Positions 1 to 64,000 of a stretch of DNA of 64,000 nucleotides are shown here, piece after piece. The DNA is taken from the NCBI GenBank assembly GCA_947446025.1, contig CANFEY010000005.1:1-64000 (forward strand), given 5' to 3'. Below the pieces are notes generated by a model that ran no database searches, was not told where the DNA came from, and saw only the letters and a list, made by a program, of their open reading frames with translations. Both the position numbers and the translations under genes were made by a program. Within the stretch, counting starts at the first letter, position 1. Each line of letters begins with the position of its first letter. Origin of the DNA: Bryobacterales bacterium (GTDB lineage: Bacteria; Acidobacteriota; Terriglobia; Bryobacterales; Bryobacteraceae).

Positions 1-151
1 ACGGTGCGGCCAAGGTTCATCCCTCATGGTGTCAGCCTCGTGTTTCGTCTTCTGGTATTTCAAATCGCGGCAACTCAAAAGAGGCCTCAACCGCCTACTC
101 TTCAGTTAGTTGCCGTCGGCGTGTCGCGCGTTAGCCGGACACTACTGATCT

Positions 152-490
152 ATGGCAATTGGAGTCTACTTCCATCCCCCCGCAATGTCCGCGGCGAAAT
201 ACGACGAGTGCATCAAAGCACTGAAAAAGGCCGGAGCCGGCAGCCCCGCCGGCCGCTCCTACCATTCCGCGTTCGGCCCGCCGGACAAGCTGATGGTGTT
301 CGACGTGTGGACATCGCAAGCGGCGTTCGACAAGTTCGGCAAGACCTTGGGACCCATCCTGCAGCAGCTCGGGATCGATGCGGGCCAGCCGATGATGATG
401 CCGGTGCACAAGGTAATCGTGCCCCCCGCGAAAGCAGCCGCGCCCGCGCCTAAGCAAAAGGCGAAGGCTCCGGCCAAGAAGAAACGCTAA
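152..490 (+). CDS. Small hypothetical protein, possible dimeric alpha/beta-barrel
   Basis: This is a 112-residue protein with no signal peptide. Residues 1-88 have the size and alternating pattern of the ABM/YCII-like dimeric alpha/beta-barrel fold, with a short strand at the start (GVYFHP) and a later motif KLMVFDVWTSQAAFDKF that resembles the helix-strand element of such domains. From about residue 91 the tail is almost only Ala, Lys and Pro and ends KKKR, which suggests a disordered basic extension that could touch nucleic acid. It stands alone and converges with the minus-strand gene that ends 10 bp downstream. The fold is a guess from pattern and no function can be assigned. Confidence 0.6.
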   Translation: MAIGVYFHPPAMSAAKYDECIKALKKAGAGSPAGRSYHSAFGPPDKLMVFDVWTSQAAFDKFGKTLGPILQQLGIDAGQPMMMPVHKVIVPPAKAAAPAPKQKAKAPAKKKR

Positions 491-500
491 CCAGCGGAGG

Positions 501-1316
501 CTAGCGCTCCAACATCGCAGAAGTAATTTCGGAACTCCCGGGCCAGTGGCCTCGCCGCTGGCCTGCGTGAGTCTCGTACTCGTGCAACCGCGAAGGGTGG
601 GGTTGCACGGCCTTTCCGTCACGAAGGAATAGCAGCCCAACTTTATCTGTCGGCATCTTCGACACGAACGTCTCCGCCTCACTGATCGCTTCGCGCAGCC
701 GGATCATCGTGGCCGCCGGATCCACGGGTGGATCACTTGCCACTCGACGGAAGTCCGCGTCGGTGTAGCGCGCGACGCGACGGATCTCGTTCAGAATTCC
801 CTCCGGCGTGAAACCCAGCGCCTTACCCGCGGACGCCCAAACTGCCGCTCCCAACGGGAGTATACGCTCATGGATCGTGATCAGATCCACAACGTCACGC
901 GGTTCCCGGCGGCCATACGCCGCAGCCACTTTGTTTGTAGCCAAATCCACGGGGTGGAGCACGTAGCCAAACTGCTCATCGCGCACAGTGGGGAAAAACC
1001 GAAAGTCGCTGTCCGCGACCCATTCCAGCTTCGTCGCCGCCCCTTCGCGCTCCACGGTCAGGCTGTAGATGCCTGGGTCCCGGCGGATCCATTCGATCTT
1101 GTAACCCTGTTGTTCCAGCAGGGCGCTGTCTTCTTGCGCGGCATGTGCGACGCGCTCCTCGCGGTCATGAAACACATCAATGTCACTTGAGAAACGAGCC
1201 GACGCCCGATTCAAAGGAGTGCTCCCCGCGACGTAGCTTTCGGGGTCCCTGTGGGCAGCAAGCAGCGTTAGGACGTAGGACTGAATCCTAGTGAGCGGCA
1301 CGGCAAGCCTGCTCAA
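501..1316 (-). CDS. AbiEii/AbiGii-like nucleotidyltransferase family protein
   Basis: This 271-residue protein has the nucleotidyltransferase signature of the AbiEii/DUF1814 group. GSTPLNRASARFSSDIDVFHD (about residues 31-51) holds the GS start and the DID acidic pair, and a later R-E-P-R-D-VVDL stretch matches the conserved KxRDxxDL element of AbiEii toxins. In the family such proteins transfer nucleotides, often to tRNA or protein, and act as toxins in abortive infection. The start given is TTG; a GTG at 1301 is also possible. The gene overlaps the upstream small gene by 29 bp (14 bp with the GTG), so the two are probably co-translated. Whether it is a toxin here is inferred. Confidence 0.7.
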   Translation of the reverse strand: MSRLAVPLTRIQSYVLTLLAAHRDPESYVAGSTPLNRASARFSSDIDVFHDREERVAHAAQEDSALLEQQGYKIEWIRRDPGIYSLTVEREGAATKLEWVADSDFRFFPTVRDEQFGYVLHPVDLATNKVAAAYGRREPRDVVDLITIHERILPLGAAVWASAGKALGFTPEGILNEIRRVARYTDADFRRVASDPPVDPAATMIRLREAISEAETFVSKMPTDKVGLLFLRDGKAVQPHPSRLHEYETHAGQRRGHWPGSSEITSAMLER

Positions 1317-1512
1317 TCTGTTCCGCCAAGCGTCGCGCAGCCAGATTGCCCTCTACCCGCAGACTATGCGTGATCGCCAGGGCATCGTCAACGCCCGGAT
1401 TGGGAACAGCCCGGCTGCTCCATAGCGCCGACGCCCCAAATTCCGCGAAGGCCCGGCGGTAAAGGCTCGCAAGATCGCCAGCGGCGGGCTCCTGAACGGT
1501 GATCTTGCTCAT
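1288..1512 (-). CDS. Small hypothetical protein upstream of AbiEii-like gene
   Basis: This 74-residue soluble protein starts at ATG 1512 and overlaps the following nucleotidyltransferase gene. It has no clear DNA-binding helix-turn-helix. Its middle is a mix of short helices (LASLYRRAFAEFG; LAARRLAEQIEQACRAA). Position and overlap suggest it is the cognate partner, perhaps the antitoxin or a specificity subunit, of the AbiEii-like protein. It does not look like the usual AbiEi winged-helix antitoxin, which is longer. No family is recognised. Confidence 0.5.
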   Translation of the reverse strand: MSKITVQEPAAGDLASLYRRAFAEFGASALWSSRAVPNPGVDDALAITHSLRVEGNLAARRLAEQIEQACRAAH

Positions 1513-1628
1513 AGCTCTACTATGGAACAGGCCATCGGAAGATTCAAGCCACGCGGCAGATAGAAATCCACAACGATCTCAGGTAAAGGCCTCACACATT
1601 TTTCCCGCCATCGTGTGTTCATGTAAGT

Positions 1629-3320
1629 ATGCACGAATACGCTGCGAGAGCACTGTTGAAGATGGCGGGGAAACTCACTGCGATGCTGGTTTGGGCTAGC
1701 TTGGTCTGCTCCGCCTATGGGGCCGGGTGCCCTTCCGGGCCTAACGCCGGTTTTCAAGTCGTCCGGTACGAAGGGGTGAAGGCAGCTGTCTGGTATCCGA
1801 CTGCCGATAGACCGGCCACCTACACCTACTCCGACAGAATCTCCGGAAGCGTGGCGGTGGGCGGCGCGCCTGCGTGCACAGACCTTGCCTTACTATTCTT
1901 CTCCCACGGACTGAACGGCTGCGGCACGCAGTCAGTGTTTCTGACTGAGGAGCTAGCAAGGCGCGGCTACATCGTGCTGGCCCCGGATTATCGCGACGCG
2001 AGATGCAGTGTGGACAGCAGCGGACCGCAGAACCTGGAGTCCGCGGATCCGGAGAAGTTTCAAGACTACGCGGCATGGACGGACGGCACCTATCTCGACC
2101 GTCGCGACGATTCGAGGTCCGTGCTGAATGGAATTCTCTCCAGCGCCGGCTTTGGTCCGCGCATAGATGCATCGCGCATCGCCGCCGGCGGGCACTCGTT
2201 GGGCGGATACACGGTAGCGGCCATGCTGGGAGGCTGGTCCTCCTGGAAGGATCCTCGGTTTCGCACGGCGCTGCTGCTGTCTCCCGTCGTTGGTCCGTTT
2301 ATGGTGGACGGGCGGTCAACCCTGGACGCCATCCAATCGCCGGTGATGTACCAGGGCGGTACGGCCGACTTGGGCATCACGCCGGGCTTGAAAAAACCGG
2401 GCAGAGCGTACGACCTTACCAAGCCAACCAAATTTCTGGCCGAATTTCGCGGGGCGGGCCATTTCGATTTCTCCAATTCGGTGTGCGGCCGTGCCCCCAC
2501 CACCGTGGCGGCGTGTCTGGCTTCGCAGACCAATGCGAAGCTGATCTTTGACTACGCCGAGGCGTTTCTGGCAACGACGGTTTGGGGCGAAGATCGAGCG
2601 ATGCTCTACACGCCGAATCCGGCCCTGGCCACCTATTGGCGGCAGTCGGCGCTGGCGGTGGTCTCCGCCGCCAGTTATTCGCCGGACGTCGCACCCGGCT
2701 CGATTGCATCCCTATTCGGGCTCGGCTTAGCCGCCCGTGAACAGACGGCGTTGCCCCCTGCCCCGGCGGAATCGATAGGAGCTATTTCGGCGCGGGTCAC
2801 GTACGCGGATGGAAACAGCGTTGCCGCGCGGCTCTATATGGTTTCGCCCGGGCAGATCAATCTGGTGCTGCCGCAAACGCCGCCCTCCACCGGTCCGGTT
2901 CGTGTGGAGGTGCGCCAGGACGCAGAGGTCATCGCGGCGGGTCAGGCCAAGCTCTCGCCCGTGGCACCGGGTCTGTTCACAACCGCGGCCACCGGCATGG
3001 CGGCGGGCGAATGGTTGCGCGTCCTGCCGGATGGCGCGCGAACCTCTGGAGCGATTTCGCGAACGCCCATCGCCCTTTCGCCTGGCCAGGTCTACCTCTC
3101 GCTTTATGGAACGGGGTTCCGCCACGCGACGAAACTGCAGGCACGTAGCGGCAACACCGCCGTGCCCATCCTGGCCATGGCTCCATCCCCTGAATACGCC
3201 GGTTTGGATCAACTGGCGCTGGGCCCTTTACCGCTGGAACTGGCAGGTAAGGGCGAGGTAGATATCGTGGTCACCGCAGACGGAGCGAACTCGAACGCGG
3301 CGAAGTTCGTGACACGGTAA
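1629..3320 (+). CDS. Secreted alpha/beta-hydrolase with TIGR03437-type C-terminal domain
   Basis: The protein has 563 residues, or 552 if the ATG at 1662 is used; both starts place a signal peptide ending near the SAYGAG motif. The hydrolase domain resembles dienelactone hydrolase or PAF-acetylhydrolase: an oxyanion segment FSHGLNG near residue 92, the nucleophile elbow GHSLGG near 188-193, a likely acid around GTADLG (about 242) and a His in AGHFDFS (about 277). From about residue 341 (VVSAASYSPDVAPGSIASLFG) to the end lies the extracellular domain known as TIGR03437, expanded in Solibacter relatives. It is likely an exported esterase. The ester substrate is unknown. It is monocistronic, with 80 bp to zwf. 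Confidence 0.85.
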   Translation: MHEYAARALLKMAGKLTAMLVWASLVCSAYGAGCPSGPNAGFQVVRYEGVKAAVWYPTADRPATYTYSDRISGSVAVGGAPACTDLALLFFSHGLNGCGTQSVFLTEELARRGYIVLAPDYRDARCSVDSSGPQNLESADPEKFQDYAAWTDGTYLDRRDDSRSVLNGILSSAGFGPRIDASRIAAGGHSLGGYTVAAMLGGWSSWKDPRFRTALLLSPVVGPFMVDGRSTLDAIQSPVMYQGGTADLGITPGLKKPGRAYDLTKPTKFLAEFRGAGHFDFSNSVCGRAPTTVAACLASQTNAKLIFDYAEAFLATTVWGEDRAMLYTPNPALATYWRQSALAVVSAASYSPDVAPGSIASLFGLGLAAREQTALPPAPAESIGAISARVTYADGNSVAARLYMVSPGQINLVLPQTPPSTGPVRVEVRQDAEVIAAGQAKLSPVAPGLFTTAATGMAAGEWLRVLPDGARTSGAISRTPIALSPGQVYLSLYGTGFRHATKLQARSGNTAVPILAMAPSPEYAGLDQLALGPLPLELAGKGEVDIVVTADGANSNAAKFVTR

Positions 3321-3400
3321 TACGGCGCGGCGCGCGCACTGCACACGTCCCGCGGGCGCGAAAAGCGGTCACTCCCAGGATTGCGCTACCTTAGGAGCAT

Positions 3401-4885
3401 ATGGCATCCCCTGCCAACCCTTTCTCGGATCCGCTGCGGTTCGAGCGGCGGGTTCCCGAGTGCGCAATCGTCATCTTCGGAGCGAATGGCGATCTGACCA
3501 AACGAAAGCTCCTGCCTGCCCTCTACCGGCTGGCGCATGACCGGCGGCTGCCGGAATCCTTCGCCATCATCGGCAACTCGCGCACTGCGATGACCGACGA
3601 TGCCTTCCGCGAACGCATGCGCGAATCCGTGCAGAAGTTCAGTGAGGACACGGAATTCGACGCCGAGCTGTGGGACCGCTTCTCCCGCAACCTGCACTAC
3701 ATCGCGGGCGACCTGCAAGACGCGGCGCTCTACGCCAAGCTCGCGGCAAAAATCGCTGAGACCAATCAGCGCAACGCGCTCTTCTATCTCTCGACCCAGC
3801 CCAGCTACTACGCACCCGTGGTCTCCCACCTCGGCGCCGCCGGACTCAACCACAGCACCGACGGCTGGCGGCGCATCATCGTTGAGAAGCCCTTCGGCCA
3901 CGACCTCTCCAGCGCCCTCGCCCTCAACGCGCACTTGCAAAGCGTCTTCCCCGAGCGCGAAACCTACCGCATCGATCACTACCTGGGCAAGGAAACCGTC
4001 CAGAACATCTTCGGCTTCCGCTTCGGCAACGGCATCTTTGAACCGCTGTGGAACCGGCGCTACATCAATCAAATCCAGATCACGGCGGCCGAAGAGATCG
4101 GCGTCGAGGGCCGCGGCGAATACTACCAGGAAGCCGGCGCACTCCGCGACATGATCCAGAATCACTTATTGCAAGTGATGGCCACCATCGCGATGGAGCC
4201 CTCCGCCGTCTTCGAATCCGACGCCGTGCGCGATGAGCGGGCCAAGCTCCTGCGCTCCATCCGCATCATGAAGCCCGAGGACGTCCAACGCAACGCCGTC
4301 GCGGGACAATACAAAGGCTTCCGTGAAGAAAAAGGCGTGCGGCCCGACGCGCAGACGGACACCTACGCCGCCGCCACCTTCTATGTCGATAACTGGCGCT
4401 GGGCGGGCGTGCCCTTCTTCATCCGCAGCGGCAAGAAGCTCCCCAAGCGTGTCACCGACATCGCGATCCAATTTAAAGCGGCCCCGCTCGCACTATTCGG
4501 CTCGGCATCGGGCGAATCCTCTCGCCCCAACTTACTCATCCTGCGCATTCAGCCGGAAGAAGGTATCTCGCTGCGCTTCCTATCCAAGGAACCCGGCGAC
4601 GGCATGCGCCTGCGGCCCGTCTCGATGGACTTCAACTACGGCACCAGCTTCGGCGAGCGCTCCCCTTCAGCCTACGAAACGCTGCTGATGGACGCCATGC
4701 AGGGCGACGCGACGCTGTATACGCGGCAGGACATGGTCGAGGCGAGTTGGCGCGTCATCCAACCCATCCTAGAAGACTGGGGCAATCGCAAGTTCACGTT
4801 CCCGAACTACGAGCAAGGTTCGTGGGGTCCGGCGGAAGCCGACGCAATGCTCGGCAAATTAGGGCTCAAGTGGAGGAGCAGCTAA
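3401..4885 (+). CDS. zwf: Glucose-6-phosphate 1-dehydrogenase
   Basis: At 494 residues it has the family's usual length. It oxidises glucose-6-phosphate to 6-phosphogluconolactone with NADP+, the entry step of the oxidative pentose phosphate pathway. The NADP-binding motif IFGANGDLTKRKLLPALYRL lies at about residues 23-42, the catalytic signature RIDHYLGKETVQN near 190, and the substrate-binding EEIGVEGRG follows near 228-236. An AGGAGC ribosome-binding site lies just before the ATG. It leads an operon with opcA and pgl, but the 154-bp gap to opcA is filled by a large inverted-repeat element that may separate or modulate expression of the downstream genes. Confidence 0.97.
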   Translation: MASPANPFSDPLRFERRVPECAIVIFGANGDLTKRKLLPALYRLAHDRRLPESFAIIGNSRTAMTDDAFRERMRESVQKFSEDTEFDAELWDRFSRNLHYIAGDLQDAALYAKLAAKIAETNQRNALFYLSTQPSYYAPVVSHLGAAGLNHSTDGWRRIIVEKPFGHDLSSALALNAHLQSVFPERETYRIDHYLGKETVQNIFGFRFGNGIFEPLWNRRYINQIQITAAEEIGVEGRGEYYQEAGALRDMIQNHLLQVMATIAMEPSAVFESDAVRDERAKLLRSIRIMKPEDVQRNAVAGQYKGFREEKGVRPDAQTDTYAAATFYVDNWRWAGVPFFIRSGKKLPKRVTDIAIQFKAAPLALFGSASGESSRPNLLILRIQPEEGISLRFLSKEPGDGMRLRPVSMDFNYGTSFGERSPSAYETLLMDAMQGDATLYTRQDMVEASWRVIQPILEDWGNRKFTFPNYEQGSWGPAEADAMLGKLGLKWRSS

Positions 4886-4901
4886 TGCGGTATCTGCCTG
4901 G

Positions 4902-5012
4902 CGGCTCCCTAACGGTCGCCGTTCATTGCTGGGGGACCGCCCGCACCACACCGTCGGCCCACCCAGCGCCGTCTACGCGCCCCAGCACTGAGCGGCGACC
5001 GTTAGGGAGCCG
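4902..5012. repeat. Inverted-repeat element, repeat family A (two arms)
   Basis: The arms at 4902-4934 and 4980-5012 are 33 bp each and reverse-complementary at 31 of 33 positions, with a 45-bp loop. The arm core CTCCCTAACGGTCGC is shared, with small changes, with single copies at 20550-20580 and 59550-59583. The element lies between zwf and opcA with no coding signal. It looks like a MITE or REP doublet and could form a strong transcript hairpin inside the operon. Confidence 0.85.
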
Positions 5013-5039
5013 ACAGACGCTCCCCCCCAAGGTCCACCC

Positions 5040-5969
5040 ATGACCACCCCCGCCACCATCCTCCGCGACCTGCAAAAGCAGTGGGAAGACCTAGCGCTCG
5101 TCGAAGCCAAATCCGGCGGCGTCCTCCGAGCCTGCGCCATGACCCTCATCGTCGCCACCCACAACGAAGCCGAATCGCTCGACGCCCGCCAGACCACTGG
5201 CCTGCTGATGCGCGTCCACCCCAGCCGAGCCATCCTCGTCCACCCCGGCAACGCCGATTTCGACGCCCGTGTCTTCGCCGAATGCTGGAAGCCGATGGGC
5301 CGAGCCCAACAAATCTGCTCGGAAGGTATCGAGCTGATTGCGGGCGCCGAAGGCTTCGCCGAAGTCGCGCACTTCCTGCTCCCTCTGCGCGTCCCCGACC
5401 TGCCCGTCGTGCTGTGGTGCCGAGGCTCCGCCGCCTCCGACGCCAGCGGCTATCATCCCCTGTACCCGCTGGCCGACAAGCTGATCTTCGATACACTCAA
5501 CACCCCCGACGCGGACGATGCGCTGCGCGGCCTCCGCCGGCTGCACGCCTATGGCATGCGCGTAGCCGACCTGCATTGGACCCGCCTGGGCGGCTGGCGC
5601 GAAGTGCTCAGCCACTTGTTCGACGAAACCCTGCGTGCCGCCGATGTCCGCATGGCCCGCATCACCTATGGCGGCGACAGCATCTCCACCTGTGCGCGCT
5701 ACTTCGAGGCGTGGGTCCGTTCGTCCCTCCCCCTAGCGCGCGTCAGCATCGAACCCGAATACGGGCCGCCCGGCGTGTACTCCGTCACCCTCACCACCCC
5801 GAAGGGCGACGTAACCATCAAGCGCGCCGGCGACAACGCCGTGGTCGTGGACGCCCCGAGACTCAATTACCAGACCACCCTGCCCTCGCGCGAAGAGGCT
5901 GCGTTGATGCAGCAGGAACTGAGTATTCTTGGGTCGGACGCAGTCTATGAGCGGGTACTGAACGCATGA
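5040..5969 (+). CDS. opcA: Glucose-6-phosphate dehydrogenase assembly protein OpcA
   Basis: This 309-residue soluble protein matches the OpcA family, with the N-terminal LIVATHNEAES region, SRAILVHPG and the motif LPVVLWCRG followed by a substrate-like site region. In cyanobacteria and actinobacteria OpcA is needed for assembly or allosteric activation of G6PDH. Its place between zwf and pgl fits exactly that role. The final codons overlap the pgl start by 4 bp (ATGA), so the two are translationally coupled. No unusual residues stand out. Confidence 0.92.
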   Translation: MTTPATILRDLQKQWEDLALVEAKSGGVLRACAMTLIVATHNEAESLDARQTTGLLMRVHPSRAILVHPGNADFDARVFAECWKPMGRAQQICSEGIELIAGAEGFAEVAHFLLPLRVPDLPVVLWCRGSAASDASGYHPLYPLADKLIFDTLNTPDADDALRGLRRLHAYGMRVADLHWTRLGGWREVLSHLFDETLRAADVRMARITYGGDSISTCARYFEAWVRSSLPLARVSIEPEYGPPGVYSVTLTTPKGDVTIKRAGDNAVVVDAPRLNYQTTLPSREEAALMQQELSILGSDAVYERVLNA

Positions 5970-6625
5970 GCCTCATCCGCCGCCATCCCGACCCGCGCGC
6001 CGCCGCCGAAGCCTGTGGCGCCGAAATCCTGCGCCTGCTCAACGACGGCGGTACGCTAGCCATCTCCGGCGGCAGCTCCCCGAAGCTCATGTTCGAGTAC
6101 TTCGCGCGCACCCCATTCGACTGGTCCAACGTCCACATCTTCTGGGTGGATGAGCGCTGCGTCCCCCACGATCACGCCGACAGCAACTTCAGGCTTGCCC
6201 ACGATACCTGGCTGAAGGACTCAGCTGCCATCGTGCACCCCGTGCGCACGGAGCTGCCGCCGGAACAAGCCGCGCTGCGCTACCAAGAAGAGCTCCGCCC
6301 GTTCCTCCCGCTCGACGTGATCCACCGCGGCATGGGAGCCGATGCACACACCGCCAGCCTCTTCCCCGGCGACCCGCTCATCAACAACTCCACGGACTTG
6401 GTCGGCGTAGCCCACCGCGCCATCACCCGCATCACGCTCTTCTCCTCCGTACTCGAATCCGCGCGCCACACCGTGATCTTAGCCACCGGCGCGGATAAGG
6501 CCGAACCGCTCGCCACCCTACTGCACGGCCCGCACGAGCCGCTGCAATTCCCCGCGCAGATTGCCGCCATGGATTCCACCACCGCTACCTGGTTCATCGA
6601 TGAGGCGGCCGCAGCCCAGCTATAA
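5966..6625 (+). CDS. pgl: 6-phosphogluconolactonase
   Basis: The 219-residue protein belongs to the SOL/DevB-type (NagB-fold) 6-phosphogluconolactonases that hydrolyse the product of Zwf. It shows the sugar-phosphate motif AISGGSSPKLMFEYF near residues 32-46 and the diagnostic FWVDERCVPHDHADSN near 57-72, then GMGADAHTASLFPG with the catalytic-region His. It is slightly short for the family (about 230-250) but complete. It overlaps opcA by 4 bp. No gnd gene follows, so the decarboxylating step must be encoded elsewhere. Confidence 0.95.
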   Translation: MSLIRRHPDPRAAAEACGAEILRLLNDGGTLAISGGSSPKLMFEYFARTPFDWSNVHIFWVDERCVPHDHADSNFRLAHDTWLKDSAAIVHPVRTELPPEQAALRYQEELRPFLPLDVIHRGMGADAHTASLFPGDPLINNSTDLVGVAHRAITRITLFSSVLESARHTVILATGADKAEPLATLLHGPHEPLQFPAQIAAMDSTTATWFIDEAAAAQL

Positions 6626-6632
6626 TCGAGCG

Positions 6633-7565
6633 ATGCTGACGCGTAGAGCTTTTGTGGCCACACTTCCGGCCCTTGCCTACGCGCAAACCATCCCGCCCCG
6701 CACCAAGCTGATCCTTGGCGGCGATGTCATGCTCTCGCGCAACGTGGCCGCGCGGGCACGCGCGCAGAAGGACCCGGCCTGGCCATTCCGCAACATTGCC
6801 CCCGTGTTCGCCGAAGCCGACATCGCCTTCGTGAACCTGGAGTCGCCCTTCTCAGACAAAGGCGCAGTGATGCAGCGAGGCATGATTTTCAAGACTGAGC
6901 CCGACATGGTGGCAGGCTTGGAGCTGGCCGGTATTGACGTGGTCTCCACGGCCAACAATCACGCCCGCGACCGCGGCAGCTACGGCCTGGAGTTCACGCT
7001 GGACCACTTGGCGGCCCACCGGATCGCCGCCGTCGGCACAGGGAAGTCCAGCGAAGCAGCGCACGCCGGTTCCGTGCTCGAGCGAAACGGTCTTCGGTTC
7101 GGCTTCCTCGCCTATACTTACGACGCCAATAACGGGAATTACAAGGACACCGATCCGCGCATTGCGGTGCTGAATATCGACGCCATGCGGGCCGATGTTG
7201 CCGCAATGAAGACGCGAGCAGACGTCGTGGTGGTCTCCATGCATGCCGGAGCTGAGTATCAGACCCAGCCGAACTCGCAACAATCCACCTGCGCACGCGC
7301 AGCAATTGATGCTGGAGCGCGGGTGGTCGCCGGCCACCACCCACACGTCCGCCAACCCTGGGAGTGGTACGGCGGCGGAGCGATCTTTTATTCACTGGGC
7401 AACCTGGTCTTCGATCAGTTTCAGCGCACCGAAACCCAAGTGGGCCTGCTGGCCGAAGTGATCTTTGAGGGCACGCAGATCATTCAAGCCCGCACGCGCA
7501 CCGTGAACCTTTTGCTCACCGTGCCGCGTTTGGCCGATGCCGCGAACGCATCCGCCGCGCCATGA
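6633..7565 (+). CDS. CapA/PgsA-like metallophosphatase (PGA_cap family)
   Basis: It starts at ATG 6633, 7 bp after pgl; an in-frame upstream extension would overlap pgl and is rejected. The 310-residue protein begins with MLTRRAFVATLPALAYAQ, an RR-containing signal peptide that could use the Tat route. It has the PGA_cap motifs LILGGDVMLSR (about residues 23-33), FVNLESPFSD, STANNHARDRG (about 104-114), and GHHPHVRQPWEWYGGGAIFYSLGN near the C-terminus. These metal-binding motifs belong to the calcineurin-like superfamily. Relatives take part in poly-gamma-glutamate capsule assembly, but no other capsule gene is nearby, so the true role is open. Its last 50 bp overlap the converging PEP-CTERM gene. 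Confidence 0.88.
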   Translation: MLTRRAFVATLPALAYAQTIPPRTKLILGGDVMLSRNVAARARAQKDPAWPFRNIAPVFAEADIAFVNLESPFSDKGAVMQRGMIFKTEPDMVAGLELAGIDVVSTANNHARDRGSYGLEFTLDHLAAHRIAAVGTGKSSEAAHAGSVLERNGLRFGFLAYTYDANNGNYKDTDPRIAVLNIDAMRADVAAMKTRADVVVVSMHAGAEYQTQPNSQQSTCARAAIDAGARVVAGHHPHVRQPWEWYGGGAIFYSLGNLVFDQFQRTETQVGLLAEVIFEGTQIIQARTRTVNLLLTVPRLADAANASAAP

Positions 7566-8160
7566 GCGGAAACGCGATCAGCGCGCTGCCCAGCAGCGCC
7601 AACGTGGACGGCTCCGGAGCTTCCGCGCCTCCACCGCTCGGCGTCCCGAAGGCGAAGTTGTTCACCGCCGCGAATTTTGTGCTTCCCGACATGGACACCG
7701 AGATCGACGTAAACGCAACCGTGCTCACCACACCCCAATACTGCGGAGTAGTTTGCGTCACGCTGGCGGTCTGGTTAAAGGACGTGTCGCCCGTGCCACT
7801 CAGAGTTACCGTGAACGTACCCGACCCAGTGAAGCCGAAGTAGCCCCCGAAGGCGGTGGCCGTGCCGGGCAGGGTGATGTTGATGGTCCCTCCGTTGCTG
7901 GTGGTGCGCAGAATCATGCCTGCCCCCCAACCTGACATAGTCGCGGTTCCATTCAGGGTTCCCGACAACGCGGCGAAATCAACACCCGAGGCGCTAAACG
8001 ACGCCGCGGGAGTATAGGAGGCCAGCCCGGAGAAGTCCACATTTGTGAAGTTCAGCCCGGGGTTCGCCGCCGTCATGGTGGCCAGGCTGGTATAGGTCGT
8101 GGTCGCCCCGGCCGGCAGCGCGCCGATGACAAGCAGCAGTGGCAATAGTCTCTTGAGCAT
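7516..8160 (-). CDS. PEP-CTERM sorting domain protein
   Basis: This 214-residue secreted protein starts at ATG 8160, preceded by AGAGGACC; an ATG at 8181 is less well placed. It has a signal peptide (MLKRLLPLLLVIGALPAGA), a Ser/Thr/Gly-rich beta body and a C-terminal PEP-CTERM signal: APEPSTLALLGSALIAFP followed by the basic MARRMRSR. In known systems exosortase cuts at this signal and anchors or releases the protein in the exopolysaccharide layer. No exosortase lies in the window. The 3' end overlaps the capA-like gene by 50 bp, tail to tail, so the basic tail is shared DNA. Confidence 0.9.
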   Translation of the reverse strand: MLKRLLPLLLVIGALPAGATTTYTSLATMTAANPGLNFTNVDFSGLASYTPAASFSASGVDFAALSGTLNGTATMSGWGAGMILRTTSNGGTINITLPGTATAFGGYFGFTGSGTFTVTLSGTGDTSFNQTASVTQTTPQYWGVVSTVAFTSISVSMSGSTKFAAVNNFAFGTPSGGGAEAPEPSTLALLGSALIAFPLMARRMRSRHRPNAAR

Positions 8161-8274
8161 ATGAGAGGTCCTCTTCCGCAAAACTTGGATTCACAGCATA
8201 GTGCGCCGGAAGGACGAATCGTCTCGGGAAGTTTAGATCAGATAATCCCGAGGGCCGACAGCGTAGCATTAGGT

Positions 8275-8673
8275 ATGAGCTTCCTGGACAATTTGGAGAA
8301 CACCCTGAAGGCGCTGGAGCGCCAGGAGGAGAAGGACCCCGAGAAGCAACGGCGGGACCGGGAGCAGCGCGACGTGGAACGGACCGCCGCACTTCACCGG
8401 GCTCCGCACGTGGAGGCGTTGCGGGATTCCGCCTTTACTTCGGAGTTCCTCGGTCAATGCCGCCTGGTGGGCCGCGAACAGCGGGTTCTGGTGCAGTTCA
8501 CCTGGCTGGGCGAAACGCTCCGCCTGGACGCCAAAGAGAAGCGCATGGAGCTGGTGCCCACAGCAGAGGGGATTGTGGCGGTGATGTCAGAGAGCGGCGT
8601 TGAAACGGCGCGGGCGGCGGTGGATCCTGCAAAAGACGATGCGGCAGCTCTGGCGCGGCTTTGGTTACAGTAA
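8275..8673 (+). CDS. Hypothetical protein with N-terminal charged coiled coil
   Basis: The chosen start is ATG 8275 with AGGT close upstream; upstream in-frame codons would run into the promoter region of the PEP-CTERM gene. The 132-residue protein begins with a highly charged helix rich in Glu, Lys and Arg (about residues 8-45), then a compact domain with GQCRLVGREQRVLVQFTWLGETLRL. No signal peptide or membrane segment is seen. It lies 18 bp upstream of the pirin gene and may be co-transcribed with it. I do not recognise the family. Confidence 0.6.
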   Translation: MSFLDNLENTLKALERQEEKDPEKQRRDREQRDVERTAALHRAPHVEALRDSAFTSEFLGQCRLVGREQRVLVQFTWLGETLRLDAKEKRMELVPTAEGIVAVMSESGVETARAAVDPAKDDAAALARLWLQ

Positions 8674-8691
8674 GACGGCTACAATAACCGG

Positions 8692-9423
8692 ATGGGTTCT
8701 CCTACAGTACGGTTGCGGCGCAGCGCGGAGCGCGGGTTTGAAGACTTCGGCTGGACCGACAATTGGATGACTTTTTCCTTCGGCGGCTACCACAGCCGCG
8801 AGTGGAACAACTTCGGGCCATTGCGGGTGATCGTGGAGAACCACATTCAGCCGCACCAGGGCTTCGGCGCGCACTCGCATCGCGACGTGGAGATCGTGAC
8901 CTATGTGGCGGCGGGATGCCTCACGCACAAGGACAGCTTTGGGCATTCGGCGGGCGTGACAGCGGGAGAGATGCAGGTGATCAGCGCCGGGTCGACAGGC
9001 ATGATCCACTCCGAGCAGAACATCCATGACGAAGTGGAGCACAACCTGCAGATCTGGCTGGTGCCGTCCAAGCATCCCACTCCGTTTGTGTACAACCAAC
9101 TTAAGTACACACCTGAGGAGCGCGCCGGACGGTTCCGTATGTACGTGTCGCCGGATGGGCGGGACGGGTCCATGCCGATTCACACAGGGGCGTCGATCTA
9201 CGCGGGACTGTTCGCCAAGGGCGATCAAGCGCGGCACGCGATGGCGGGCAACGGAGCATGGGTGCAGGTGGTCCGGGGACGCGTGCAGGTGGCGGGTGTG
9301 GCGCTCGAGACCGGCGACGGCGCGGGGATCCTAGGCGCAGCGGAGTTGGACTTTGCCTTTGACGACTCCACCGAGGTCCTGCTGTTCGACTTGGACATGG
9401 ACGCCCCGCTGATTTGGCGCTAG
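8692..9423 (+). CDS. Pirin family protein
   Basis: The 243-residue protein is a bicupin of the pirin/YhaK group. The expected metal ligands are visible: His61 and His63 in GAHSHRDVEI, then His106 and Glu108 in MIHSEQN. Bacterial pirins have been linked to quercetin 2,3-dioxygenase activity and to redox sensing, and the substrate here is unknown. The start ATG 8692 is close to a weak purine-rich stretch. The preceding small gene ends 18 bp upstream. The family call is firm, the role is not. Confidence 0.92.
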   Translation: MGSPTVRLRRSAERGFEDFGWTDNWMTFSFGGYHSREWNNFGPLRVIVENHIQPHQGFGAHSHRDVEIVTYVAAGCLTHKDSFGHSAGVTAGEMQVISAGSTGMIHSEQNIHDEVEHNLQIWLVPSKHPTPFVYNQLKYTPEERAGRFRMYVSPDGRDGSMPIHTGASIYAGLFAKGDQARHAMAGNGAWVQVVRGRVQVAGVALETGDGAGILGAAELDFAFDDSTEVLLFDLDMDAPLIWR

Positions 9424-9472
9424 CTGTAACGCTTTGTGCCGGGAGACATCCTCCTATCAGGAGGGGCAACCC

Positions 9473-10120
9473 ATGAGAATTTTCGGTCTGGCCGTAGTCG
9501 CGCTGTGGTTTACGGGATGTGGGCAGACGGCAGAGGTGAAGACTCCCGAGTCCAAGGCTCCGGAGGCAGAGATCGTGGTGGCTAAGCCTGAGCCGGTACC
9601 GGTTCCCAAGAGCATTGTGATCCCGGCGGGGACGCGGGTGTCCGTGCGCACTACGACGGCGATCTCCAGCAAAACGGCTGCGACGGGAGAGACCTTTTCG
9701 GCGAGTGTGGCCGAGGCGGTGCTGGCGGACGGCAAGGTGGTCATCCCCAAGGGCGCGGCGGTGGAAGGCGTGGTAGCGGACTCGGACGACGGTGGCCGGG
9801 TGAAGGGCGTGGCGAGTTTGGCACTGGGCTTGACGCACGTCCAGGTGGGAGGCAAGCGGCTGCTGGTGGAAAGCGGCCTCTACACGAAGGAGGCGCGTAC
9901 CACCAAGAAGAAGGACGCCTTGAAGGTCGGGATCGGGGCGGGCATCGGCGCGGCGGTGGGAGCCATTGTCGGCGGCGGCAAGGGTGCCGCGGTGGGAGCG
10001 GCTAGCGGCGCGGGCGCGGGCACCGCAGTCGTGCTGGCAACCCGTGGAGATCCGGCGGTGGTGGAAGCGGAAAGCGTGCTGAGTTTCCGGCTGACCAAGA
10101 GCGTCACGGTAGCGCAATAG
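9473..10120 (+). CDS. Glycine-zipper lipoprotein
   Basis: The ATG at 9473 follows a strong GGAGGGG site. The 215-residue product has a lipoprotein signal peptide with lipobox FTGC (Cys16). A middle domain (about residues 40-120) begins VIPAGTRVSVRTTTAISS and resembles the beta-sheet part of envelope proteins that carry VIPKGA repeats. Residues about 145-190 are a glycine zipper (GIGAGIGAAVGAIVGGG, GAAVGAASGAGAGTA) that could insert in or span a membrane. Similar proteins are frequent in Acidobacteriota and are annotated only as hypothetical. It is likely anchored in the inner or outer membrane. Function is unknown. Confidence 0.8.
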   Translation: MRIFGLAVVALWFTGCGQTAEVKTPESKAPEAEIVVAKPEPVPVPKSIVIPAGTRVSVRTTTAISSKTAATGETFSASVAEAVLADGKVVIPKGAAVEGVVADSDDGGRVKGVASLALGLTHVQVGGKRLLVESGLYTKEARTTKKKDALKVGIGAGIGAAVGAIVGGGKGAAVGAASGAGAGTAVVLATRGDPAVVEAESVLSFRLTKSVTVAQ

Positions 10121-10235
10121 CTGCGGTGCGCCGAAGGGCGGGCCGTTTGAACCCGATGCGCGGAGCCGCCCGATGAAACGCACTACCTTGACAGGCAGTT
10201 CTCCGTTGCCGTATCGTTAACCATGGTTAACTAGT

Positions 10236-11540
10236 GTGTGGAAACGCCTATTCCCCTTTTTCTGTGTAGCATGGTTACCGCTGATGGCGCAGGCTCCAGT
10301 GGATACGGAGCAACGTATCAAGGACCTGGAGGCGCGCATTGAGGAACTGGAACGGAAGGCCCAACCTGCGGCGGCTCCGGCCAAAGTACCGGTGTTGGGA
10401 TCGGTGCAAACCGCGCCTTCCGCGCCGGAACGGACGGCTCCCGCGCCGCCGCTGATTCCGGTGTCGGTGAGTGGGGACTACCGTACCTTCCCCAGTACGG
10501 AAACGCGCCTGCCGGTGGCGGGCTACATGGATTTTCACGTCAACAAAGATTCCGGCGATCCGTTCTCTCCGGATTTTCACCGCTTCGTTTTGTTGTTCGG
10601 CCACAGCTTCAGTGACCGCGTAAAGTTCTGGAGTGAGCTGGAGCTGGAGCACGCGCTGGTGGAAGGGAAAGAGGAGTCCGGCGAGGTGGCACTTGAGCAG
10701 GCGTATCTGGACTTCCTGATCACGCCGAAATTCAACCTGCGGGCGGGCATGCTGCTAGCACCGGTGGGGATCGTGAATGAGCGGCACGAGCCGCCCTCCT
10801 TCAACGGCGTGGAGCGGCCCTTCGTGGAGACGCTGATTATTCCCACGACGTGGCGCGAGTTGGGCGCGGGCGTGACGGGTGACCTGGGACGAGGCTTCCG
10901 TTACCGGGCCTACGTCACCTCACAGTTGGATGCAACGTTGTTCGATGCGGAAAGCGGCATTACCGAGGGGCGTTCGCGAGGGTTTCAGGCGTCGATGCGG
11001 AATCCGGCGAAGATTGGGAGGCTGGAATACGCTGGCCGGCGGCGGTTGACTCTGGGGATCAGTTCCTACACGGGGCACACGGGATTCAATCTGCCGGGCT
11101 TGAATCCACGGGTCGACATGTTGGAGTTTGATGGGCGCTACAGCGTGTCGCGTTTCGACGTGCGCGGGTTGTTCGTAAATACCTGGGTCAGCCGCACAGG
11201 GGAGCTCAACCGGCGGCGGCAGTTGCAGACGGGCGTCAATCCGAACGTGGCGGCACAGATGCGGGGCACCTATCTGGAACCGGCTGTGCATGTTTTCCCG
11301 CGCCGTGCCAGTAACGATCTGATCCTGTTTACGCGCTACGAAAAGTACAACACGCAGCAGCGCATGGCCGCCGGATTTTTACCGCTGGGGGCGTTCAACC
11401 GGTCGTCATGGGTGATGGGCCTGACTTATAAACCGAACGCCGACGTGGCGGTGAAGTTCGACTACGTGGTGAATGGGAACAAAAGCCAGGTGACGCAGGC
11501 GATCAACGGCATCAACCTGGGATTGGGATGGTGGTTCTGA
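10236..11540 (+). CDS. Outer-membrane porin-like protein (phosphate-selective porin O/P type)
   Basis: This 434-residue protein starts at GTG 10236 and has a signal peptide ending LMAQA. A short coiled coil (DTEQRIKDLEARIEELER, about residues 23-40) and a Pro/Ala linker come next, as in trimeric porins with a periplasmic coiled coil. From about residue 80 it alternates like beta-strands and ends in an aromatic residue (GLGWWF), typical of outer-membrane barrels. It is the first gene of a three-gene operon; its stop overlaps the next start (TGATG). Its partners suggest that it moves a substrate or metal used by the downstream redox proteins, which is inference. Confidence 0.8.
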   Translation: MWKRLFPFFCVAWLPLMAQAPVDTEQRIKDLEARIEELERKAQPAAAPAKVPVLGSVQTAPSAPERTAPAPPLIPVSVSGDYRTFPSTETRLPVAGYMDFHVNKDSGDPFSPDFHRFVLLFGHSFSDRVKFWSELELEHALVEGKEESGEVALEQAYLDFLITPKFNLRAGMLLAPVGIVNERHEPPSFNGVERPFVETLIIPTTWRELGAGVTGDLGRGFRYRAYVTSQLDATLFDAESGITEGRSRGFQASMRNPAKIGRLEYAGRRRLTLGISSYTGHTGFNLPGLNPRVDMLEFDGRYSVSRFDVRGLFVNTWVSRTGELNRRRQLQTGVNPNVAAQMRGTYLEPAVHVFPRRASNDLILFTRYEKYNTQQRMAAGFLPLGAFNRSSWVMGLTYKPNADVAVKFDYVVNGNKSQVTQAINGINLGLGWWF

Positions 11541-11905
11541 TGAGACGACACTTTTTACTGCTTGCGATTGCAGCGTTGGCACTGGCGCAGGTGCGGCCGG
11601 CGCAAGATCCAGCCACGCAGACACCGGACCGCGTGGTGAACATTGTGGCGGAGCGGTTCACCTTCAATCCTTCGCGGATCGTGGTGAAGAATGGCGAGCT
11701 GGTGGAGTTCGTGATTATCAGCGACGACACCGACCATGGCTTCAATCTGGCAGCGGCCGGCATTGACGCGGCGATTCCGCAGCAGGGAAAGGGCGAACTG
11801 CGTATCCGGTTTCTGGCCAGCGTGAATGGGCGCTTCGGTTTCGAGTGCTCACGGGCTTGCGGGGCGGGACACAATCTGATGCGGGGCGTTGTGGTGGTGG
11901 AATGA
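11540..11905 (+). CDS. Secreted cupredoxin with CuA-type ligand set
   Basis: The 121-residue product starts at ATG 11540, coupled to the porin stop. A signal peptide (LLLAIAALALAQ) precedes a cupredoxin fold. The ligand pattern matches cytochrome oxidase subunit II and N2O reductase CuA sites: His66 (TDHGF), then Cys103, Cys107, His111 and Met114 in CSRACGAGHNLM, with the exact C-x3-C-x3-H-x2-M spacing. The position between the cysteines that is Glu in COX II is Arg105. There is no membrane hairpin, so it is a soluble CuA-like electron carrier rather than an oxidase subunit. It overlaps the di-heme gene by 4 bp. Confidence 0.85.
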   Translation: MRRHFLLLAIAALALAQVRPAQDPATQTPDRVVNIVAERFTFNPSRIVVKNGELVEFVIISDDTDHGFNLAAAGIDAAIPQQGKGELRIRFLASVNGRFGFECSRACGAGHNLMRGVVVVE

Positions 11906-13053
11906 AACACGGACGGCTGCTTGCACTGATGGGAACACTGGGCGTGGGCTTGTGCCAATCGCCCGACTTTCCGGGCAGTGCGTTGGCGGGCATCACGCCG
12001 AGGGAATTTGAATTGTTCCAAGCGGGGCTGGACGATTTCACGGAAGTGGAGACGGCGGAGGACGGGTTGGGTCCCGCGTTTAATGGAGCCAGTTGCGCGG
12101 TGTGCCACGCCGTGCCGGCCATCGGCGGCATCACCGCGATGACTGAGGTTCGGGCTGGGCATCGGGATGCGGCGGGCAAGTTCACGGAGCTGAACGGCAG
12201 CACTCTGTTTCAACTCTTTTCAACTCCACCGCACACCTGCCAGGTCCGGATTCCGGCTGAGGCGAATGTGGTGGCCCGGCGCGCTCCGATTCCGCTGTTC
12301 GGTGCGGGGTTGGTGGAAGCGATCGGAGACGAAACGCTGTTGGCGTTGGAAGATCCAGAAGACGCGAACGGCGACGGAATCAGCGGGCGCGCGGCGCGCA
12401 TTGAAGATGTGGCGGAGCACCGGATGCGGATCGGGCGATTTGGGTGGAAGGCGCAGCAGGCCACGCTGCTGGCTTTTTCCGGCGACGCTTACCGCAATGA
12501 AATGGGAATCACCAACGAGTTGTTCCCGCTGGAGTCCGCCCCGGGAATCGAGGCGGCGCAGCTCCAGTTGTGCAGCGCGACGCGCGGGATGGAAGACGTG
12601 CGGGACCGGCGGACGAAGCTCCGGGCGATTGATCTGTTTGAGGCGTTCATGAAGTTTCTGGCGCCGATTGAGCCGGTTTCCGAGGATGCCGGCGGGTTAG
12701 CGACTTTTACGGCTACGGGTTGCGCGGCTTGTCACACGCCGGTGTTGACCACGGCACGGAATGCGAATCCGGTATTCGACCACAAGGCTGTGCGTCTGTT
12801 TTCGGATCTGCTGTTGCATGACGTGGGCACGGGCGATGGGATTCCGCAGGGGGCGGCGGAGGCTGATGAGATTCGCACGCCGGGGCTGTGGGGACTGCGG
12901 TTTCGGCGTCCGTTGCTGCATGACGGGAGTGCGGCTACCGTGGTAGAAGCCATCGAGCGTCATGCAGGCGAGGCAACGCGCGTGATCGAGCGGTATCGCG
13001 CACTGCCTAGCGCGGTTCGGGAACAACTGCTCCGGTTCTTGGCGACGCTCTAG
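11902..13053 (+). CDS. Di-heme oxidoreductase (DHOR, DUF1111 family)
   Basis: This is a 383-residue periplasmic protein with two c-type heme motifs, CAVCH (65-69) and CAACH (about 274-278). The flanking text (GPAFNGASCAVCHAVPAIGG; LFSDLLLHDVGTGDG; LWGLRFRRPLLHDGSA) is typical of the putative thiol/di-heme oxidoreductases related to MauG and bacterial cytochrome c peroxidase. A signal peptide is present. The ATG overlaps the CuA gene stop by 4 bp, so porin, CuA protein and DHOR are made together. The likely flow of electrons between CuA and heme is inference. It converges with the next gene and overlaps it by 4 bp. Confidence 0.92.
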   Translation: MKHGRLLALMGTLGVGLCQSPDFPGSALAGITPREFELFQAGLDDFTEVETAEDGLGPAFNGASCAVCHAVPAIGGITAMTEVRAGHRDAAGKFTELNGSTLFQLFSTPPHTCQVRIPAEANVVARRAPIPLFGAGLVEAIGDETLLALEDPEDANGDGISGRAARIEDVAEHRMRIGRFGWKAQQATLLAFSGDAYRNEMGITNELFPLESAPGIEAAQLQLCSATRGMEDVRDRRTKLRAIDLFEAFMKFLAPIEPVSEDAGGLATFTATGCAACHTPVLTTARNANPVFDHKAVRLFSDLLLHDVGTGDGIPQGAAEADEIRTPGLWGLRFRRPLLHDGSAATVVEAIERHAGEATRVIERYRALPSAVREQLLRFLATL

Positions 13054-14132
13054 CGCGCCATGCCTTTGTAGCGCCAGCGGTAGGCGCGGCGGCCAGTGTC
13101 GACTTCGCCCAGGTAGACGTTGCCTTTCGAGTCCGTGGAGATGCTGTGGATGTGGTATAACTCACCGAAGCCGTGGCCTCCGATGCCGCCGAAGAAGCCC
13201 ACTACTTCCATAGAAGCCCGGTCGACGATCTGGACTTTCTTGTTGGTGCCGTCGGGGACGTAGAAGTAGCGCTGCGCCTTGTCGGCCGAGAAGGCTACGC
13301 CGAAAGCAGTTCCGAAACGGGCGGTGGTCTTGCGTTCCACCCAGGCTTCCTTGAGAAACGTGCCGTCGAGCTTGAAGGACTGAATGCGGTTGTTCACGCG
13401 GTCGCCTACGTAGACGATGCCGTCGTTTGAGATCGCGAGGCCGTGGACGGTGTTGAACTGCTCGGGTCCGCGGCCGTCAAAGGTGCGGGCGGCAGGGACG
13501 CTGTCGTCGGGTTTGTTGCCATAGGCTCCCCAATGGCGCTTGTAGGCTCCGGTGGTTGCGTCGAAGACGATCACGCGACGGTTGCCGTAGCCGTCGGCGA
13601 CGAAGACTTCGTTGGTGGGTTCCCACACGGCGATTCCGGCCGCTTTGTTGACGTTCGCGGTGTCATTGCTGCCGTTGGTGATGCCGTGGGTGCCGATTTG
13701 CACCAGGAACTTGCCGGTCTTTGAAAACTTCAGAATGTTGGTATCGGCGTCGCCGTTGCCTGCGATCCATACGTTGTCTTTGGCGTCGACGTAGATGCCG
13801 TGCTCGGTGTCGGGCCAGCTGTAGCCTGTACCCGGTCCACCCCAGGATTGCAGCAGGTTGCCGACCTGGTCGAACTGCAACACCGGCGGGGCGGAAGCGC
13901 AGCAGTCCGCGGTGCCATCACGCAGGTAGTTGTCGTGTTCATCGGTGGTGCGGGGGCGGTGAATGATCCAGATGGTGTCGTGCGAATCGACGTCGACGCC
14001 GGAGACTTGGCCGAGTAGCCAGTGGTTGGGGAGATGCTTGGGCCAAGTGGGGTCGGGTTCGAAGCGCGGCAGCGAGGGCGTGGCCGCAAACAGTCCAACG
14101 GCCGCGAACACGACGGCGAATTTCGTACGCAT
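13050..14132 (-). CDS. Secreted NHL-repeat beta-propeller protein
   Basis: The 360-residue product has a signal peptide (VVFAAVGLFAA) and then a six-bladed NHL-type propeller. Repeated blade signatures are VDVDSHDTIWIIHRP, IYVDAKDNVWIAGNG, IAVWEPTNEVFVADG, LAISNDGIVYVGDR and ISTDSKGNVYLGEV. Relatives include peptidyl-alpha-hydroxyglycine amidating lyases, but in Acidobacteriota most such proteins have no known reaction. It converges with the di-heme gene with a 4-bp overlap and is not part of that operon. An extracellular binding or lyase role is possible. Confidence 0.85.
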   Translation of the reverse strand: MRTKFAVVFAAVGLFAATPSLPRFEPDPTWPKHLPNHWLLGQVSGVDVDSHDTIWIIHRPRTTDEHDNYLRDGTADCCASAPPVLQFDQVGNLLQSWGGPGTGYSWPDTEHGIYVDAKDNVWIAGNGDADTNILKFSKTGKFLVQIGTHGITNGSNDTANVNKAAGIAVWEPTNEVFVADGYGNRRVIVFDATTGAYKRHWGAYGNKPDDSVPAARTFDGRGPEQFNTVHGLAISNDGIVYVGDRVNNRIQSFKLDGTFLKEAWVERKTTARFGTAFGVAFSADKAQRYFYVPDGTNKKVQIVDRASMEVVGFFGGIGGHGFGELYHIHSISTDSKGNVYLGEVDTGRRAYRWRYKGMAR

Positions 14133-14141
14133 GGGTACAGT

Positions 14142-14714
14142 TTACTCGGTAGCGCGGACCTCGGCGAGGCGGGTCTGTAGGAGGGGTGGCAGGTTGGCTT
14201 CGATGGCGGGTGTGATGAGGCCGACGCCGTCCATGTCCTGGATGTGGACTTTGTCTTTGAGGCGGAAGCTGGTGAGCTTCATGCGGACCAGGTCGGCGAC
14301 GGGGGCGATGAGGATGCCGCGGTCCGTTCGCTCAGGTGCGGAGGCGGGGACGGGTTCCAGATCGGCTGGGCACATCTTCTCACCAATGAAGACGATGTGC
14401 ACCGTACTTCGGGGCCTCGAATCGATCAAGCGGAATGTATCCAGCCCCTTTGCGATTTCGTGACGGAAGCCATGCGGTTCCACCGCACATCGGAGGCGGT
14501 CAAGGTCCCGGCGATCAATGGCGACGTCTATGTCCGGGGTGAGGCGTGCTGCAAGCGGATCGGTCTCGTCGACCTGCAAGAAGACCGCTAATCCTCCCAC
14601 GACGCGATACGGAATACCTATGTTCCCGGCTGCCTTGCAAAACAGCTCGCCGGTATCCAGCAGTTGATCGAGCGCGGCCTCAAAGATTGAGTTGGTCAGC
14701 ACGTTTCGTCTCAT
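14142..14714 (-). CDS. Nucleotidyltransferase-fold protein
   Basis: The start ATG 14714 is chosen over a TTG at 14744 that would overlap the divergent gene's start. The 190-residue protein has YRVVGGLAVFLQVDE, then LTPDIDVAIDRRDLDRL, which carries the G-G and D-I-D pattern of MNT/AbiEii-type nucleotidyltransferases. A later VADLVRMKLTSFRLKDKVHIQDM resembles the conserved K-x-RDxxD helix of the same families. It has no neighbouring antitoxin candidate. It could be a standalone transferase or a remnant of a toxin system. Confidence 0.7.
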   Translation of the reverse strand: MRRNVLTNSIFEAALDQLLDTGELFCKAAGNIGIPYRVVGGLAVFLQVDETDPLAARLTPDIDVAIDRRDLDRLRCAVEPHGFRHEIAKGLDTFRLIDSRPRSTVHIVFIGEKMCPADLEPVPASAPERTDRGILIAPVADLVRMKLTSFRLKDKVHIQDMDGVGLITPAIEANLPPLLQTRLAEVRATE

Positions 14715-14743
14715 TCTAGCGCCGAAATTGCTACCATCGAACA

Positions 14744-14968
14744 ATGCCCGCTAAGATCACCATCAACAACAACGGCTCCATCAAAGTCGAAGGCGACTTT
14801 CAGATTTGCGATATGGAAGGCAAGCCCTTCGACTTGGCCGGACGCGCCGCGATCGGCCTGTGCCGGTGCGGAGCCTCAGAGAACAAGCCGTTCTGCGACG
14901 GATCGCACCGCAAGGTGGGGTTTGAGTCGAGCTGCCCGGCGCGGGCGTTGCCGCCGCCGAAGGTCTAG
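14744..14968 (+). CDS. CDGSH iron-sulfur domain protein
   Basis: This 74-residue protein carries the full CDGSH signature CRCGASENKPFCDGSH (about residues 40-55), giving the three Cys and one His ligands of a [2Fe-2S] cluster. The N-terminus (KITINNNGSIKVEGDFQICD) is the usual small beta domain of bacterial mini-CDGSH proteins. It is divergent from the nucleotidyltransferase-like gene by 29 bp. CDGSH proteins are thought to act in electron transfer or cluster transfer, and no partner is evident here. Confidence 0.95.
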   Translation: MPAKITINNNGSIKVEGDFQICDMEGKPFDLAGRAAIGLCRCGASENKPFCDGSHRKVGFESSCPARALPPPKV

Positions 14969-15078
14969 CGCTGGGCGGTTTCCGGCTCCGGGAGCCGGGG
15001 CGTAGGGACCGCGGCGGCGCGCAGCATGCACGCGACGAACGCAGCGGCGGGGAGAAACAGCAACAGCATGTAGTACAT
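14965..15078 (-). CDS. Possible 37-residue membrane peptide
   Basis: This is a short frame from ATG 15078 to a TAG at 14965-14967. An AAAGGA site lies 10-12 nt upstream of the ATG. The peptide begins MYYMLLLFLPAAAFVACML, enough for one membrane segment, and has a polar tail with PRLPEPETAQR. It overlaps the 3' end of the CDGSH gene tail to tail by 4 bp. Size, RBS and hydrophobicity support a real small protein, but no homologue is known to me, so the call stays tentative. Confidence 0.4.
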   Translation of the reverse strand: MYYMLLLFLPAAAFVACMLRAAAVPTPRLPEPETAQR

Positions 15079-15228
15079 ATCCCGGGTCCTTTCCGTTCGG
15101 GTGGCATTTTGTCGGCCACTCACTAGATACGCTACATAGTGGTTCGTTTCATCCCAAAGTCACAAACTATTTGAGGAAGGTTTTACGCTGCCTTGACCAC
15201 ATTACTCATAGGACTGGCTTAGCCCCAT

Positions 15229-15257
15229 TTGGAAATCGCCTCCGGCGCGAGTAGGAT
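15229..15257 (+). promoter_or_regulatory. Likely sigma-70 promoter of tRNA-Thr
   Basis: TTGGAA at 15229-15234 and TAGGAT at 15252-15257 are separated by 17 bp and end 8 bp before the mature tRNA 5' end. Both spacing and distance fit a housekeeping promoter for this tRNA. Confidence 0.5.
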
Positions 15258-15265
15258 ATAGATAG

Positions 15266-15341
15266 GCCCCGATAGCTCAGCTGGTAGAGCGCCAGTTTTG
15301 TAAACTGGATGTCGCTGGTTCAATCCCGGCTCGGGGCTCCA
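15266..15341 (+). tRNA. tRNA-Thr (anticodon TGT)
   Basis: The 76-nt cloverleaf includes an encoded CCA end. Acceptor arms GCCCCGA and TCGGGGC pair fully, the anticodon stem is CCAGT/ACTGG with loop TTTGTAA and anticodon TGT, and the T-arm reads GGTTCAATCC. It reads ACA codons and, by wobble, others of the Thr box. Confidence 0.95.
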
Positions 15342-15617
15342 CACTTCTTGTTAATTCTCCGCAGGCACCCTCTATCTTTGTCAAGGGACGCTTTTCCGTA
15401 AACCAACGTTGCCCCTAGTTGACCATGGCGGCGTTTGCCCAAATGCTGAGTTCGATTGCCGGCGTACTCGTCCTTGCCGATCCAGCCGGGTCCTTTGATC
15501 TGCGCGGGATCGCGCAGGTCCAGGAACACGTTATCCGGAACGCTTTGCCACCAGTCCGACGCCATCTGAGCCGAAGGGACCAATGGGCTGGCCATTGGAA
15601 AGCTTCGTCGTCCCAGA
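15342..15617. other. Intergenic stretch, no supported gene
   Basis: About 275 bp lie between tRNA-Thr and the TIGR03435 gene. A minus-strand open frame (15320-15658) passes through and contains WWQSVPDNVFLDLRDPAQI, but it overlaps both the tRNA and the neighbouring gene end and has no start with an RBS. It may be a decayed gene end. I see no terminator of clear strength. Confidence 0.4.
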
Positions 15618-16463
15618 TCAGTTCTCGGTGGGGGACTTGGAGATCTGGTCCACCACAATCAGGTCCAGGGGGAAGCGCCGGGTGTCGAGCTTGAGGCCTT
15701 GCTTTTCAATGGCATCGAACAAGGACGGCGTGGTCGCGCCATCGAGCAGGCGCTGGGCCTGAGGCGGCAACACGATTCCGTTGGCCATGGCCGCGCGGAT
15801 CAGCATCACGCGGTAGTCCTCCGGGGTAATCTCCAGCGTCACGTCGTAGTAGCCTTTTAGATTTGACTGGTCCACGATGGGACGGTCCATGTAAGTTTCC
15901 AGCGTGTCCACCAAGGTGGGCATGTCCAACTTCTTGCCTTCCAGCATGTTGTTGGCGAAGGTGTAGGAGGCTCCACCGCCCAGGTTGACAGCGACGCCCT
16001 GGCCGGACCCCGTGGCCGCCACGTCGACCTTGCCGTCTTGCGCCGCTGCGTCCGCGGCGACGGGCTTCAGTGCTAGCGGGCGGGTGCCTGGGACTAGGGC
16101 GTAGACAGGGAACTCCTTTTGCTCCTTGTGGAATTTCAGGCCGAAGCGGTCGGTCAGGAGGCTCTGGAGCATCTTGGGGATGTCCTTGGTGCTGGACCCG
16201 GCGGGCAAAGTAGCGTTGATGTCGAAGCGAGTTTCCGCGAGCCATTCGGGTCCGGAGATTTGCGCGGGGCGCACGTCGAAGGCCATGGCGAGATAGTTGC
16301 GTAGGGAGAAAGACGCGATGTGGGCTTGCTGGCCGTCCATGCGCAGGCCGATGTTGACGGTGTCGGGTGCCGTAGGCGCGGACGGGCGGATGGAGGCGAC
16401 CTCAAATTGGAGGGGCTGCGCGAAAGCGGCTGCGGTGGTGAGCAAGATGGCGAGTAGCTTCAT
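15618..16463 (-). CDS. TIGR03435 family secreted protein
   Basis: The 281-residue protein has a signal peptide (MKLLAILLTTAAAFAQP) followed at once by the family hallmark FEVASIRPSAP. Further hallmark pieces are NYLAMAFDV, LLTDRFGLKFHKEQKEFPVYALV and VDQSNLKGYYDVTLEITPE. This family was defined in Candidatus Solibacter, where it is expanded, and its function is unknown. Many members lie near BlaR1-like regulators; none is seen here. It sits 38 bp downstream of the propeller/di-heme gene on the same strand and could share its transcript. Confidence 0.93.
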   Translation of the reverse strand: MKLLAILLTTAAAFAQPLQFEVASIRPSAPTAPDTVNIGLRMDGQQAHIASFSLRNYLAMAFDVRPAQISGPEWLAETRFDINATLPAGSSTKDIPKMLQSLLTDRFGLKFHKEQKEFPVYALVPGTRPLALKPVAADAAAQDGKVDVAATGSGQGVAVNLGGGASYTFANNMLEGKKLDMPTLVDTLETYMDRPIVDQSNLKGYYDVTLEITPEDYRVMLIRAAMANGIVLPPQAQRLLDGATTPSLFDAIEKQGLKLDTRRFPLDLIVVDQISKSPTEN

Positions 16464-16501
16464 GGCAAGTAGTACGAGGCCGGGGCGGAAAGGTTCCGCA
16501 T

Positions 16502-19336
16502 TTAGCGCCTGCGATTGCGGAGGACTTCCTGGCCGATGAGGCGGCGGCCGGAGCCCGGGGTGGCGGCGAGGTAGGTGACTTCCTGGCCGGGGGTGGAGGC
16601 CAGGGCGCGCAGGGCGCTATCGGAGAGGCTGCCGAATAGGCGGGTGGCCGGGTCGTACAGGTACGACTCGATGCGGCCGTTGCGGGCTACGGTGGCGACC
16701 AGGTCGCACTCCACGGTGACGCCGTCTAAGGCCTTCGAGGTAAACGGCGCGGCGGCGCGGCGCATCAGCAGGTCGATACGGGGGTTCACCGCGGCGGCGT
16801 TGTCTTTCGTCAGGGTCACTTGCTGGCCGACGACCGGGGCCAAATCCGTGTCGAAGGCGAGCATGAACTGCTCCATGTCACGGCGCGCGCCGTCGGGATT
16901 GGCCTGCGGAAAGCCGGAATTGCCCGTGGGGCGGAATACCGACGCGGTGAAGAAGCGGAACAATGTATCTGCCGAGCCGTCGCCGGTAAAGCCGAAGCCG
17001 CGGATCTGATCGTTCATCTGCGCGGTGCCGGGTTGATCAAAGAACGTAATGGGCGGATTCCCGAACATGCCGATCTTGGTGTACTGGTTGCGCAGATGCG
17101 GGATTTTCACAATTTGCGGCAGGGCTTCGAAGCTCTGGCTCATTCCGGTGCCGAAGAAACCTTTGGATGAATCCAGAACGTGGCAGCCGTTGCAGTTGAA
17201 GCTGGTCTTGCCGAAGATGGCCTCCAGCGCGGTGTTGTTGATGCCGTCCGAAGGCCGGGAGCCGCTGTAGAAATCCGCGCCGCGCTGCTGCGACGGGGTG
17301 AGCGAATTGTCCAGATTGCGGATGGGGCTGGGCGGCAGCTGAACCTGGAGCTGGAAATCGGCGAAGCGCTGCATGTCGGCCGCGGAGGGCTTTTCCGGAC
17401 TCCCGATCAAGCCTTCGAACGCGCCCTGGAAATTCTTGAAGGAGATGTTGGAGTCAAACGGATCGTTGCCCAACGGGCCCACCGAGCGGTCGCCACGCCA
17501 GTGCATGGCACCGGAGTATTTCATGCCGCGCAGGGTCTGCGTGGTGAAGGGTCCCTTCATGGGATGGAAGTCCTGGGCGACGCCGGTGCCATTGAGGGGC
17601 GTGTTGATGCCGACGCCGGCGAGCGAAAGAAGCGGCAGCAGGTTTCCGAAGACGATGGGAATGTTGCCCTTGGTGACCACGTCATCGGGATTGCCCAGGT
17701 CCCAGGCGAGGTCGTCCAGGTCGCCGAAGATGTGGCAACTGGAGCAGGTGGCTTCGCCGTTGCCGGAAAAGCGCGTGGCGTCGTAGAGCATGGGGCGGCC
17801 TTGAACCACGGAAGCGGGTTCGGGGTTGGGCAGGAAGAAGCCGGCGAGTTCGGCTTTGGTCTTGAGGTCGATCACCTTGACCGCATTGTCGAAGCGCGTC
17901 ATCGCGTAGAGCAGGCCGCGCGGCTCATCGAGCACGACGCCGCTGACGCCGCCTCCGCTGACAGGGATGTAGTTGGCGCTGGCCACGGCGGGATTGAAGG
18001 AATCGTTTTCCAGCTGCGCTGTATTTAGCACGCCCACTTTGCTGGAACCGAAGGCGGCGACGTACAGAGTGGTGCCGTCCGCGCTCACGGCCATGTCGTT
18101 GGGGGTAGCCAGACTGTGGCGTTTCGCGTTGGGATCGAAGTAGACGTTCGAGGCCAGCGTGCCATAGTCGATGTGTTTGTTCAAGTGCCGCGGGGTCACG
18201 GTGCTGCCGGAGATGACCGCGATGCGGGATTCGGCCAGGTGGCCTTGCACCGTGCTGCCTCCGAAAATGCCGGGGCCTTCGAAGCGGACCTGATTGATGG
18301 ACTCCGTGTTCGAGACGTAGAGCTTGCCGGTGACCGGGTTGGTGACCATATTGAAGAGCGTGGTGCCGGCGTGCGCGTAGGCGGAACGCTGGGTGAGCGC
18401 GTTGGCGTCGATGGAGAAGACGTCGGAATCCGGCAAGTTGAAGCGCACCGAACCATCCCAGCTGCGCCGCAGTTCGTCTTCCCAGTGGCCGGTCTGGTTG
18501 TTGTACTTCACGATCAGGCCGACCTCGGGAGCCTTTTCGCCTTTGGCGTTGGCGGCGGGACCCGGATTGCCGCCGGGGCTCACCGTGCCGTCGGCCAGCG
18601 TGCAGGGGACGCGTTTGAATCCGATGCAGACGCGTTCCTGCTGAACGGTGGTGGTCTGGTTGCCGCTATGGAAGCCGGCGACGTAGACAGTGCTCTTATC
18701 CGGGCTGACGGCCAGGGCACGCGGCGTGTCGGTGAAGAAGCTGAGGATCTTGACGGGCGTGCCGCCGAGCGTGGTGTCGAGATTTTCGGGATCGAAGACC
18801 CACACGTCGGCGCGGGGGACGCCGGGGGTGGTGAGTTGGGGATCGCCTGCGCCGGGGACGCGAACGATGGATGGGTCGGTGCGCTGCTGGCCGCGATGCG
18901 CGGTGGTGATGAAGGCTCGCGGCGGGGTACCGGCGAAGACGATGTCTCGGGGCTCGTCACCGACCAGCAGTGTGCGCGTGACGTGGGGCGTACCGGTCAG
19001 CGTGACGATGCTGATGCTGTCGGAAAGGTGGTTGACTACCCAGACTTCCGTGTTGCTGCGGGCGGCGACGGCTGCAGGTTCCATGCCGACGGGCACCCGT
19101 TTGGGACCTGGGGAGGTGGATGTCAGGTCGAAGACTTCCAGGGTCCCGTTGGGCGTGTTCACGGCGAAGAGCGACTTGCCGTCAGGGGAGAGTGCTAGCG
19201 GCCGCACGTGGCCGGATTCGAATTCCACGAAGGCGGGTCCGACGGTGGAGGCCGCGTCGCGTTCCTGGGCGATCAGCGCCGCGCCTATCAAGGCTAGCGC
19301 GGCGAGGGAGGCCAGCTTTAGAGTTAGGGGTTGCAA
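16502..19336 (-). CDS. Beta-propeller / di-heme cytochrome c fusion protein
   Basis: This is a large secreted protein of 944 residues. A signal peptide is followed by YncE/lactonase-like propeller blades: VRPLALSPDGKSLFAVNTPN, VSPDKSTVYVAGFHSGN, MAVSADGTTLYVAAFGSSK and a later LDEPRGLLYAMTRFD. From about residue 510 a MauG/cytochrome c peroxidase-like part begins, with heme sites CSSCH (about 529) and CNGCH (about 714) and LRGMKYSGAMHWRGDRSVG between them. It probably oxidises a substrate in the periplasm or at the cell surface. The substrate is unknown. It is upstream of the TIGR03435 gene. Confidence 0.88.
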   Translation of the reverse strand: MQPLTLKLASLAALALIGAALIAQERDAASTVGPAFVEFESGHVRPLALSPDGKSLFAVNTPNGTLEVFDLTSTSPGPKRVPVGMEPAAVAARSNTEVWVVNHLSDSISIVTLTGTPHVTRTLLVGDEPRDIVFAGTPPRAFITTAHRGQQRTDPSIVRVPGAGDPQLTTPGVPRADVWVFDPENLDTTLGGTPVKILSFFTDTPRALAVSPDKSTVYVAGFHSGNQTTTVQQERVCIGFKRVPCTLADGTVSPGGNPGPAANAKGEKAPEVGLIVKYNNQTGHWEDELRRSWDGSVRFNLPDSDVFSIDANALTQRSAYAHAGTTLFNMVTNPVTGKLYVSNTESINQVRFEGPGIFGGSTVQGHLAESRIAVISGSTVTPRHLNKHIDYGTLASNVYFDPNAKRHSLATPNDMAVSADGTTLYVAAFGSSKVGVLNTAQLENDSFNPAVASANYIPVSGGGVSGVVLDEPRGLLYAMTRFDNAVKVIDLKTKAELAGFFLPNPEPASVVQGRPMLYDATRFSGNGEATCSSCHIFGDLDDLAWDLGNPDDVVTKGNIPIVFGNLLPLLSLAGVGINTPLNGTGVAQDFHPMKGPFTTQTLRGMKYSGAMHWRGDRSVGPLGNDPFDSNISFKNFQGAFEGLIGSPEKPSAADMQRFADFQLQVQLPPSPIRNLDNSLTPSQQRGADFYSGSRPSDGINNTALEAIFGKTSFNCNGCHVLDSSKGFFGTGMSQSFEALPQIVKIPHLRNQYTKIGMFGNPPITFFDQPGTAQMNDQIRGFGFTGDGSADTLFRFFTASVFRPTGNSGFPQANPDGARRDMEQFMLAFDTDLAPVVGQQVTLTKDNAAAVNPRIDLLMRRAAAPFTSKALDGVTVECDLVATVARNGRIESYLYDPATRLFGSLSDSALRALASTPGQEVTYLAATPGSGRRLIGQEVLRNRRR

Positions 19337-19366
19337 GCAACCCCAGTGTACCGGATTGGTCGTGGA

Positions 19367-19406
19367 GGGCGGGGCGCCAGCCCCGCTGCGGGCTAGAAGC
19401 CCGCCG
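19367..19406. repeat. Double-hairpin repeat, family B, copy 1
   Basis: Two adjacent palindromes are present, GCGGGGC-GCCA-GCCCCGC (19369-19386) and GCGGGCT-AGA-AGCCCGC (19388-19404). The stop codon and last codons of the J-domain gene lie inside the second one. It has the same two-palindrome layout as 61516-61560. It may also terminate the minus-strand transcript. Confidence 0.7.
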
Positions 19407-20304
19407 TCCCCGGCGCGGGCAGCGGGAGCGGTTGCTTCTTGGCGAAGTGCTGTTCCTGGGACTCAAAGGCTTCGACGCCGGCGCAGGTGATTTCGTAGGC
19501 GTTGTTGTCCGCGCGCTGCAGGTGCTTGCTCTCTTTGAGGAACCAGAGGGCGAACTCCAGGTGCTCCACCGGGCAACCGAGCAGTTCCACGAAATCCCGC
19601 CCGCGCAGCGCCGGGGCGCTGGGGTTCATCATCCGGTGCGTGTAGAGGACCTTCAGCACGCCGTGCCGTTTGCGGATCTCCGCCTGCACGCCCTGGGTGT
19701 GCTCCAAGGCGTCGAAGATGCGGACCCGCACGTGGTGCTCTTCCAGCAGTTGGATATCGTGGGCGGCGCGCAGTTCAGGGTTGGATAAAATTCGGTGCGC
19801 TTCCACGGCTTGCCGGAATCTTGCTTCATCGCCGGTCACGCCGTTGTCAGGATGGAAGCGCTGTGCCAGCAAGTGGAACACGCGATGAATCGTGTCGATA
19901 TCCGCGTTGCGGCTCACTTGCAGGACCTCGTAGTAGTCCACGCCCAGCGGCTGCGGCTTACGCGGCTCGGGCTCATCGGGCTTGGCGAGTTGCGGCATCA
20001 GGCTGGCTTGATACTTGCCGATTCCGGACATCACGCAGGAAAAGACCCGGAACTGCCCCAGGAACGGCAGCGAGCCTTCGGGCGTCTGGATCTGCCCCGC
20101 CAGGCTGACGCTGGTTCCCGGCCCCAGCGCGATGGTAACTTCCAATTTCACGCCGCCGTCGTTGAGGTGGCCCAGGAAGCGGGCCTGCAGGCGCGAGGAT
20201 GGGCTGCCGCTGGCGTCGAGGATGACCGTCAGAGCCTCAGGTTCGGCGGAGCCGCTCCCCAGGGTCTTCACGATCAGCAATCGAGCTTGGGCGTGGCTGG
20301 ACAT
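19393..20304 (-). CDS. J-domain protein with N-terminal beta domain
   Basis: The 303-residue protein carries a J-domain at about residues 123-185 (VDYYEVLQVSRNADIDTIHR) with the HPD motif at 151-153, needed to stimulate Hsp70 ATPase. Residues 1-105 form a beta-rich domain with ARLLIVKTL and SVSLAGQIQTPEG that recalls PilZ-like barrels, though key PilZ residues are not clear. The C-terminal 110 residues look like a winged helix (VLKVLYTHRMMNP... LEFALWFLKESKHLQRADNNAYEIT). No zinc-finger part is present, so it is not classical DnaJ. The 3' end runs into a palindromic repeat. Its Hsp70 partner is not in the window. Confidence 0.85.
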   Translation of the reverse strand: MSSHAQARLLIVKTLGSGSAEPEALTVILDASGSPSSRLQARFLGHLNDGGVKLEVTIALGPGTSVSLAGQIQTPEGSLPFLGQFRVFSCVMSGIGKYQASLMPQLAKPDEPEPRKPQPLGVDYYEVLQVSRNADIDTIHRVFHLLAQRFHPDNGVTGDEARFRQAVEAHRILSNPELRAAHDIQLLEEHHVRVRIFDALEHTQGVQAEIRKRHGVLKVLYTHRMMNPSAPALRGRDFVELLGCPVEHLEFALWFLKESKHLQRADNNAYEITCAGVEAFESQEQHFAKKQPLPLPAPGTAGF

Positions 20305-20402
20305 CTGAGTAAGTATCGGCCCTGCGGGGGTAGAAGGCAGTACTCGGAACCCCTTAGTTCTACGTGATATTCCCAGTAGGCGACAATAAGGACTTGCGCA
20401 TC

Positions 20403-21758
20403 GTGTGGAGCATCGCGGCTGTTCTGGGAGCCATTGTGGCGGCGCGATGGCTGCTGGGTCCGTATCAGCTGATGGGGGTGGCGGTCAATGCGCCGCTGAA
20501 TCCTGAGGGTGTGTTTGGGGTGCTGGTGACGGCGGTGCTTGTCGTGGGGAGACCGCTCCCTTACGGTCGCGGCTCGGTCACGAGCCTTCACCGTCTGGGA
20601 GCGGTCTTCTCCGCAATCGTCGCGCTGGTCGCGCTCCTCCCCGCCCTATCGGTCGGCTTCCTCTCGGACGACTTCATCCTGGTCCATCAAGCCCGCAGCT
20701 TCACCGGCGCAACGCTGGTCCCGCTGTTCACCAGCGCGGGAGGCGACGGCTTCTTTCGCCCGCTCGGCTACCTTTCCTTCGACCTCAATGCGCTTACCGG
20801 AGGCTGGCACTTGGCATCGTTGTTGCTGCACGCGGCCAATGCGGGATTGGTTGCGCTGCTGGCCGCGAGGCTGGGAGCCGCCCGATGGATCGCGTTTCTC
20901 GCCGGAGCGCTGTTCGCCCTGCACGGCACGCACCTGGAAGCCGCGGTGTGGATCGCAGGGCGTTTCGACTTGCTCGCGGCGTTCTTCACGCTGGCGGCGC
21001 TGCTGCTTTTCGGACGCTACAGTACCGCCGCGCTGGCATGTACGCTGGCGGCGCTGTGGAGCAAAGAGTCCGCATACGTCCTGCCTGCGATGGTGACGTT
21101 GCTCGCATGGCATGAACGCAAGCCGTTTCGCGCCTCCCTGCCCTATTGGGCGCTCACGGCGGTGGCGTTTCTCTACCGTTGGACGCTGCTGGGCGGCATT
21201 GGCGGCTACACGGCGGAGGCCGGCGGCTCGGCGTTCTTTTCCTTGAAGCTCGCCTCCACGGCGAAGGCGGTGTTGGTGCGCCTGTGGACCTCACTCTACT
21301 TTCCGCTCAACTGGAGCCAGGACCCATCGCTGCTGACCGCGCTGGCCGCTTGCGCCTATATCGGGGCGCTGCTGTGGCTGGCGTGGAGATCCCGGCCCGC
21401 CCCGGCATTGCGGATCGCATTGGCTGCGCTGGCGCTGTCGATTTTGCCTCCGCTCCATCTGTTAGGCGGCGCAGCGGACCTTTCGGGCGGGCGGCTGCTG
21501 TACCTGCCCTCGGTGTGGTTCTGCCTGCTGCTGGCCTTCGCGGTAGCGGGTCTGGACAGGCGCGCCGTTGTGGCGGCGGCACTGCTGGCGTTCCACTTCG
21601 CGGTGCTGCGGCATGACTTGCCCTTCTGGCAACGAGCCAGTGATCAGGTGCAGGCTATCTGCGCGCAGCCCGCCACCGCAAGCCCGCCCCGAGCCATTGA
21701 CGGCGTCCCCGCCCTGGCCAACGGATTTTCTGAGTGCGCGGACGCCGCCAATCGGTAG
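20403..21758 (+). CDS. Polytopic membrane protein, glycosyltransferase-like
   Basis: GTG 20403 is chosen because AAGGA lies 10 nt upstream; GTG 20364 is the longest frame. The 451-residue product has ten or more hydrophobic segments. LSVGFLSDDFILVHQARSF after the first segments recalls the DD/DE motif in the first periplasmic loop of GT-C glycosyltransferases such as PMT/ArnT, and FFRPLGYLSFDLNALTGGWHLASLLLHAANA is typical of the related tetratricopeptide-linked family. A repeat of family A is read in frame as RPLPYGRGSVTSLH near residue 50. It probably glycosylates a lipid or protein; the substrate is unknown. Confidence 0.75.
   Translation: MWSIAAVLGAIVAARWLLGPYQLMGVAVNAPLNPEGVFGVLVTAVLVVGRPLPYGRGSVTSLHRLGAVFSAIVALVALLPALSVGFLSDDFILVHQARSFTGATLVPLFTSAGGDGFFRPLGYLSFDLNALTGGWHLASLLLHAANAGLVALLAARLGAARWIAFLAGALFALHGTHLEAAVWIAGRFDLLAAFFTLAALLLFGRYSTAALACTLAALWSKESAYVLPAMVTLLAWHERKPFRASLPYWALTAVAFLYRWTLLGGIGGYTAEAGGSAFFSLKLASTAKAVLVRLWTSLYFPLNWSQDPSLLTALAACAYIGALLWLAWRSRPAPALRIALAALALSILPPLHLLGGAADLSGGRLLYLPSVWFCLLLAFAVAGLDRRAVVAAALLAFHFAVLRHDLPFWQRASDQVQAICAQPATASPPRAIDGVPALANGFSECADAANR
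20550..20607. repeat. Repeat family A copy inside a coding region
   Basis: AGACCGCTCCC (20550-20560) is followed by TTACGGTCGCGGCTCGGT, and the reverse complement GGGAGCGGTCT returns at 20597-20607. The core matches the arms at 4902-5012 and 59550-59583. The frame stays open through it, so the membrane protein gains about 19 residues with no family resemblance. Confidence 0.75.
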
Positions 21759-21770
21759 TACAATTCATCC

Positions 21771-22322
21771 ATGCGTTCGCCGCTCCACGCCTGGCCGGAA
21801 GTTCCCGAGCTGGCGCGGCGTAGTTTCCGCTTCTCTCCGCCCATCGCCGGCATCGCTGTGAATGAGTGGGCTCTGCGGCGCGTCACGGACGACGAAGCGG
21901 TGGTACGCAACGCGGGCACGCAGCAGGAGCTATCGATTCCACGCCGCCTCATCGGCGACGTGACGCGTTTGGAAGAACCGGTGCGCGTGGTGGCGTTGCT
22001 GAAGCGGCTGGAATACTCCGAGGGCATCATCCGGCCCGCGAATCGCGCCGTGATCGAGATGCCGGCCGCCGTGGATGCTCCGCGGGTTCGCGCCGCGCAT
22101 CCCGCCGAGGTGGTGGCTATCCGTGAGCTGCCTGAGCCGACGCCCCGATGGAGGCGCTACCTCCGCGTCTCTGTCGCGCTGGGCTGTCTTGCGTGTTTCA
22201 TTGCGGTGTACGTGTTTCGCGAAGGCCGCTCGGCGCGCGTCAGGCGTTTTTCAGCACGTCCTTCTCGCCTTGTGCCAGATCCGCCTGCGTCAATACAGCT
22301 AATCCCGCTACAAAAAAGATGA
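21771..22322 (+). CDS. Hypothetical protein with one C-terminal membrane segment
   Basis: This 183-residue protein starts 12 bp after the GT-C-like gene. A soluble N-terminal part (about 1-120) contains LRRVTDDEAVVRNAGTQQELSIPRRLIGDV. A single hydrophobic helix follows at about residues 129-146 (VSVALGCLACFIAVYVF), then a basic Arg-rich tail. The last 83 bp overlap the converging transporter gene, so part of that tail may be read from shared DNA. No family is recognised. Its location suggests a partner of the upstream membrane protein, which is inference. Confidence 0.55.
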   Translation: MRSPLHAWPEVPELARRSFRFSPPIAGIAVNEWALRRVTDDEAVVRNAGTQQELSIPRRLIGDVTRLEEPVRVVALLKRLEYSEGIIRPANRAVIEMPAAVDAPRVRAAHPAEVVAIRELPEPTPRWRRYLRVSVALGCLACFIAVYVFREGRSARVRRFSARPSRLVPDPPASIQLIPLQKR

Positions 22323-23541
22323 GCAGGGAGAGGATGGCGACGCGGTAGCTGCCGGTCAGCTGCAGCGCTAGTCCGAACGTGGGCGGTCCGAGCCAACTGG
22401 TTCCCTTGTCACCGACTTCGTAGATGCTGAAGTACTCGGCTTCCATGCCGTGCGGAACGAGTTGCGCGAAGATCGACCGGCTGAGTGCTTGGCTGCCGCC
22501 CATGACGAGTCCGGCGAATCCGCCCATGATGTAGAACTCGGTTGCGTTGTGCACGAAGCCGTAGGCGTAGAACAGCAGGGCGATCCAGATCACCAGGGTC
22601 ATGATCACGGCAAGCTTGGGAGTGAAGCGCTGGGCGGCTTTGTTGAAGAAGAGCGCTCCGCCGACGCCCACGACCTGCGAGATGAGAATGGTCACGGTGA
22701 GCTGCGAATCAGATAGGCCGAGTTCGTGGGCTCCAAACTCGGCTGAAACGATGAGCACGGTCTGAATCGCGTCGTTGTAGAGCAGGTAGGCCAGCAGAAA
22801 CTTCAGGGTGTTGGGATAGCGGCGGACGTCGTGCAGGGTGTGCAGCAGCTGTCCGGAGGCGACGCCGATCAGGGACGATCCGGGCGGCAGCGCGCGCGGC
22901 TCGCCGCGATTGCGCACGCTGCGCAGCACGGGGATGGTCCACAGAATCCACCATATGCCGGTGGAGCAGAGGGCGATGCGCACGGCCATGGAGGCGGACA
23001 ACCCTAAGTCCGGCGCGTAGGTGAGCAGGGCAAGGTGCACCAGCAGCATCACGCAGCCGCCGGCGTAACCCATCGCCCAGCCGCGCGAGGACAAGGCGTC
23101 GCGCTCTTCCGGCGCGGCGACTTCCGGCAGGAACGAGTTGTAGACCACGATGGACGCGCCGAAGGACACGTTGGCGACGATGAAGAGTCCGGCCGCCAAC
23201 AGGTAGTCGGAGCCTTGCAGGAAAAACATAGACGCGGCGGCGGTGGAGCCGATGAAGGCGGTCGCTGCGAGGCATTCCTTTTTCTTGCGGCTGAAGTCGG
23301 CCACCGCGCCGATCACGGGCAGCACCAGCACTTGTAGGAACACCGACAGACCTACGAGGTACGGCCAAAAGCTGGCGGCGAAGACGGGGATGCCGAGGGG
23401 GTGCACGTACCCGCCGGGGTCGGCCGCGGCCATAGCAAGAGAGCCTACGTAGCGGGGCAGGAAGAGCGTGATGGCGGAGGTGGCGAATACGGAGTTCGCG
23501 ACGTCGTAGTAGCACCAGCCTTTTTGTTCGGAGGTCATCAA
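22240..23541 (-). CDS. MFS transporter, UMF1/Atg22-like family
   Basis: The 433-residue protein has about 12 membrane helices. The N-terminus KGWCYYDVANSVFATSAITLFLPRYV is the hallmark of UMF1 (Atg22-like) transporters, as are VLPVIGAVADFSRKKK in loop 2-3 and GSQALSRSIFAQLVPHGMEAEYFSIYEVGDKGTSW late in the protein. Atg22 in yeast exports amino acids from the vacuole; bacterial substrates are not settled. It overlaps the upstream GT39-like gene by 4 bp, making it the last gene of a three-gene minus-strand operon. Confidence 0.9.
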   Translation of the reverse strand: MMTSEQKGWCYYDVANSVFATSAITLFLPRYVGSLAMAAADPGGYVHPLGIPVFAASFWPYLVGLSVFLQVLVLPVIGAVADFSRKKKECLAATAFIGSTAAASMFFLQGSDYLLAAGLFIVANVSFGASIVVYNSFLPEVAAPEERDALSSRGWAMGYAGGCVMLLVHLALLTYAPDLGLSASMAVRIALCSTGIWWILWTIPVLRSVRNRGEPRALPPGSSLIGVASGQLLHTLHDVRRYPNTLKFLLAYLLYNDAIQTVLIVSAEFGAHELGLSDSQLTVTILISQVVGVGGALFFNKAAQRFTPKLAVIMTLVIWIALLFYAYGFVHNATEFYIMGGFAGLVMGGSQALSRSIFAQLVPHGMEAEYFSIYEVGDKGTSWLGPPTFGLALQLTGSYRVAILSLLIFFVAGLAVLTQADLAQGEKDVLKNA

Positions 23542-25100
23542 TTGAGGTAGAACAAGTCTATCGATTTCCCGATGCGCTCGCGGGGAGTGTAGCGCTTGAG
23601 CCAGTCGAAGGAGCCGTCGTGGGCGTGCTCCAGGTAGAGATAGTGGACGCTGATGGCTACCCAGCCTTTGGCGGGCTTGCGGGCATCGAGGTCCCAGTAG
23701 GTGGGGAGGGCGGCTTTCTCTAGGAGGGCTGAGCCGAAGTATTTCAGCGTGACTTCTTTGGCGTCCAGTTCATGAAGGCGGCGGGAGAGGCGGTCTAGAT
23801 CCTGGCCCCAGTCTAGGTCGGATTCGGCTAGGATGCGCTCTGGGTGGGAGCCGGCAAATTGGTTGAAGTAGGCGAGGTGGTCGGGGTGGGAGCGGACTGA
23901 GTCGGCGATGGTTAGGGCTAGCAGCACTAGCGGCAGGCGGAAACGCCTGCCCCACCCGAGCGTGCCGCTCGCCAGGATCGCTAGGAGGGGGAAGACGGAC
24001 AGGACGTGGCGGACGCCTAGGTCGATTTGGGATGGGAGGCAGACTAGCAGGATGGCGAGGGGGAACGCCGCGGTCAGCCTCTGCTGCCAGGTGGCGAGCC
24101 GCCACCCGCCCAGTGCTGCGAGTACCAGCAGGGCGATCGGCGTCTTGACCGCCAGGACGACGGGGAAGAAATACCACCAGCCGGTGGTCCGATACTCGCC
24201 GAGCAGATACGAGGCGTGGCCGAGTCCGTTATGCCGCAACACGTCGCGTAGCCCCAGTAGCAACTTCGGAAACGGCAGGGGGGCGGTGATCGCTGCATCC
24301 CACAGTGGCTGCAGGATTGGATACTCCCGCAGCACACTGTCCACTCTGGGGTGGAAGCCCCACGCCAGTTCAAGCGAGCCTACGTCGAAACCATATCCTG
24401 CCCACAGCACGAGGAACACGACACATCCGGCGATAGAGGATTCCCGAACAGATGGCCGCTTCCCAGTGAGAGCCACAAGAAAACACGCCCCCAGAAACGG
24501 CACACTGGAAAACTTCACCAGACAAGCCAGCGCCAAGGCCGCTCCGAAGCACGCCGCGCGCCGAGCACCGGGCTCATCCAGCCAACGCAAAAGGGCGTAG
24601 AGCGCTGTTACCACCGTTGCGGCGCAAGCGAGGTCGAGCGTCGCGAGTCCCGCGTGCCCCAGGATGGGCGGGGTGCAGATCAGCAGCGCTACGGCCCACA
24701 GTCCGGCGTCGGGGGCAAACCACCGCCGCGCCCACGCGAACGTCACCACGCACAGCAGCACAAAAAACGGCAGCACTCCCAGGCGCGCCAGCGCGAGGTT
24801 CCGCCAGTATTGCCCGTCGGCGTAAAGGATTTCGTTGCCGTCCTGGTAGACGGTCATGAAGCCTTCCATCTCCACTTCGCGATGCGTCTTTTCCCGCAAC
24901 CCGGCCAGGTACGGACCCAGCGCCACGGCGATGCGCGCCAACGGCGGATGCTGCAGCTCATAGGAATAGGTGCCGAACTGCAACACCTCCATGCCGGAGT
25001 CCAGGTGCGCGGGCTCGTCGGAGGTGCTGTTCAGCGTGCCGTAGGTCGACACAATCAGCGCCACGCCAAGGGCAATCAGCGCGGCCAGCTTAAGACGCAT
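23538..25100 (-). CDS. GT39/ArnT-like membrane glycosyltransferase
   Basis: ATG 25100 is chosen because the longer frame would overlap the upstream gene heavily. The 520-residue protein has a first helix MRLKLAALIALGVALIVSTYG, then TSDEPAHLDSGMEVLQFGTYSYELQHPPLARIAVALG, which carries the D-E acidic pair and HPP motif of PMT/ArnT-type GT-C enzymes. About ten more helices follow, and the C-terminal soluble part contains ESDLDWGQDLDRLSRRL. Such enzymes move sugars from polyprenyl phosphate donors. It overlaps the transglutaminase gene by 11 bp and the transporter by 4 bp. A palindromic repeat is read through in frame near residue 387. Confidence 0.85.
   Translation of the reverse strand: MRLKLAALIALGVALIVSTYGTLNSTSDEPAHLDSGMEVLQFGTYSYELQHPPLARIAVALGPYLAGLREKTHREVEMEGFMTVYQDGNEILYADGQYWRNLALARLGVLPFFVLLCVVTFAWARRWFAPDAGLWAVALLICTPPILGHAGLATLDLACAATVVTALYALLRWLDEPGARRAACFGAALALACLVKFSSVPFLGACFLVALTGKRPSVRESSIAGCVVFLVLWAGYGFDVGSLELAWGFHPRVDSVLREYPILQPLWDAAITAPLPFPKLLLGLRDVLRHNGLGHASYLLGEYRTTGWWYFFPVVLAVKTPIALLVLAALGGWRLATWQQRLTAAFPLAILLVCLPSQIDLGVRHVLSVFPLLAILASGTLGWGRRFRLPLVLLALTIADSVRSHPDHLAYFNQFAGSHPERILAESDLDWGQDLDRLSRRLHELDAKEVTLKYFGSALLEKAALPTYWDLDARKPAKGWVAISVHYLYLEHAHDGSFDWLKRYTPRERIGKSIDLFYLN
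23932..23951. repeat. Palindrome, family C, copy 1 (in coding region)
   Basis: GGCAGGCG-GAAA-CGCCTGCC is a perfect 8-bp-arm hairpin. It is read by the minus-strand GT39-like gene as part of GWGRRFRLPLVLL. Related copies lie at 40614-40639 and 43010-43029. Confidence 0.65.
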
Positions 25101-27153
25101 GTTCGATGCGCTGCAGCAACTGCGCCATTCTGGGAGCCGCGTCGCCACGGCCTCCGAAGCGGACCTGATTGTAGGCCGCCGTCAAGTCTTGCACCAGCAG
25201 CGCGAGTTCGGATGGCGGCAGCACGCGCGCGAACTCCTGCGGCGTCAGCCACGCGGGCTTCTGGAATCCGCGCTTGGCCAGCAGGAGCAGCATCCGCTCA
25301 TAAAGGACAGTTGCGTCGGAAGCATCCACGTCTCCACGCCGAGCGCGATGCAATCGCCGGCGGCGCGTCCACCACAGCCACCACGAGGGAGCATAGCTCC
25401 TTACCAGGAAGGCGGCACCGGCCAGACCGGCCATGCCCAGTAGCCAGGGCGCGTAGCGTTCCACATCAAAGAGCTGCCCAGCCGCGCTCCATGCACGGCC
25501 CGTGCTTTGCATCCGGGCCGCTAGCGCCACCTGATGATCGAGATCATAAGTCAGCACCCAATCGCGCCAGAATTGATCCGCGGCATCAAACACCAGCGCG
25601 GCCTTGCTCCACAACCCCGGCCCTCGCGCGGAAAGATCGGGCGGCGTGGGATCAAACGTCATCCAGCCGCGGCCGGGAATCCAGGCTTCCACCCAGCTGT
25701 GCGCATCCGACGCGCGCACCACCTGCCAGCCGGAGATGGGATTGTACTCGCCGCCCAGGAAGCCGGTGGCCACGCGCGCGGGGATGCCCAAGGTTCGCAG
25801 CACCACGGCCATGGAGCTCGCGAAATATTCGCAGTGGCCTTGCTTGCGCACGAACAGGAAATGCGCCAGGGGATCAGGCACCTCGGTTTCGAGCAGCTCC
25901 AGCGTGTAGCCGAAGTCTTTGTGGAAGTGCGCTTCCACGGCGCGCGCGATGCGTTCCGGTTCGCTCTCCGCGCCCGCCCACTCGCGGCCCAGTGTGGCAA
26001 TGCGCGCGTCGATCATGGGCAGTTCCAGCAAAACGCGCCGCTCTTCTTCCGGCAAGGGAGGCACTGTTTCCAGGGGAGGTGCCCACTCATTTTCCAAGCG
26101 GCTGTCGGCACCGTAACGCAGCCCGGCCATGCCGAAGCGCGGCACGCGGATAGCACCGGAGGACGCTCGGAACAGGATCTGCGCCTGGATGCTGATGGTC
26201 TGCGGAGCGCCTGCGAAATACAGCGTGTCGGGGGCGATGCTGCTCAGCTCCACTGCGTAGCGAAGGTTGCGCCCAGGCCGGGTGCGGCGCGTCGCGGGCA
26301 GCAGCAACTGCCCTTCGGTGACCGGCAGACGCTGCTCCACCGCAGGCGGATTGAACCAGCGCTTGCCGTCGAAGTGTGAGAGGGCTGATCCACGCCACCG
26401 CAATCCGATGAGCGTCGAATCATCATAGGAGCGCACATGCATGACCGCCGTGCTGTTCTGTTTCAGTTCGCCGATTTCGCCCAGCGTCACCTCCGAACCG
26501 AACCCCGGCACGTGGTAGCGCTGCGGCACGAAACGCTGGAACGCCGCGCGGGCCGTCCTGGGCAGCACAAAGAATAGCGCCGCCGTCAGCACCAGGATTC
26601 CGCAGAAGAGGCTGGTTGCCATCAATCCGAGCCGGCCCGGCAAAGCCCGTGCGCGGAAGCGCGAGACGCGGGTCATTAGCCGCATGGAGCGCGCGACTTC
26701 GCCGCCGGTCAGAGCCGCAATGGCGCACAGGACGAACACGGCTAGATAGAAGAAGAAGCTCAGCTCCGCCGACAGCAGCGCGGCGGCGAGCAGCTCCAGG
26801 CCGGCGATCAGCTTCACGTACATGTAGTCGCGAGGCGTGGATGCCGTCAGAATCTTCACCACCGCCACAAAAAACAGCATGTGTACCGTAGCGGCGATGA
26901 AGGAGCGCGAGAGCCACAGGTAATCCGCCGCGTAGAAAAGGAAGTAGCCCGCCGCCAGCGCAGCCACAAGTGCAGCGGGAATCCGCACGCGCCACAGCCC
27001 CGCGATGGTGAGCGCTCGCAAGAGCAACGCGGCAATCATGATGGCCGCCGTGGGCGTATCGAGTTCGCCGGACCCCAGCACCGCCAGGAATCCCGACGCA
27101 AGCATGCCCAGCAACGCGACATCGTAGAACGTCTGCGCGGGGGTGGCGGGCAT
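25090..27153 (-). CDS. TgpA-like membrane transglutaminase (DUF3488/DUF4129)
   Basis: The 687-residue protein has an N-terminal block of six or so helices (about residues 1-200, DUF3488-like), a periplasmic transglutaminase-like domain, and a last helix (about 570-590) followed by a cytosolic DUF4129-like tail. Catalytic motifs are visible: Cys in RKQGHCEYFASSMAVVLR, then GIPARVATGFLGG, and His in ASDAHSWVEAWIPGRGWMTFDPTPP. In Pseudomonas TgpA is an essential inner-membrane protein of unknown cross-linking target. It starts a three-gene operon with the GT39-like and UMF1 genes, which suggests envelope modification. Confidence 0.9.
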   Translation of the reverse strand: MPATPAQTFYDVALLGMLASGFLAVLGSGELDTPTAAIMIAALLLRALTIAGLWRVRIPAALVAALAAGYFLFYAADYLWLSRSFIAATVHMLFFVAVVKILTASTPRDYMYVKLIAGLELLAAALLSAELSFFFYLAVFVLCAIAALTGGEVARSMRLMTRVSRFRARALPGRLGLMATSLFCGILVLTAALFFVLPRTARAAFQRFVPQRYHVPGFGSEVTLGEIGELKQNSTAVMHVRSYDDSTLIGLRWRGSALSHFDGKRWFNPPAVEQRLPVTEGQLLLPATRRTRPGRNLRYAVELSSIAPDTLYFAGAPQTISIQAQILFRASSGAIRVPRFGMAGLRYGADSRLENEWAPPLETVPPLPEEERRVLLELPMIDARIATLGREWAGAESEPERIARAVEAHFHKDFGYTLELLETEVPDPLAHFLFVRKQGHCEYFASSMAVVLRTLGIPARVATGFLGGEYNPISGWQVVRASDAHSWVEAWIPGRGWMTFDPTPPDLSARGPGLWSKAALVFDAADQFWRDWVLTYDLDHQVALAARMQSTGRAWSAAGQLFDVERYAPWLLGMAGLAGAAFLVRSYAPSWWLWWTRRRRLHRARRGDVDASDATVLYERMLLLLAKRGFQKPAWLTPQEFARVLPPSELALLVQDLTAAYNQVRFGGRGDAAPRMAQLLQRIEHAS

Positions 27154-27187
27154 ATGGATATTGTAGCGGCTGGGGACGCGCTGAACT

Positions 27188-27433
27188 TCAGTAGTGGAAT
27201 CGCGCCTGTAAAAAATCGATACGGGTTGCGCCGACCCGATAGACCAAACGATGTTCCTCCGTGATCCTCCTGGACCACGCTCCCGCGAAGGCGTATTTCA
27301 AGGGCTCGGGCTTTCCGATGCCGATGAAGGGGTCGCCAAGTATGGCGGCCATGAGTTGCAGAACGCGGTCCGCCGCGGTGCGGTCATTTCTAACCCAGAA
27401 CTGCAGGTCTTCCAGGAACTCCGCATGCACCAC
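27188..27433 (-). CDS. YoeB/Txe-type toxin
   Basis: The open frame begins earlier, but the most likely start is GTG 27433 or the next GTG at 27430, 10-13 bp after the antitoxin stop, giving about 81 residues, the normal size. It has the family layout FLEDLQFWVRNDRTAADRVLQLMAAI, then GKPEPLKYAFAGAWSRRITEEHRLVYRV, with the conserved Glu, Arg, His catalytic trio of RelE-like ribosome-dependent mRNA endonucleases. It ends in FHY, like YoeB. It forms a toxin-antitoxin pair with the gene upstream. Confidence 0.88.
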   Translation of the reverse strand: MVHAEFLEDLQFWVRNDRTAADRVLQLMAAILGDPFIGIGKPEPLKYAFAGAWSRRITEEHRLVYRVGATRIDFLQARFHY

Positions 27434-27443
27434 GGCTTTGCGC

Positions 27444-27740
27444 CTAGTCGCCGCCAAGCCCCATCTCCCGTCGCAACGCATCGATTGTGGTGCGCTGACC
27501 TTCGCCCCGCTCAGCTCTGCGCAATGCTGTGAGCAGGCGCTGTGTGTTCTTCGGGGATCGCATGAGGTGAGCCGTTTCCAAAAGCGACGCCAGTTCGGTG
27601 GCGGGAAGTAGGGCCACGTCCTTTGACCCGTTCTTGCCCGCTCGCCGGCGGACGATGACGATCTCCTGGTCGTCGACGATAGTGTCGAGCGTCGCCGACA
27701 GGTTCTCTCTCAGCCTGGAATACGTCGTTTCGACCGGCAT
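27444..27740 (-). CDS. YefM/Phd-type antitoxin
   Basis: This 98-residue protein opens with VETTYSRLRENLSATLDTIVDDQEIVIVRRR, the standard Phd/YefM DNA-binding N-terminal domain. It continues with VALLPATELASLLETAHLMRSPKNTQRLLTALR, which leads into the toxin-neutralising helix. The upstream gene order antitoxin-toxin and a gap of about 10 bp are as in yefM-yoeB. By family rule the complex represses its own promoter, and an inverted repeat GTACAGGAACGTTGTAC just upstream (27750-27766) could be the operator. Confidence 0.9.
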   Translation of the reverse strand: MPVETTYSRLRENLSATLDTIVDDQEIVIVRRRAGKNGSKDVALLPATELASLLETAHLMRSPKNTQRLLTALRRAERGEGQRTTIDALRREMGLGGD

Positions 27741-27749
27741 GGCTCAATT

Positions 27750-27766
27750 GTACAGGAACGTTGTAC
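27750..27766. promoter_or_regulatory. Possible YefM-type operator palindrome
   Basis: GTACA-GGAACGT-TGTAC lies 10 bp upstream of the antitoxin start. Five-base arms TGTAC/GTACA resemble the TGTACA core bound by YefM in E. coli. Position and pattern suggest autoregulation; binding is inferred. Confidence 0.45.
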
Positions 27767-27779
27767 GTTTATAGTGGAA

Positions 27780-28640
27780 TCAATTCTTCGCTACAGCAAA
27801 GCGCAGACACCGGACCAAGCTGCTGGATACGGCCGAGGTGTGTGTCTCGCCTGGGAAGATGACTCGGGTGACGGAAATTTTGCCAGGGTTGAGCGCGCCG
27901 AGCCGGGTTGCGAAATTCGAGGCCTCGTCAATCATGCGTTGGGGACTGCCGGCTGGCTGTTCTTCGCCAGCCGAGTTGACCAAAATCCGCAGTTTGAAGT
28001 TTCGTTCTTGAGCCTGTCTCGCGAACTGCTGTTCATCGGCGAGGATTTCGCGGTCATGCCACCAGATCGAAGGACTCGAGATGCAGTAGGACGAGAACGC
28101 TTGTGGAGAATGGAACAGGATGCGCATGGCAGTGAGGCCACCGAGCGAGTGCCCCGCAATGGTCTAGCGGTCCGGGTCCAGTTTGAAGCGCGAGGCAACA
28201 AACGGGCGAATCTCTTCGTTGAGTATCCGAATGAATGCGTCGGCACCGCCCGTCTTCACGTTGGCGGGTGCAGAAGGGTCCGAGGATGGGGTGAGGTCGA
28301 GAATCCGCCGCACGCGCCATTCGTCTAGACCCCCGGGGTAGCCAATGGAGACAGATACGATATCAGGGCCCGCAAGCTTCGTGGTCACGTAACCGAGTGT
28401 GCCTGCGAGTTCGTTGCCGTCGATTACATAGAGGACTGGGTAGGCCACTACGGGGTCGATTTTAGTAGGGGACGTGATCCAGATTCGATACGCGGCCCCG
28501 TTGATCTTAGAGGTAAAGTCGTAGGTCTGGGTGAAGGGAATCGTTGCAGGGGCCGGCTCGGAGAAATCAGCTGGCTCGGCCCCTAACAAGAAAGAGACTA
28601 GACCCAATGAGCAGAGAACTGCGATTCTCGAAGACTGCAT
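27780..28640 (-). pseudogene. Secreted esterase gene interrupted by an in-frame TAG
   Basis: Two consecutive parts in one frame make a normal 286-residue esterase of the Fes/esterase D type. The first part has a signal peptide, YPVLYVIDGNELAGTLGYV and VSIGYPGGLDEWRVRRILDLTP, and ends KLDPDR. A TAG at 28164-28166 follows, and then TIAGHSLGGLTAMRILFHSP, which holds the catalytic Ser, and ETHTS, the likely catalytic His, near the end. The family has Gln (CAG) at the TAG position, so one C to T change explains it. No frame change is needed. Without readthrough the product lacks its nucleophile. The gene sits 22 bp downstream of acnA. Confidence 0.85.
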
Positions 28641-28661
28641 CTTGTTCCCCTTTGTAGTCAG

Positions 28662-31295
<2,634 letters not shown>

Positions 31296-31321
31296 GGATA
31301 CTTCTATTTTACATGCTGCGC

Positions 31322-31344
31322 TAAATGGTGTCTGACACCATTTA
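31322..31344. repeat. 23-bp perfect palindrome
   Basis: TAAATGGTGTC-T-GACACCATTTA is a perfect palindrome with 11-bp arms. It covers the stop codon of the AIM24-like gene and lies 27 bp upstream of the acnA start. Its centre TGGTGTCTGACACCA could be a hairpin terminator, a dimeric regulator site, or a short mobile repeat. Confidence 0.7.
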
Positions 31345-32202
31345 ATCCTGGCTGCTGAAGATGGAGCCGATGGCGCCCAGGCCGCGCGTTTCTTCGCCGC
31401 CGAAGGCGCGGGGAGCCAGTTCCATGCGCATCTTCGCGAGCGTCATACTTTGAACGATGACGCGACCGGGGCCTTGCAGCGTCGCCAGGAACAAACCCTC
31501 GCCGCCGAAGATGGCGGTGCGGATGCCGCCGGCCATTTGGATGTCGTAGTCGACCGTTTCGTCGAAGGCGACCACCGAGCCGGTGTCCACTTGCAGCACC
31601 TCGCCGGGAGCGAGGTTGAATTCAATGAAGTCACCTCCGCCGTGGATGAAGACGGTACCGGGGCCGGTAAGTTTTTCGAGGATGAAGCCTTCGCCGCCGA
31701 AGAAGCCGGCGCCGAGCTTCTTGACCATGGCGATGTTGAGGGTTGCTGTGGATTGCGCAACCAGGAAGCTATCGCGCTGGACCAGCACGCTCTGTCCGGC
31801 CGCGAGTGTGAAGGCTTGGATACGGCCCGGATAACTGCCGGCGAAGCCGACCTCACCGGTGCTGGACGCGCGGAAATAGGTCAGGAAGAGCGATTCACCC
31901 ATGAATTTCCGCTTCACGGCTCCCAGAAGTTTCTCGCCGAGGGTTTCGCCGCTCATGCGCGTCTCCCAGCTCACTTGCGGCTGCTTGTAAACCATCTTGC
32001 CGGCCTCGGCGAACAGTTCCTGGCCGGGCTTGAGCTTGATGCGAATGACTTGCAGGTTGTCGCCTTCAATTTTGTAGTCGAGAGGTTCCGTGCTGGCGAC
32101 GGACACGGGCGCGAGGGACGCGGTTCCGAGCTGCGTGCCGCACTTGGTGCAAAAACGGGCGGTATCCGCCATCTGACTTCCACAGTTGGTGCAAAAAACC
32201 AT
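31342..32202 (-). CDS. AIM24/TIGR00266 family protein with zinc ribbon
   Basis: This 286-residue protein opens with a zinc ribbon, [20 protein letters not shown] (two CxxC knuckles, residues 4-22). Residues 40-270 form the AIM24-like beta-helix domain with [35 protein letters not shown] and a Gly-rich [27 protein letters not shown]. In yeast AIM24 is a mitochondrial organiser; bacterial members are uncharacterised. It lies 8 bp after the beta-CASP nuclease gene, so the two are co-transcribed. The stop codon is inside a perfect palindrome. Confidence 0.88.
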
Positions 32203-32210
32203 AGGTTCTC

Positions 32211-33608
32211 CTATTTGAGGTCGAAGCTGTCGCCGCGCGAAGGCTGGACGGCTTCGATTCCGAATTCCTTGTGGATGCGATTGGAGAGCGCCGCGCCTTG
32301 TCCTGGGTCACCGTGAACCAGGAACACTTTCTTGAGGCCAGGCGTGAGCGGGCGCATCCATTCGATGAGTTCGCCTTGGTCGGCGTGGCCGGACAATTCG
32401 TCCAGCACGGCGACTTCGGCGCGCAGCTGCACCGGTTCGCCGAAGATGGGGACCTCGGCGGGGCGTTCCACAAGCTTGCGGCCCAGCGTGTGCGCGGCCT
32501 GATAGCCGGTGATGAGCACGGTGTTCCGAGGATCGGAGATATTGTTCCGCAGGTGGTGCAGCACACGGCCGGCTTCGCACATGCCGGAGGCGGCGAGCAC
32601 GATGAAGGGTCCGCGCAGCTCATTGAGTTTTTTTGATTCGTTGGCCTCGCGCACGTAGGTGAGCAGCTTGAAGCCGAACGGGTCATTGCCGTCGGTCAGA
32701 AACTCGCGTGCGCCCTCGTCGTAACATTCCGGGTGTTTGCGGAAGACTTCGGTGGCGTTGATGGCCAGCGGGCTGTCCACGAAGACGGGCAACGACGGGA
32801 TTCGCTTGGCGTCCATCAATTCGTGCAGCAGCATGACCAACTGCTGGGTGCGCCCTACGGCGAATGCCGGCACGATGACGCGGCCCCCGCGGCGCACGGT
32901 TCGGTTGACCACTTCAGCCAGCTTGTCGGACGCGTCGGTGATCGCCTGGTGGAAACGGTCGCCGTAGGTGCTCTCCATGATCAGGTAGTCCACCGGCGGC
33001 GGCGATTGCGGGTCGTGCAGGATGGGCAGGCCGTGGCGGCCCACGTCGCCGGAAAAACACAGGCGCTGGCCGTCGGCTTCCATCACGATGGAGGAGGACC
33101 CCAGCATGTGGCCTGCTTCGAAGCTGCGGAACTTTACGCCGGGCGCGATTTCGTGGTCCTGATTGAGCGGCGCGGGGCGGAACAGCTGATAGGTCGCCTC
33201 GGCGTCCTGGACACTGTAGAGCGGCGCGCATTCCTGCGCGTCGCGGCCGATCTGCTTGCGGTAGTCGCGGCGACGGTTGCAAAATTCGGCGTCTTTTCCC
33301 TGGATGAACGCGGAGTCGGCCAGCATCGCCAAGCAAAGGTCGATGGTCGCGGGCGTGGTGTAGATAGGGCCGGAGTAGCCGTTCTTCACGAATGTGGGCA
33401 AGTTGCCGCTGTGGTCGATGTGGGCGTGAGATAAGATGACGGCATCGATGCTGCGCGCCGGGAACGGGAAGTTCCTGTTCCGCTCCATCGCCTCTTGGCG
33501 GCGGCCTTGGTAGAGACCGCAATCGAACAAGAAGCGTTTCCCCCCGGCCTCCACGTGATGCATGGATCCGGTTACAGTCTTGGCGGCACCCCAGAAGGTA
33601 AGTTTCAT
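32211..33608 (-). CDS. MBL-fold beta-CASP RNA nuclease-like protein
   Basis: The 465-residue protein is a metallo-beta-lactamase-fold hydrolase with a beta-CASP insert. The zinc motif HAHIDHSGNLP is at about residues 60-70, with GHMLGSSSIV and CFSGDVGR as motifs 3 and 4. The beta-CASP block follows with VPAFAVGRTQQLVMLLHEL and IVLAASGMCEAGRVLHHLRN, and the C-terminal RMMBL-like domain with SGHADQGELIEWMRPL and VHGDPGQGAAL. Relatives cut or trim RNA 3' ends. It leads an operon with the AIM24-like gene and is divergent from the peptidase gene by 20 bp. Confidence 0.93.
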   Translation of the reverse strand: MKLTFWGAAKTVTGSMHHVEAGGKRFLFDCGLYQGRRQEAMERNRNFPFPARSIDAVILSHAHIDHSGNLPTFVKNGYSGPIYTTPATIDLCLAMLADSAFIQGKDAEFCNRRRDYRKQIGRDAQECAPLYSVQDAEATYQLFRPAPLNQDHEIAPGVKFRSFEAGHMLGSSSIVMEADGQRLCFSGDVGRHGLPILHDPQSPPPVDYLIMESTYGDRFHQAITDASDKLAEVVNRTVRRGGRVIVPAFAVGRTQQLVMLLHELMDAKRIPSLPVFVDSPLAINATEVFRKHPECYDEGAREFLTDGNDPFGFKLLTYVREANESKKLNELRGPFIVLAASGMCEAGRVLHHLRNNISDPRNTVLITGYQAAHTLGRKLVERPAEVPIFGEPVQLRAEVAVLDELSGHADQGELIEWMRPLTPGLKKVFLVHGDPGQGAALSNRIHKEFGIEAVQPSRGDSFDLK

Positions 33609-33628
33609 TGGACTACAATCACTATACG

Positions 33629-35764
33629 ATGCGAGCTTGGGTTTTGTTCTTACTGATTTTGACGGCGGCGTCCGGCCAGAAGAAGCCGGTTACGTTGGAG
33701 CCTGTGCGGCCGAGCGGGCAAGCTCCGGCCGCGCCTTCGAATCCGCTGGCATGGGCACCGGACGGGACTCGGTTTCTGTTCCAGCAAGGAACGGCGTTGC
33801 GGATTTATGACACGGCTACCCAGACCTCGACGGAACTGCTGGACACGGCCAAGCTGCCCGCGCCCAAGATGGAGGCGGCGGAAGCGCCGCAGCCGTTTGG
33901 CTGGGAGAATCGGCGCGTCTCGGAATCGCCGGTTCAATGGGGCGCGGCGGGAAAGATACTCTACTCGAGCGGCGGCGGGTTGGTCCTGATCGACGCGATG
34001 ACGGGATCGTTCGCGCAGTTGCCGGTCTCCGGCGTGCGCGATGCCAAGCTTTCGCCCAATGGCCAGAGCGTGGCGTTCCGCTTGGATTGGGATTTGTACA
34101 CGCTGGACCTGGAATCAGGCAAGCGTCAGCGGCTCACCAGCGACGGGCGCGACACGTTGCGCAACGGCGGGCTGGATTGGGTGTATCCGGAAGAGTTGGA
34201 TCTGGGCACGGCCTTCTGGTGGTCGCCGGACTCGCGTTCCGTTGCCTACCTCCGCTTCGATCTCAGCGGCGAGCCGTTGTATCCTCATGCCGACTTGCGG
34301 CGCGAACGGGCGGTGGCCGAACCGCAGCGCTATCCGCAGGCGGGGGAGCGGAACCCCGATGTGCGGCTGGGCGTGGTCTCCGCCAGGGGCGGCGGAACGC
34401 GCTGGTTCGAAGTCGGCAACACGGTGTGGGAGTACCTGATCGCGCGCGTGACCTGGACGCCCGACTCGAAGAAGCTCTACGTGGTGCGGCCGAATCGGGT
34501 GCAGAGCAAGGTGGAGTTGCTGGCTTACGACGTAGAATCACGCAAGCAGACAAAGGTACTGGAGGAATCCGACCTCTATTGGGTCAACGTGCATGGCGAG
34601 CCTCAGTTCGTGAAAGACGGCTTCCTTTGGCTGAGTGAGCGGGATGGATTCCGGCACATTTACCTTTACTCGATGGACGGGAAGCTCATCCGGCAGCTGA
34701 CGAAAGGCGAATGGGAAGTCACCGCGATCAACAGCGCAGGCGCGGAGGTCTACTTCACGTCGAGTGAAGCGAGCCCGCTGGAGCGGCACGGCTACGTGAT
34801 CGGCCTCGACGGCCAGGGTAAGCGGCTGCTCACACCGGGAGCGGGCACGCACTCGATCACCGTGGGTCCGTCGGCGAAGTACTTCCTGCACTCCTTCTCT
34901 TCCACTACGGCTCCGCCGTGCGCAACGCTGCATGCCGTCGACGGACGCGAACTCGCCGTCTACCGCGAAGCTGACCGCCGATTGCTGGAGCAATACGAGA
35001 TCCTGCCCACCGAACTCGGCAGCTTCCGCGGGCCCGATGGTTCTCTGCTCTACACACGCCTCATCAAGCCCGCGGGATTCGATCCGGCGAAGAAGTACCC
35101 GGCGGTGTTGCAAGTGTACGGCGGACCGGGCGCCCAAGGCCCGCGTAACGCCTGGTACGGAGCCGACTTCGATCAGGTGCTGGCGCACGCGGGGTTCGTG
35201 GTGTGGCAGGTGGACAACCGAGGCTCGGCTGGGCGGGGACATGCGTTCGAGATTCCGTTGTTCCGCAACATGGGACCGGTGGAGTTGGCGGATCAGGTTG
35301 CAGGCGTGCGACAGCTGGTGTCGCTGGGCTTTGTCGACGCGGCGCGGGTCGGTATGCGCGGGTGGAGCTACGGCGGCTTCATGACGTTGAACGCGTTGCT
35401 CAACGCTCCCGATGTGTTTCGCGCGGGGGCGGCGGGGGCTCCGGTGACCGATTGGCTCAACTACGACACGATTTACACCGAGCGCTACATGGGACTGCCC
35501 GAGGCCAACGCCGAAGGCTACAAGAACACCGCGCTGCCGGCGAAAGCCGCGAATCTAAAAGGCAGTCTGATGATTCTGCACAACTACGAAGACGACAACG
35601 TGCTGTTTCAGAATTCGCTGCAAATGATCGACGCGCTGGAGCGGGCGGGCAAGCAGTTCGAACTGGTGCTGTACACGCAGAAAACGCACGGGGTGACGGG
35701 TCCCGAGGCTCGGCACGTGGACGCGGCTATGCTCGGTTTCTTTCAGCGGGCGCTGGGCAGGTAG
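33629..35764 (+). CDS. S9 prolyl oligopeptidase / DPP IV-like peptidase
   Basis: It starts at ATG 33629, and the 711-residue product has a signal peptide (AWVLFLLILTAASG). An N-terminal DPP IV-like propeller includes RDTLRNGGLDWVYPEELDLG, matching the Glu-containing active-site loop that binds the substrate N-terminus. The C-terminal hydrolase domain has VYGGPGAQ, the nucleophile motif GWSYGGF (about residue 582), an Asp region YEDDNVLFQ and His in QKTHGVTG. It should release X-Pro dipeptides outside the cytoplasm. It ends 18 bp before a perfect inverted repeat. Confidence 0.94.
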   Translation: MRAWVLFLLILTAASGQKKPVTLEPVRPSGQAPAAPSNPLAWAPDGTRFLFQQGTALRIYDTATQTSTELLDTAKLPAPKMEAAEAPQPFGWENRRVSESPVQWGAAGKILYSSGGGLVLIDAMTGSFAQLPVSGVRDAKLSPNGQSVAFRLDWDLYTLDLESGKRQRLTSDGRDTLRNGGLDWVYPEELDLGTAFWWSPDSRSVAYLRFDLSGEPLYPHADLRRERAVAEPQRYPQAGERNPDVRLGVVSARGGGTRWFEVGNTVWEYLIARVTWTPDSKKLYVVRPNRVQSKVELLAYDVESRKQTKVLEESDLYWVNVHGEPQFVKDGFLWLSERDGFRHIYLYSMDGKLIRQLTKGEWEVTAINSAGAEVYFTSSEASPLERHGYVIGLDGQGKRLLTPGAGTHSITVGPSAKYFLHSFSSTTAPPCATLHAVDGRELAVYREADRRLLEQYEILPTELGSFRGPDGSLLYTRLIKPAGFDPAKKYPAVLQVYGGPGAQGPRNAWYGADFDQVLAHAGFVVWQVDNRGSAGRGHAFEIPLFRNMGPVELADQVAGVRQLVSLGFVDAARVGMRGWSYGGFMTLNALLNAPDVFRAGAAGAPVTDWLNYDTIYTERYMGLPEANAEGYKNTALPAKAANLKGSLMILHNYEDDNVLFQNSLQMIDALERAGKQFELVLYTQKTHGVTGPEARHVDAAMLGFFQRALGR

Positions 35765-35782
35765 GAATGCAGGAGATGTAGG

Positions 35783-35883
35783 AGATGTAGGGACAGTATA
35801 CTCAATCCCCTATTTGTGAAGTACCAGCAACGGGATAGGGGAACTCCGACAGATCGGGGATTGAGTATACTGTCCCTACATCT
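35783..35883. repeat. Perfect 28-bp inverted repeat with 45-bp loop
   Basis: The arms 35783-35810 and 35856-35883 are exact reverse complements over 28 bp. The element lies between two converging genes and its right arm overlaps the last stop codon on the minus strand by 2 bp. It begins inside a short direct repeat (AGGAGATGT twice). It may be a MITE-like insertion, a bidirectional terminator, or both. Confidence 0.9.
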
Positions 35884-38470
35884 ATTCGATCACGACGGCG
35901 TAATCGGTCCAGCAGAACTCGTCCGCGCTAATCGGCAGCAGGATTGCCGCGGGCGGCGTGGGATTCGTTTGCTGATACTTGGGATCCAGAATCTTCGCGA
36001 TCTCATCGCGCAGGTCTTCCAGATGGAGACGCGTCGTCCTGTCCCCGGCCCGCAGCGCGGCGGTCTTCGCCGAAGCCGAAATCGTCTGCAATTCACCGCG
36101 CAACATCGGACGCTGATCGTCGGTGGCCCGCTGCGGTCCGTTTAGCCGGGTGGCAACTGCTTCCAGATAGGCGCGCTGCAGGTTGCGACGATAGGCGTCG
36201 ATCTTCACGCTCGTCTGCGCCAGCTCTCCGAAAATCCCCTGCCGCACATCGGCCAGGAATTCGGTGGGCGTGTAGGCCGTGGGTCCATCAATGGCTTCCT
36301 GCTCCACTAAGCGGTTGAACCGCCCCGGCGCCAGCACCTGTTGCAGCACGCGCAACTGCGCCGCCCGGATGCGAGCCAACGTCCCCGCCGGTTCCATGCG
36401 CCGCAGGATCTCCGGCTTGATGAACATCTTAGGCGTCTGGAAGGCGTTGTCATTGAGGAACTTCACCGCGGCTTTCTGCCGGGCTTTCGGAACCGTGGTG
36501 AAACGCACACCATCCTGCCCCGCGTGTTTGTCCTGCGAATCGACGCCCCCGATGAGCCCCGCCACGTGATTCAATTGCGTGGACCACTGGCCCAGAGCGC
36601 GCCCGTAGACTTGCTCCAGATCGTCCCAGTCTTCGCCTTCATGCGCGGCGGCGTTCAGCAGGTTGTCCATCGAGCGCCCCAGATTCTTCAGGCCCAACGC
36701 CGTGGCCAGCACCGCGTCACTATCGCCGACGGCCTCGGTATTTTCGCCGGGATCGGCACCATCGGCCCCCGCCGTCGAAAAACGCAGCCACGGTGTGCTG
36801 TCCTGCTCTTTGGCCCACGCGTTCAGCGTCTTCACTTCGTCATCGGGAGTCTTCGCATCGGGAATCGGCGCGTAGCCCCACTTGATAGAAAACTTGTCAT
36901 ACGGTCCGATCCCTGGCACCAGCAGTTTGGGATCAATCTTGTCCTCAGGCTGCACCAAATAATTGAAGCGCGCGTAGTCCATGATGGTGGGCGAAAATCC
37001 CATCAGCCGGAGCCATTCCGGGTCGCGCAGTTTCTCCGCCGGATAGTTCGCACTCGCCTTCATGTTGTGTTGCAAGCCCAGCGTGTGACCGATCTCGTGC
37101 GCCGCTACGAACTGTAGCAGCTCTCCCATGAGATCGTCCGGCAGCGGAAGCTTCGCCGCGCGCGGGTCCAGCGGACCCACTTGCAGGAAATACCAGTCGC
37201 GAACCAGGTTCATCACGTTGTGATAGAACTGCACGTCGGCGTCCAGAATCTCACCCGTCCGCGGATCCGAAATGTGCGGTCCACTGGCATTTTCCGTGGT
37301 TGAAGGCAGCCAGCGGATCACTGAGTAGCGCGCGTCTTCAGCGCTCCAATTCGGGTCTTCCTCCGCCGACGGCGCTTCCTTGGCCAGGATCGCGTTGCGG
37401 AACCCCGCCGCCTCGAAGGCCGTCTGCCAGCTCTCGATGCCTTTCTTGAGGTACGGAATCCACTTCGCCGGCGTGGCCGGATCGATGTAGTAGACAATCG
37501 GCTTCACCGGCTCCGACATGGCGGCCGCAGGATCTTTCTTCTCCAGGCGCCAGCGGGCGATAAAGGTGCGGCGTTCCGCGCGATGGTCGGGACGGCTGAA
37601 GTCGATGTTGGAATTGCTGAAGTAGCCGACGCGCGAATCGGCCAGCCGAGCCATCATGGGCTGCTCCGGCAGCTTCACCATGCTGAAGTGCATCGTCACC
37701 GTGCCCGAACCGGGCTGCATGGCCTGTTGCGCCGCCCCGCCACGCCCGCCGCCGGCACCGTTGTCCACCGGATTGGTGTAGGTCTGCGTGGCCTCGGCTT
37801 CGATATTCCCCGGGTACGCCGTGATTTTGTCGATGAAGGTGCGCTGATTGTCCATGCCGCGCCCGCGAACGGTGTTGCGCCCGCTCATTTCCGGAACGTC
37901 CGTGGTGAAGATGCGGCTGACCTCGATCACAGGCGCTTCATCCTTACCCAGCGCCTCAATGTTGAACGTCATCAGGATCGCCGGAGTGTTCGCGTTCTCC
38001 ACGGCTTTGGCGATCTCGCTCTTGGGATCAGCCACGATGTCGTAGTTGATGTTGCGCAGGAAGATGCGGTTCTCGTGCTTTTCCCAACGGACCACCAGCG
38101 CTTCCACCATGCGTCCGCCGTAGCCCGCCCCGATGGTGTTGCGCGCGATCTGGCCTTCCAGCAGAAAGTCCTTGCCCAACTCCGCCACCGGAATTTCGTA
38201 GTAGTAGCAGGTGTTGATGTGATGGACCTTGAAGACGCCTTCCTGCGTCTTGACGCCCTCGCGGATGACGGTGTCATAAGCGCGGGGGGCGGTATACGGA
38301 GCCTGGGTGCAAGCGGGCGGTGCCGCGTTGGCTCCACCACGTCCGCCGGGGGCGGGTTTGGCAGGAGCGGCGGCGGGTGCAGGAGTCTCGGGGGCGGGTG
38401 CCGGGGCAGGTTCGTCCTGAGCCTGTAGGAACGGGATGAACAACAGCACGGCCAGCAGTGAATATTTCAC
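35882..38470 (-). CDS. Secreted zinc-dependent metalloprotease (DUF5117/DUF4953-like)
   Basis: The start chosen is GTG 38470 because AAGGAG ends 6 nt before it; the ATG at 38494 has no such site. The 862-residue protein has a signal peptide (VKYSLLAVLLFIPFLQAQ), then a Pro/Ala/Gly-rich linker (about 20-55). The zinc site HEIGHTLGLQHNMKAS is at about residues 465-480, an extended HExxHxxGxxH. The text FPETWLP-like EADA is absent, but PDHRAERRTFIARWRLEKK and IVYYIDPATPAKWIPYLKKGIESWQTAFEAAGF match the family of secreted proteases found in Bacteroidetes and Acidobacteria. It converges with the peptidase gene. Confidence 0.92.
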   Translation of the reverse strand: MKYSLLAVLLFIPFLQAQDEPAPAPAPETPAPAAAPAKPAPGGRGGANAAPPACTQAPYTAPRAYDTVIREGVKTQEGVFKVHHINTCYYYEIPVAELGKDFLLEGQIARNTIGAGYGGRMVEALVVRWEKHENRIFLRNINYDIVADPKSEIAKAVENANTPAILMTFNIEALGKDEAPVIEVSRIFTTDVPEMSGRNTVRGRGMDNQRTFIDKITAYPGNIEAEATQTYTNPVDNGAGGGRGGAAQQAMQPGSGTVTMHFSMVKLPEQPMMARLADSRVGYFSNSNIDFSRPDHRAERRTFIARWRLEKKDPAAAMSEPVKPIVYYIDPATPAKWIPYLKKGIESWQTAFEAAGFRNAILAKEAPSAEEDPNWSAEDARYSVIRWLPSTTENASGPHISDPRTGEILDADVQFYHNVMNLVRDWYFLQVGPLDPRAAKLPLPDDLMGELLQFVAAHEIGHTLGLQHNMKASANYPAEKLRDPEWLRLMGFSPTIMDYARFNYLVQPEDKIDPKLLVPGIGPYDKFSIKWGYAPIPDAKTPDDEVKTLNAWAKEQDSTPWLRFSTAGADGADPGENTEAVGDSDAVLATALGLKNLGRSMDNLLNAAAHEGEDWDDLEQVYGRALGQWSTQLNHVAGLIGGVDSQDKHAGQDGVRFTTVPKARQKAAVKFLNDNAFQTPKMFIKPEILRRMEPAGTLARIRAAQLRVLQQVLAPGRFNRLVEQEAIDGPTAYTPTEFLADVRQGIFGELAQTSVKIDAYRRNLQRAYLEAVATRLNGPQRATDDQRPMLRGELQTISASAKTAALRAGDRTTRLHLEDLRDEIAKILDPKYQQTNPTPPAAILLPISADEFCWTDYAVVIE

Positions 38471-38519
38471 GGAAGACTCCTTCTGATGGGTCATTCTAGC
38501 AACTTGTTACAGTGAATAC

Positions 38520-39722
38520 ATGCGTGCCCGGATTTCCGCCCTGTTTCTGACTGCGTTGTTGTTGTGCGGCCAGGCACGCACCGTCACCGACGCCGAGGTG
38601 CAGCGCGTGCACAAGGCCGCGCTTCTGATCGACACCCACAACGACGTTCCCTGGCGCGTGGTGGATGGATTCGACTTCGGCTCCAAGACGGGAGAATGGC
38701 ATACAGATTTGACGCGCCTCAAGGCCGGAGGTTTGGGCGGAGTGTTTTTCGTGGCGTACGTGGCAGGATCGTATGTCGACGGGAACCGCTCCGCACACCG
38801 GACCTTGCAGCTGATCGACACTATCCGGCGCGATATTATCGGGCGCTACCCTGCCGATTTCGCCTTGGCGGGCAGCGTGCGCGAGATTGAAGACGCGCGC
38901 AAGGCGGGGAAGATCGCGGCGCTCATCGGGATCGAAGGCGGACATGCTATCGAAGACGATCTGGGTCTGCTGCGGCAGTATTATTCCCTGGGTGCGCGCT
39001 ACATGACGCTGACGCACACGAATACGAACTCGTGGGCGGATTCCTCCGGCGATCAGACCAAGGCGGGCGTGAAGCATCACGACGGACTCACGGACTTCGG
39101 CAAGCAAGTGGTGCGCGAGATGAACCGGCTCGGCATGATGGTGGACATTTCGCACACCTCGGACGCCACGTTTAACAACGCTGTTGCGGTGAGTACGGCT
39201 CCGATCATCGCATCGCATTCCTCATGCCGGGCCCTAGCGAATCATCCGCGCAACCTGACCGACGCGATGATCACGGCGTTGGCGAAGAAGGGCGGCGTGG
39301 TGCAGATCAACTTCAACTGCAACTTCCTCTCAGAGAAGTTCCGAGCGGCGCAGGCGGCGGAGGAGACTCGCCTGGAAGCTCGCTTCCAGCAAGTGACAGC
39401 GGGGAAGAAGTTGAGCGAAGCTGAAATCGATGGGACTTACCAGCGTCTACGCTTAGAGATGAAACTGACGCGGGCGACTTTGGCGGACGTGGTGGACCAC
39501 ATCGACCACGTGCGCAAGATCGCGGGCATCGACGCAGTGGGCATCGGCAGCGACTTCAACGGCATCACCTGCGCGCCGGAGGGCTTGGAAGACGTCTCCA
39601 AGTTCCCGAACCTCACGCGCGCGCTGCTGGAACGCGGCTATTCCGAAAGTGACGTCAAGAAAATCTATGGCGGAAACCTGCTGCGCGTCATGCGGGCAGT
39701 AGAAATAGCGGCGGAGAAATGA
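38520..39722 (+). CDS. Membrane dipeptidase (peptidase M19)
   Basis: The 400-residue protein has a signal peptide (ALFLTALLLCGQA) and the M19 metal ligands: HxD in LIDTHNDVPWR, Glu in GIEGGHAIEDD, and the two His of VDISHTSDATF and IASHSSCRAL. A final Asp lies in GIGSDFNG. Renal-dipeptidase homologues cut dipeptides, including D-residue ones. It overlaps the next gene by 4 bp and is divergent from the large protease by 49 bp. Together with its neighbours it suggests extracellular peptide breakdown. Confidence 0.95.
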   Translation: MRARISALFLTALLLCGQARTVTDAEVQRVHKAALLIDTHNDVPWRVVDGFDFGSKTGEWHTDLTRLKAGGLGGVFFVAYVAGSYVDGNRSAHRTLQLIDTIRRDIIGRYPADFALAGSVREIEDARKAGKIAALIGIEGGHAIEDDLGLLRQYYSLGARYMTLTHTNTNSWADSSGDQTKAGVKHHDGLTDFGKQVVREMNRLGMMVDISHTSDATFNNAVAVSTAPIIASHSSCRALANHPRNLTDAMITALAKKGGVVQINFNCNFLSEKFRAAQAAEETRLEARFQQVTAGKKLSEAEIDGTYQRLRLEMKLTRATLADVVDHIDHVRKIAGIDAVGIGSDFNGITCAPEGLEDVSKFPNLTRALLERGYSESDVKKIYGGNLLRVMRAVEIAAEK

Positions 39723-40663
39723 AAACGCTACTGGTTATTGCGGCTCTCGCCCTCGCGCTCTGTGGGTGCAAGAAAACTTCCGGGGGCGCACTGGTGGACC
39801 CGGCGTTGGCCACGCTGGTGCCTGCGGACACTACGATGCTGGTTGGCATCCGGGTTGAGGACCTGCTGAAGACCCCGATTTACAAGAAGTATTTGGCGGA
39901 CCGCGCGCTTGCCCCGCTGGACGATTTTTCCGAGCAATTCGGCATCGACCCGCGCAAGGATATTTGGGAGCTGCTGTTCATCTTTAACGGCAAAGAGAGC
40001 GTAATCTTAGGGCGCGGCAAGTTTCCCAGCGAGCCGGAGCAGCGCTTCCCCAGCGAACTGCAGGGCGCGACGCGGACGAACTATCGCGGCTACAATCTCA
40101 TCGGCAACGATCAGACCTCGCTGGTGCTGATCGGCGCGACGGTGGCCGGCGTGGGCGACACGGCCGGGTTGAAGCGGATTCTGGATGCGCGCGCGCAGAC
40201 GAACGGTCCTCCGGCGGTGCTCGCGCCGCGCATGCAGGAAGTGCCTGTCACGGCGGGATTCTGGTCCGTCTACGCGGGCTCTCCGATCTCGGTTCCCGCG
40301 GGCGCATCGGCCAACATGGGCAACATGGTGAAGATCCTCAACTCCATCCAATCCGGCGCATTTTACATGGATCTGCGCACCGCCGTTTCGGGCAAGGCAA
40401 CCGGGATTGCCGCGACGGATGCCGCCGCCAAGGAATTGCATGATTCGTTACGCGGACTGCTGGGGCTGGGGCGACTGATGGGGGCGAAAGACGACGTGAA
40501 GATGCAGCGCCTGTTTGATGGACTGCGGATTACGCTGGACGGGAAAAACGTCAACCTCTACATCGAAGAGCAGGAAGACGCGATTACGACTCTGATGGAT
40601 TTCCTGCCGATGGGGCAGGGGCGTGGAAAAGCCCCTGCCTCCGGTTTGCGGTCGTTGAAGTAA
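39719..40663 (+). CDS. Hypothetical lipoprotein
   Basis: This 314-residue protein has a lipobox ALCGC (Cys about residue 17). It opens with LVPADTTMLVGIRVEDLLKTPIYKKYL, the kind of segment seen in proteins annotated DUF3352 or as inactive chaperone-like lipoproteins. GKESVILGRGKF and YNLIGNDQTSLVLIG follow in a beta-rich core. It overlaps the dipeptidase stop by 4 bp and is clearly co-translated. The last 17 residues (GQGRGKAPASGLRSLK) come from a family C palindromic repeat. Function is unknown. Confidence 0.75.
   Translation: MKTLLVIAALALALCGCKKTSGGALVDPALATLVPADTTMLVGIRVEDLLKTPIYKKYLADRALAPLDDFSEQFGIDPRKDIWELLFIFNGKESVILGRGKFPSEPEQRFPSELQGATRTNYRGYNLIGNDQTSLVLIGATVAGVGDTAGLKRILDARAQTNGPPAVLAPRMQEVPVTAGFWSVYAGSPISVPAGASANMGNMVKILNSIQSGAFYMDLRTAVSGKATGIAATDAAAKELHDSLRGLLGLGRLMGAKDDVKMQRLFDGLRITLDGKNVNLYIEEQEDAITTLMDFLPMGQGRGKAPASGLRSLK
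40614..40639. repeat. Palindrome, family C, copy 2 (3' end of lipoprotein gene)
   Basis: GGCAGGGGC (40614-40622) and GCCCCTGCC (40631-40639) flank GTGGAAAA. It codes for the tail of the lipoprotein and lies 28 bp upstream of the converging gene end, where it could act as a terminator. Confidence 0.6.
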
Positions 40664-40666
40664 CTA

Positions 40667-41449
40667 CTATTGAACGGCGGGCAGAGTGTTGGGCACGCCG
40701 GTGTTGATGCACGACGGGTGGCCGAAGCCGCCCGCGCTCTTGCCAGTGCCGCCGTTGGGGTTGTCGGTGATGTCGAGAACCATATTGTCCGGATGAGCCG
40801 CATCAGCGATGGCAAACAGGCCGGCCAGGTTGTCGAGGTTCAGGCTGTCGCGGACGCGCCAGCCGATGCGGTGATCCGCACACGAGGTGTCGCCGCTGAC
40901 GCCCACCGCGCCGATCACTTTGCGGCTCGCGTCGCAGAGCGCGAGGCCGCCGCCGAACACGTTTACGCCGCCGATTTTGCCGCCCACCATGGGGTCCTTT
41001 GCGGTGCCGTTGTCCGCCGAGTTTCCGCGATAGGCGACATCGGTGGAAACCGGGTTGCTTTCCTGGAGGCCATAGAGGCTGCTGCCGGGTTGCGTAGCCG
41101 AATACAGGTTCGCGGTGGAGAGCGCGAGTCCGTTGAGGCTGAACGCGTTCGCCGTGTTCGCTTTCTGCGCGGAGATCACGCGGCTGCCGGGCCATTGCGC
41201 GCCGCGGTCCGTGCCGGTGAACGCCACGGCGCAAACGACGCCGTCGCGATCCACGATGGTGCCCCACATCTGTAGATCGAGTCCGGTGGTTTCCGTGGTG
41301 GTAGCGGCCTTGAGCGCGGTCAGCAGCTGGGCGTGGCTGGGAAGCTTGCTACAGCCGTTGGTGGGACGCCGGTCGTCATCGTCGGCCAGCATCGTGGCGG
41401 GCAAAGCCGCCGCGCAAAGTGCAAGGGCAAGGGTTCTAGAGAATTTCAT
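40667..41449 (-). CDS. Secreted HbpS/GlcG-like heme-binding family protein, paralogue 1
   Basis: The 260-residue product has a signal peptide (LALALCAAALPATMLA) and a GlcG/HbpS (DUF336) core: VVCAVAFTG, PGSRVISAQKANTANAFS, LYGLQESNPV, IGGVNVFGGGLALCD, and VIGAVGVSGDTSCADHRIGWRVRD. The core of HbpS binds heme in Streptomyces, but here two internal Cys near SGDTSCADH and a C-terminal tail DNPNGGTGKSAGGFGHPSC are added features. The tail recurs in the upstream paralogue. The second gene is 146 bp upstream on the same strand. A periplasmic ligand-binding role is inferred. Confidence 0.85.
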   Translation of the reverse strand: MKFSRTLALALCAAALPATMLADDDDRRPTNGCSKLPSHAQLLTALKAATTTETTGLDLQMWGTIVDRDGVVCAVAFTGTDRGAQWPGSRVISAQKANTANAFSLNGLALSTANLYSATQPGSSLYGLQESNPVSTDVAYRGNSADNGTAKDPMVGGKIGGVNVFGGGLALCDASRKVIGAVGVSGDTSCADHRIGWRVRDSLNLDNLAGLFAIADAAHPDNMVLDITDNPNGGTGKSAGGFGHPSCINTGVPNTLPAVQ

Positions 41450-41595
41450 GGTGGGTACTTCTCCTTCGATTTGAGAATCGGGCGTAATCGGGGCGCCACG
41501 GGAGAAGTATACGTGAGGGCTGGGTACGGAAGGAACGGCGTAGGGCGAAATTTAGAGTACTAGGAGAGGGCGGGGCCGCCCTCTCCCGATGAGAA

Positions 41596-42363
41596 CTACC
41601 TCACTGCGGGCAGCGTGTTGGGCACGCCGTCGGTGGCCACGTTGAGGCAATGCGGATGGCCGAAGCCGCCCGCGCTCTTGCCGGTGCCGCCGTTGGGGTT
41701 GTCGGTAACGTCAAACACCATGTTGTCAGGGCGTTGCGGATCGCCGGAGACGCCGCCCACGGTCAGCAGATTATCCAGACCCAGCGTGTTGCGCACACGC
41801 CATCCGATGCGATGGTCGGCGCAGGAGGTATCGCCGCTGACGCCCAGGGCACCGATGATCTTACGGCTCGCGTTGTAGAGTCCGAAGCCGCCGCCGAACA
41901 CGTTGACGCCGCCGATGGCTTTGCCCACCATCGGGTCCTTGGCCGTGCCGAATGCAGTGGCGGGTCCCTTATAGGCAACGCTGATGTCCACGGGGTTGCT
42001 TTCCTGCAGGCCGTAGAGGCTGCCGCCGGGCTGGGTAACCGAAAAGAGGTTGGCTGTGGAAAGCGCCAGTCCGTCCAGGCCGAATGCGTTAGCGGTGTTG
42101 GCTTTCTGCGCGGAAATCACCCGGCTGCCGGGCCATTGGGCGCCACGGTCGAAGCCGGAGAACGCCACGGCGCAGACGATTCCGTCGCGGTCCACGATGG
42201 AGCCCCACATGTGCAGGTTCAAGCCGGAACCTTCGGCGGCGACGGCCTGGTCCAGGGCGGGCTTCAGTTTGTCGTAACCCGGCAGGGCCTTGCAGTCGGC
42301 CCACAGCGTGGACGGTGCCAGGGCGCACAGGGCCAGGAATAGGGTCTTGGAAGTCAATTTCAT
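41596..42363 (-). CDS. Secreted HbpS/GlcG-like heme-binding family protein, paralogue 2
   Basis: The start ATG 42363 follows AAGGAG; the longer frame to 42687 lacks support. The 255-residue product shares most motifs with the downstream copy, including LHMWGSIVDRDGIVCAVAFSG, PGSRVISAQKANTANAF, IGGVNVFGGGFGLYN and the tail NPNGGTGKSAGGFGHPHC. It has a signal peptide (LFLALCALAPSTLWA). The two genes look like a tandem duplication that has since diverged. A divergent matrixin-like gene begins 52 bp away. Confidence 0.87.
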   Translation of the reverse strand: MKLTSKTLFLALCALAPSTLWADCKALPGYDKLKPALDQAVAAEGSGLNLHMWGSIVDRDGIVCAVAFSGFDRGAQWPGSRVISAQKANTANAFGLDGLALSTANLFSVTQPGGSLYGLQESNPVDISVAYKGPATAFGTAKDPMVGKAIGGVNVFGGGFGLYNASRKIIGALGVSGDTSCADHRIGWRVRNTLGLDNLLTVGGVSGDPQRPDNMVFDVTDNPNGGTGKSAGGFGHPHCLNVATDGVPNTLPAVR

Positions 42364-42415
42364 GTATTTCTCCTTGAATGGTGCTACGTCTACTAGTATA
42401 GTGGGCAGGGCATTC

Positions 42416-43003
42416 ATGCGCTTTTTGCTTTTACTTTTCGTCGCCACATCCGCATTTGCGCTCGACCTGCGGTATTGGATTGAGCCGTGTACGCGCCCGG
42501 AGACGCGCTGCCTGGCGCACGATCCGCAGATGGCCGAGTGGGCCCTGCTCGATTGGCAACGCTCCTCCGGCGGAACGCTGCATCTTGAGAAAACCACCAA
42601 CATCCGCCGGGCCAACATCCGCGTCCATTGGGCCACCCAGAACGAAGGCTTGTACGGCGAGGCCCGCCCCTTCATCGAAGACGGCATGCGCGGCGCGGAG
42701 GTCTACGTTCTGCCCGACCTCAGCGCCATGGGCCGCGACATCTCCTCGGCCACGCGCGTCGATTCCCTGCTCCGCGACGCCATCGTGTACCTGACCTGCC
42801 TGCATGAGACCGGCCACGCCCTGGGCCTGTCACATACCACCGCGTTTCCAGACATCATGTACACCTTCACCGCCGGCGGCGACATTGGGGAATATTTCGG
42901 GCGCTACCGCAGACGGCTCGGCACACGGGCGGACATCGCAACTACCTCCGGGATCTCTCCACAGGATCACCAGCGTCTGCTCGTGGCGCTGGCTCAGTAT
43001 TAG
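42416..43003 (+). CDS. Small secreted matrixin-like metalloprotease
   Basis: The start ATG 42416 begins a signal peptide (MRFLLLLFVATSAFA). The 195-residue product has the zinc motif HETGHALGLSHTT at about residues 135-147, followed by DIMYTF, which supplies the Met-turn of metzincins. Length and motif fit a minimal matrixin/M10-like catalytic domain with no prodomain. A long N-terminal extension in frame is rejected because it would run through the paralogue's promoter. The 3' end sits next to a family C palindrome. Confidence 0.85.
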   Translation: MRFLLLLFVATSAFALDLRYWIEPCTRPETRCLAHDPQMAEWALLDWQRSSGGTLHLEKTTNIRRANIRVHWATQNEGLYGEARPFIEDGMRGAEVYVLPDLSAMGRDISSATRVDSLLRDAIVYLTCLHETGHALGLSHTTAFPDIMYTFTAGGDIGEYFGRYRRRLGTRADIATTSGISPQDHQRLLVALAQY

Positions 43004-43009
43004 CAGGTA

Positions 43010-43029
43010 GGCAGGCGTTTCCACCTGCC
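43010..43029. repeat. Palindrome, family C, copy 3 (between converging genes)
   Basis: GGCAGG-CGTTTCCA-CCTGCC lies 6 bp after the matrixin-like stop and 4 bp before the tpiA stop on the other strand. It could end both transcripts. Confidence 0.6.
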
Positions 43030-43033
43030 GAAT

Positions 43034-43783
43034 TCAGGCGTTCACAATCGCGGCGAAGGACTTCGCATCTAGGCTGGCGCCGCCCACCAGTGCGCCGTCG
43101 ATTTCGTCCTGCGCGAGCAGCGCCGCGGCGTTGTCGGGCTTGACGCTGCCTCCGTAGAGAATGCGGCTGGCGTCCGCGATCTCCGCCCCAAAGCGCGCGC
43201 GGATTTTGGCGCGAAGGAACGCATGGGCTTCGACCGCCATCTCCGGCGTAGCCGTGCGGCCCGTCCCGATCGCCCACACTGGCTCGTAGGCGATGGAGAC
43301 GCGGGCGAATTGCTCGGGCGAGAGGCCGGCCAGTCCCCCGTTGAATTGGGATTCGAGCACGGCCCCGGTTTGACCAGCTTCCCTCTCCTCGAGTTTTTCG
43401 CCGACGCACACAATGGGCTTAAGCCCGGACTCCAGCGCCGCCGTCGTCTTCTTGAACACGGTCTCCTCGGTTTCCCCGAAGTATTGGCGGCGCTCGCTGT
43501 GGCCGATGATCACCCACTGGCAGCCGATTGCCAGAAGCATGGGAGCGGAGACTTCCCCAGTATAGGCGCCTTCCTTCAGCCAGAAGACGTCCTGAGCCCC
43601 AACCTCGATGGCGCTACCGCGGGCGGCGGCGATGGCAGCGGGCAGGGCTACAAAGGGGGGGCACACCACGATTTCGGCGCGGCGGGTTTCCTTGACCAGC
43701 GGAGCCAACTCATTGAGAAACTGAGTAGTCTCATGGGCGCTTTTGTAGAGTTTCCAATTCCCCGCAATAACCGGCGTACGCAT
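43034..43783 (-). CDS. tpiA: Triose-phosphate isomerase
   Basis: The 249-residue enzyme converts dihydroxyacetone phosphate to glyceraldehyde-3-phosphate in glycolysis. The catalytic pieces are all visible: Asn and Lys in AGNWKLYK, His in IGHSERRQYFGET, the catalytic Glu in AYEPVWAIGTG, and the phosphate loop LYGGSVKPDN. Length is standard. The start at 43783 is preceded by a purine-poor region, but it matches the family N-terminus. It is in tandem with the DUF362 gene, 20 bp downstream of it. Confidence 0.98.
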   Translation of the reverse strand: MRTPVIAGNWKLYKSAHETTQFLNELAPLVKETRRAEIVVCPPFVALPAAIAAARGSAIEVGAQDVFWLKEGAYTGEVSAPMLLAIGCQWVIIGHSERRQYFGETEETVFKKTTAALESGLKPIVCVGEKLEEREAGQTGAVLESQFNGGLAGLSPEQFARVSIAYEPVWAIGTGRTATPEMAVEAHAFLRAKIRARFGAEIADASRILYGGSVKPDNAAALLAQDEIDGALVGGASLDAKSFAAIVNA

Positions 43784-43803
43784 GCTTAGTTTGAGGGTAA
43801 CAG

Positions 43804-44736
43804 CTACAGGGCGGCCAGTTGGAAGGGAATCCGCAGACTATGGATGGACTCGCCGCGCTGGTCAATGCGCGACTCCTCGATCACACCCTGGCGGTTGGCG
43901 GCCAGTTGCAGATACTCGACATCAGAGGGGTCCAGGCCCATGACGCGGCAGCAGGTGGCATCGAGCGCGGCCAGGTCCGCTCCCATGGCCAGGACATGCG
44001 CGGCCTTGGCTGCTCCGTTGCCCGGACCGTTACCCTCCATGGCCACAATGCCGTCCACAATGCCGAAACTGCGGCGGAAAATGCGGGCAAGTTCGGTGGC
44101 GGCACGGGGGGTTCCCAAGCCATGAGGCTTCTCGTGGGGCCAGCCATAGACCGAGCCGGGTAGCAGTCCGAACAGGTTGGTCATGGACAGCGAAGCGCCT
44201 AACGCCGTGTCGGTTTTCATCTTGGCGATGGAGACGATCAGGTCGGCGCGAAGGGCGGTGACCGGCAGATATACCTCCGAGCCTCCCAGACCCTGCACCG
44301 GCGATACGTCGTCCCCATTGAGGTCGACGAACACATCGTCGAAGTTCGGAATACGGTCGCGGTAGCCCGCCGCCTCGGCCAGCCCGAGCGTGTCCTGGTG
44401 GCTTGCCGGAGCATCGCCGATGAGCACCTGAGCGGCTCCCAGTTCCTGAAACGCGGCAAACGCAGCGGCCACCACGGCCGCGTGCGGATTGGTGAATTCG
44501 TCGTTCGTGAACGCAGATAGGCCCGGCTTCAGCAAGACGTTCTTGCCGGCTACATCGAGGTCCTTTAGACCGTCCAGCAGAATGGCCGCCAAATCTTCTG
44601 TATAGTCACCGGCACGCCGCAGGGTCACCGAAGAGCGGGCTTCCCGCTGCGGAACCGACTGCCGCCCGCCCCGAAATCCCGCATACCCGGTGAGCAGCGC
44701 AGCTGCCGCCAAAGGAACAAATTCGCGCCGATTCAT
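43804..44736 (-). CDS. DUF362 domain secreted protein
   Basis: It starts at ATG 44736 (the longer frame is not supported). The 310-residue product begins MNRREFVPLAAAALLTG, a Tat-like signal with RR. The body contains GKNVLLKPGL, VLIGDAPASHQDT and ADLIVSIAKMKTDTALGASLSMTNLFGLLPG, features of DUF362 proteins. That family in other cases carries Fe-S ferredoxin-like parts, but no Cys clusters are seen here. It overlaps the prenyltransferase-repeat gene by 4 bp, so they are coupled. The tandem arrangement suggests joint function, unknown at present. Confidence 0.85.
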   Translation of the reverse strand: MNRREFVPLAAAALLTGYAGFRGGRQSVPQREARSSVTLRRAGDYTEDLAAILLDGLKDLDVAGKNVLLKPGLSAFTNDEFTNPHAAVVAAAFAAFQELGAAQVLIGDAPASHQDTLGLAEAAGYRDRIPNFDDVFVDLNGDDVSPVQGLGGSEVYLPVTALRADLIVSIAKMKTDTALGASLSMTNLFGLLPGSVYGWPHEKPHGLGTPRAATELARIFRRSFGIVDGIVAMEGNGPGNGAAKAAHVLAMGADLAALDATCCRVMGLDPSDVEYLQLAANRQGVIEESRIDQRGESIHSLRIPFQLAAL

Positions 44737-45473
44737 GCCTTGTTCTCCATCCCCGTCACACGCAACAGGTGGTGATTCCCGGAGGGATGCGCCAAGGCCT
44801 GCAAAGCGGTAAGCGCAAAATTGCGCGGCACCGGTGCCGCCAGCGGTTCCGCCACGGGCCAACCGCTGGCGTGCAGACCCAAATGAATCCAAGCTCGTGT
44901 CAGCGCGGAGGGCGTCTCCTCAGCCCAGCGGACTGCCAGCGGGGCCAGCGTCTGCGTCTCCGCCGTGCCTTGTAAACCCAGCAACGCGGGGCCGCAGGTT
45001 TCCGGACTCAACCGTTCTTCCAGCAGGAACTCCTGGGCGCGTTTCGCCACCGGCTCACCCGCATGCCGCAAGGCCAGCAACGCGAGCGCCGTGGGTTCGG
45101 CAGCAGGCAGACTGGCACGACGCCACGGCCAAGCCCCTTCCACCTTGTTGTTATCCAGCCATTCCAGGCCCTTTTCAGCGGCACTGCGCTGCCCCAGCTT
45201 AGCTGCCAAGACCACGGCCAGTGCGGTGGTCCAGTTCAGCCCCGCCACCTCCGCCGACGGCCTCCAGCCGCCCGACGGCAGCTGCCAGCCCTGAATCAGG
45301 ATCCACGCCCGGTCTGCCTCCGGCTGCCCATCGAGGGCCAAGGCTGCGTAGACGGTGGGTTCCAGCCAGGAATTCTTTCCCGCGTAGTATGCCCATCCCC
45401 CGTCCGGATTCTGAGCCTTGCGCAGGGCCGCCAGCCGGTCCGCTAAGTAGGTTGTTGGATTCGAGATACCCAC
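44733..45473 (-). CDS. Prenyltransferase/squalene-oxidase repeat protein
   Basis: The 246-residue protein has a repeated alpha/alpha-barrel pattern of terpene cyclase-like repeats: LRKAQNPDGGWAYYAGKNSWLEPTVYAALAL, then GWQLPSGGWRPS and LEWLDNNKVEGAWPWR. No DxDD or other cyclase acid motif is visible, so it is likely a non-catalytic binder or a partial barrel. There is no signal peptide. It is upstream of and overlaps the DUF362 gene. Confidence 0.82.
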   Translation of the reverse strand: MGISNPTTYLADRLAALRKAQNPDGGWAYYAGKNSWLEPTVYAALALDGQPEADRAWILIQGWQLPSGGWRPSAEVAGLNWTTALAVVLAAKLGQRSAAEKGLEWLDNNKVEGAWPWRRASLPAAEPTALALLALRHAGEPVAKRAQEFLLEERLSPETCGPALLGLQGTAETQTLAPLAVRWAEETPSALTRAWIHLGLHASGWPVAEPLAAPVPRNFALTALQALAHPSGNHHLLRVTGMENKA

Positions 45474-45637
45474 GTTTCCTCTATCGGCATCCCGCGCCGG
45501 AAAACTTACAGGTACTCGTTGGGACCGGTACTTATAGCGCTAACCCCTAGGAACCGTACTGGTTATCCTGCTCCATTTACCGCACCTGGATTGGCCTTTA
45601 CAGTAAGTCAGATACCATCGAGAGGGCAAACAACCGG

Positions 45638-45925
45638 GTGAACCAGACAATGCTGCAATACTCCTACCTCCAAGTGCTAGACTTCCTGACCACCGTGGCG
45701 TTCTTGTTGCAGGGCGTGCAGGAGGGCAATCCGATGGTCCGTCTGGCGCTCAAATACGCCCCGAACCCCCTCAGCGGGCTGCTCATGGTGAAACTGGTGG
45801 CCGTAGCCCTGGGCCTGTACTGCTGGAAAGTCGGCAAGCAGCGCCTGCTGGGCCGAATGAACGTGATGTTCGCCGTGGTGGTGGCGTGGAATCTGGGCGC
45901 GCTAATCCTGGGATCGGTGGCGTAG
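45638..45925 (+). CDS. Small membrane protein, DUF5658-like
   Basis: The 95-residue protein likely starts at GTG 45638, with GAGAGG about 11 nt upstream; an ATG at 45650 is close. Three hydrophobic segments follow: YLQVLDFLTTVAFLLQG, LLMVKLVAVALGLYCW and VMFAVVVAWNLGALILG. The first loop reads EGNPMVRLALKYAPN, as in the small DUF5658 membrane family that has E-x-N-P at this site. It stands alone between the prenyltransferase-repeat gene and a gene-poor stretch. Confidence 0.7.
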   Translation: MNQTMLQYSYLQVLDFLTTVAFLLQGVQEGNPMVRLALKYAPNPLSGLLMVKLVAVALGLYCWKVGKQRLLGRMNVMFAVVVAWNLGALILGSVA

Positions 45926-46430
45926 CTTTCTTCCCAAGTCTCCACTCCATACCGGCATCCATTGCGGGTAACACATATTCACCTTCAGGTATCTTGCTCA
46001 CTGAGAAGAACCAAATATGCGAACCCGAAATGTACCCCCAACCGCCGTCCCCGACCCCGACCGCAAGCCCGTGCGCCGCCGCCCTGCCCAGGGCAAAGGT
46101 CACGGCTTGCTCACCGCAGCCCCCACTAGCCAGGGGCAAGAAGGTACGGCCAAAGGCGCTCAGACGTGCGATGCAAAGCACGACCAAACGCACGGCCTGC
46201 TGACCGCAGCGCACAACAAAGAGAAGCGGCCCTAGCGTCGCCGGTGACCGAGCATGGTCACTCGTGACGACCGCGGTCCCCACCTCATCCCCGAGTGAGG
46301 CGAAAGCGCTCGATAACCCGTGTTCACGAACGGTCATCTACGTGCCTATTACTTTCTAGCGGCCCGCCAGTAGACACATTAGGGTGGTGTCTGCACTGTT
46401 GCAGGACCGATGAAAGCGAGGAATAGGGAA
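45926..46430. other. Gene-poor stretch with short direct repeat
   Basis: About 505 bp hold no well-supported gene. A 72-residue frame (46017-46235) rich in charged and polar residues has no convincing RBS and contains HGLLTAA twice, because a 20-bp unit CACGGCYTGCTSACCGCAGC occurs at 46101 and 46191 with 18 of 20 matches. An antisense frame also crosses the area. The region may hold regulatory signals for the stress cluster that follows, since the BON gene starts at 46431. Confidence 0.5.
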
Positions 46431-46784
46431 ATGAAAGTATTGGTGACTCTTGTTATGGCGCTCACGCTGCAAGTGTCCGGGCAGCCGCCGGACAACAGCA
46501 AAGTGAACCAGCGGGATCGTTCTGAGGGTGCTGTCACCGCAGACCAGCAAGGCAATTCCAAAGAGGACGTGAACCGGACCGCCGCTATTCGTAAATCGAT
46601 TGGCCAGCAAAAGGATATGTCCACGTGCGCCCAGAACGTGAAGATCGTGACCCTGAACAACCACGTGACCCTTCGCGGCCCGGTGCGCGATCAACGGGAA
46701 CACGACCTCATCGGAAAGCTTGCCGTAGATATTGCCGGTGTGGCGAATGTGAAAAACGAGCTAGAAGTAGCTCCAACCAAGTAG
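46431..46784 (+). CDS. BON-domain secreted protein
   Basis: The start ATG 46431 has AGGA about 10 nt upstream; an earlier ATG at 46410 is possible. The 117-residue product has a signal peptide (VLVTLVMALTLQVSG), a polar linker, and a single BON domain (about residues 50-115): IRKSIGQQKDMSTCAQNVKIVTLNNHVTLRGPVRDQREHDLIGKLA, ending VANVKNELEV. BON domains bind membranes and sit in osmotic-stress proteins such as OsmY. It is the first gene of a stress-like cluster and is 33 bp from the next gene. Confidence 0.88.
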   Translation: MKVLVTLVMALTLQVSGQPPDNSKVNQRDRSEGAVTADQQGNSKEDVNRTAAIRKSIGQQKDMSTCAQNVKIVTLNNHVTLRGPVRDQREHDLIGKLAVDIAGVANVKNELEVAPTK

Positions 46785-46817
46785 TCGCATCCAGCGAGAA
46801 CACAAAGGAGAATACAC

Positions 46818-47381
46818 ATGTCAAAAAATACGTCCGTTTTCGGGATCTTCAAAACACGTGACCAGGTGGAACTAGCCGTCGACGAATTGCGCCTCGGCGG
46901 ATTTCGGGCGGAGGATATTTCGGTCTTGTTGCCCGAGAATATCGGCAACAAGGAAATGGGCACGGAGAAAGGCAGCAAGGCCCCGGAAGGTGCCGCAACA
47001 GGTGGCGCTGGCGGTGCGGTTGCGGGCGGCGTGCTCGGCTGGTTGGTCGGTATCGGCGCGCTCGCGATTCCCGGCATCGGTGCGTTCATCGCCGCTGGGC
47101 CAATCATGGCAGCACTGGCCGGCATGGGTGCCGGTGCCGTGCTAGGCGGCGCTACGGGTGCCCTGGTGGGCATCGGCATTCCCGAGTACGAAGCGAAACG
47201 GTATGAAGGATTGGTCCGTTCCGGTGGAATCCTCATGTCCGTCCACTGTGACGATAGCAAATGGACCGACCGTGCCAAAAAACTCCTGGAGTCGCAAGGA
47301 GCGGTGGACATTACTTCCACGGGCGAGTCGTCCGCGGACTTCGCGAAGACCGACAAGCCTTACAAGACCGCGGCGCGTTAA
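46818..47381 (+). CDS. YflT-like/general stress protein with glycine-rich membrane segment
   Basis: A strong AAAGGAG precedes the ATG. The 187-residue protein opens with SVFGIFKTRDQVELAVDELRLGGFRAEDISVLLPE, the N-terminal general-stress-protein 17M/YflT fold. A long Gly/Ala-rich membrane block follows (about 60-125: GGAVAGGVLGWLVGIGALAIPGIGAFIAAGP and GMGAGAVLGGATGALVGIGIP). The C-terminal part has GGILMSVHCDDSKWTDRAKKLLES. Members are abundant in Acidobacteria, near BON and Dps-like genes. The role is presumed stress-related. Confidence 0.85.
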   Translation: MSKNTSVFGIFKTRDQVELAVDELRLGGFRAEDISVLLPENIGNKEMGTEKGSKAPEGAATGGAGGAVAGGVLGWLVGIGALAIPGIGAFIAAGPIMAALAGMGAGAVLGGATGALVGIGIPEYEAKRYEGLVRSGGILMSVHCDDSKWTDRAKKLLESQGAVDITSTGESSADFAKTDKPYKTAAR

Positions 47382-47427
47382 CCGGTTGGGCCTCTGACGT
47401 GCCAGTACAGGGAACCAGGAGCGTCAC

Positions 47428-47962
47428 ATGAAACGTCCATTTGGTTCTTTGCTCATTTTCGGTGTGGTTGGATTTGTCGGCTTGCTAAGTGCCGCCGAAG
47501 CATCCAAAGCGTCTGAGGCCCGACTGGTGAAAGAGGTTGGGCATGAGCTTCGAATGCTTTCCAACTACGGGGTCTTCGACAATCTGACCTACCAGGTGAA
47601 CGGGTACAACGTCATTGTTTCGGGCGTTGTCACCCGGCCCGCGTTGAAGGCAGCGGCCGAGAAGGCGGTCAAATCGATTGAACGGCGTGGAAAAGCTGGA
47701 GAATCGAATTGAGGTATTGCCACTCTCTGCGCAGGATGATCGAATCCGCATCGCCGCCTATCAGGCGATCTATGGCCATCCGGCACTGAACCGCTGCGGC
47801 CTGAACGTCATGCTGCCCATTCACATCCTTGTGAAGAATGGCGATCTTGAGCTGAGCGGCTTAGTATCCACGGAACTAGACCGCAACCTCGCCGGTGTGC
47901 AAGTGAATAACATCGCCGGCGTTCATTCCGTCAAGAATAGCTTGGTCATCTCAAAAGACTGA
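47428..47962 (+). pseudogene. Two-BON-domain secreted protein gene with a +1 frameshift
   Basis: A frame from ATG 47428 gives a signal peptide and the first BON domain, up to AEKAVKSIER, then ends out of frame at 47712. The next frame from about 47678 continues as GVEKLENRIEVLPLSAQDDRIRIAAYQAIYGH and a second BON domain ending HSVKNSLVIS. Joined, they make the usual two-domain protein of about 177 residues. Removing one A from GATTGAACGG (47676-47685) restores SIDGVEK, the family motif. The break is thus at about 47680. It may be a real mutation or a sequencing error. Confidence 0.85.
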
Positions 47963-48011
47963 CGCGAGGGGCAACTGCTTCGCGCGAGCACCGCAACCCC
48001 TGGAGAACCGA

Positions 48012-48482
48012 ATGTCAAAGACCGAACAAAGTGAAATGACCCGCGCGAAGCTCATTGACGCGCTGAACGAAGATCTCTCCCGCGAATACCAGGCCATCAT
48101 CGGCTATGTGAATTACTCGCAGGTGATCAAGGGCGCCGCCTATATGAAGATCGCGGAAGAACTGGAGATTCACGCGAAGGAAGAACTGGATCACGCACTA
48201 CAAATCGCGAACCACGTGGACTATTTAGGAGGGATGCCCTGTGTCTCGCCAAAACCCGTGAAAACCTCCAAGAAGCCGGAGGACATGCTCCGGTTTGATC
48301 TCGACAGCGAGAGGGAGACCATTCGCAACTACCGTAGGCGAGTCAAACAGGCAGATGCTCTGAATGAGTTCGCGATTGCGGAAAGTCTCCGCCAGATTCT
48401 GGTTCAAGAACAAGACCACCTGGTCGCACTGGCCACGGCTCTTGGCATTGATGCTCCCGATCCGGGGATCGCCGACGCGTAG
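48012..48482 (+). CDS. Ferritin-like/bacterioferritin-type protein
   Basis: The 156-residue protein is a four-helix bundle with likely di-iron ligands: Glu in REYQAIIGYVNY, Glu and His in EELEIHAKEELDHALQ, later Glu in ERETIRNYRRR and EQDHLVALATAL at the end. The pattern E...ExxH...E...ExxH is typical of ferritin-like domains. It has no C-terminal Met heme ligand typical of bacterioferritin. It lies 49 bp after the frameshifted BON gene and seems to belong to the same stress group, with a role in iron or oxidant handling. Confidence 0.88.
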   Translation: MSKTEQSEMTRAKLIDALNEDLSREYQAIIGYVNYSQVIKGAAYMKIAEELEIHAKEELDHALQIANHVDYLGGMPCVSPKPVKTSKKPEDMLRFDLDSERETIRNYRRRVKQADALNEFAIAESLRQILVQEQDHLVALATALGIDAPDPGIADA

Positions 48483-48493
48483 CTGCCGCAACC

Positions 48494-50059
48494 TCAGAGC
48501 GCAGCGCACATCAGCCGCAACACCTGAGCCGCGCTGGACGGCAGTCCATCAATCCTGGCATCACGGCCCGCACCCAGGACCTCCGTGAGCAGGTCCTTCT
48601 TCAGGGCCGTCCACCCGTTCGCCGTTTCATAACTCACCAGGAAGTACCCCTCCTGCCGCCCGGCCAGGAATTGCGCTGCGTTCTGATTGTCCGACGTAAA
48701 CAAGTAGCTGGCAGGCAGTTCCGGAATCTCCCCGGACTCGACATACAGACGACCCGTTCTTGGAGCATCCCTGTTGAGCTCCCGCTCTATCCTTCCGTAG
48801 ACCTCTTCGGCGAACTGCTGCGGATAGTCGTACTGCCTCTGCACTTCGGCAGGAATGTGAGGCACCCTCCGCCAGCCGTTCACCCAGGCGAGCTTGGCCG
48901 GGTTGGGGTCGTCGGCAAACACATCCTCCAGGCTAAACCGACCTTCGGCATCGAACTGGATGGCCTTGAGCGCCATATGCTCGATGAGATGGGACGGCAG
49001 CCCGAAGATGACTCCGTAGGGGGAATACGCGCCGGCAGCGGGGCGGAGACTCGGGAAGTCTTCGCGCAAGGCCTCGATCAACCGCACCATCAGCGCGCGG
49101 TACTCTTTGAGCAGCCGCACATGGCGCTGTCCCTGCAGCGAATAGCCGAGCCCGTCGATGAACACGTGCTCGATCATGCTGTACGCGCTCAGCAGGTCGA
49201 AACGATGCAGAAACAGCTCGGGATCAGCCGAGATGCCCTGCCATATCGCCCCCGCCATCTCCAGCCGCTTGCGCTCATCACCGCTCTGCACTGCCTCGCC
49301 ATAGGCATGGAGCAGCACCACCAACCCTTGCACCAACAGTGCGAAGTCGAGTGCATTGGAGTTGCGCGTGCGAAGTACCACGCTTGGCTCATCCATAGGC
49401 AGACCGTCCCGCGTGCAGTAGTGACGGATTTGCGAGGTCAGATGCCCGCCGAGCATCCGCACATGCGCCCTCCATATCTCGCACGCATCCGCTTCCGGCA
49501 GCTGCGTGACCTGCTCAGCGACGTCGAAATAGGGGGCGAGTTCATCGGTGATGAGGCTCTGCGCCATGGGGATCAGCCAGCGCGCATCGCGCATGAGGGC
49601 GGGCTGACCGGCGGGCGAAGTTTTCCAGAGTGCATCGAGCACGCTCTGAATTTCCGCAAGACCACCGCTGTCTTCCCAGATGCGCAGACTCAGGAACTGG
49701 AGGCAGCGGAGCACGTACAAGTTGAACAGCGTGTGTGCGTAGTGCCTACGCCCGCCCCGGCCCGGCCAGTGAGTCTGCTGCCAGCAATAGACTCCGCGCA
49801 GCATCAGCTCCACCGGGTCGATCAGGTCGTTGGAAATCCCCTCCACACGGCGGGGCTTGAATCCCGAGGCGCAATAGGCCGCTTCGAGTTGACCGGCTGC
49901 TCCAGAGAAGCACTCCTCGAACTGGCGGGCGAGGAGTGAGGGTTCAGGGGAACGGACCTTGCGAAGGGCGTTCAGGATGCCTTCTAACGTCTCCACGATT
50001 TCTTCGCGATGCACGAGAACGAGCCGGAGAAGCTCAACGTTCGCCACCACTGTGCTCAT
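48494..50059 (-). CDS. Large soluble protein of unknown family
   Basis: The 521-residue protein has no signal peptide or membrane helix and is mainly helical by sequence. The first 60 residues form heptad-like helices (VELLRLVLVHREEIVETLEGILNALR). Blocks such as PVELMLRGVYCWQQTHWPGRGGRRHYAHTLFNLYVLRCLQFLSLRIWED and YGVIFGLPSHLIEHMALKAIQFD are well conserved-looking, with many Trp and His. The C-terminal 100 residues contain LPASYLFTSDNQNAAQFLAGRQEGYFLVSYETANGWTAL, suggesting a mixed alpha/beta domain. It converges with the ferritin gene (11 bp). I cannot assign a function. Confidence 0.75.
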   Translation of the reverse strand: MSTVVANVELLRLVLVHREEIVETLEGILNALRKVRSPEPSLLARQFEECFSGAAGQLEAAYCASGFKPRRVEGISNDLIDPVELMLRGVYCWQQTHWPGRGGRRHYAHTLFNLYVLRCLQFLSLRIWEDSGGLAEIQSVLDALWKTSPAGQPALMRDARWLIPMAQSLITDELAPYFDVAEQVTQLPEADACEIWRAHVRMLGGHLTSQIRHYCTRDGLPMDEPSVVLRTRNSNALDFALLVQGLVVLLHAYGEAVQSGDERKRLEMAGAIWQGISADPELFLHRFDLLSAYSMIEHVFIDGLGYSLQGQRHVRLLKEYRALMVRLIEALREDFPSLRPAAGAYSPYGVIFGLPSHLIEHMALKAIQFDAEGRFSLEDVFADDPNPAKLAWVNGWRRVPHIPAEVQRQYDYPQQFAEEVYGRIERELNRDAPRTGRLYVESGEIPELPASYLFTSDNQNAAQFLAGRQEGYFLVSYETANGWTALKKDLLTEVLGAGRDARIDGLPSSAAQVLRLMCAAL

Positions 50060-50108
50060 TTGAGAGAGAGTATCACGGGACCCATTTTCGCGACAGAGAT
50101 ACGGGTTA

Positions 50109-50130
50109 GCCCCTGGCGTTAGCCTGGGGC
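50109..50130. repeat. Imperfect palindrome, family D
   Basis: GCCCCTGGC-GTTA-GCCTGGGGC has one mismatch in 9-bp arms. It lies 50 bp upstream of the 521-residue gene and 49 bp downstream of tRNA-Glu, so it could terminate the tRNA transcript. Confidence 0.55.
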
Positions 50131-50178
50131 CTTTGCACCTTCCGCCACTCGATTAGGCGTCCGCGGGGAAGAGAGATT

Positions 50179-50253
50179 TGGTAGCGCTAACGAGAATCGA
50201 ACTCGTATTTAAGCCTTGAGAGGGCTCTGTCCTAACCGTTAGACGATAGCGCC
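50179..50253 (-). tRNA. tRNA-Glu (anticodon CTC)
   Basis: The 75-nt minus-strand cloverleaf includes an encoded CCA. Acceptor GGCGCTA pairs with TAGCGCT (one G-T), the D-arm contains the AACGGTTAGGAC stretch, the anticodon stem is GAGCC/GGCTT with loop CTCTCAA and anticodon CTC, and the T-loop is TTCGATTC. The anticodon loop sequence fits Glu. Confidence 0.93.
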
Positions 50254-50263
50254 GCTAGAGACT

Positions 50264-50269
50264 ATTATA
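50264..50269 (-). promoter_or_regulatory. Likely -10 box of tRNA-Glu promoter
   Basis: TATAAT on the minus strand lies 11 bp upstream of the tRNA 5' end, inside the 4-10 bp gap after the DUF1080 gene. No good -35 box is seen. Confidence 0.5.
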
Positions 50270-50272
50270 GCG

Positions 50273-50893
50273 CTACGGGAGCGGGCGGATGCGGATGTTC
50301 TTATAGTGGACCGTGCTGCCCGCGTCGTGGCCTTGCAGCGCGATGGTCCCGAGCCCGATCACGCGGCCGGGGCCTTCGCGCCCGCCGTTCCATTCCGGCG
50401 TCTGCGTCCACTGCACAACTTGTTTGCCGTTGATGTGGACCGTGACGGTATTGCCCCGCACCAGGATGTTGGTGGTGTACCACTGGTTGTCCTTGATCTC
50501 CAACGTGCCGACGTCCTGCACGTGGTACAGGCTGCCCGTCTTGATGGGGTCGACGTTGTAGGAGTTGTTCACCTGCACCTCGAATCCCTTGCGCGGGAAG
50601 CCGCGGTCCTGGAACTCGGTGTGGAAATAGATGCCGCCGTTCGAGTTTGCCTCCGCCATCACGTCCACGCTCAGCTCGAAATTCTTGAAGTCGTGCGCGG
50701 GGCCGTCGTAGTAGGCGTGTGCCACTTCACCGCGGGTCACCAGGGCTCCGTCTTGGATTTGGAAAGTCGTCGCATCGCCGCCGATTTTCCAGCCGGTCAG
50801 GTCCTTGCCGTTGAAGAGCGTGATCCAGTCTTCCTGCGGGCAATTTTGCGCGAAGGCAGGAGCGAGCAGAAGGGTAAAAAGCAAGCGGCGCAT
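50273..50893 (-). CDS. Secreted DUF1080 (3-keto-disaccharide hydrolase-like) protein
   Basis: The ATG 50893 begins a signal peptide (RRLLFTLLLAPAFA). The 206-residue product has the DUF1080 fold: ITLFNGKDLTGWKI, FKNFELSVDVMAEANSNGGIYFHTEF, GFEVQVNN and the final beta-strands with TVHINGKQVVQWTQ and IALQGHDAGSTVHYKNIRIRPL. Some members cleave 3-keto-disaccharides; many have no proven activity. The HDAGS motif, with the likely catalytic residues near it, is intact. It precedes tRNA-Glu on the same strand by 19 bp. Confidence 0.92.
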   Translation of the reverse strand: MRRLLFTLLLAPAFAQNCPQEDWITLFNGKDLTGWKIGGDATTFQIQDGALVTRGEVAHAYYDGPAHDFKNFELSVDVMAEANSNGGIYFHTEFQDRGFPRKGFEVQVNNSYNVDPIKTGSLYHVQDVGTLEIKDNQWYTTNILVRGNTVTVHINGKQVVQWTQTPEWNGGREGPGRVIGLGTIALQGHDAGSTVHYKNIRIRPLP

Positions 50894-50969
50894 GGGTTCC
50901 CTCGGGCCGATTGTAGCATTCCGGCCTGCGTCATTCTTCAGAAGTTGGCACAATAGGCTTGTGGCAAGA

Positions 50970-51290
50970 ATGCAAGAGTTGGAGAACCTCCTGGTCGCGC
51001 TGTCCCCAGGAGAAAAAGCTCAGGTGCTTGCGCGAATGATCCGCGAACTTGGAACTTCGTTCCCGGGAATCGACTCCCGCCCCGATGTCTGCGGCGGTGA
51101 ACCCTGCATCGTTCGTACTCGAATCCCCGTCTGGGTGCTGGAACAGTCGCGGCGTCAGGGGGCGACTGAACAGTCCCTCCTCGCGGCGTACCCTACCCTT
51201 CGTGCTGAGGATCTCACAAATGCGTGGGCTTACGTCCGAGCCAAGCCGTCCGAGATCGAGTCTCAAATTCGGGAAAATGAGGCAGCCTGA
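50970..51290 (+). CDS. DUF433 domain protein (antitoxin-like)
   Basis: The start ATG 50970 is chosen; GTG 50961 is just upstream. The 106-residue product contains the DUF433 core GIDSRPDVCGGEPCIVRTRIPVWVLEQSRRQGATEQSLLAAYPTLRAEDLTNAWAYVR, a helix-turn-helix-like fold often paired with DUF5615 toxins. An N-terminal 30 residues form helices (LENLLVALSPGEKAQVLARMI). It touches the next gene without a gap, so the pair is likely one operon. The role is inferred by pairing. Confidence 0.88.
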   Translation: MQELENLLVALSPGEKAQVLARMIRELGTSFPGIDSRPDVCGGEPCIVRTRIPVWVLEQSRRQGATEQSLLAAYPTLRAEDLTNAWAYVRAKPSEIESQIRENEAA

Positions 51291-51635
51291 TTGGCGCGCC
51301 TTTGTACGAATAAGAATATCGCTTACCAAATCGTAGAAGAGTTGCGGCGTCTTGGCCACGATATACTCACGTCGCTAGAGGCGGGAAACGCAAACCGGTC
51401 CGTCCCGGACCCTGAAGTTCTGGCATTCGCGAGTTTGCAGGGGCGCATTCTCGCAACCCACAACCGGAAGCATTTCTTGAGACTGCACAATCACCGGACC
51501 ACGGCTCACTCTGGCATCGTGCTCTGCACCGTCGATCTTGATTACCCAAGGCAAGCGGCGCGGATGGACGCTATCCTTCGCGAAGACACTTCGGACCGGC
51601 TGGTTCGAGTGAATCGCCCTTCAGCGCCCCGCTAG
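51291..51635 (+). CDS. DUF5615 PIN-like protein (toxin-like)
   Basis: The 114-residue protein begins right after the DUF433 stop, probably at TTG 51291. It has the PIN-like order of DUF5615: N-terminal strand then YQIVEELRRLGHDILTSLE, VPDPEVLAFASLQGRILATHNRKHFLRLH, and GIVLC. The usual acidic residue in the first strand of DUF5615 (LADEN or LLDEN) is replaced by CTNKN here, so the metal site may be weak or lost. It may be a toxin with reduced activity. Confidence 0.82.
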   Translation: MARLCTNKNIAYQIVEELRRLGHDILTSLEAGNANRSVPDPEVLAFASLQGRILATHNRKHFLRLHNHRTTAHSGIVLCTVDLDYPRQAARMDAILREDTSDRLVRVNRPSAPR

Positions 51636-53249
51636 CTGCTTCACCTTCAGCGCAATCTCCTGCTGACTGCGCGCCGCCACGTTCACCACCATTCCCGTCA
51701 CACGGCAGGCGTCGAGGGCGTCCTCATCGTAGACGTCGCAGGCAGGCTCGTCCAACCACGCGGTGAGGATGTAGCGGCCGGGAGCGATGCCGTCCAGGTG
51801 GAACTCGCCATACTGGTCCGCGAAGGTCTCTTTGTAGCTTTGCAGGCGGTCACGCGGCGGGTCGGGGATCAGGGACACCGTGGCTCCTGGCCACAGGGCG
51901 TCGTTGCTGGAAACCGCGCCCGCGATATTGCCGCCGCGTGAATCGAGCACGATCTGGAAAGGCACACTATTCGCCATGGCCGAGCTCAGGCCCGCCGACC
52001 GCATGTCCGCGCCGCCCACCCGCACCTCTGAGATGTAGAGGTTCTCCGGCAGATTGGTGATGAAGACGTCGTAGGTTTCGTTCGGCATCAGCATGAGGTC
52101 GAAAGCGGCATTGCTCACCTGAGGAACAAGAATCGCGCCGCGCTCGCTGCGCGGCTCCAGCACCACGCGCGGCGTGAAGCCTCTGGGCAACCGATCGCCC
52201 TGCACCGCCACCGCTCCCTGCCATGGCCGCGCCGGGAGCACCACGATCTCCAGATCCTCGATGTCGGAGTTTGTCACCAGCAGCTGGGAACGCCCCACCA
52301 TCTGCTTGTTGTCGGCGGAGGCGTTCACCCACATTTGATACGTCCCCGGAGCAACATCGGGGATGTGGAAACGTCTGTCGCTATCGAAGCGCACGTTGAT
52401 TGGGACAGGCAACGTGCCCGTGCCCCCGGAATCCAGCCGTTCCAGTGCGACGGTGGCGGCGGTGAGGGTCGTGCCCGCGATGCCGTCTGTAATGCGCCCG
52501 GCCAGCTTCACCCGTTCCACAGGGCGCATGTAGACGTCGATGCCGCCCAGGTCGTCGCCTTCGCGCAGGCGGATGGGACTCGCCTCACTCAGCTTCATCG
52601 TGTTCGGAAAAAACATGGTGGTGTAGGATGGCACCGCGACCTCGCGGCCGTTCACGTCGATGCGCGGCTGGTCTTCGACCCCAGGACCCGTCGGATCACC
52701 CTCGTATCGCACAGCGACAAAGTAGGCGGCGGGCACCAGCCCGTGGATGCGGTATTCGCCCCGGTCGTTCGTCCGTCCGCTGGCGACGGGAGTAAAGCCC
52801 CGGCGGCCACGCAGGTGATACTGGCGGTACAGCTCCACCGGCAGGCCCACCGCAGGTTCGCCGTCTTCAAAGCGGATCTTGCCGGAGATCACGGCCCACG
52901 GCCGCATGCGGAAGGTCACGCCGCTGATCGTTTCGCCGCGTGAAAGCGTGAAGCGCGGCGGCATGCGTGCGGCTCCGCGCCGGAAGGTGGTGGTGGTCAG
53001 GTAGCCGTCGCGCTGCGCCGAAAGCTGGTAGCCGCCGGGTTCGATGTCACGCAGCAGAAAGTTGCCCCGATCGTCGGTCTGCGTGCCGATGGCGGGTTTG
53101 CCGGCCTCGAGCGGGGTGAGGATAACTTGCACGCGGCGCAGCGGGAGTCCATTGGCGTCAGCAAAAACCTGCCCTTCCATGCGCGCGGTGCGTGGCGGGG
53201 GCTGCGCGACGGCGCACACCGCGAGCAGGAACATTAGGCAAGTCCGCAC
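51621..53249 (-). CDS. Secreted carboxypeptidase-regulatory-like domain protein
   Basis: The 542-residue protein has a signal peptide (MFLLAVCAVAQ) and then tandem beta-sandwich units. The first unit (RMEGQVFADANGLPLRRVQVILTP... GNFLLRDIEPGGYQLSAQRDGYLT) is a CarboxypepD_reg-like fold. The second is ISGKIRFEDGEPAVGLPVELY...TNDRGEYRIHGLVPAAYFVAVRY, and a last one begins NIAGAVSSNDALWPGATVSLI and includes DQYGEFHLDGIAPGRYILTAW. Such proteins are abundant in Acidobacteria, often secreted, and are thought to bind carbohydrates or peptides. The 3' end overlaps the DUF5615 gene by 15 bp. Confidence 0.86.
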   Translation of the reverse strand: MRTCLMFLLAVCAVAQPPPRTARMEGQVFADANGLPLRRVQVILTPLEAGKPAIGTQTDDRGNFLLRDIEPGGYQLSAQRDGYLTTTTFRRGAARMPPRFTLSRGETISGVTFRMRPWAVISGKIRFEDGEPAVGLPVELYRQYHLRGRRGFTPVASGRTNDRGEYRIHGLVPAAYFVAVRYEGDPTGPGVEDQPRIDVNGREVAVPSYTTMFFPNTMKLSEASPIRLREGDDLGGIDVYMRPVERVKLAGRITDGIAGTTLTAATVALERLDSGGTGTLPVPINVRFDSDRRFHIPDVAPGTYQMWVNASADNKQMVGRSQLLVTNSDIEDLEIVVLPARPWQGAVAVQGDRLPRGFTPRVVLEPRSERGAILVPQVSNAAFDLMLMPNETYDVFITNLPENLYISEVRVGGADMRSAGLSSAMANSVPFQIVLDSRGGNIAGAVSSNDALWPGATVSLIPDPPRDRLQSYKETFADQYGEFHLDGIAPGRYILTAWLDEPACDVYDEDALDACRVTGMVVNVAARSQQEIALKVKQLAGR

Positions 53250-53443
53250 TTTAAGTTACTGACGCCATACCGGTCCTAAACGTTCACTCCGGGGCAACTC
53301 GTAGGCGACTCAGAGTACTGATACCAGAAAGCTGAAGCACCATAACTACTTTGCCACTAATCACTTACGGAGCATTTTGGCGTTGACTGACGGGGGGGGT
53401 ATCAGCGTAGCCTAGGAAGTAGAACGTTCGGAGGACATTCACA

Positions 53444-54048
53444 ATGAGTTTTCCAAAATGGATCGCGGCAGCCGTGGTTTCCGCGGCATTGATGCAAGGA
53501 GCCACACTCGAATCTACCTGGGAGCACCCTTAACACCTCCTACGGCATCGATTCGGGCCAGAGCCTTGCAGTGGGGTTCACGCCGTCCATCACGGCGAAC
53601 TTGGATTCGGCAGCGGCTCTAGTTTCCACATTCTCTCCTGCGACATACGACGTGTGCCTGGCAGAAGACGCATCTGGAGTACCGGGGACCTGCCTGGAGA
53701 GCCTTTCGTCAGTGACCTTCCCGGGCGATGCGCCCGCGGGGACGACGACATTCAATTTCGCCGGGACCACGCAGTTGAACGCAGGGACACTCTACTGGCT
53801 GGTGATTGCATTGAATCCGGGTTCGGATGCTGACGCCTTTGGATTCTGGTACACCAGCAAGCGGAACAGGCGGGTGGGCTGGCAGGCTAGGCGGCAACTG
53901 GGACGCTCAGTCCGTCAGCGCCACCCCGGCACTGCAGATCGACGGCACGGAAGTCACCTCCTCTGGCGTACCGGAGCCAGGCTCATTCGCGCTTGCCGCT
54001 TGCGGTGCGTTGGCACTGGCGCTGACGCGCCGGTTTCGCAGTCAGTAA
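53444..54048 (+). pseudogene. PEP-CTERM protein gene with two frameshifts
   Basis: It starts at ATG 53444 with GGAGGAC just upstream. The first frame gives a signal peptide (MSFPKWIAAAVVSAALMQGATL) but stops at 53533. A second frame reads NTSYGIDSGQSLAVGFTPSITANLDSAAALVSTFSPATYDVCLAEDASGVPG and carries most of the protein. A third frame provides GTGGWAGRLGGNWDAQSVSATPALQIDGTEV and the C-terminal SGVPEPGSFALAACGALALALTRRFRSQ, a PEP-CTERM signal. Two +1 shifts, near 53511 and near 53857, explain it. Each is consistent with one extra A in an AA pair. The whole gene would encode about 200 residues. Confidence 0.85.
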
Positions 54049-55424
54049 GTCTCGACGGCCGGAGCTTCCGGTGCGCGTTGCCGCAGCTTAAAGTGGTACA
54101 CCCCCGCGCCTGTAAGCAGCGTGAGGAACGTGGCCAGTGCGATCCACGGCCTCAGCACGATGCCTTGGTAGGTGAGCCAGATTCCGACTACGGCGAAGAG
54201 CACGGGGAAGAGCGGATAAAGGAAACTAACCGCGGGCAACTTCTGCCAACCCTCGCGTTTGCGGAAAAAGAAGATCGACAGCACGCTGAGCACGGTGAAG
54301 AAGTTCAGCGTCATCCCGATATACAGCACCAGTTGCGGAAACGGCGTCAGCGTCATCAGCATTGTGCAAACCGCCTGCGCGAGAATCGCCGCCACCGGCG
54401 TGTGGAACTTCGGGTGCACCTTCGCGGCCACCGCCGGGAAGGCTCCGTTGCGGGCCATGGCGAAGTAAACGCGTGGCCCGATCGTCACCATCGCGTTCAC
54501 CGTGGACATCAGCGACAGCGCCATCAATCCCGCGAAGATGCCGGAGCCAACCGGTCCGAACATGTGCGACGCGGCAAAGGACCCGACCGCCTCGACGTTC
54601 TTCATCTCCTGCAGCGGCGCGGCGTAGATGAACACCAGGTTCAACGCCAGATACAACGCAGTCACCAGCAAGGTCCCGATGCCCAGCGCCCACGGAAGTG
54701 TCTTCGCCGGACGATGCAACTCCTCGGCTACATAGGTTGCGGCATTCCAGCCGCTGTAGGCAACGTAGACCCACACCAGACTGATGGCGAACTGCTCCAC
54801 CAGCGGAGTATCCACATCCCGCGTGGCCGTGAGTGAAAAATTAGCGGCGGTGCCGTCGCCCACCGTGAAACCGAGCACGATGAACGCCAGCAGGACGGTC
54901 ACTTTGAGCGCGGTCAGAAAGTTCTGCACCTTCGCCGTCCGCTGCACGCCGAAGATGTTGAGCGCGGTGAACAACCCCACCAGCACGCAGGCCACGATCT
55001 GCGCTCCGCCGAAGCGGATGCCGATTTCATCGGTCGGCTGCAGCGACGGAAAGAAGTGCCCTAGATACGCGGAGAACGCCAGTGCGGCCGCCGCGATGGG
55101 TGCGGAAAAGCCAGCGAAGAACGACGCCCAGCCCGTCATGAAGCCCCATACCGGACCAAAGGCCTTCGTCAGATACACGTACTCGCCGCCGGAGCTTGGA
55201 AAGTTGATGCCGAGTTCGGCGTAACACATCGCCCCTAGAAACGCGCACGCGCCGCCGAGCGCGTAGATCCACAAGATGAGTTCGGTGGACCCGAGCTGCG
55301 CGGCGAGGAATCCGGTGCCGGTGAAAATGCCGGTACCGATCATGTTGGAGACTACCAGCGCAGTGGCGCTGAAGAGGCCAAGTTGGCGAAGCAGAGCAGG
55401 GCGGGATGAAGTCGGGCTAGGCAC
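54042..55424 (-). CDS. APC-family amino acid permease
   Basis: GTG 55424 is preferred because it overlaps the SEC-C gene stop by 8 bp (GTGCCTAG); the longer frame to 55535 is an antisense-like tail of that gene. The 460-residue protein has 12 membrane segments of the APC/LAT type: LGLFSATALVVSNMIGTGIFTGTGFLAAQ, INFPSSGGEYVYLTKAFGPVWGFMTGW and VAYSGWNAATYVAEELHRPAKTLPWALGIG. It likely takes up or exchanges an amino acid. The substrate cannot be told from sequence. Confidence 0.9.
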   Translation of the reverse strand: MPSPTSSRPALLRQLGLFSATALVVSNMIGTGIFTGTGFLAAQLGSTELILWIYALGGACAFLGAMCYAELGINFPSSGGEYVYLTKAFGPVWGFMTGWASFFAGFSAPIAAAALAFSAYLGHFFPSLQPTDEIGIRFGGAQIVACVLVGLFTALNIFGVQRTAKVQNFLTALKVTVLLAFIVLGFTVGDGTAANFSLTATRDVDTPLVEQFAISLVWVYVAYSGWNAATYVAEELHRPAKTLPWALGIGTLLVTALYLALNLVFIYAAPLQEMKNVEAVGSFAASHMFGPVGSGIFAGLMALSLMSTVNAMVTIGPRVYFAMARNGAFPAVAAKVHPKFHTPVAAILAQAVCTMLMTLTPFPQLVLYIGMTLNFFTVLSVLSIFFFRKREGWQKLPAVSFLYPLFPVLFAVVGIWLTYQGIVLRPWIALATFLTLLTGAGVYHFKLRQRAPEAPAVETY

Positions 55425-56922
55425 CGTGGCACTTTTTGTACTTCTTACCACTACCACACGGACACGCGTCGTTGCGCCCCACCTTGGCCGCGGGCGGCGG
55501 AGGCTCCGGCTCTTCGTCCTCGGCGCCCTCTTCAAACACAGGCTTCAATCCGGCCAGTCGCAAGCGCTCGTCCAGCGCGAACATCACCAGGTCGGCTTCG
55601 TCGGAATCGAGCTGCGCGATGTCGTCCAGCTTGCGCAACATGCCGCGCACCCGGCCGCGCGTCGTGTCACCGGGCATGGCCAGCGCGTAGGCGAACAAGG
55701 CGTCTTCACGCAGATCGTCGAACGGCTCATCGCGGTCAAAGTAGCTGGCGATCTTCTCAATCTCACGCGTCAGTTGGAAGTAACCCGCGCCGCGCAACGC
55801 CTGCCGCACAATCGCCGGATCGGGACTACCCAGATTTTCGGGGAAGAATTTCGCGAAGGGTCCCCACAGCGAACGCCACATGGCTTCAAGCGCTTTCACC
55901 CGAGCCTTGCTGCCTTCCTGATACAGCGCCTCAATCGCCTTGCTGCACGCTTCCTGATCCGCCACTCCGTAGAGTCCAACCGCTGCCCCGCCCCGTTCGC
56001 TGACCTCGCGCGTAGGATCGGCCAGCACGTGGAGCATCTTGTCGCGGACCGCTGCATCTTCCGTCGTATCCGCCAACGAAGCCCACGCCCGCCCGCGTGC
56101 CGTGGAGTCCGCGTCGGTCTCCGCCATCTTGAACAGCGCGGCCTTGGCTTTGGAAGATAGCTCGACTTGGAAGAACGTATGCGCGGCAGACGCGCGCGTC
56201 TCTGCGTCCGGCGAAGCCAACATCTCCACCCTCTCGTCTTCCGACAGCATGTCGAGCGCCGGAATATCGGTCTTGGGATATTCCTTGAGAATGTCGCGCT
56301 CTTCTTCTCTGTACTCCGGCTCCGGCGCGTCCAGCTGCTCCAGCGCGAACTGAATTTCACGCCGCAATTCGACTTCTTCGGCGGGAATCTCCGCCAGCAT
56401 TTCGTCTAGGGGCTGGCGCGCGGCGGCATCTCCATAGAGGCCCAGGCAGAACGCCCCATCCGCGGCATCGTATTGCAGCCGGTCCAGCAGCAGCTCAAGC
56501 ACGCGCCCATCGCGCACCCGCAGCCCCGCCAGCAGGAACGCAATGTCGGAGCCTTGCTCCTCGCCCAACTCCTCGTACAGCGCGAGCAGCGGAGCAACCG
56601 CCTCATTCCGGAACGGCAGCAGCGCTTGAATCAGCTCATCGCCCACATCTTCCGGATCGCGCCGGATGATGCCGATGTAAACATCGAGCGCCCCCGGAAC
56701 TTTCCAGTGGCGCAGTAAGTCGACGACCAATTGCCCCGTATCGATGCGATGCGCGGGGTTGTCTTCCTTGGCGAACGCGATGACGTCCTCCGCCGCCGCA
56801 GGACCACGGTCCAGCAGAGACTGCACCACGCGGCGGTCCACCCCTATAAAGCCGGAAGCCGCTGCAGCGAGCAATTCCCTCACGGGAACCTCGCTGTAGC
56901 GGCTGGGATCGTAGACCGGCAA
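55417..56922 (-). CDS. HEAT-like repeat protein with C-terminal SEC-C motif
   Basis: The 501-residue soluble protein has acidic, helical repeats over residues 1-440 and many Glu/Asp (LLALYEELGEEQGSDIAFLLAGLRVRDGRVLELLLDRLQYDAADGAFCLGLYGD; AVRDKMLHVLADPTREVSERGGAAVGLYG), like HEAT or PBS-lyase-type repeats. A Pro/Glu-rich linker (EEEPEPPPPAAKVG-like) leads to the SEC-C motif NDACPCGSGKKYKKCHG, a zinc-binding tail first seen in SecA. It overlaps the permease start and ends 5 bp before rplI. Function is unknown. Confidence 0.85.
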   Translation of the reverse strand: MPVYDPSRYSEVPVRELLAAAASGFIGVDRRVVQSLLDRGPAAAEDVIAFAKEDNPAHRIDTGQLVVDLLRHWKVPGALDVYIGIIRRDPEDVGDELIQALLPFRNEAVAPLLALYEELGEEQGSDIAFLLAGLRVRDGRVLELLLDRLQYDAADGAFCLGLYGDAAARQPLDEMLAEIPAEEVELRREIQFALEQLDAPEPEYREEERDILKEYPKTDIPALDMLSEDERVEMLASPDAETRASAAHTFFQVELSSKAKAALFKMAETDADSTARGRAWASLADTTEDAAVRDKMLHVLADPTREVSERGGAAVGLYGVADQEACSKAIEALYQEGSKARVKALEAMWRSLWGPFAKFFPENLGSPDPAIVRQALRGAGYFQLTREIEKIASYFDRDEPFDDLREDALFAYALAMPGDTTRGRVRGMLRKLDDIAQLDSDEADLVMFALDERLRLAGLKPVFEEGAEDEEPEPPPPAAKVGRNDACPCGSGKKYKKCHGA

Positions 56923-56927
56923 TGTAA

Positions 56928-57377
56928 CTACTCTGCTTCTTTGAGGACGTTGACCGGAATCTCAATGGAGACTTCGCGGTGCAGGCGCACGGCCACTTTG
57001 TATTCGCCCAATTTCTTGATGGGTTCGTCCAAATGGACCTTCTTGCGATCTATGTGGTAGCCCTGCTTCTCAAGAGCAGTGACGATATCCTGCGCCGTGA
57101 CGGAGCCGAAGAGCGTGTCTTCTTCGCCGGAGCGCTGGTGGATGGTGATGGTGACCGCCGCCATCAGCTTCGCCAATTCCTGGGCGTCGCCGATGACCTT
57201 GGCTTCGCGGCGCAGATGCGCTTGGCGCTGCTGTTCCACGATCTTTTTGTTCGATTCCGTGGCGACAACCGCCTTGCCTTGCGGCAGCAGGAAGTTGCGG
57301 GCGTAGCCGTCGGATACCTTGACGATGGAGCCGACGTGGCCCAACTTTTCGATTTCTTCTCTGAGGATGATTTCCAT
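56928..57377 (-). CDS. rplI: 50S ribosomal protein L9
   Basis: The start ATG 57377 gives 149 residues, the usual length. The N-terminal part (EIILREEIEKLGHVGSIVKVSDGYARNFLLPQGKAV) is the L9 globular domain that binds 23S rRNA, joined by a long helix to the C-terminal domain (VTITIHQRSGEEDTLFGSVTAQDIVTAL). It follows rpsR by 8 bp and closes the conserved ribosomal run. Confidence 0.98.
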   Translation of the reverse strand: MEIILREEIEKLGHVGSIVKVSDGYARNFLLPQGKAVVATESNKKIVEQQRQAHLRREAKVIGDAQELAKLMAAVTITIHQRSGEEDTLFGSVTAQDIVTALEKQGYHIDRKKVHLDEPIKKLGEYKVAVRLHREVSIEIPVNVLKEAE

Positions 57378-57385
57378 GATGTATC

Positions 57386-57685
57386 CTAGACCCCCGAGCT
57401 GAACGGCATCAGCGCAATGTTCCGCGACTGCTTGATGGCTTCCGCCAAGCGGCGCTGGTGCGGAGCACATACGCCGGAGATGCGGCGCGGCGTGATCTTG
57501 CCGCGTTCGCTGATGAAGCTCGAAAGCAGCCGCACGTCCTTGTAGTTGATATCGTCGATCTTATCGACGCAGAACCGGCACATCTTCTTGCGCCGGAAAA
57601 ACTGCTTCTTACCACCGAAGGCTTTGTCTCCGCCGGTGGGGCGCTGGGACGCGCTCCCGGGTCTACCGCCTCTTTGTTCGGCCAT
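57386..57685 (-). CDS. rpsR: 30S ribosomal protein S18, zinc-binding form
   Basis: The 99-residue protein has the S18 core with CRFC (Cys36, Cys39) and [18 protein letters not shown] (Cys73, His76). These four residues make a zinc site of the C+ type S18, which bacteria often replace with a C- copy under zinc limitation. The N-terminus is longer than usual with Gly/Arg-rich residues. It lies 2 bp after rpsF; no ssb gene separates the two. Confidence 0.97.
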
Positions 57686-57687
57686 GA

Positions 57688-58209
57688 CTATTCTCCTCCT
57701 TCAGCCGCTGGTGCAGGTTCAGACGCAGGCGCGGATACTTCTTCAGCAACCGGAGCAGCAGTGACCGCCGGGGCTCCAGGTAATGGATGCGCGGGTGCTC
57801 CAGGCAGCACAGCAGCCGGCTCGGACGGCATTGTCGGCATTGCGGGAGGCGCAACCGGCGGCGGAGGACGCTTGGCAGCACGCTTGTCGCGATGCTTCTT
57901 GCGCTTCTCGATCTTCTTCATCTTCTCGTCAATGCGGACGGTGATGAACTTGATCACCATGTCCTGCACGCGCAAACGGCGTTCGAGTTCGTGGATGGTG
58001 CCCGGCTCCGCCGAAAACTGCAGCAAGATGTAGATGCCTTCCGCGAACTTCTGTACGCGGTAGGCCAGCTTGCGCGTGCCCCACTTCTCTTCCTTCTCGA
58101 TCGTGCCGCCCGCGCTGGTGATGATTTCCTTCACCTGCACGATAAATGCGTCGACTTCTTCGACGACCGCATCGGGCTTAACGATGAACATCTCCTCGTA
58201 AATTCTCAT
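57688..58209 (-). CDS. rpsF: 30S ribosomal protein S6 with Pro/Ala-rich tail
   Basis: Residues 1-100 are a normal S6 domain ([52 protein letters not shown]). The following [17 protein letters not shown] basic block and a tail of about 55 residues rich in Pro, Ala and Glu give 173 residues, well above the usual 95-135. S6 binds S18 in the 30S platform. The 3' part overlaps nothing. It overlaps pth by 4 bp. Confidence 0.97.
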
Positions 58210-58802
58210 TCTTCCTCTTCTTTTGAGCCTTGAGCGCGGCGATTATAAGTCGCCATGGCCTTTTCGGCGCCTTCGGCAATTATGGTTTCCACGGCCTCCG
58301 CTGAGCGGGCGACCGTATCCGCCACTTCCTGCATCTGCGCGCGGCGGAACTGCCCGAGCACAAACTTCACACCTTCGATTGGGTGGCCCGGGTTGATCCC
58401 GATTCGCAACCGAAGAAACGTATCCGTACCTAAACTGCTCAACAGGCTCTTGATGCCGTTGTGTCCCGCCGAAGACCCGTTCTTCCGGATCCGCAGCTGG
58501 CCCCAGGGCAGCGCAAGCTCGTCGTACACCACTACTAACTGGCTCGGCTGTAACTCATACCGCTCCAGCAAACCCTTCACCGCCGGCCCATTCACGTTCA
58601 TGAATGTCTGGGGTTGGGCCAGGGCCACGTGCTTGCCCTTGATGCTGCCCAAACCCACCAGCGACGTATTCTCTTTGCGGCTCACCCGAATCGCATGCGA
58701 CTCGGCCAGTCGGTCTACAACCAAGAACCCGAGGTTATGCGGCGTATGCCGATACTCCTCGCCAGGGTTCCCCAAACCGACCACAAGAAGTTCGGGGGAC
58801 AT
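58206..58802 (-). CDS. pth: Peptidyl-tRNA hydrolase
   Basis: ATG 58802 is preferred over TTG 58811. The 198-residue enzyme recycles peptidyl-tRNA. The catalytic parts are [21 protein letters not shown] with the active His, [46 protein letters not shown] and RIGINPGHP. It overlaps rpsF by 4 bp and lies 9 bp after rplY, the usual rplY-pth order. Confidence 0.97.
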
Positions 58803-58811
58803 ACCGGCCAA

Positions 58812-59525
58812 TTACTTCTTCTTGGCTTCGGGCTTCTTTGCGTCCGGCTTCTTGGCGTCGCCCTTCTTGGCGTCGGCCGCCGGAGCCGCCGCGTCTTCCT
58901 TCTTGCCCTTCTTCACCACTTCGGGCTCGGCCTTGGCTTCGCCCTCCGCCGGGGCCGCTTCAGCACGGACCGAAATTACGTGCGAGATCACGGCGTCGCC
59001 GGGGCTCAGCAGAATCATGGAACCGGTCAGCGGAATCTCCGAGGCGCGAATGGCTTGACCCAACATCAGCTCGGTCACGTCCACATTGAACTCTTCCGGA
59101 ATGTCGTCCGGCAGGCACTCGACTTCGATTTCACGCGTGATGACTTCGTGCAATCCACCCTGGATCTTGACACCCTTCGGATCGCCATGCGTGTGTACGG
59201 GAACGGCCACGCGGATGCGCTTGGTGAGATCAACGCGCTGCAGATCGCAATGCAGGATGTTGTCCTTGATCGGGTCCACCAGCCAATCGATCACCATCAC
59301 GGGTGTATTTTCAACGCCTGTGATGTTGAGATTGAAAATCGTGTTGTGACCCGACTTGCTCTTCAGGATCTTGGTGATCTCCTTGGGGCTGACCGCCACG
59401 GCCACGGCAGCGCCACCCGAGCCGTATACAACCGACGGCATGGAGCCCGCCACGCGCAACCGGCGTGCTTCATTCTTGCCACGCGTGCTGCGGGGTTCGG
59501 CGACTACTGTAATGTCTTTTCTCAT
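58812..59525 (-). CDS. rplY: 50S ribosomal protein L25 (general stress protein CTC type)
   Basis: The 237-residue protein has an N-terminal L25 domain binding 5S rRNA (ITVVAEPRSTRGKNEARRLRVAGSMPSVVYG... DNILHCDLQRVDL) and a C-terminal TL5/CTC domain (VAVPVHTHGDPKGVKIQGGLHEVITREIEVECLPDDIPEEFNVDVTEL). The last 40 residues are Ala, Lys and Asp-rich (KKGDAKKPDAKKPEAKKK), an unstructured basic tail. It starts 62 bp after prs, with a repeat in that gap. Confidence 0.96.
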   Translation of the reverse strand: MRKDITVVAEPRSTRGKNEARRLRVAGSMPSVVYGSGGAAVAVAVSPKEITKILKSKSGHNTIFNLNITGVENTPVMVIDWLVDPIKDNILHCDLQRVDLTKRIRVAVPVHTHGDPKGVKIQGGLHEVITREIEVECLPDDIPEEFNVDVTELMLGQAIRASEIPLTGSMILLSPGDAVISHVISVRAEAAPAEGEAKAEPEVVKKGKKEDAAAPAADAKKGDAKKPDAKKPEAKKK

Positions 59526-59549
59526 AATCCTTAAACCTGCCTACCGTCT

Positions 59550-59583
59550 GTCCGCTTCCTTTACGGTCGCGGTTCAGTGCTGA
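59550..59583. repeat. Repeat family A, single arm between prs and rplY
   Basis: GTCCGCTTCCTTTACGGTCGC at about 59549 onward, then GGTTCAGTGCTG, resembles the left arm at 4902-4934. It lies 4 bp after the prs stop codon and 24 bp before the rplY start. Confidence 0.7.
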
Positions 59584-59587
59584 ATGT

Positions 59588-60532
59588 CTACACGAACAAT
59601 GTACTTACGGAACCGTCCTCGTGGATGGAGCGGATCGCCTTGGCAAGCAGCGGGGCCACGGACAATTGCTTGATGCGGGTGCAATTATCGGCCGGACCGC
59701 TGAGCGGGATGGAATTGGTAACGATAACTTCCTTGATGTCCGACGCTTCGATGCGTTCGACAGCGGGACCGGAGAGAACGGCATGAGTCGCGCACGCGCG
59801 CACGGATCGGGCGCCCTGCTTGAGCAGCGCCTCGCAGGCCTTCACAAGAGTCCCCGCCGTGTCGATCAAATCGTCCACGATCAGGCAATCCTGCCCGGCC
59901 ACATCACCGATAATGTGCATTACTTCAGCCACGTTCACTTCCGTACGGCGCTTGTCGATAATCGCCAGCGGCGAACCCAGGCGCTTGGCAAAAGCCCGCG
60001 CACGTTCCACACCACCGGCGTCCGGCGACACCACCGTGACACTGTCTCCGCCCATCTCACTGAAGTAATCGATCATCACCGGCAAGGCGAACAAATGGTC
60101 CACCGGGACGTCGAAAAACCCTTGGATCTGGGCTGCGTGCAGGTCGAGCGCTAAAACGCGATCGGCTCCGGCACGCTCAATCAGGCTCGCCACAAGACGG
60201 GCCGAAATCGGCATGCGCGGCCGGTCCTTACGGTCTTGGCGCGCATACCCATAATAGGGTAACACTGCGGTGATGCGTTCCGCTGAGGCGCGCTTCAATG
60301 CGTCCATCATCAGCAGCAGTTCCATGATGTGGCGGTCGACGGGCGTGCACGTCGGCTGGACCACGAAAACGTCGGCTCCGCGCACATTTTCCTGGATGTG
60401 GAGGTGTACTTCGCCGTCCGAGAACTGCTTCACGTTGGCCGAAGCCAGCGGGCAGCCGAGTTCGTAGCAAATCTCCCCGGCCAAAGCCGGATTTGAATTG
60501 CCCGAAAACACTTTGAAGTGGTTAAACCGCAT
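59588..60532 (-). CDS. prs: Ribose-phosphate pyrophosphokinase
   Basis: ATG 60532 is chosen (HFKVFSGNSNPALA is the family N-terminus); an ATG at 60589 is possible but overlaps ispE by 37 bp. The 314-residue enzyme makes PRPP from ribose-5-phosphate and ATP. Motifs are VFVVQPTCTPVDRHIMELLLMMDALKRASAERITAVLPYYGYARQDRKDRPR, the ATP loop, LALDLHAAQIQGFF, the PRPP signature CLIVDDLIDTAGT and the PRPP-synthase end. It follows ispE with about 20 bp between them and supplies PRPP to apt upstream. Confidence 0.97.
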   Translation of the reverse strand: MRFNHFKVFSGNSNPALAGEICYELGCPLASANVKQFSDGEVHLHIQENVRGADVFVVQPTCTPVDRHIMELLLMMDALKRASAERITAVLPYYGYARQDRKDRPRMPISARLVASLIERAGADRVLALDLHAAQIQGFFDVPVDHLFALPVMIDYFSEMGGDSVTVVSPDAGGVERARAFAKRLGSPLAIIDKRRTEVNVAEVMHIIGDVAGQDCLIVDDLIDTAGTLVKACEALLKQGARSVRACATHAVLSGPAVERIEASDIKEVIVTNSIPLSGPADNCTRIKQLSVAPLLAKAIRSIHEDGSVSTLFV

Positions 60533-60552
60533 CTGTTTTAGATCTGCGCTGT

Positions 60553-61587
60553 CTACTTGCTTGACCCGCACAAGCCCTGGGGCGGCCATATTGGATCCCC
60601 CGTAATATATCCCTTCAACTGCCGCCGCCAGAGGGCTTGGTACTGCCGCTGGCTGACGATTTCAGCCGCAAATGCCGGGGCATTCCCCCGCCCTTGCTGC
60701 CAACCCCGCAGCGCCTGGTCGCGATCCGCACGCGAAGCAAACACCGCAAAAAACGCTGATCCGCTGCCCGTCATCGCGGCATGCACTGCTCCCAGTTTCG
60801 ACAACTTACCCGGTAGGGTCTTCAGTTGTGGGTGCTGGAGGCAAATCGCCGCCTCGAAATCGTTCCCGCTCAACGGTCCGGCTTGCCCAGCCGAGCGCAC
60901 CTCGCCCAGCTCGCGGACAAACGCACGGAAACTATTCATTCTAGTTGACGAAGCGGTTACAGTCAATTCCCGCTTCAGCGCCGTGTAGGCGTCGGCGGTG
61001 GAGGAATGGACCGGAGGGCAGATAACCAGTAGCGGATCGCGGGCGATGTCAGGGAGCGGATAGAGCTCGGTGCCCCGCCCCAGCCCCAACGCCGTGCCTC
61101 CGGTGAGGAAAAAAGGCACGTCGCTGCCCAGTTGGGTCCCGATTTCGGTGAGCGTGTCCAAGTCAATCCGCTTACCAGCCAAAACCGGCAGTGCCAAAAG
61201 GATGGACGCAGCGTTCGAGGACCCCCCGCCCAGCCCACCGCCCATCGGGATGTTTTTCGTCAGCCGGAAGCGGATTTTCGCGTGAACGCGCATCGCGTCC
61301 AGCGCGGCCTGTGCGGCGCGCAGCACCAGGTTGTTCGGGATCGCCAAAGCGTCGTCGAGGATCAGTTCCGTTCGGCGTGCAGGCTCGTAGCTGACCTCGA
61401 TCGTGTCCGCCAAGGAGATCGTTTGGAAGACCGTGCGAAGTTCGTGGAAGCCATCGGTGCGCTTGTGGAGAACACGCAAGTCGAGGTTAATTTTCGCGAG
61501 CGATTGGAGCTTGACGTAGGGCGGACTGCCAGTCCGCGGCGGGCTGACAGCCCGCCCTACCCTAGTAGTGGACAAGCGAATCAACAC
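60553..61587 (-). CDS. ispE: 4-diphosphocytidyl-2-C-methyl-D-erythritol kinase, start uncertain
   Basis: The protein phosphorylates CDP-methylerythritol in the non-mevalonate isoprenoid pathway. GHMP-kinase motifs are clear: [28 protein letters not shown], then [24 protein letters not shown] and [12 protein letters not shown]. The usual start would be the codon before KLQSLAKIN, but that codon is GTC at 61515, not a start. The frame stays open upstream through a 45-bp double palindrome (61516-61560) into the apt 3' end, where GTG 61587, TTG 61584 or TTG 61575 could serve, adding about 20-24 residues. The start is given as GTG 61587 with low trust. The gene overlaps apt by about 26 bp. Confidence 0.9.
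61516..61560. repeat. Double-palindrome repeat, family B, copy 2 at the ispE 5' end
   Basis: GTAGGGCGG at the start and CCGCCCTAC at the end form the outer inverted repeat. Inside are GCGGACT-GCC-AGTCCGC and GGCGGGCT-GAC-AGCCCGCC. It fills the space between the apt stop (61562) and the first recognisable ispE residues, and its reading frame is open in the ispE direction. Confidence 0.85.
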
Positions 61588-62077
61588 GATGCCCCGGCAG
61601 TTTCGCACGCCCACTCAAAAAATCCAGCTCAATCACAAAGCTCAACCCCGCCACCGTCCCGCCCAGCTTCTCCACCAACTTCGCCGCAGCTGCCGCCGTG
61701 CCGCCCGTGGCCAACACGTCATCCACGATCAACACCCGTTGCCCCGGCTCCACCGCATCCTTGTGGATCTCGATCACATCCGTGCCATACTCCAGCGCGT
61801 ATTCCATGCGCTCCACCGCCGACGGCAACTTCTTCGGCTTCCGTATCGGCACAAACCCCGTTCCCAGCGCATACGCCAGCGCCGGTCCAAAGATGAATCC
61901 GCGCGCTTCAATCCCGACGACCTTGTCAATGCCGAGTCCGGCGGTCTTGGCGTGTAAACCATCCAGCACACCCTTCAAACCAGCCGTGTCCTTCAGCAAA
62001 GTCGTGATGTCGTAAAAAAGAATGCCGGGCTTGGGATAGTCAGGGACTTCCCGGATGAGTGACTTTAAATTGTCCAT
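61562..62077 (-). CDS. apt: Adenine phosphoribosyltransferase
   Basis: The 171-residue enzyme salvages adenine with PRPP to make AMP. It has the start [27 protein letters not shown] and the PRPP-binding loop [26 protein letters not shown]. Length is normal. It lies 20 bp after acyP, and its end is directly followed by the family B repeat at the ispE start. Confidence 0.97.
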
Positions 62078-62097
62078 GTTTGTTTGGCGATGGGGAG

Positions 62098-62373
62098 TTA
62101 ACGAATGTGGAATCCCTCAAGTTTACCATCCGCGACGGTGTCTTCCACTTCCACCGCGCGCACCTCCGCCCGTGGAGGACCGATCCGAAGTTCGCCGTCG
62201 AAACGCTTGAGCTTGGCCACCGGCCCCGAGGCCACCGCCTCCACCCGCCCGTCCGCCAGATTGCGCACCCACCCGGCGAGCTTCAACTCGCGCGCCACAC
62301 GCAGCGCAAAGTAGCGATAGCCTACGCCTTGCACCTTACCTGAGATTACGTACCTTCGAACTCCCGCTGCCAT
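62098..62373 (-). CDS. acyP: Acylphosphatase
   Basis: The 91-residue protein has the acylphosphatase signature [37 protein letters not shown]: the catalytic Arg (VGYR) and the Asn (VRN) are intact. It hydrolyses acyl phosphates. It starts the minus-strand housekeeping run and is divergent from the kinase-like gene. Confidence 0.96.
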
Positions 62374-62482
62374 GTCTTCCAGTGATTCTACCGAGTTTAC
62401 CCATAGGACTCCAGCCCGCCAAGGTTCAAAACAGGCTTACTCCCAATTAGAGCGAGAATTTTCCATGTTATGATCCGGTGAA

Positions 62483-63712
62483 ATGCAATCGCCAGTTTTC
62501 TGGGGAGTATTCTGCGGAGGGCTGTACTTCCTGGTGATGTGGTGGCTGCGGACGCAGCGGCTCAACCAGCAGCGCCAGGCCACACATGCCCTCTACGTAC
62601 TGAGCGAGGAAGTCATCGCTGCGTCGACCCCGGTCGGCATCGCCGAGAAGCTGGCGGACTCGGTGCCGCGTTTGATGGACGCCGCCACCGCGCACCTCTA
62701 CCTATTGCATCGGGAAACGCAGACCTTACACCGCGTCGGTGCCGAAGCGCCGGCCGGCCTTGCCGCAGCCGTGGCGGCGTGCTACCGCAACCGCGCGGCC
62801 TTGATGGTGCCGGACACGCGCAACAATTCGCTGGTGAAGAATGCGACCGAGGAGCTGCCGCGGTCCGTGCTGCTGGTGCCGCTCAGTTCGCATGAGGAGC
62901 CGCTCGGGGTCATGCAGATTGACCGGCAGGATCGCGCGGGCTTCTTCGCCCCGGAAGATCAGGCCGCCGCGCAGCATCTGGCGAATCTGGTTTCTTCAGC
63001 ACTGAAGCTGCAAGAGCAGCAGGCTCTGCGCGAGCAGTTGTTCCGGGGCGAAAAGCTGGCCGCCGCGGGGCAGATGATCGCCGGCATTGCCAGCGAACTG
63101 CGCAGCCCCATCGATGCAATTTCGCGTTTGTCGGCGGAGGTGTCTGCCACGCTCAAACGGCGTGACGATATTCCGGCGGTGGAAGCGGGGCTCGAGCGCG
63201 TGATCGCCGAATCCCAGCGCGGTCGCGAAATTCTGGCTCGCCTGGGTTCGTTCACCGATACCAACGCCGCACCACGCACTCTGGACATCGGCGCGATGCT
63301 GCGCAAGCTGGCTGATTTCCGCGAGTCCGCGTGGGCCGAACAAGGCTTGCAAGGTCAGCGCCGCTTCGACGCGGGCGCCGCCGCCGTGATCGGCTCAGAG
63401 GGCCAACTGGAACAGGTCTTCCTGACCCTGATGATGGACGTGGAGCGCCGCGCCGCCGATTCCCCCACCCGCGCCGTGTCGCTCAAAACCAGTGAGACCA
63501 ACGGCCACATCCGCATCGAAATCGGCCACACCCTGCCCGCCGGCGTCGAGCCTTCCGGGGACGAGGAAGGCCTGGACGTGTGCCGCGGCATCGTGCAAAC
63601 CCACGGCGGCGAAATCAAATTCCACCGCCGACCCGGCGTGTTCGCCTATGAGGTGCTGCTGCCGCTCGCCGGTCGCTCGGTGGATGCTCCCCGCCCCGCC
63701 CCCGTGGTGTAG
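62483..63712 (+). CDS. GAF-containing histidine-kinase-like protein with degenerate catalytic boxes
   Basis: The 409-residue protein has an N-terminal membrane helix (FWGVFCGGLYFLVMWWL), a GAF domain (about residues 45-170: IAEKLADSVPRLMDAATAHLYLLHRETQTLHRV...VLLVPLSSHEEPLGVMQID) and then a HisKA-like helix (EKLAAAGQMIAGIASELRSPIDAI). The phosphoacceptor position where family members have His is Ser204 here. The N-box is QLEQVFLTLMMDV with no Asn, the G1 box (DxGxG) cannot be found, and only EEGLDVCRGIVQTHGGEIKFHR resembles G2. It likely does not autophosphorylate. It may sense a ligand and signal by binding. The next gene, receiver-like, follows after 3 bp. Confidence 0.85.
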   Translation: MQSPVFWGVFCGGLYFLVMWWLRTQRLNQQRQATHALYVLSEEVIAASTPVGIAEKLADSVPRLMDAATAHLYLLHRETQTLHRVGAEAPAGLAAAVAACYRNRAALMVPDTRNNSLVKNATEELPRSVLLVPLSSHEEPLGVMQIDRQDRAGFFAPEDQAAAQHLANLVSSALKLQEQQALREQLFRGEKLAAAGQMIAGIASELRSPIDAISRLSAEVSATLKRRDDIPAVEAGLERVIAESQRGREILARLGSFTDTNAAPRTLDIGAMLRKLADFRESAWAEQGLQGQRRFDAGAAAVIGSEGQLEQVFLTLMMDVERRAADSPTRAVSLKTSETNGHIRIEIGHTLPAGVEPSGDEEGLDVCRGIVQTHGGEIKFHRRPGVFAYEVLLPLAGRSVDAPRPAPVV

Positions 63713-63715
63713 ACC

Positions 63716-64000
63716 GTGCGTTCCCTCACGCTCATGCTGGTGGATCACGAACCCGGTGCCAGCCGTCCTCTGCTGAAGCTGCTCAGCTCCCGAGGACACC
63801 GCGTGGTGCCCGTGGCCGGCGAAGAGGCTGTGGATGTAGCCCCCCGCCTCCGCTTCGACGCCGTGTTCTGGACCGCCCGCGCCGGCCGCGGCAGCTGGAG
63901 CGAATTCCTCGAACGCGTGCGGTCATCGGTGGGCTCGTTCGTCCTGATCAGCGACGGCTACGACCAACACTTAGCCGCAAGCCTGGAGCAAAACGGCGGG
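63716..64000 (+). CDS. Receiver-like domain protein, cut by window edge
   Basis: This partial frame from GTG 63716 runs to the last base; an ATG at 63734 is possible. The first 95 residues show the receiver-like start LTLMLVDHEPGASRPLLKLLSSRGHRVVPVAGEEAVDVAPRLRFDAVFW and SFVLISDGYDQHLAASLEQNGG. The usual phosphoacceptor Asp, five residues after the D of FDAV, is Thr53, and the acidic pair near the start is DH, not DD. So this receiver is likely not phosphorylated. The output domain lies beyond the window. Confidence 0.75.
   Translation, partial: MRSLTLMLVDHEPGASRPLLKLLSSRGHRVVPVAGEEAVDVAPRLRFDAVFWTARAGRGSWSEFLERVRSSVGSFVLISDGYDQHLAASLEQNGG

Follow-up and report, generated by a model that had tools for sequence, protein, structure and literature searches.

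The locus considered here raises the question of why a free-standing CuA protein is encoded between an outer-membrane porin and a di-heme oxidoreductase (DHOR). The window is the whole stretch of 64,000 nucleotides analysed from a contig of a Bryobacterales bacterium. On the whole, the triad is a conserved three-gene set carried by soil bacteria of the phylum Acidobacteriota, and it probably constitutes an undescribed route of Mn or Fe uptake including an electron-transfer step. The new result is regulatory and well supported: the triad and metal importer genes share a DNA control site. According to the open reading frames, the three genes occupy 10236-13053 of the + strand (Table 1), and the overlaps of 1-4 bp claimed in the original prediction are borne out, with the CuA start codon ATG at 11540 sharing 1 bp with the porin stop codon TGA and the DHOR start sharing 4 bp (ATGA) with the CuA stop.

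Table 1. Features of the porin-CuA-DHOR locus in coordinates of the window
Feature	Position	Strand	Remarks
Predicted sigma-70-like promoter TTGACA, 18 nt, TATCGT	10188..10217	+	Consensus scan, 10/12 matches
Perfect 16-bp palindrome GTTAACCATGGTTAAC, predicted MntR/DtxR-type operator	10216..10231		Overlaps presumed transcription start
16-stranded outer-membrane porin, unnamed family	10236..11540	+	434 aa, GTG start
Soluble periplasmic CuA cupredoxin	11540..11905	+	Reading frame open already from ATG 11528
DHOR, di-heme oxidoreductase (PF06537)	11902..13053	+	383 aa, two CxxCH

The porin belongs to no Pfam or NCBIfam family in profile searches (0 of each), and its profile finds no match among PDB sequences. 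Its AlphaFold2 model, however, is a barrel of 16 strands (pLDDT 86.6) for which the best Foldseek match is OprP (2o4v, E 6.8e-13), so that the first gene was rightly called porin-like despite the missing Pfam family. The similarity to OprP is one of fold, and without a Pfam family or a PDB profile match the protein does not join the OprP-type sequence family. An alignment of 55 sequences reveals invariant H, D and E residues. Nor is the operon a porin-cytochrome conduit of the Mtr/Mto/Pcc kind, which is defined by a multiheme cytochrome with a porin, since it has only the two-heme DHOR. That DHOR scores 140.2 bits with PF06537 (cut-off 22), and its heme motifs C65-C68-H69 and C274-C277-H278 are invariant in 43 sequences. 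Its profile matches the di-heme peroxidases 1iqc and 3o5c; these fold relatives are taken from the sequence profile only, the structure model being poor (pLDDT 57) and set aside.

For the CuA protein, the score with PF13473 (30.6 bits) is above the cut-off of 27 while that with PF00116 (21.5) is below the cut-off of 22, and the nearest solved relatives are 6pty (E 3.9e-9) and 2cua, which we take to be the CuA of Thermus ba3. The complete ligand spacing recognised in the original prediction is confirmed, its H66, C103, C107, H111 and M114 (counted from 11540) being H70, C107, C111, H115 and M118 when counted from 11528. The set is invariant in 12/12 orthologues, and in a wider set H plus C-x3-C-x3-H-x2-M is complete in 61 of 62 CuA genes, the 62nd being cut by a contig end. 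The protein is a predicted carrier with a putative dinuclear copper site of the purple mixed-valence kind, which would pass electrons to DHOR. It is not a subunit II of cytochrome oxidase (TIGR02866 28.6 against a cut-off of 147.7), and the earlier statement that no oxidase subunit accompanies it also stands, as contig C30, and not the contig of the window, has the only COX1 detected in the genome.

The gene order is kept far beyond chance, and the prediction, which was to fall if the order were conserved nowhere, survives in this respect. In named genomes, 80 porin loci were retained, and 59 of them have porin, CuA and DHOR in this order; a sample of 396 genomes of the phylum shows it for 17 of its 18 top-ranking CuA relatives. 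The exceptions among the 80 include three loci without CuA (one of them cut) and two without DHOR. The occurrence of the triad is patchy (12/61 genomes), and the three proteins co-diverge, with Mantel r of 0.72-0.81 over 56 triads after leaving out L058, L099 and L105 as too short or split. Around weaker CuA relatives (at most 96 bits: L137-L147, L013, L023), neither porin nor DHOR was seen within the roughly 3.3 kb inspected per locus, and a wider view around five of these relatives (L166-L168, L037, L038) and around L130 gave no clear pattern; L130 has CuA with a divergent, low-scoring DHOR and without a porin. Searched against plasmids, the CuA protein matched 5 records, none spanning 80% of it. 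In the literature we found no published description of the triad, and the part of PMC10654088 available to us does not mention it. The idea that Shewanella SO1188-1190 is the same operon found no support, the accessible text naming a PepSY protein and conserved hypothetical proteins and no porin.

Below we report the analysis of the promoter. The sigma-70-like call is weak alone, because 1 promoter was found where shuffles give 0.7 expected, and no known riboswitch is recognised, no Rfam family reaching threshold in 9800-13400. The palindrome GTTAACCATGGTTAAC ends 4 bp before the porin start and is the sole match in the genome at up to 2 mismatches, the reversed control likewise giving 1. The corresponding motif, type A, is present at 16 of 80 porin promoters where 0.15 would be expected by chance, a count that is partly circular since motifs A, B and C were derived from the same porin loci. 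The tests on mntH and regulator genes are independent of the loci used to define the motifs. Of the best 30 Nramp loci, 28 were tested after dropping 2 that were too short, and type A precedes mntH in 14 of them (0.14 expected), lying 2-17 nt ahead of the first in-frame start codon. The mntH of the triad's own genome, encoding a Mn importer (MntH 589.8 bits, cut-off 430), is among these 14, and the triad is present in only 2 of the 14 genomes, the other 12 being without it. Of the four triad genomes whose mntH upstream region was readable, G000 and G035 have the site at up to 2 mismatches, G002 has it in the same position with 3 mismatches and G037 has none. A further 36 upstream regions of Nramp genes contain type A in 2 cases and type B in none, and in this genome feoAB and the regulator's own promoter are without a type A site. 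Matches to a Fur-box consensus exceed the threshold at only 2 of the 80 loci (0.4 expected); that consensus fits L100 at 16/19 positions.

A second clade has a palindrome of its own. Type B occurs at the triads of G047, G048, G050 and G054 and, in 4/4, also before their DtxR-type gene; in the two read it lies 1 and 14 nt ahead of the gene start, with FeoB downstream on the same strand. Thus a motif common to the triad and metal genes, which would mark an MntR/DtxR regulon, is found as type A within one genome in 2/4 triad genomes (G000, G035) and as type B with the DtxR gene in 4/4. Of the 80 porin loci, 14 have a DtxR/MntR-type gene in the vicinity, which in 10 cases is the immediate, divergently oriented neighbour, and the link of A sites with a DtxR-type gene is modest (12/18 against 2/10, p 0.046, by a statistic that ignores kinship). 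Ten regulators were scanned, one of them a Fur, and only that of L094 passes an NCBIfam MntR cut-off (178.1 against 153), with a palindrome between it and the porin. The regulator of this genome, on contig C33, reaches nearly equal scores with the MntR model (108.9) and the DtxR model (103.0), far short of the cut-off in either case; it and seven other DtxR-type regulators are below all cut-offs, each scoring higher with MntR NF047407 than with DtxR NF053665. Two FUR-family genes are other candidate regulators. We are fairly confident, from these motif and regulator matches, that the operon belongs to a Mn(II)/Fe(II)-responsive regulon of MntR/DtxR type, a confidence tempered by the A-type site being common to triad and mntH in only two of the four readable triad genomes.

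More distant porins are followed by other partners. At 10/10 such loci an FMN_bind protein stands in place of CuA and DHOR, the tblastn matches being assigned by coordinates and agreeing in 8/10 with a separate neighbourhood survey. FeoB is near the porin at L100, L104 and L106, Fur at L100, and in Ideonella dechloratans the row is CCP_MauG, porin, FMN_bind and ApbE; heavy-metal RND-type genes are near 10 porin loci. FeoB and Fur near distant porins at first favoured iron as the sole metal, an idea given up when the regulator residues, the MntR match and the mntH operators shifted the triad to Mn or both.

Since promoter palindromes and neighbouring regulators put the triad with metal importers, its physiology is likely that of metal acquisition or metal starvation. 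The best explanation overall, to which we give a probability of roughly 55%, is a module serving at times of Mn(II)/Fe(II) scarcity, with the porin as the entry for metal and with CuA and DHOR performing a periplasmic redox step. Scarce metal would switch the operon on, a regulator presumably binding the palindrome and repressing. The porin may pass Mn, and probably Fe, species across the outer membrane, and CuA may supply the di-heme DHOR with electrons that presumably come from the respiratory chain, the two proteins acting on the metal, most likely by converting Mn(III)/Fe(III) into the divalent ion, which would then cross the inner membrane through MntH or FeoB. An uptake role is somewhat favoured, and reduction as the chemical step is only tentatively proposed; the high potentials usual for CuA and for di-heme peroxidases would fit a peroxidase or an oxidation no less than a reduction. 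Rather unlikely is a dedicated reductive path of Mn assimilation, with Mn(III) complexes imported by the porin, a CuA to di-heme relay giving Mn(II) for MntH, and the same porin scaffold working with flavin carriers for iron at other loci, as an interchangeable redox platform of metal uptake.

Other roles should be weighed against this scarcity module. Bacterial cytochrome c peroxidases take electrons from azurin or cytochrome c, and DHOR might similarly receive those of CuA for reducing periplasmic H2O2 under Mn scarcity, the porin being a nutrient entry for the same stress. Such peroxide defence is rather unlikely, as it does not account for the replacement of CuA/DHOR at all ten distant loci, some near FeoB or ApbE, by FMN_bind proteins, which are not known to act as peroxidases, or for the two loci with CuA where no DHOR is seen; yet the DHOR profile does match di-heme peroxidases, a CCP_MauG peroxidase adjoins the porin in Ideonella, and oxidative stress comes with Mn deficiency according to the available part of PMC9334652. 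The original prediction of an undescribed periplasmic redox module suggested oxidation of a substrate or metal, for example. A conserved envelope redox module of which we found no description is indeed what emerges, but palindromes and regulators point away from the oxidation role. We consider it improbable that DHOR draws electrons by oxidation from Mn(II), Fe(II) or an organic substrate and sends them through CuA to an oxidase, for energy or metal detoxification, even though CuA proteins usually hand electrons to oxidases and heavy-metal RND-type or P-type ATPase genes are near some loci, because mntH or DtxR-FeoB operons carry the promoter motif too. In known systems, importers are repressed by MntR with bound Mn (PMC9334652, as far as available), and a pathway for metal oxidation should rather be raised by metal. 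The ligand set is of a copper-binding type, and PmoD, a CuA protein outside oxidases, is tied to copper-dependent growth in the accessible text of PMC6189053; nevertheless, a copper system in which the CuA protein stores or passes on copper is very improbable, with regulator and operator tied to Mn/Fe importers and the neighbouring regulators scanned being of DtxR/MntR type.

A large share of the Mn in oxic soils occurs as Mn(III/IV), and the crossing of the Gram-negative outer membrane by Mn is known in few cases. The present system is testable: operator motifs connect its porin family with mntH or FeoB operons, and gene order connects it with redox carriers that replace one another, CuA plus di-heme in some loci and flavin in others. 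A CuA protein that stands alone would here have a task other than those in oxidases and N2O reductase, and DHOR, a family of which little is characterised, is placed in a context.

Among known systems, the phosphate porins OprP/OprO (2o4v, 4rjw) share the 16-stranded barrel but only 12-13% identity, and the triad porin has conserved acidic and His residues. The CuA domains of ba3 oxidase subunit II, N2O reductase and PmoD share the cupredoxin fold, and subunit II also the C-x3-C-x3-H-x2-M set, whereas the triad CuA is free-standing in an operon without an oxidase or NosZ partner, and PmoD has another ligand set (PMC6189053, available part). The EfeUOB/imelysin iron systems likewise bring a DHOR-type (DUF1111) di-heme peroxidase and a cupredoxin domain into a metal-uptake setting (PMC3143127, in part), while the triad has a separate CuA protein and a porin; membership is rejected, since searches for FTR1 in this genome and for imelysin in 61 genomes found neither. 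The extracytosolic iron reductase clusters of FMN_bind, PepSY and ApbE (PMC8238504) resemble the loci where homologous porins sit with FMN_bind, PepSY_TM, ApbE or FeoB, but employ a flavin carrier in place of CuA plus di-heme, and the word porin is absent from the text available for that paper. A likeness in function is offered by MnoP of Bradyrhizobium, for which the accessible part of PMC9334652 mentions no redox partners: MnoP is an outer-membrane channel mediating Mn import, and the control site of the triad also indicates Mn.

The reading frames bear out the original prediction of three genes overlapping by 1-4 bp, with overlaps of 1 and 4 bp, all on the plus strand. The first gene product falls in no family in Pfam and NCBIfam searches; its predicted structure (pLDDT 86.6) has 16 strands and OprP as nearest fold in Foldseek, so that the porin-like character claimed for it holds at the level of the model. 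The modelled barrel, and the segment from the strand ending at 174 to the strand starting at 207, contain invariant His, Asp, Glu and Asn residues, which would be in keeping with a route for cations. The CuA protein passes the Pfam Cupredoxin_1 cut-off (30.6 bits against 27) and falls half a bit under that of the COX2 model, and its closest sequences are CuA domains of oxidase subunit II, e.g. 6pty and 2cua. No oxidase subunit accompanies it, as originally stated, the sole COX1 found in this genome being on a different contig. The di-heme oxidoreductase (DHOR) passes its profile with 140.2 bits. The window also holds a member of the TIGR03435/DUF3738 family and a 944-aa beta-propeller protein with two CxxCH motifs, which matches hydrazine synthase beta weakly (38.7, cut-off 560) and is possibly a further periplasmic heme enzyme.

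Coordinates of the triad and of two further genes in the window
Feature	Position	Strand	Remark
Porin	10236-11540	+	ORF, GTG start
CuA protein	11528 or 11540-11905	+	ORF, two possible starts
DHOR	11902-13053	+	ORF; PF06537
TIGR03435/DUF3738 family member	15618-16463	-	
944-aa protein	16502-19336	-	

The same triad was sought in other genomes, and its order is kept. Among 61 genomes, the present one included, 22 have a CuA-like match (E up to 0.001) and 12 a strong one (E 7e-31 or better); all 12 show porin, CuA and DHOR in the same order, and the remaining matches are weaker CuA or subunit-II-like proteins. A porin profile run on named genomes gave 85 relatives, of which 80 loci were retained; the two sets overlap and their counts are not additive. 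On the whole, 59 of the 80 porin loci have the full ordered triad on one strand, counting L058, where a contig end cuts the DHOR, and L099 and L105, where porin and DHOR are split in two frames. Three loci have porin and DHOR without CuA (one of them cut), two have porin and CuA with no DHOR seen, nine have neither despite room to see them, and close to a contig end six show the porin alone and one a partial CuA. The CuA ligand set is complete in 61 of 62 genes, the other one being cut. In 396 genomes of the phylum, of whose longer list of CuA matches the neighbourhoods of the 18 best (at least 117 bits, the window's own left out) and the next 11 were read, the former have a DHOR in 18/18 and a porin in 17/18, while the latter (96 bits or less) show neither gene in the surrounding 1.5 kb or so. 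Across 56 triads the pairwise distances correlate between the three proteins (r 0.72-0.81), which fits joint inheritance, an agreement that by itself does not prove shared function. At L165 7572-9240 (the locus of L130), possibly a decayed triad, a CuA gene is present with a DHOR-like ORF having a single CxxCH, and a porin was not found.

The commonest neighbour outside the triad is a DtxR/MntR-family regulator, found at 14 of the 80 porins in the interval from 6 kb upstream to 8 kb downstream (Pfam-confirmed for L062), against about 0.4 expected, an estimate based on one or two regulators of this family in each genome that has any; at 10 of the 14 it is adjacent and divergent. All 14 have Glu at the site aligned with the IdeR Cys, and 13 have Asp or Asn at that aligned with the IdeR Met, residues typical of MntR, SloR and ScaR. 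The regulator of L094, separated from its porin by the palindrome AATGTAGCATTGGCTACATT, passes the NCBIfam MntR cut-off; in eight other DtxR-type proteins scanned, MntR models outscore DtxR models, yet all cut-offs are missed. Our genome's regulator is among these eight, with a small gap (108.9 vs 103.0); it is the one DtxR-family gene there (contig C33, beside two FUR-family genes in the genome) and has 65-66% identity to the triad-adjacent regulators of L045 and L050. Such a gene occurs in 12/12 triad genomes vs 33/49 others (Fisher p 0.026, uncorrected for kinship).

Three palindromes, predicted MntR/DtxR-type operators, recur among the 80 porin promoters: type A TTMACYATRGTKAA at 16 (up to 1 mismatch, 0.15 expected), type B TTTAGGNNNNCCTAAA at 10 (up to 2 mismatches, 0.75 expected) and type C TTTTGANNNNTCAAAA at 14 (up to 1 mismatch, 0.1 expected), expectations coming from block shuffles and the motifs from the very loci counted. 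The remaining promoters carry none of them at these thresholds. In the window a perfect type A site lies 4 bp ahead of the porin start. The 16-mer has a single match in this genome at up to 2 mismatches, as does its reversed control, and the 14-mer has 6 sites against 9 in the control; since controls match at least as often, the genome-wide rarity of the site alone proves nothing.

One of the six 14-mer sites (2 mismatches) lies 2 nt ahead of a TTG codon where this genome's mntH is expected to start. This gene (L221 1348-3213) encodes an Nramp-type Mn importer (NCBIfam MntH 589.8, cut-off 430) with a universal stress protein (Usp) domain fused at its C-terminus. The frame is open further upstream, and this start is therefore placed from relatives (about 627 aa), whose open frame ends near it. 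At 14 of the 28 Nramp loci that could be read (0.14 expected), type A (up to 2 mismatches) stands 2-17 nt ahead of the first start codon in frame, in 12/18 genomes with a DtxR-type gene vs 2/10 without (p 0.046). Only two of these 14 genomes, G000 and G035, carry the triad; of the other two triad genomes in the set, G002 shows a variant with 3 mismatches in the same position and type B at its triad, and G037 has no type A site at its Nramp locus. Of 36 further regions upstream of Nramp genes, mostly second copies and members of another family, 2 have type A (over the 40 regions scanned with these, 0.6 would be expected) and none has type B. Type B precedes the DtxR-type gene in all four genomes checked that have type B triads (G047, G048, G050, G054), at 1 and 14 nt from its start in the two read, and where the site was read, FeoB (iron importer) parts follow on the same strand. 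Thus in six genomes, two with type A and four with type B, triad and importer or regulator-importer operon have a site in common, and two different sequences are used. In our genome type A is absent from both feoAB and the promoter of the regulator itself. L276 103-4245 holds an operon, preceded by a perfect type B palindrome, of two DtxR-type genes, each with a FeoA domain, and FeoB as separate N and C genes; L275 is similar in part.

The partners of the porin may be exchanged. An FMN-binding protein follows all ten porins without CuA and DHOR (L100, L104, L106, L108, L113-L118, L118 being one of the six near a contig end), in Nitrospirae, SAR324, Ignavibacteriales, Planctomycetota, Cellvibrio, other proteobacteria and one unclassified host; 8/10 were seen in a second survey, and L106 and L113 are Pfam-confirmed. 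FeoB shares the cluster at L100, L104 and L106 (Pfam-confirmed for L106), and Fur (L100), ApbE (L108) and PepSY_TM (L115) are further neighbours. L076 and L112, without CuA, have DHOR, a DtxR-type gene and a FeoB-cluster gene downstream (FeoB Pfam-confirmed for L076). On an Ideonella dechloratans plasmid, genes for a CCP_MauG peroxidase, the porin, FMN_bind and ApbE follow one another in this order (L201 4481-8865, NZ_CP088082.1), and genes for a TonB receptor and for a nickel transporter lie nearby. As the DHOR profile does not pick up this peroxidase, the porin family seems, from these sequences, to have been joined by a di-heme enzyme on two occasions. The genus Candidatus Manganitrophus is known for Mn(II) oxidation. 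One of its plasmids has a porin homologue (L200 6884-8047, CP114559.1) with no annotated FMN_bind, CuA or DHOR neighbours and a heavy-metal P-type ATPase about 6 kb away. RND-pump-type genes occur near ten porins (L044, L045, L046, L051, L056, L066, L071, L077, L099, L115; ACR_tran checked in Pfam for L045 only), which could be chance, being so common; L044 also has a P-type ATPase.

If the palindromes work the way operators of known MntR/DtxR systems do, the triad would be made when Mn or Fe is short, and the porin residues may form the path of the cation across the outer membrane. The constant theme, judged by gene content, is a porin with a predicted periplasmic electron carrier, either CuA with a di-heme enzyme or a flavin protein. 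The main rival is peroxide removal by the triad, and the matches of the DHOR profile are di-heme cytochrome c peroxidases. Iron reduction for uptake is the reading of FMN_bind/PepSY clusters in passages of PMC8238504, and a passage of PMC3143127 places DUF1111 di-heme peroxidases in imelysin/Efe iron operons; on these grounds our preferred step for the triad would be a periplasmic reduction of Mn(III)/Fe(III) species. It is not an Efe system itself, since neither FTR1 nor imelysin gave a match in this genome. Among the papers listed, judged by title or the opening of the abstract, none describes the triad, subscription journals being mostly outside that scope, and the portion of PMC10654088 examined does not mention it. 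The triad is taken as a new form of metal-uptake module, and it would be more than a variant if a reductive Mn path were shown.
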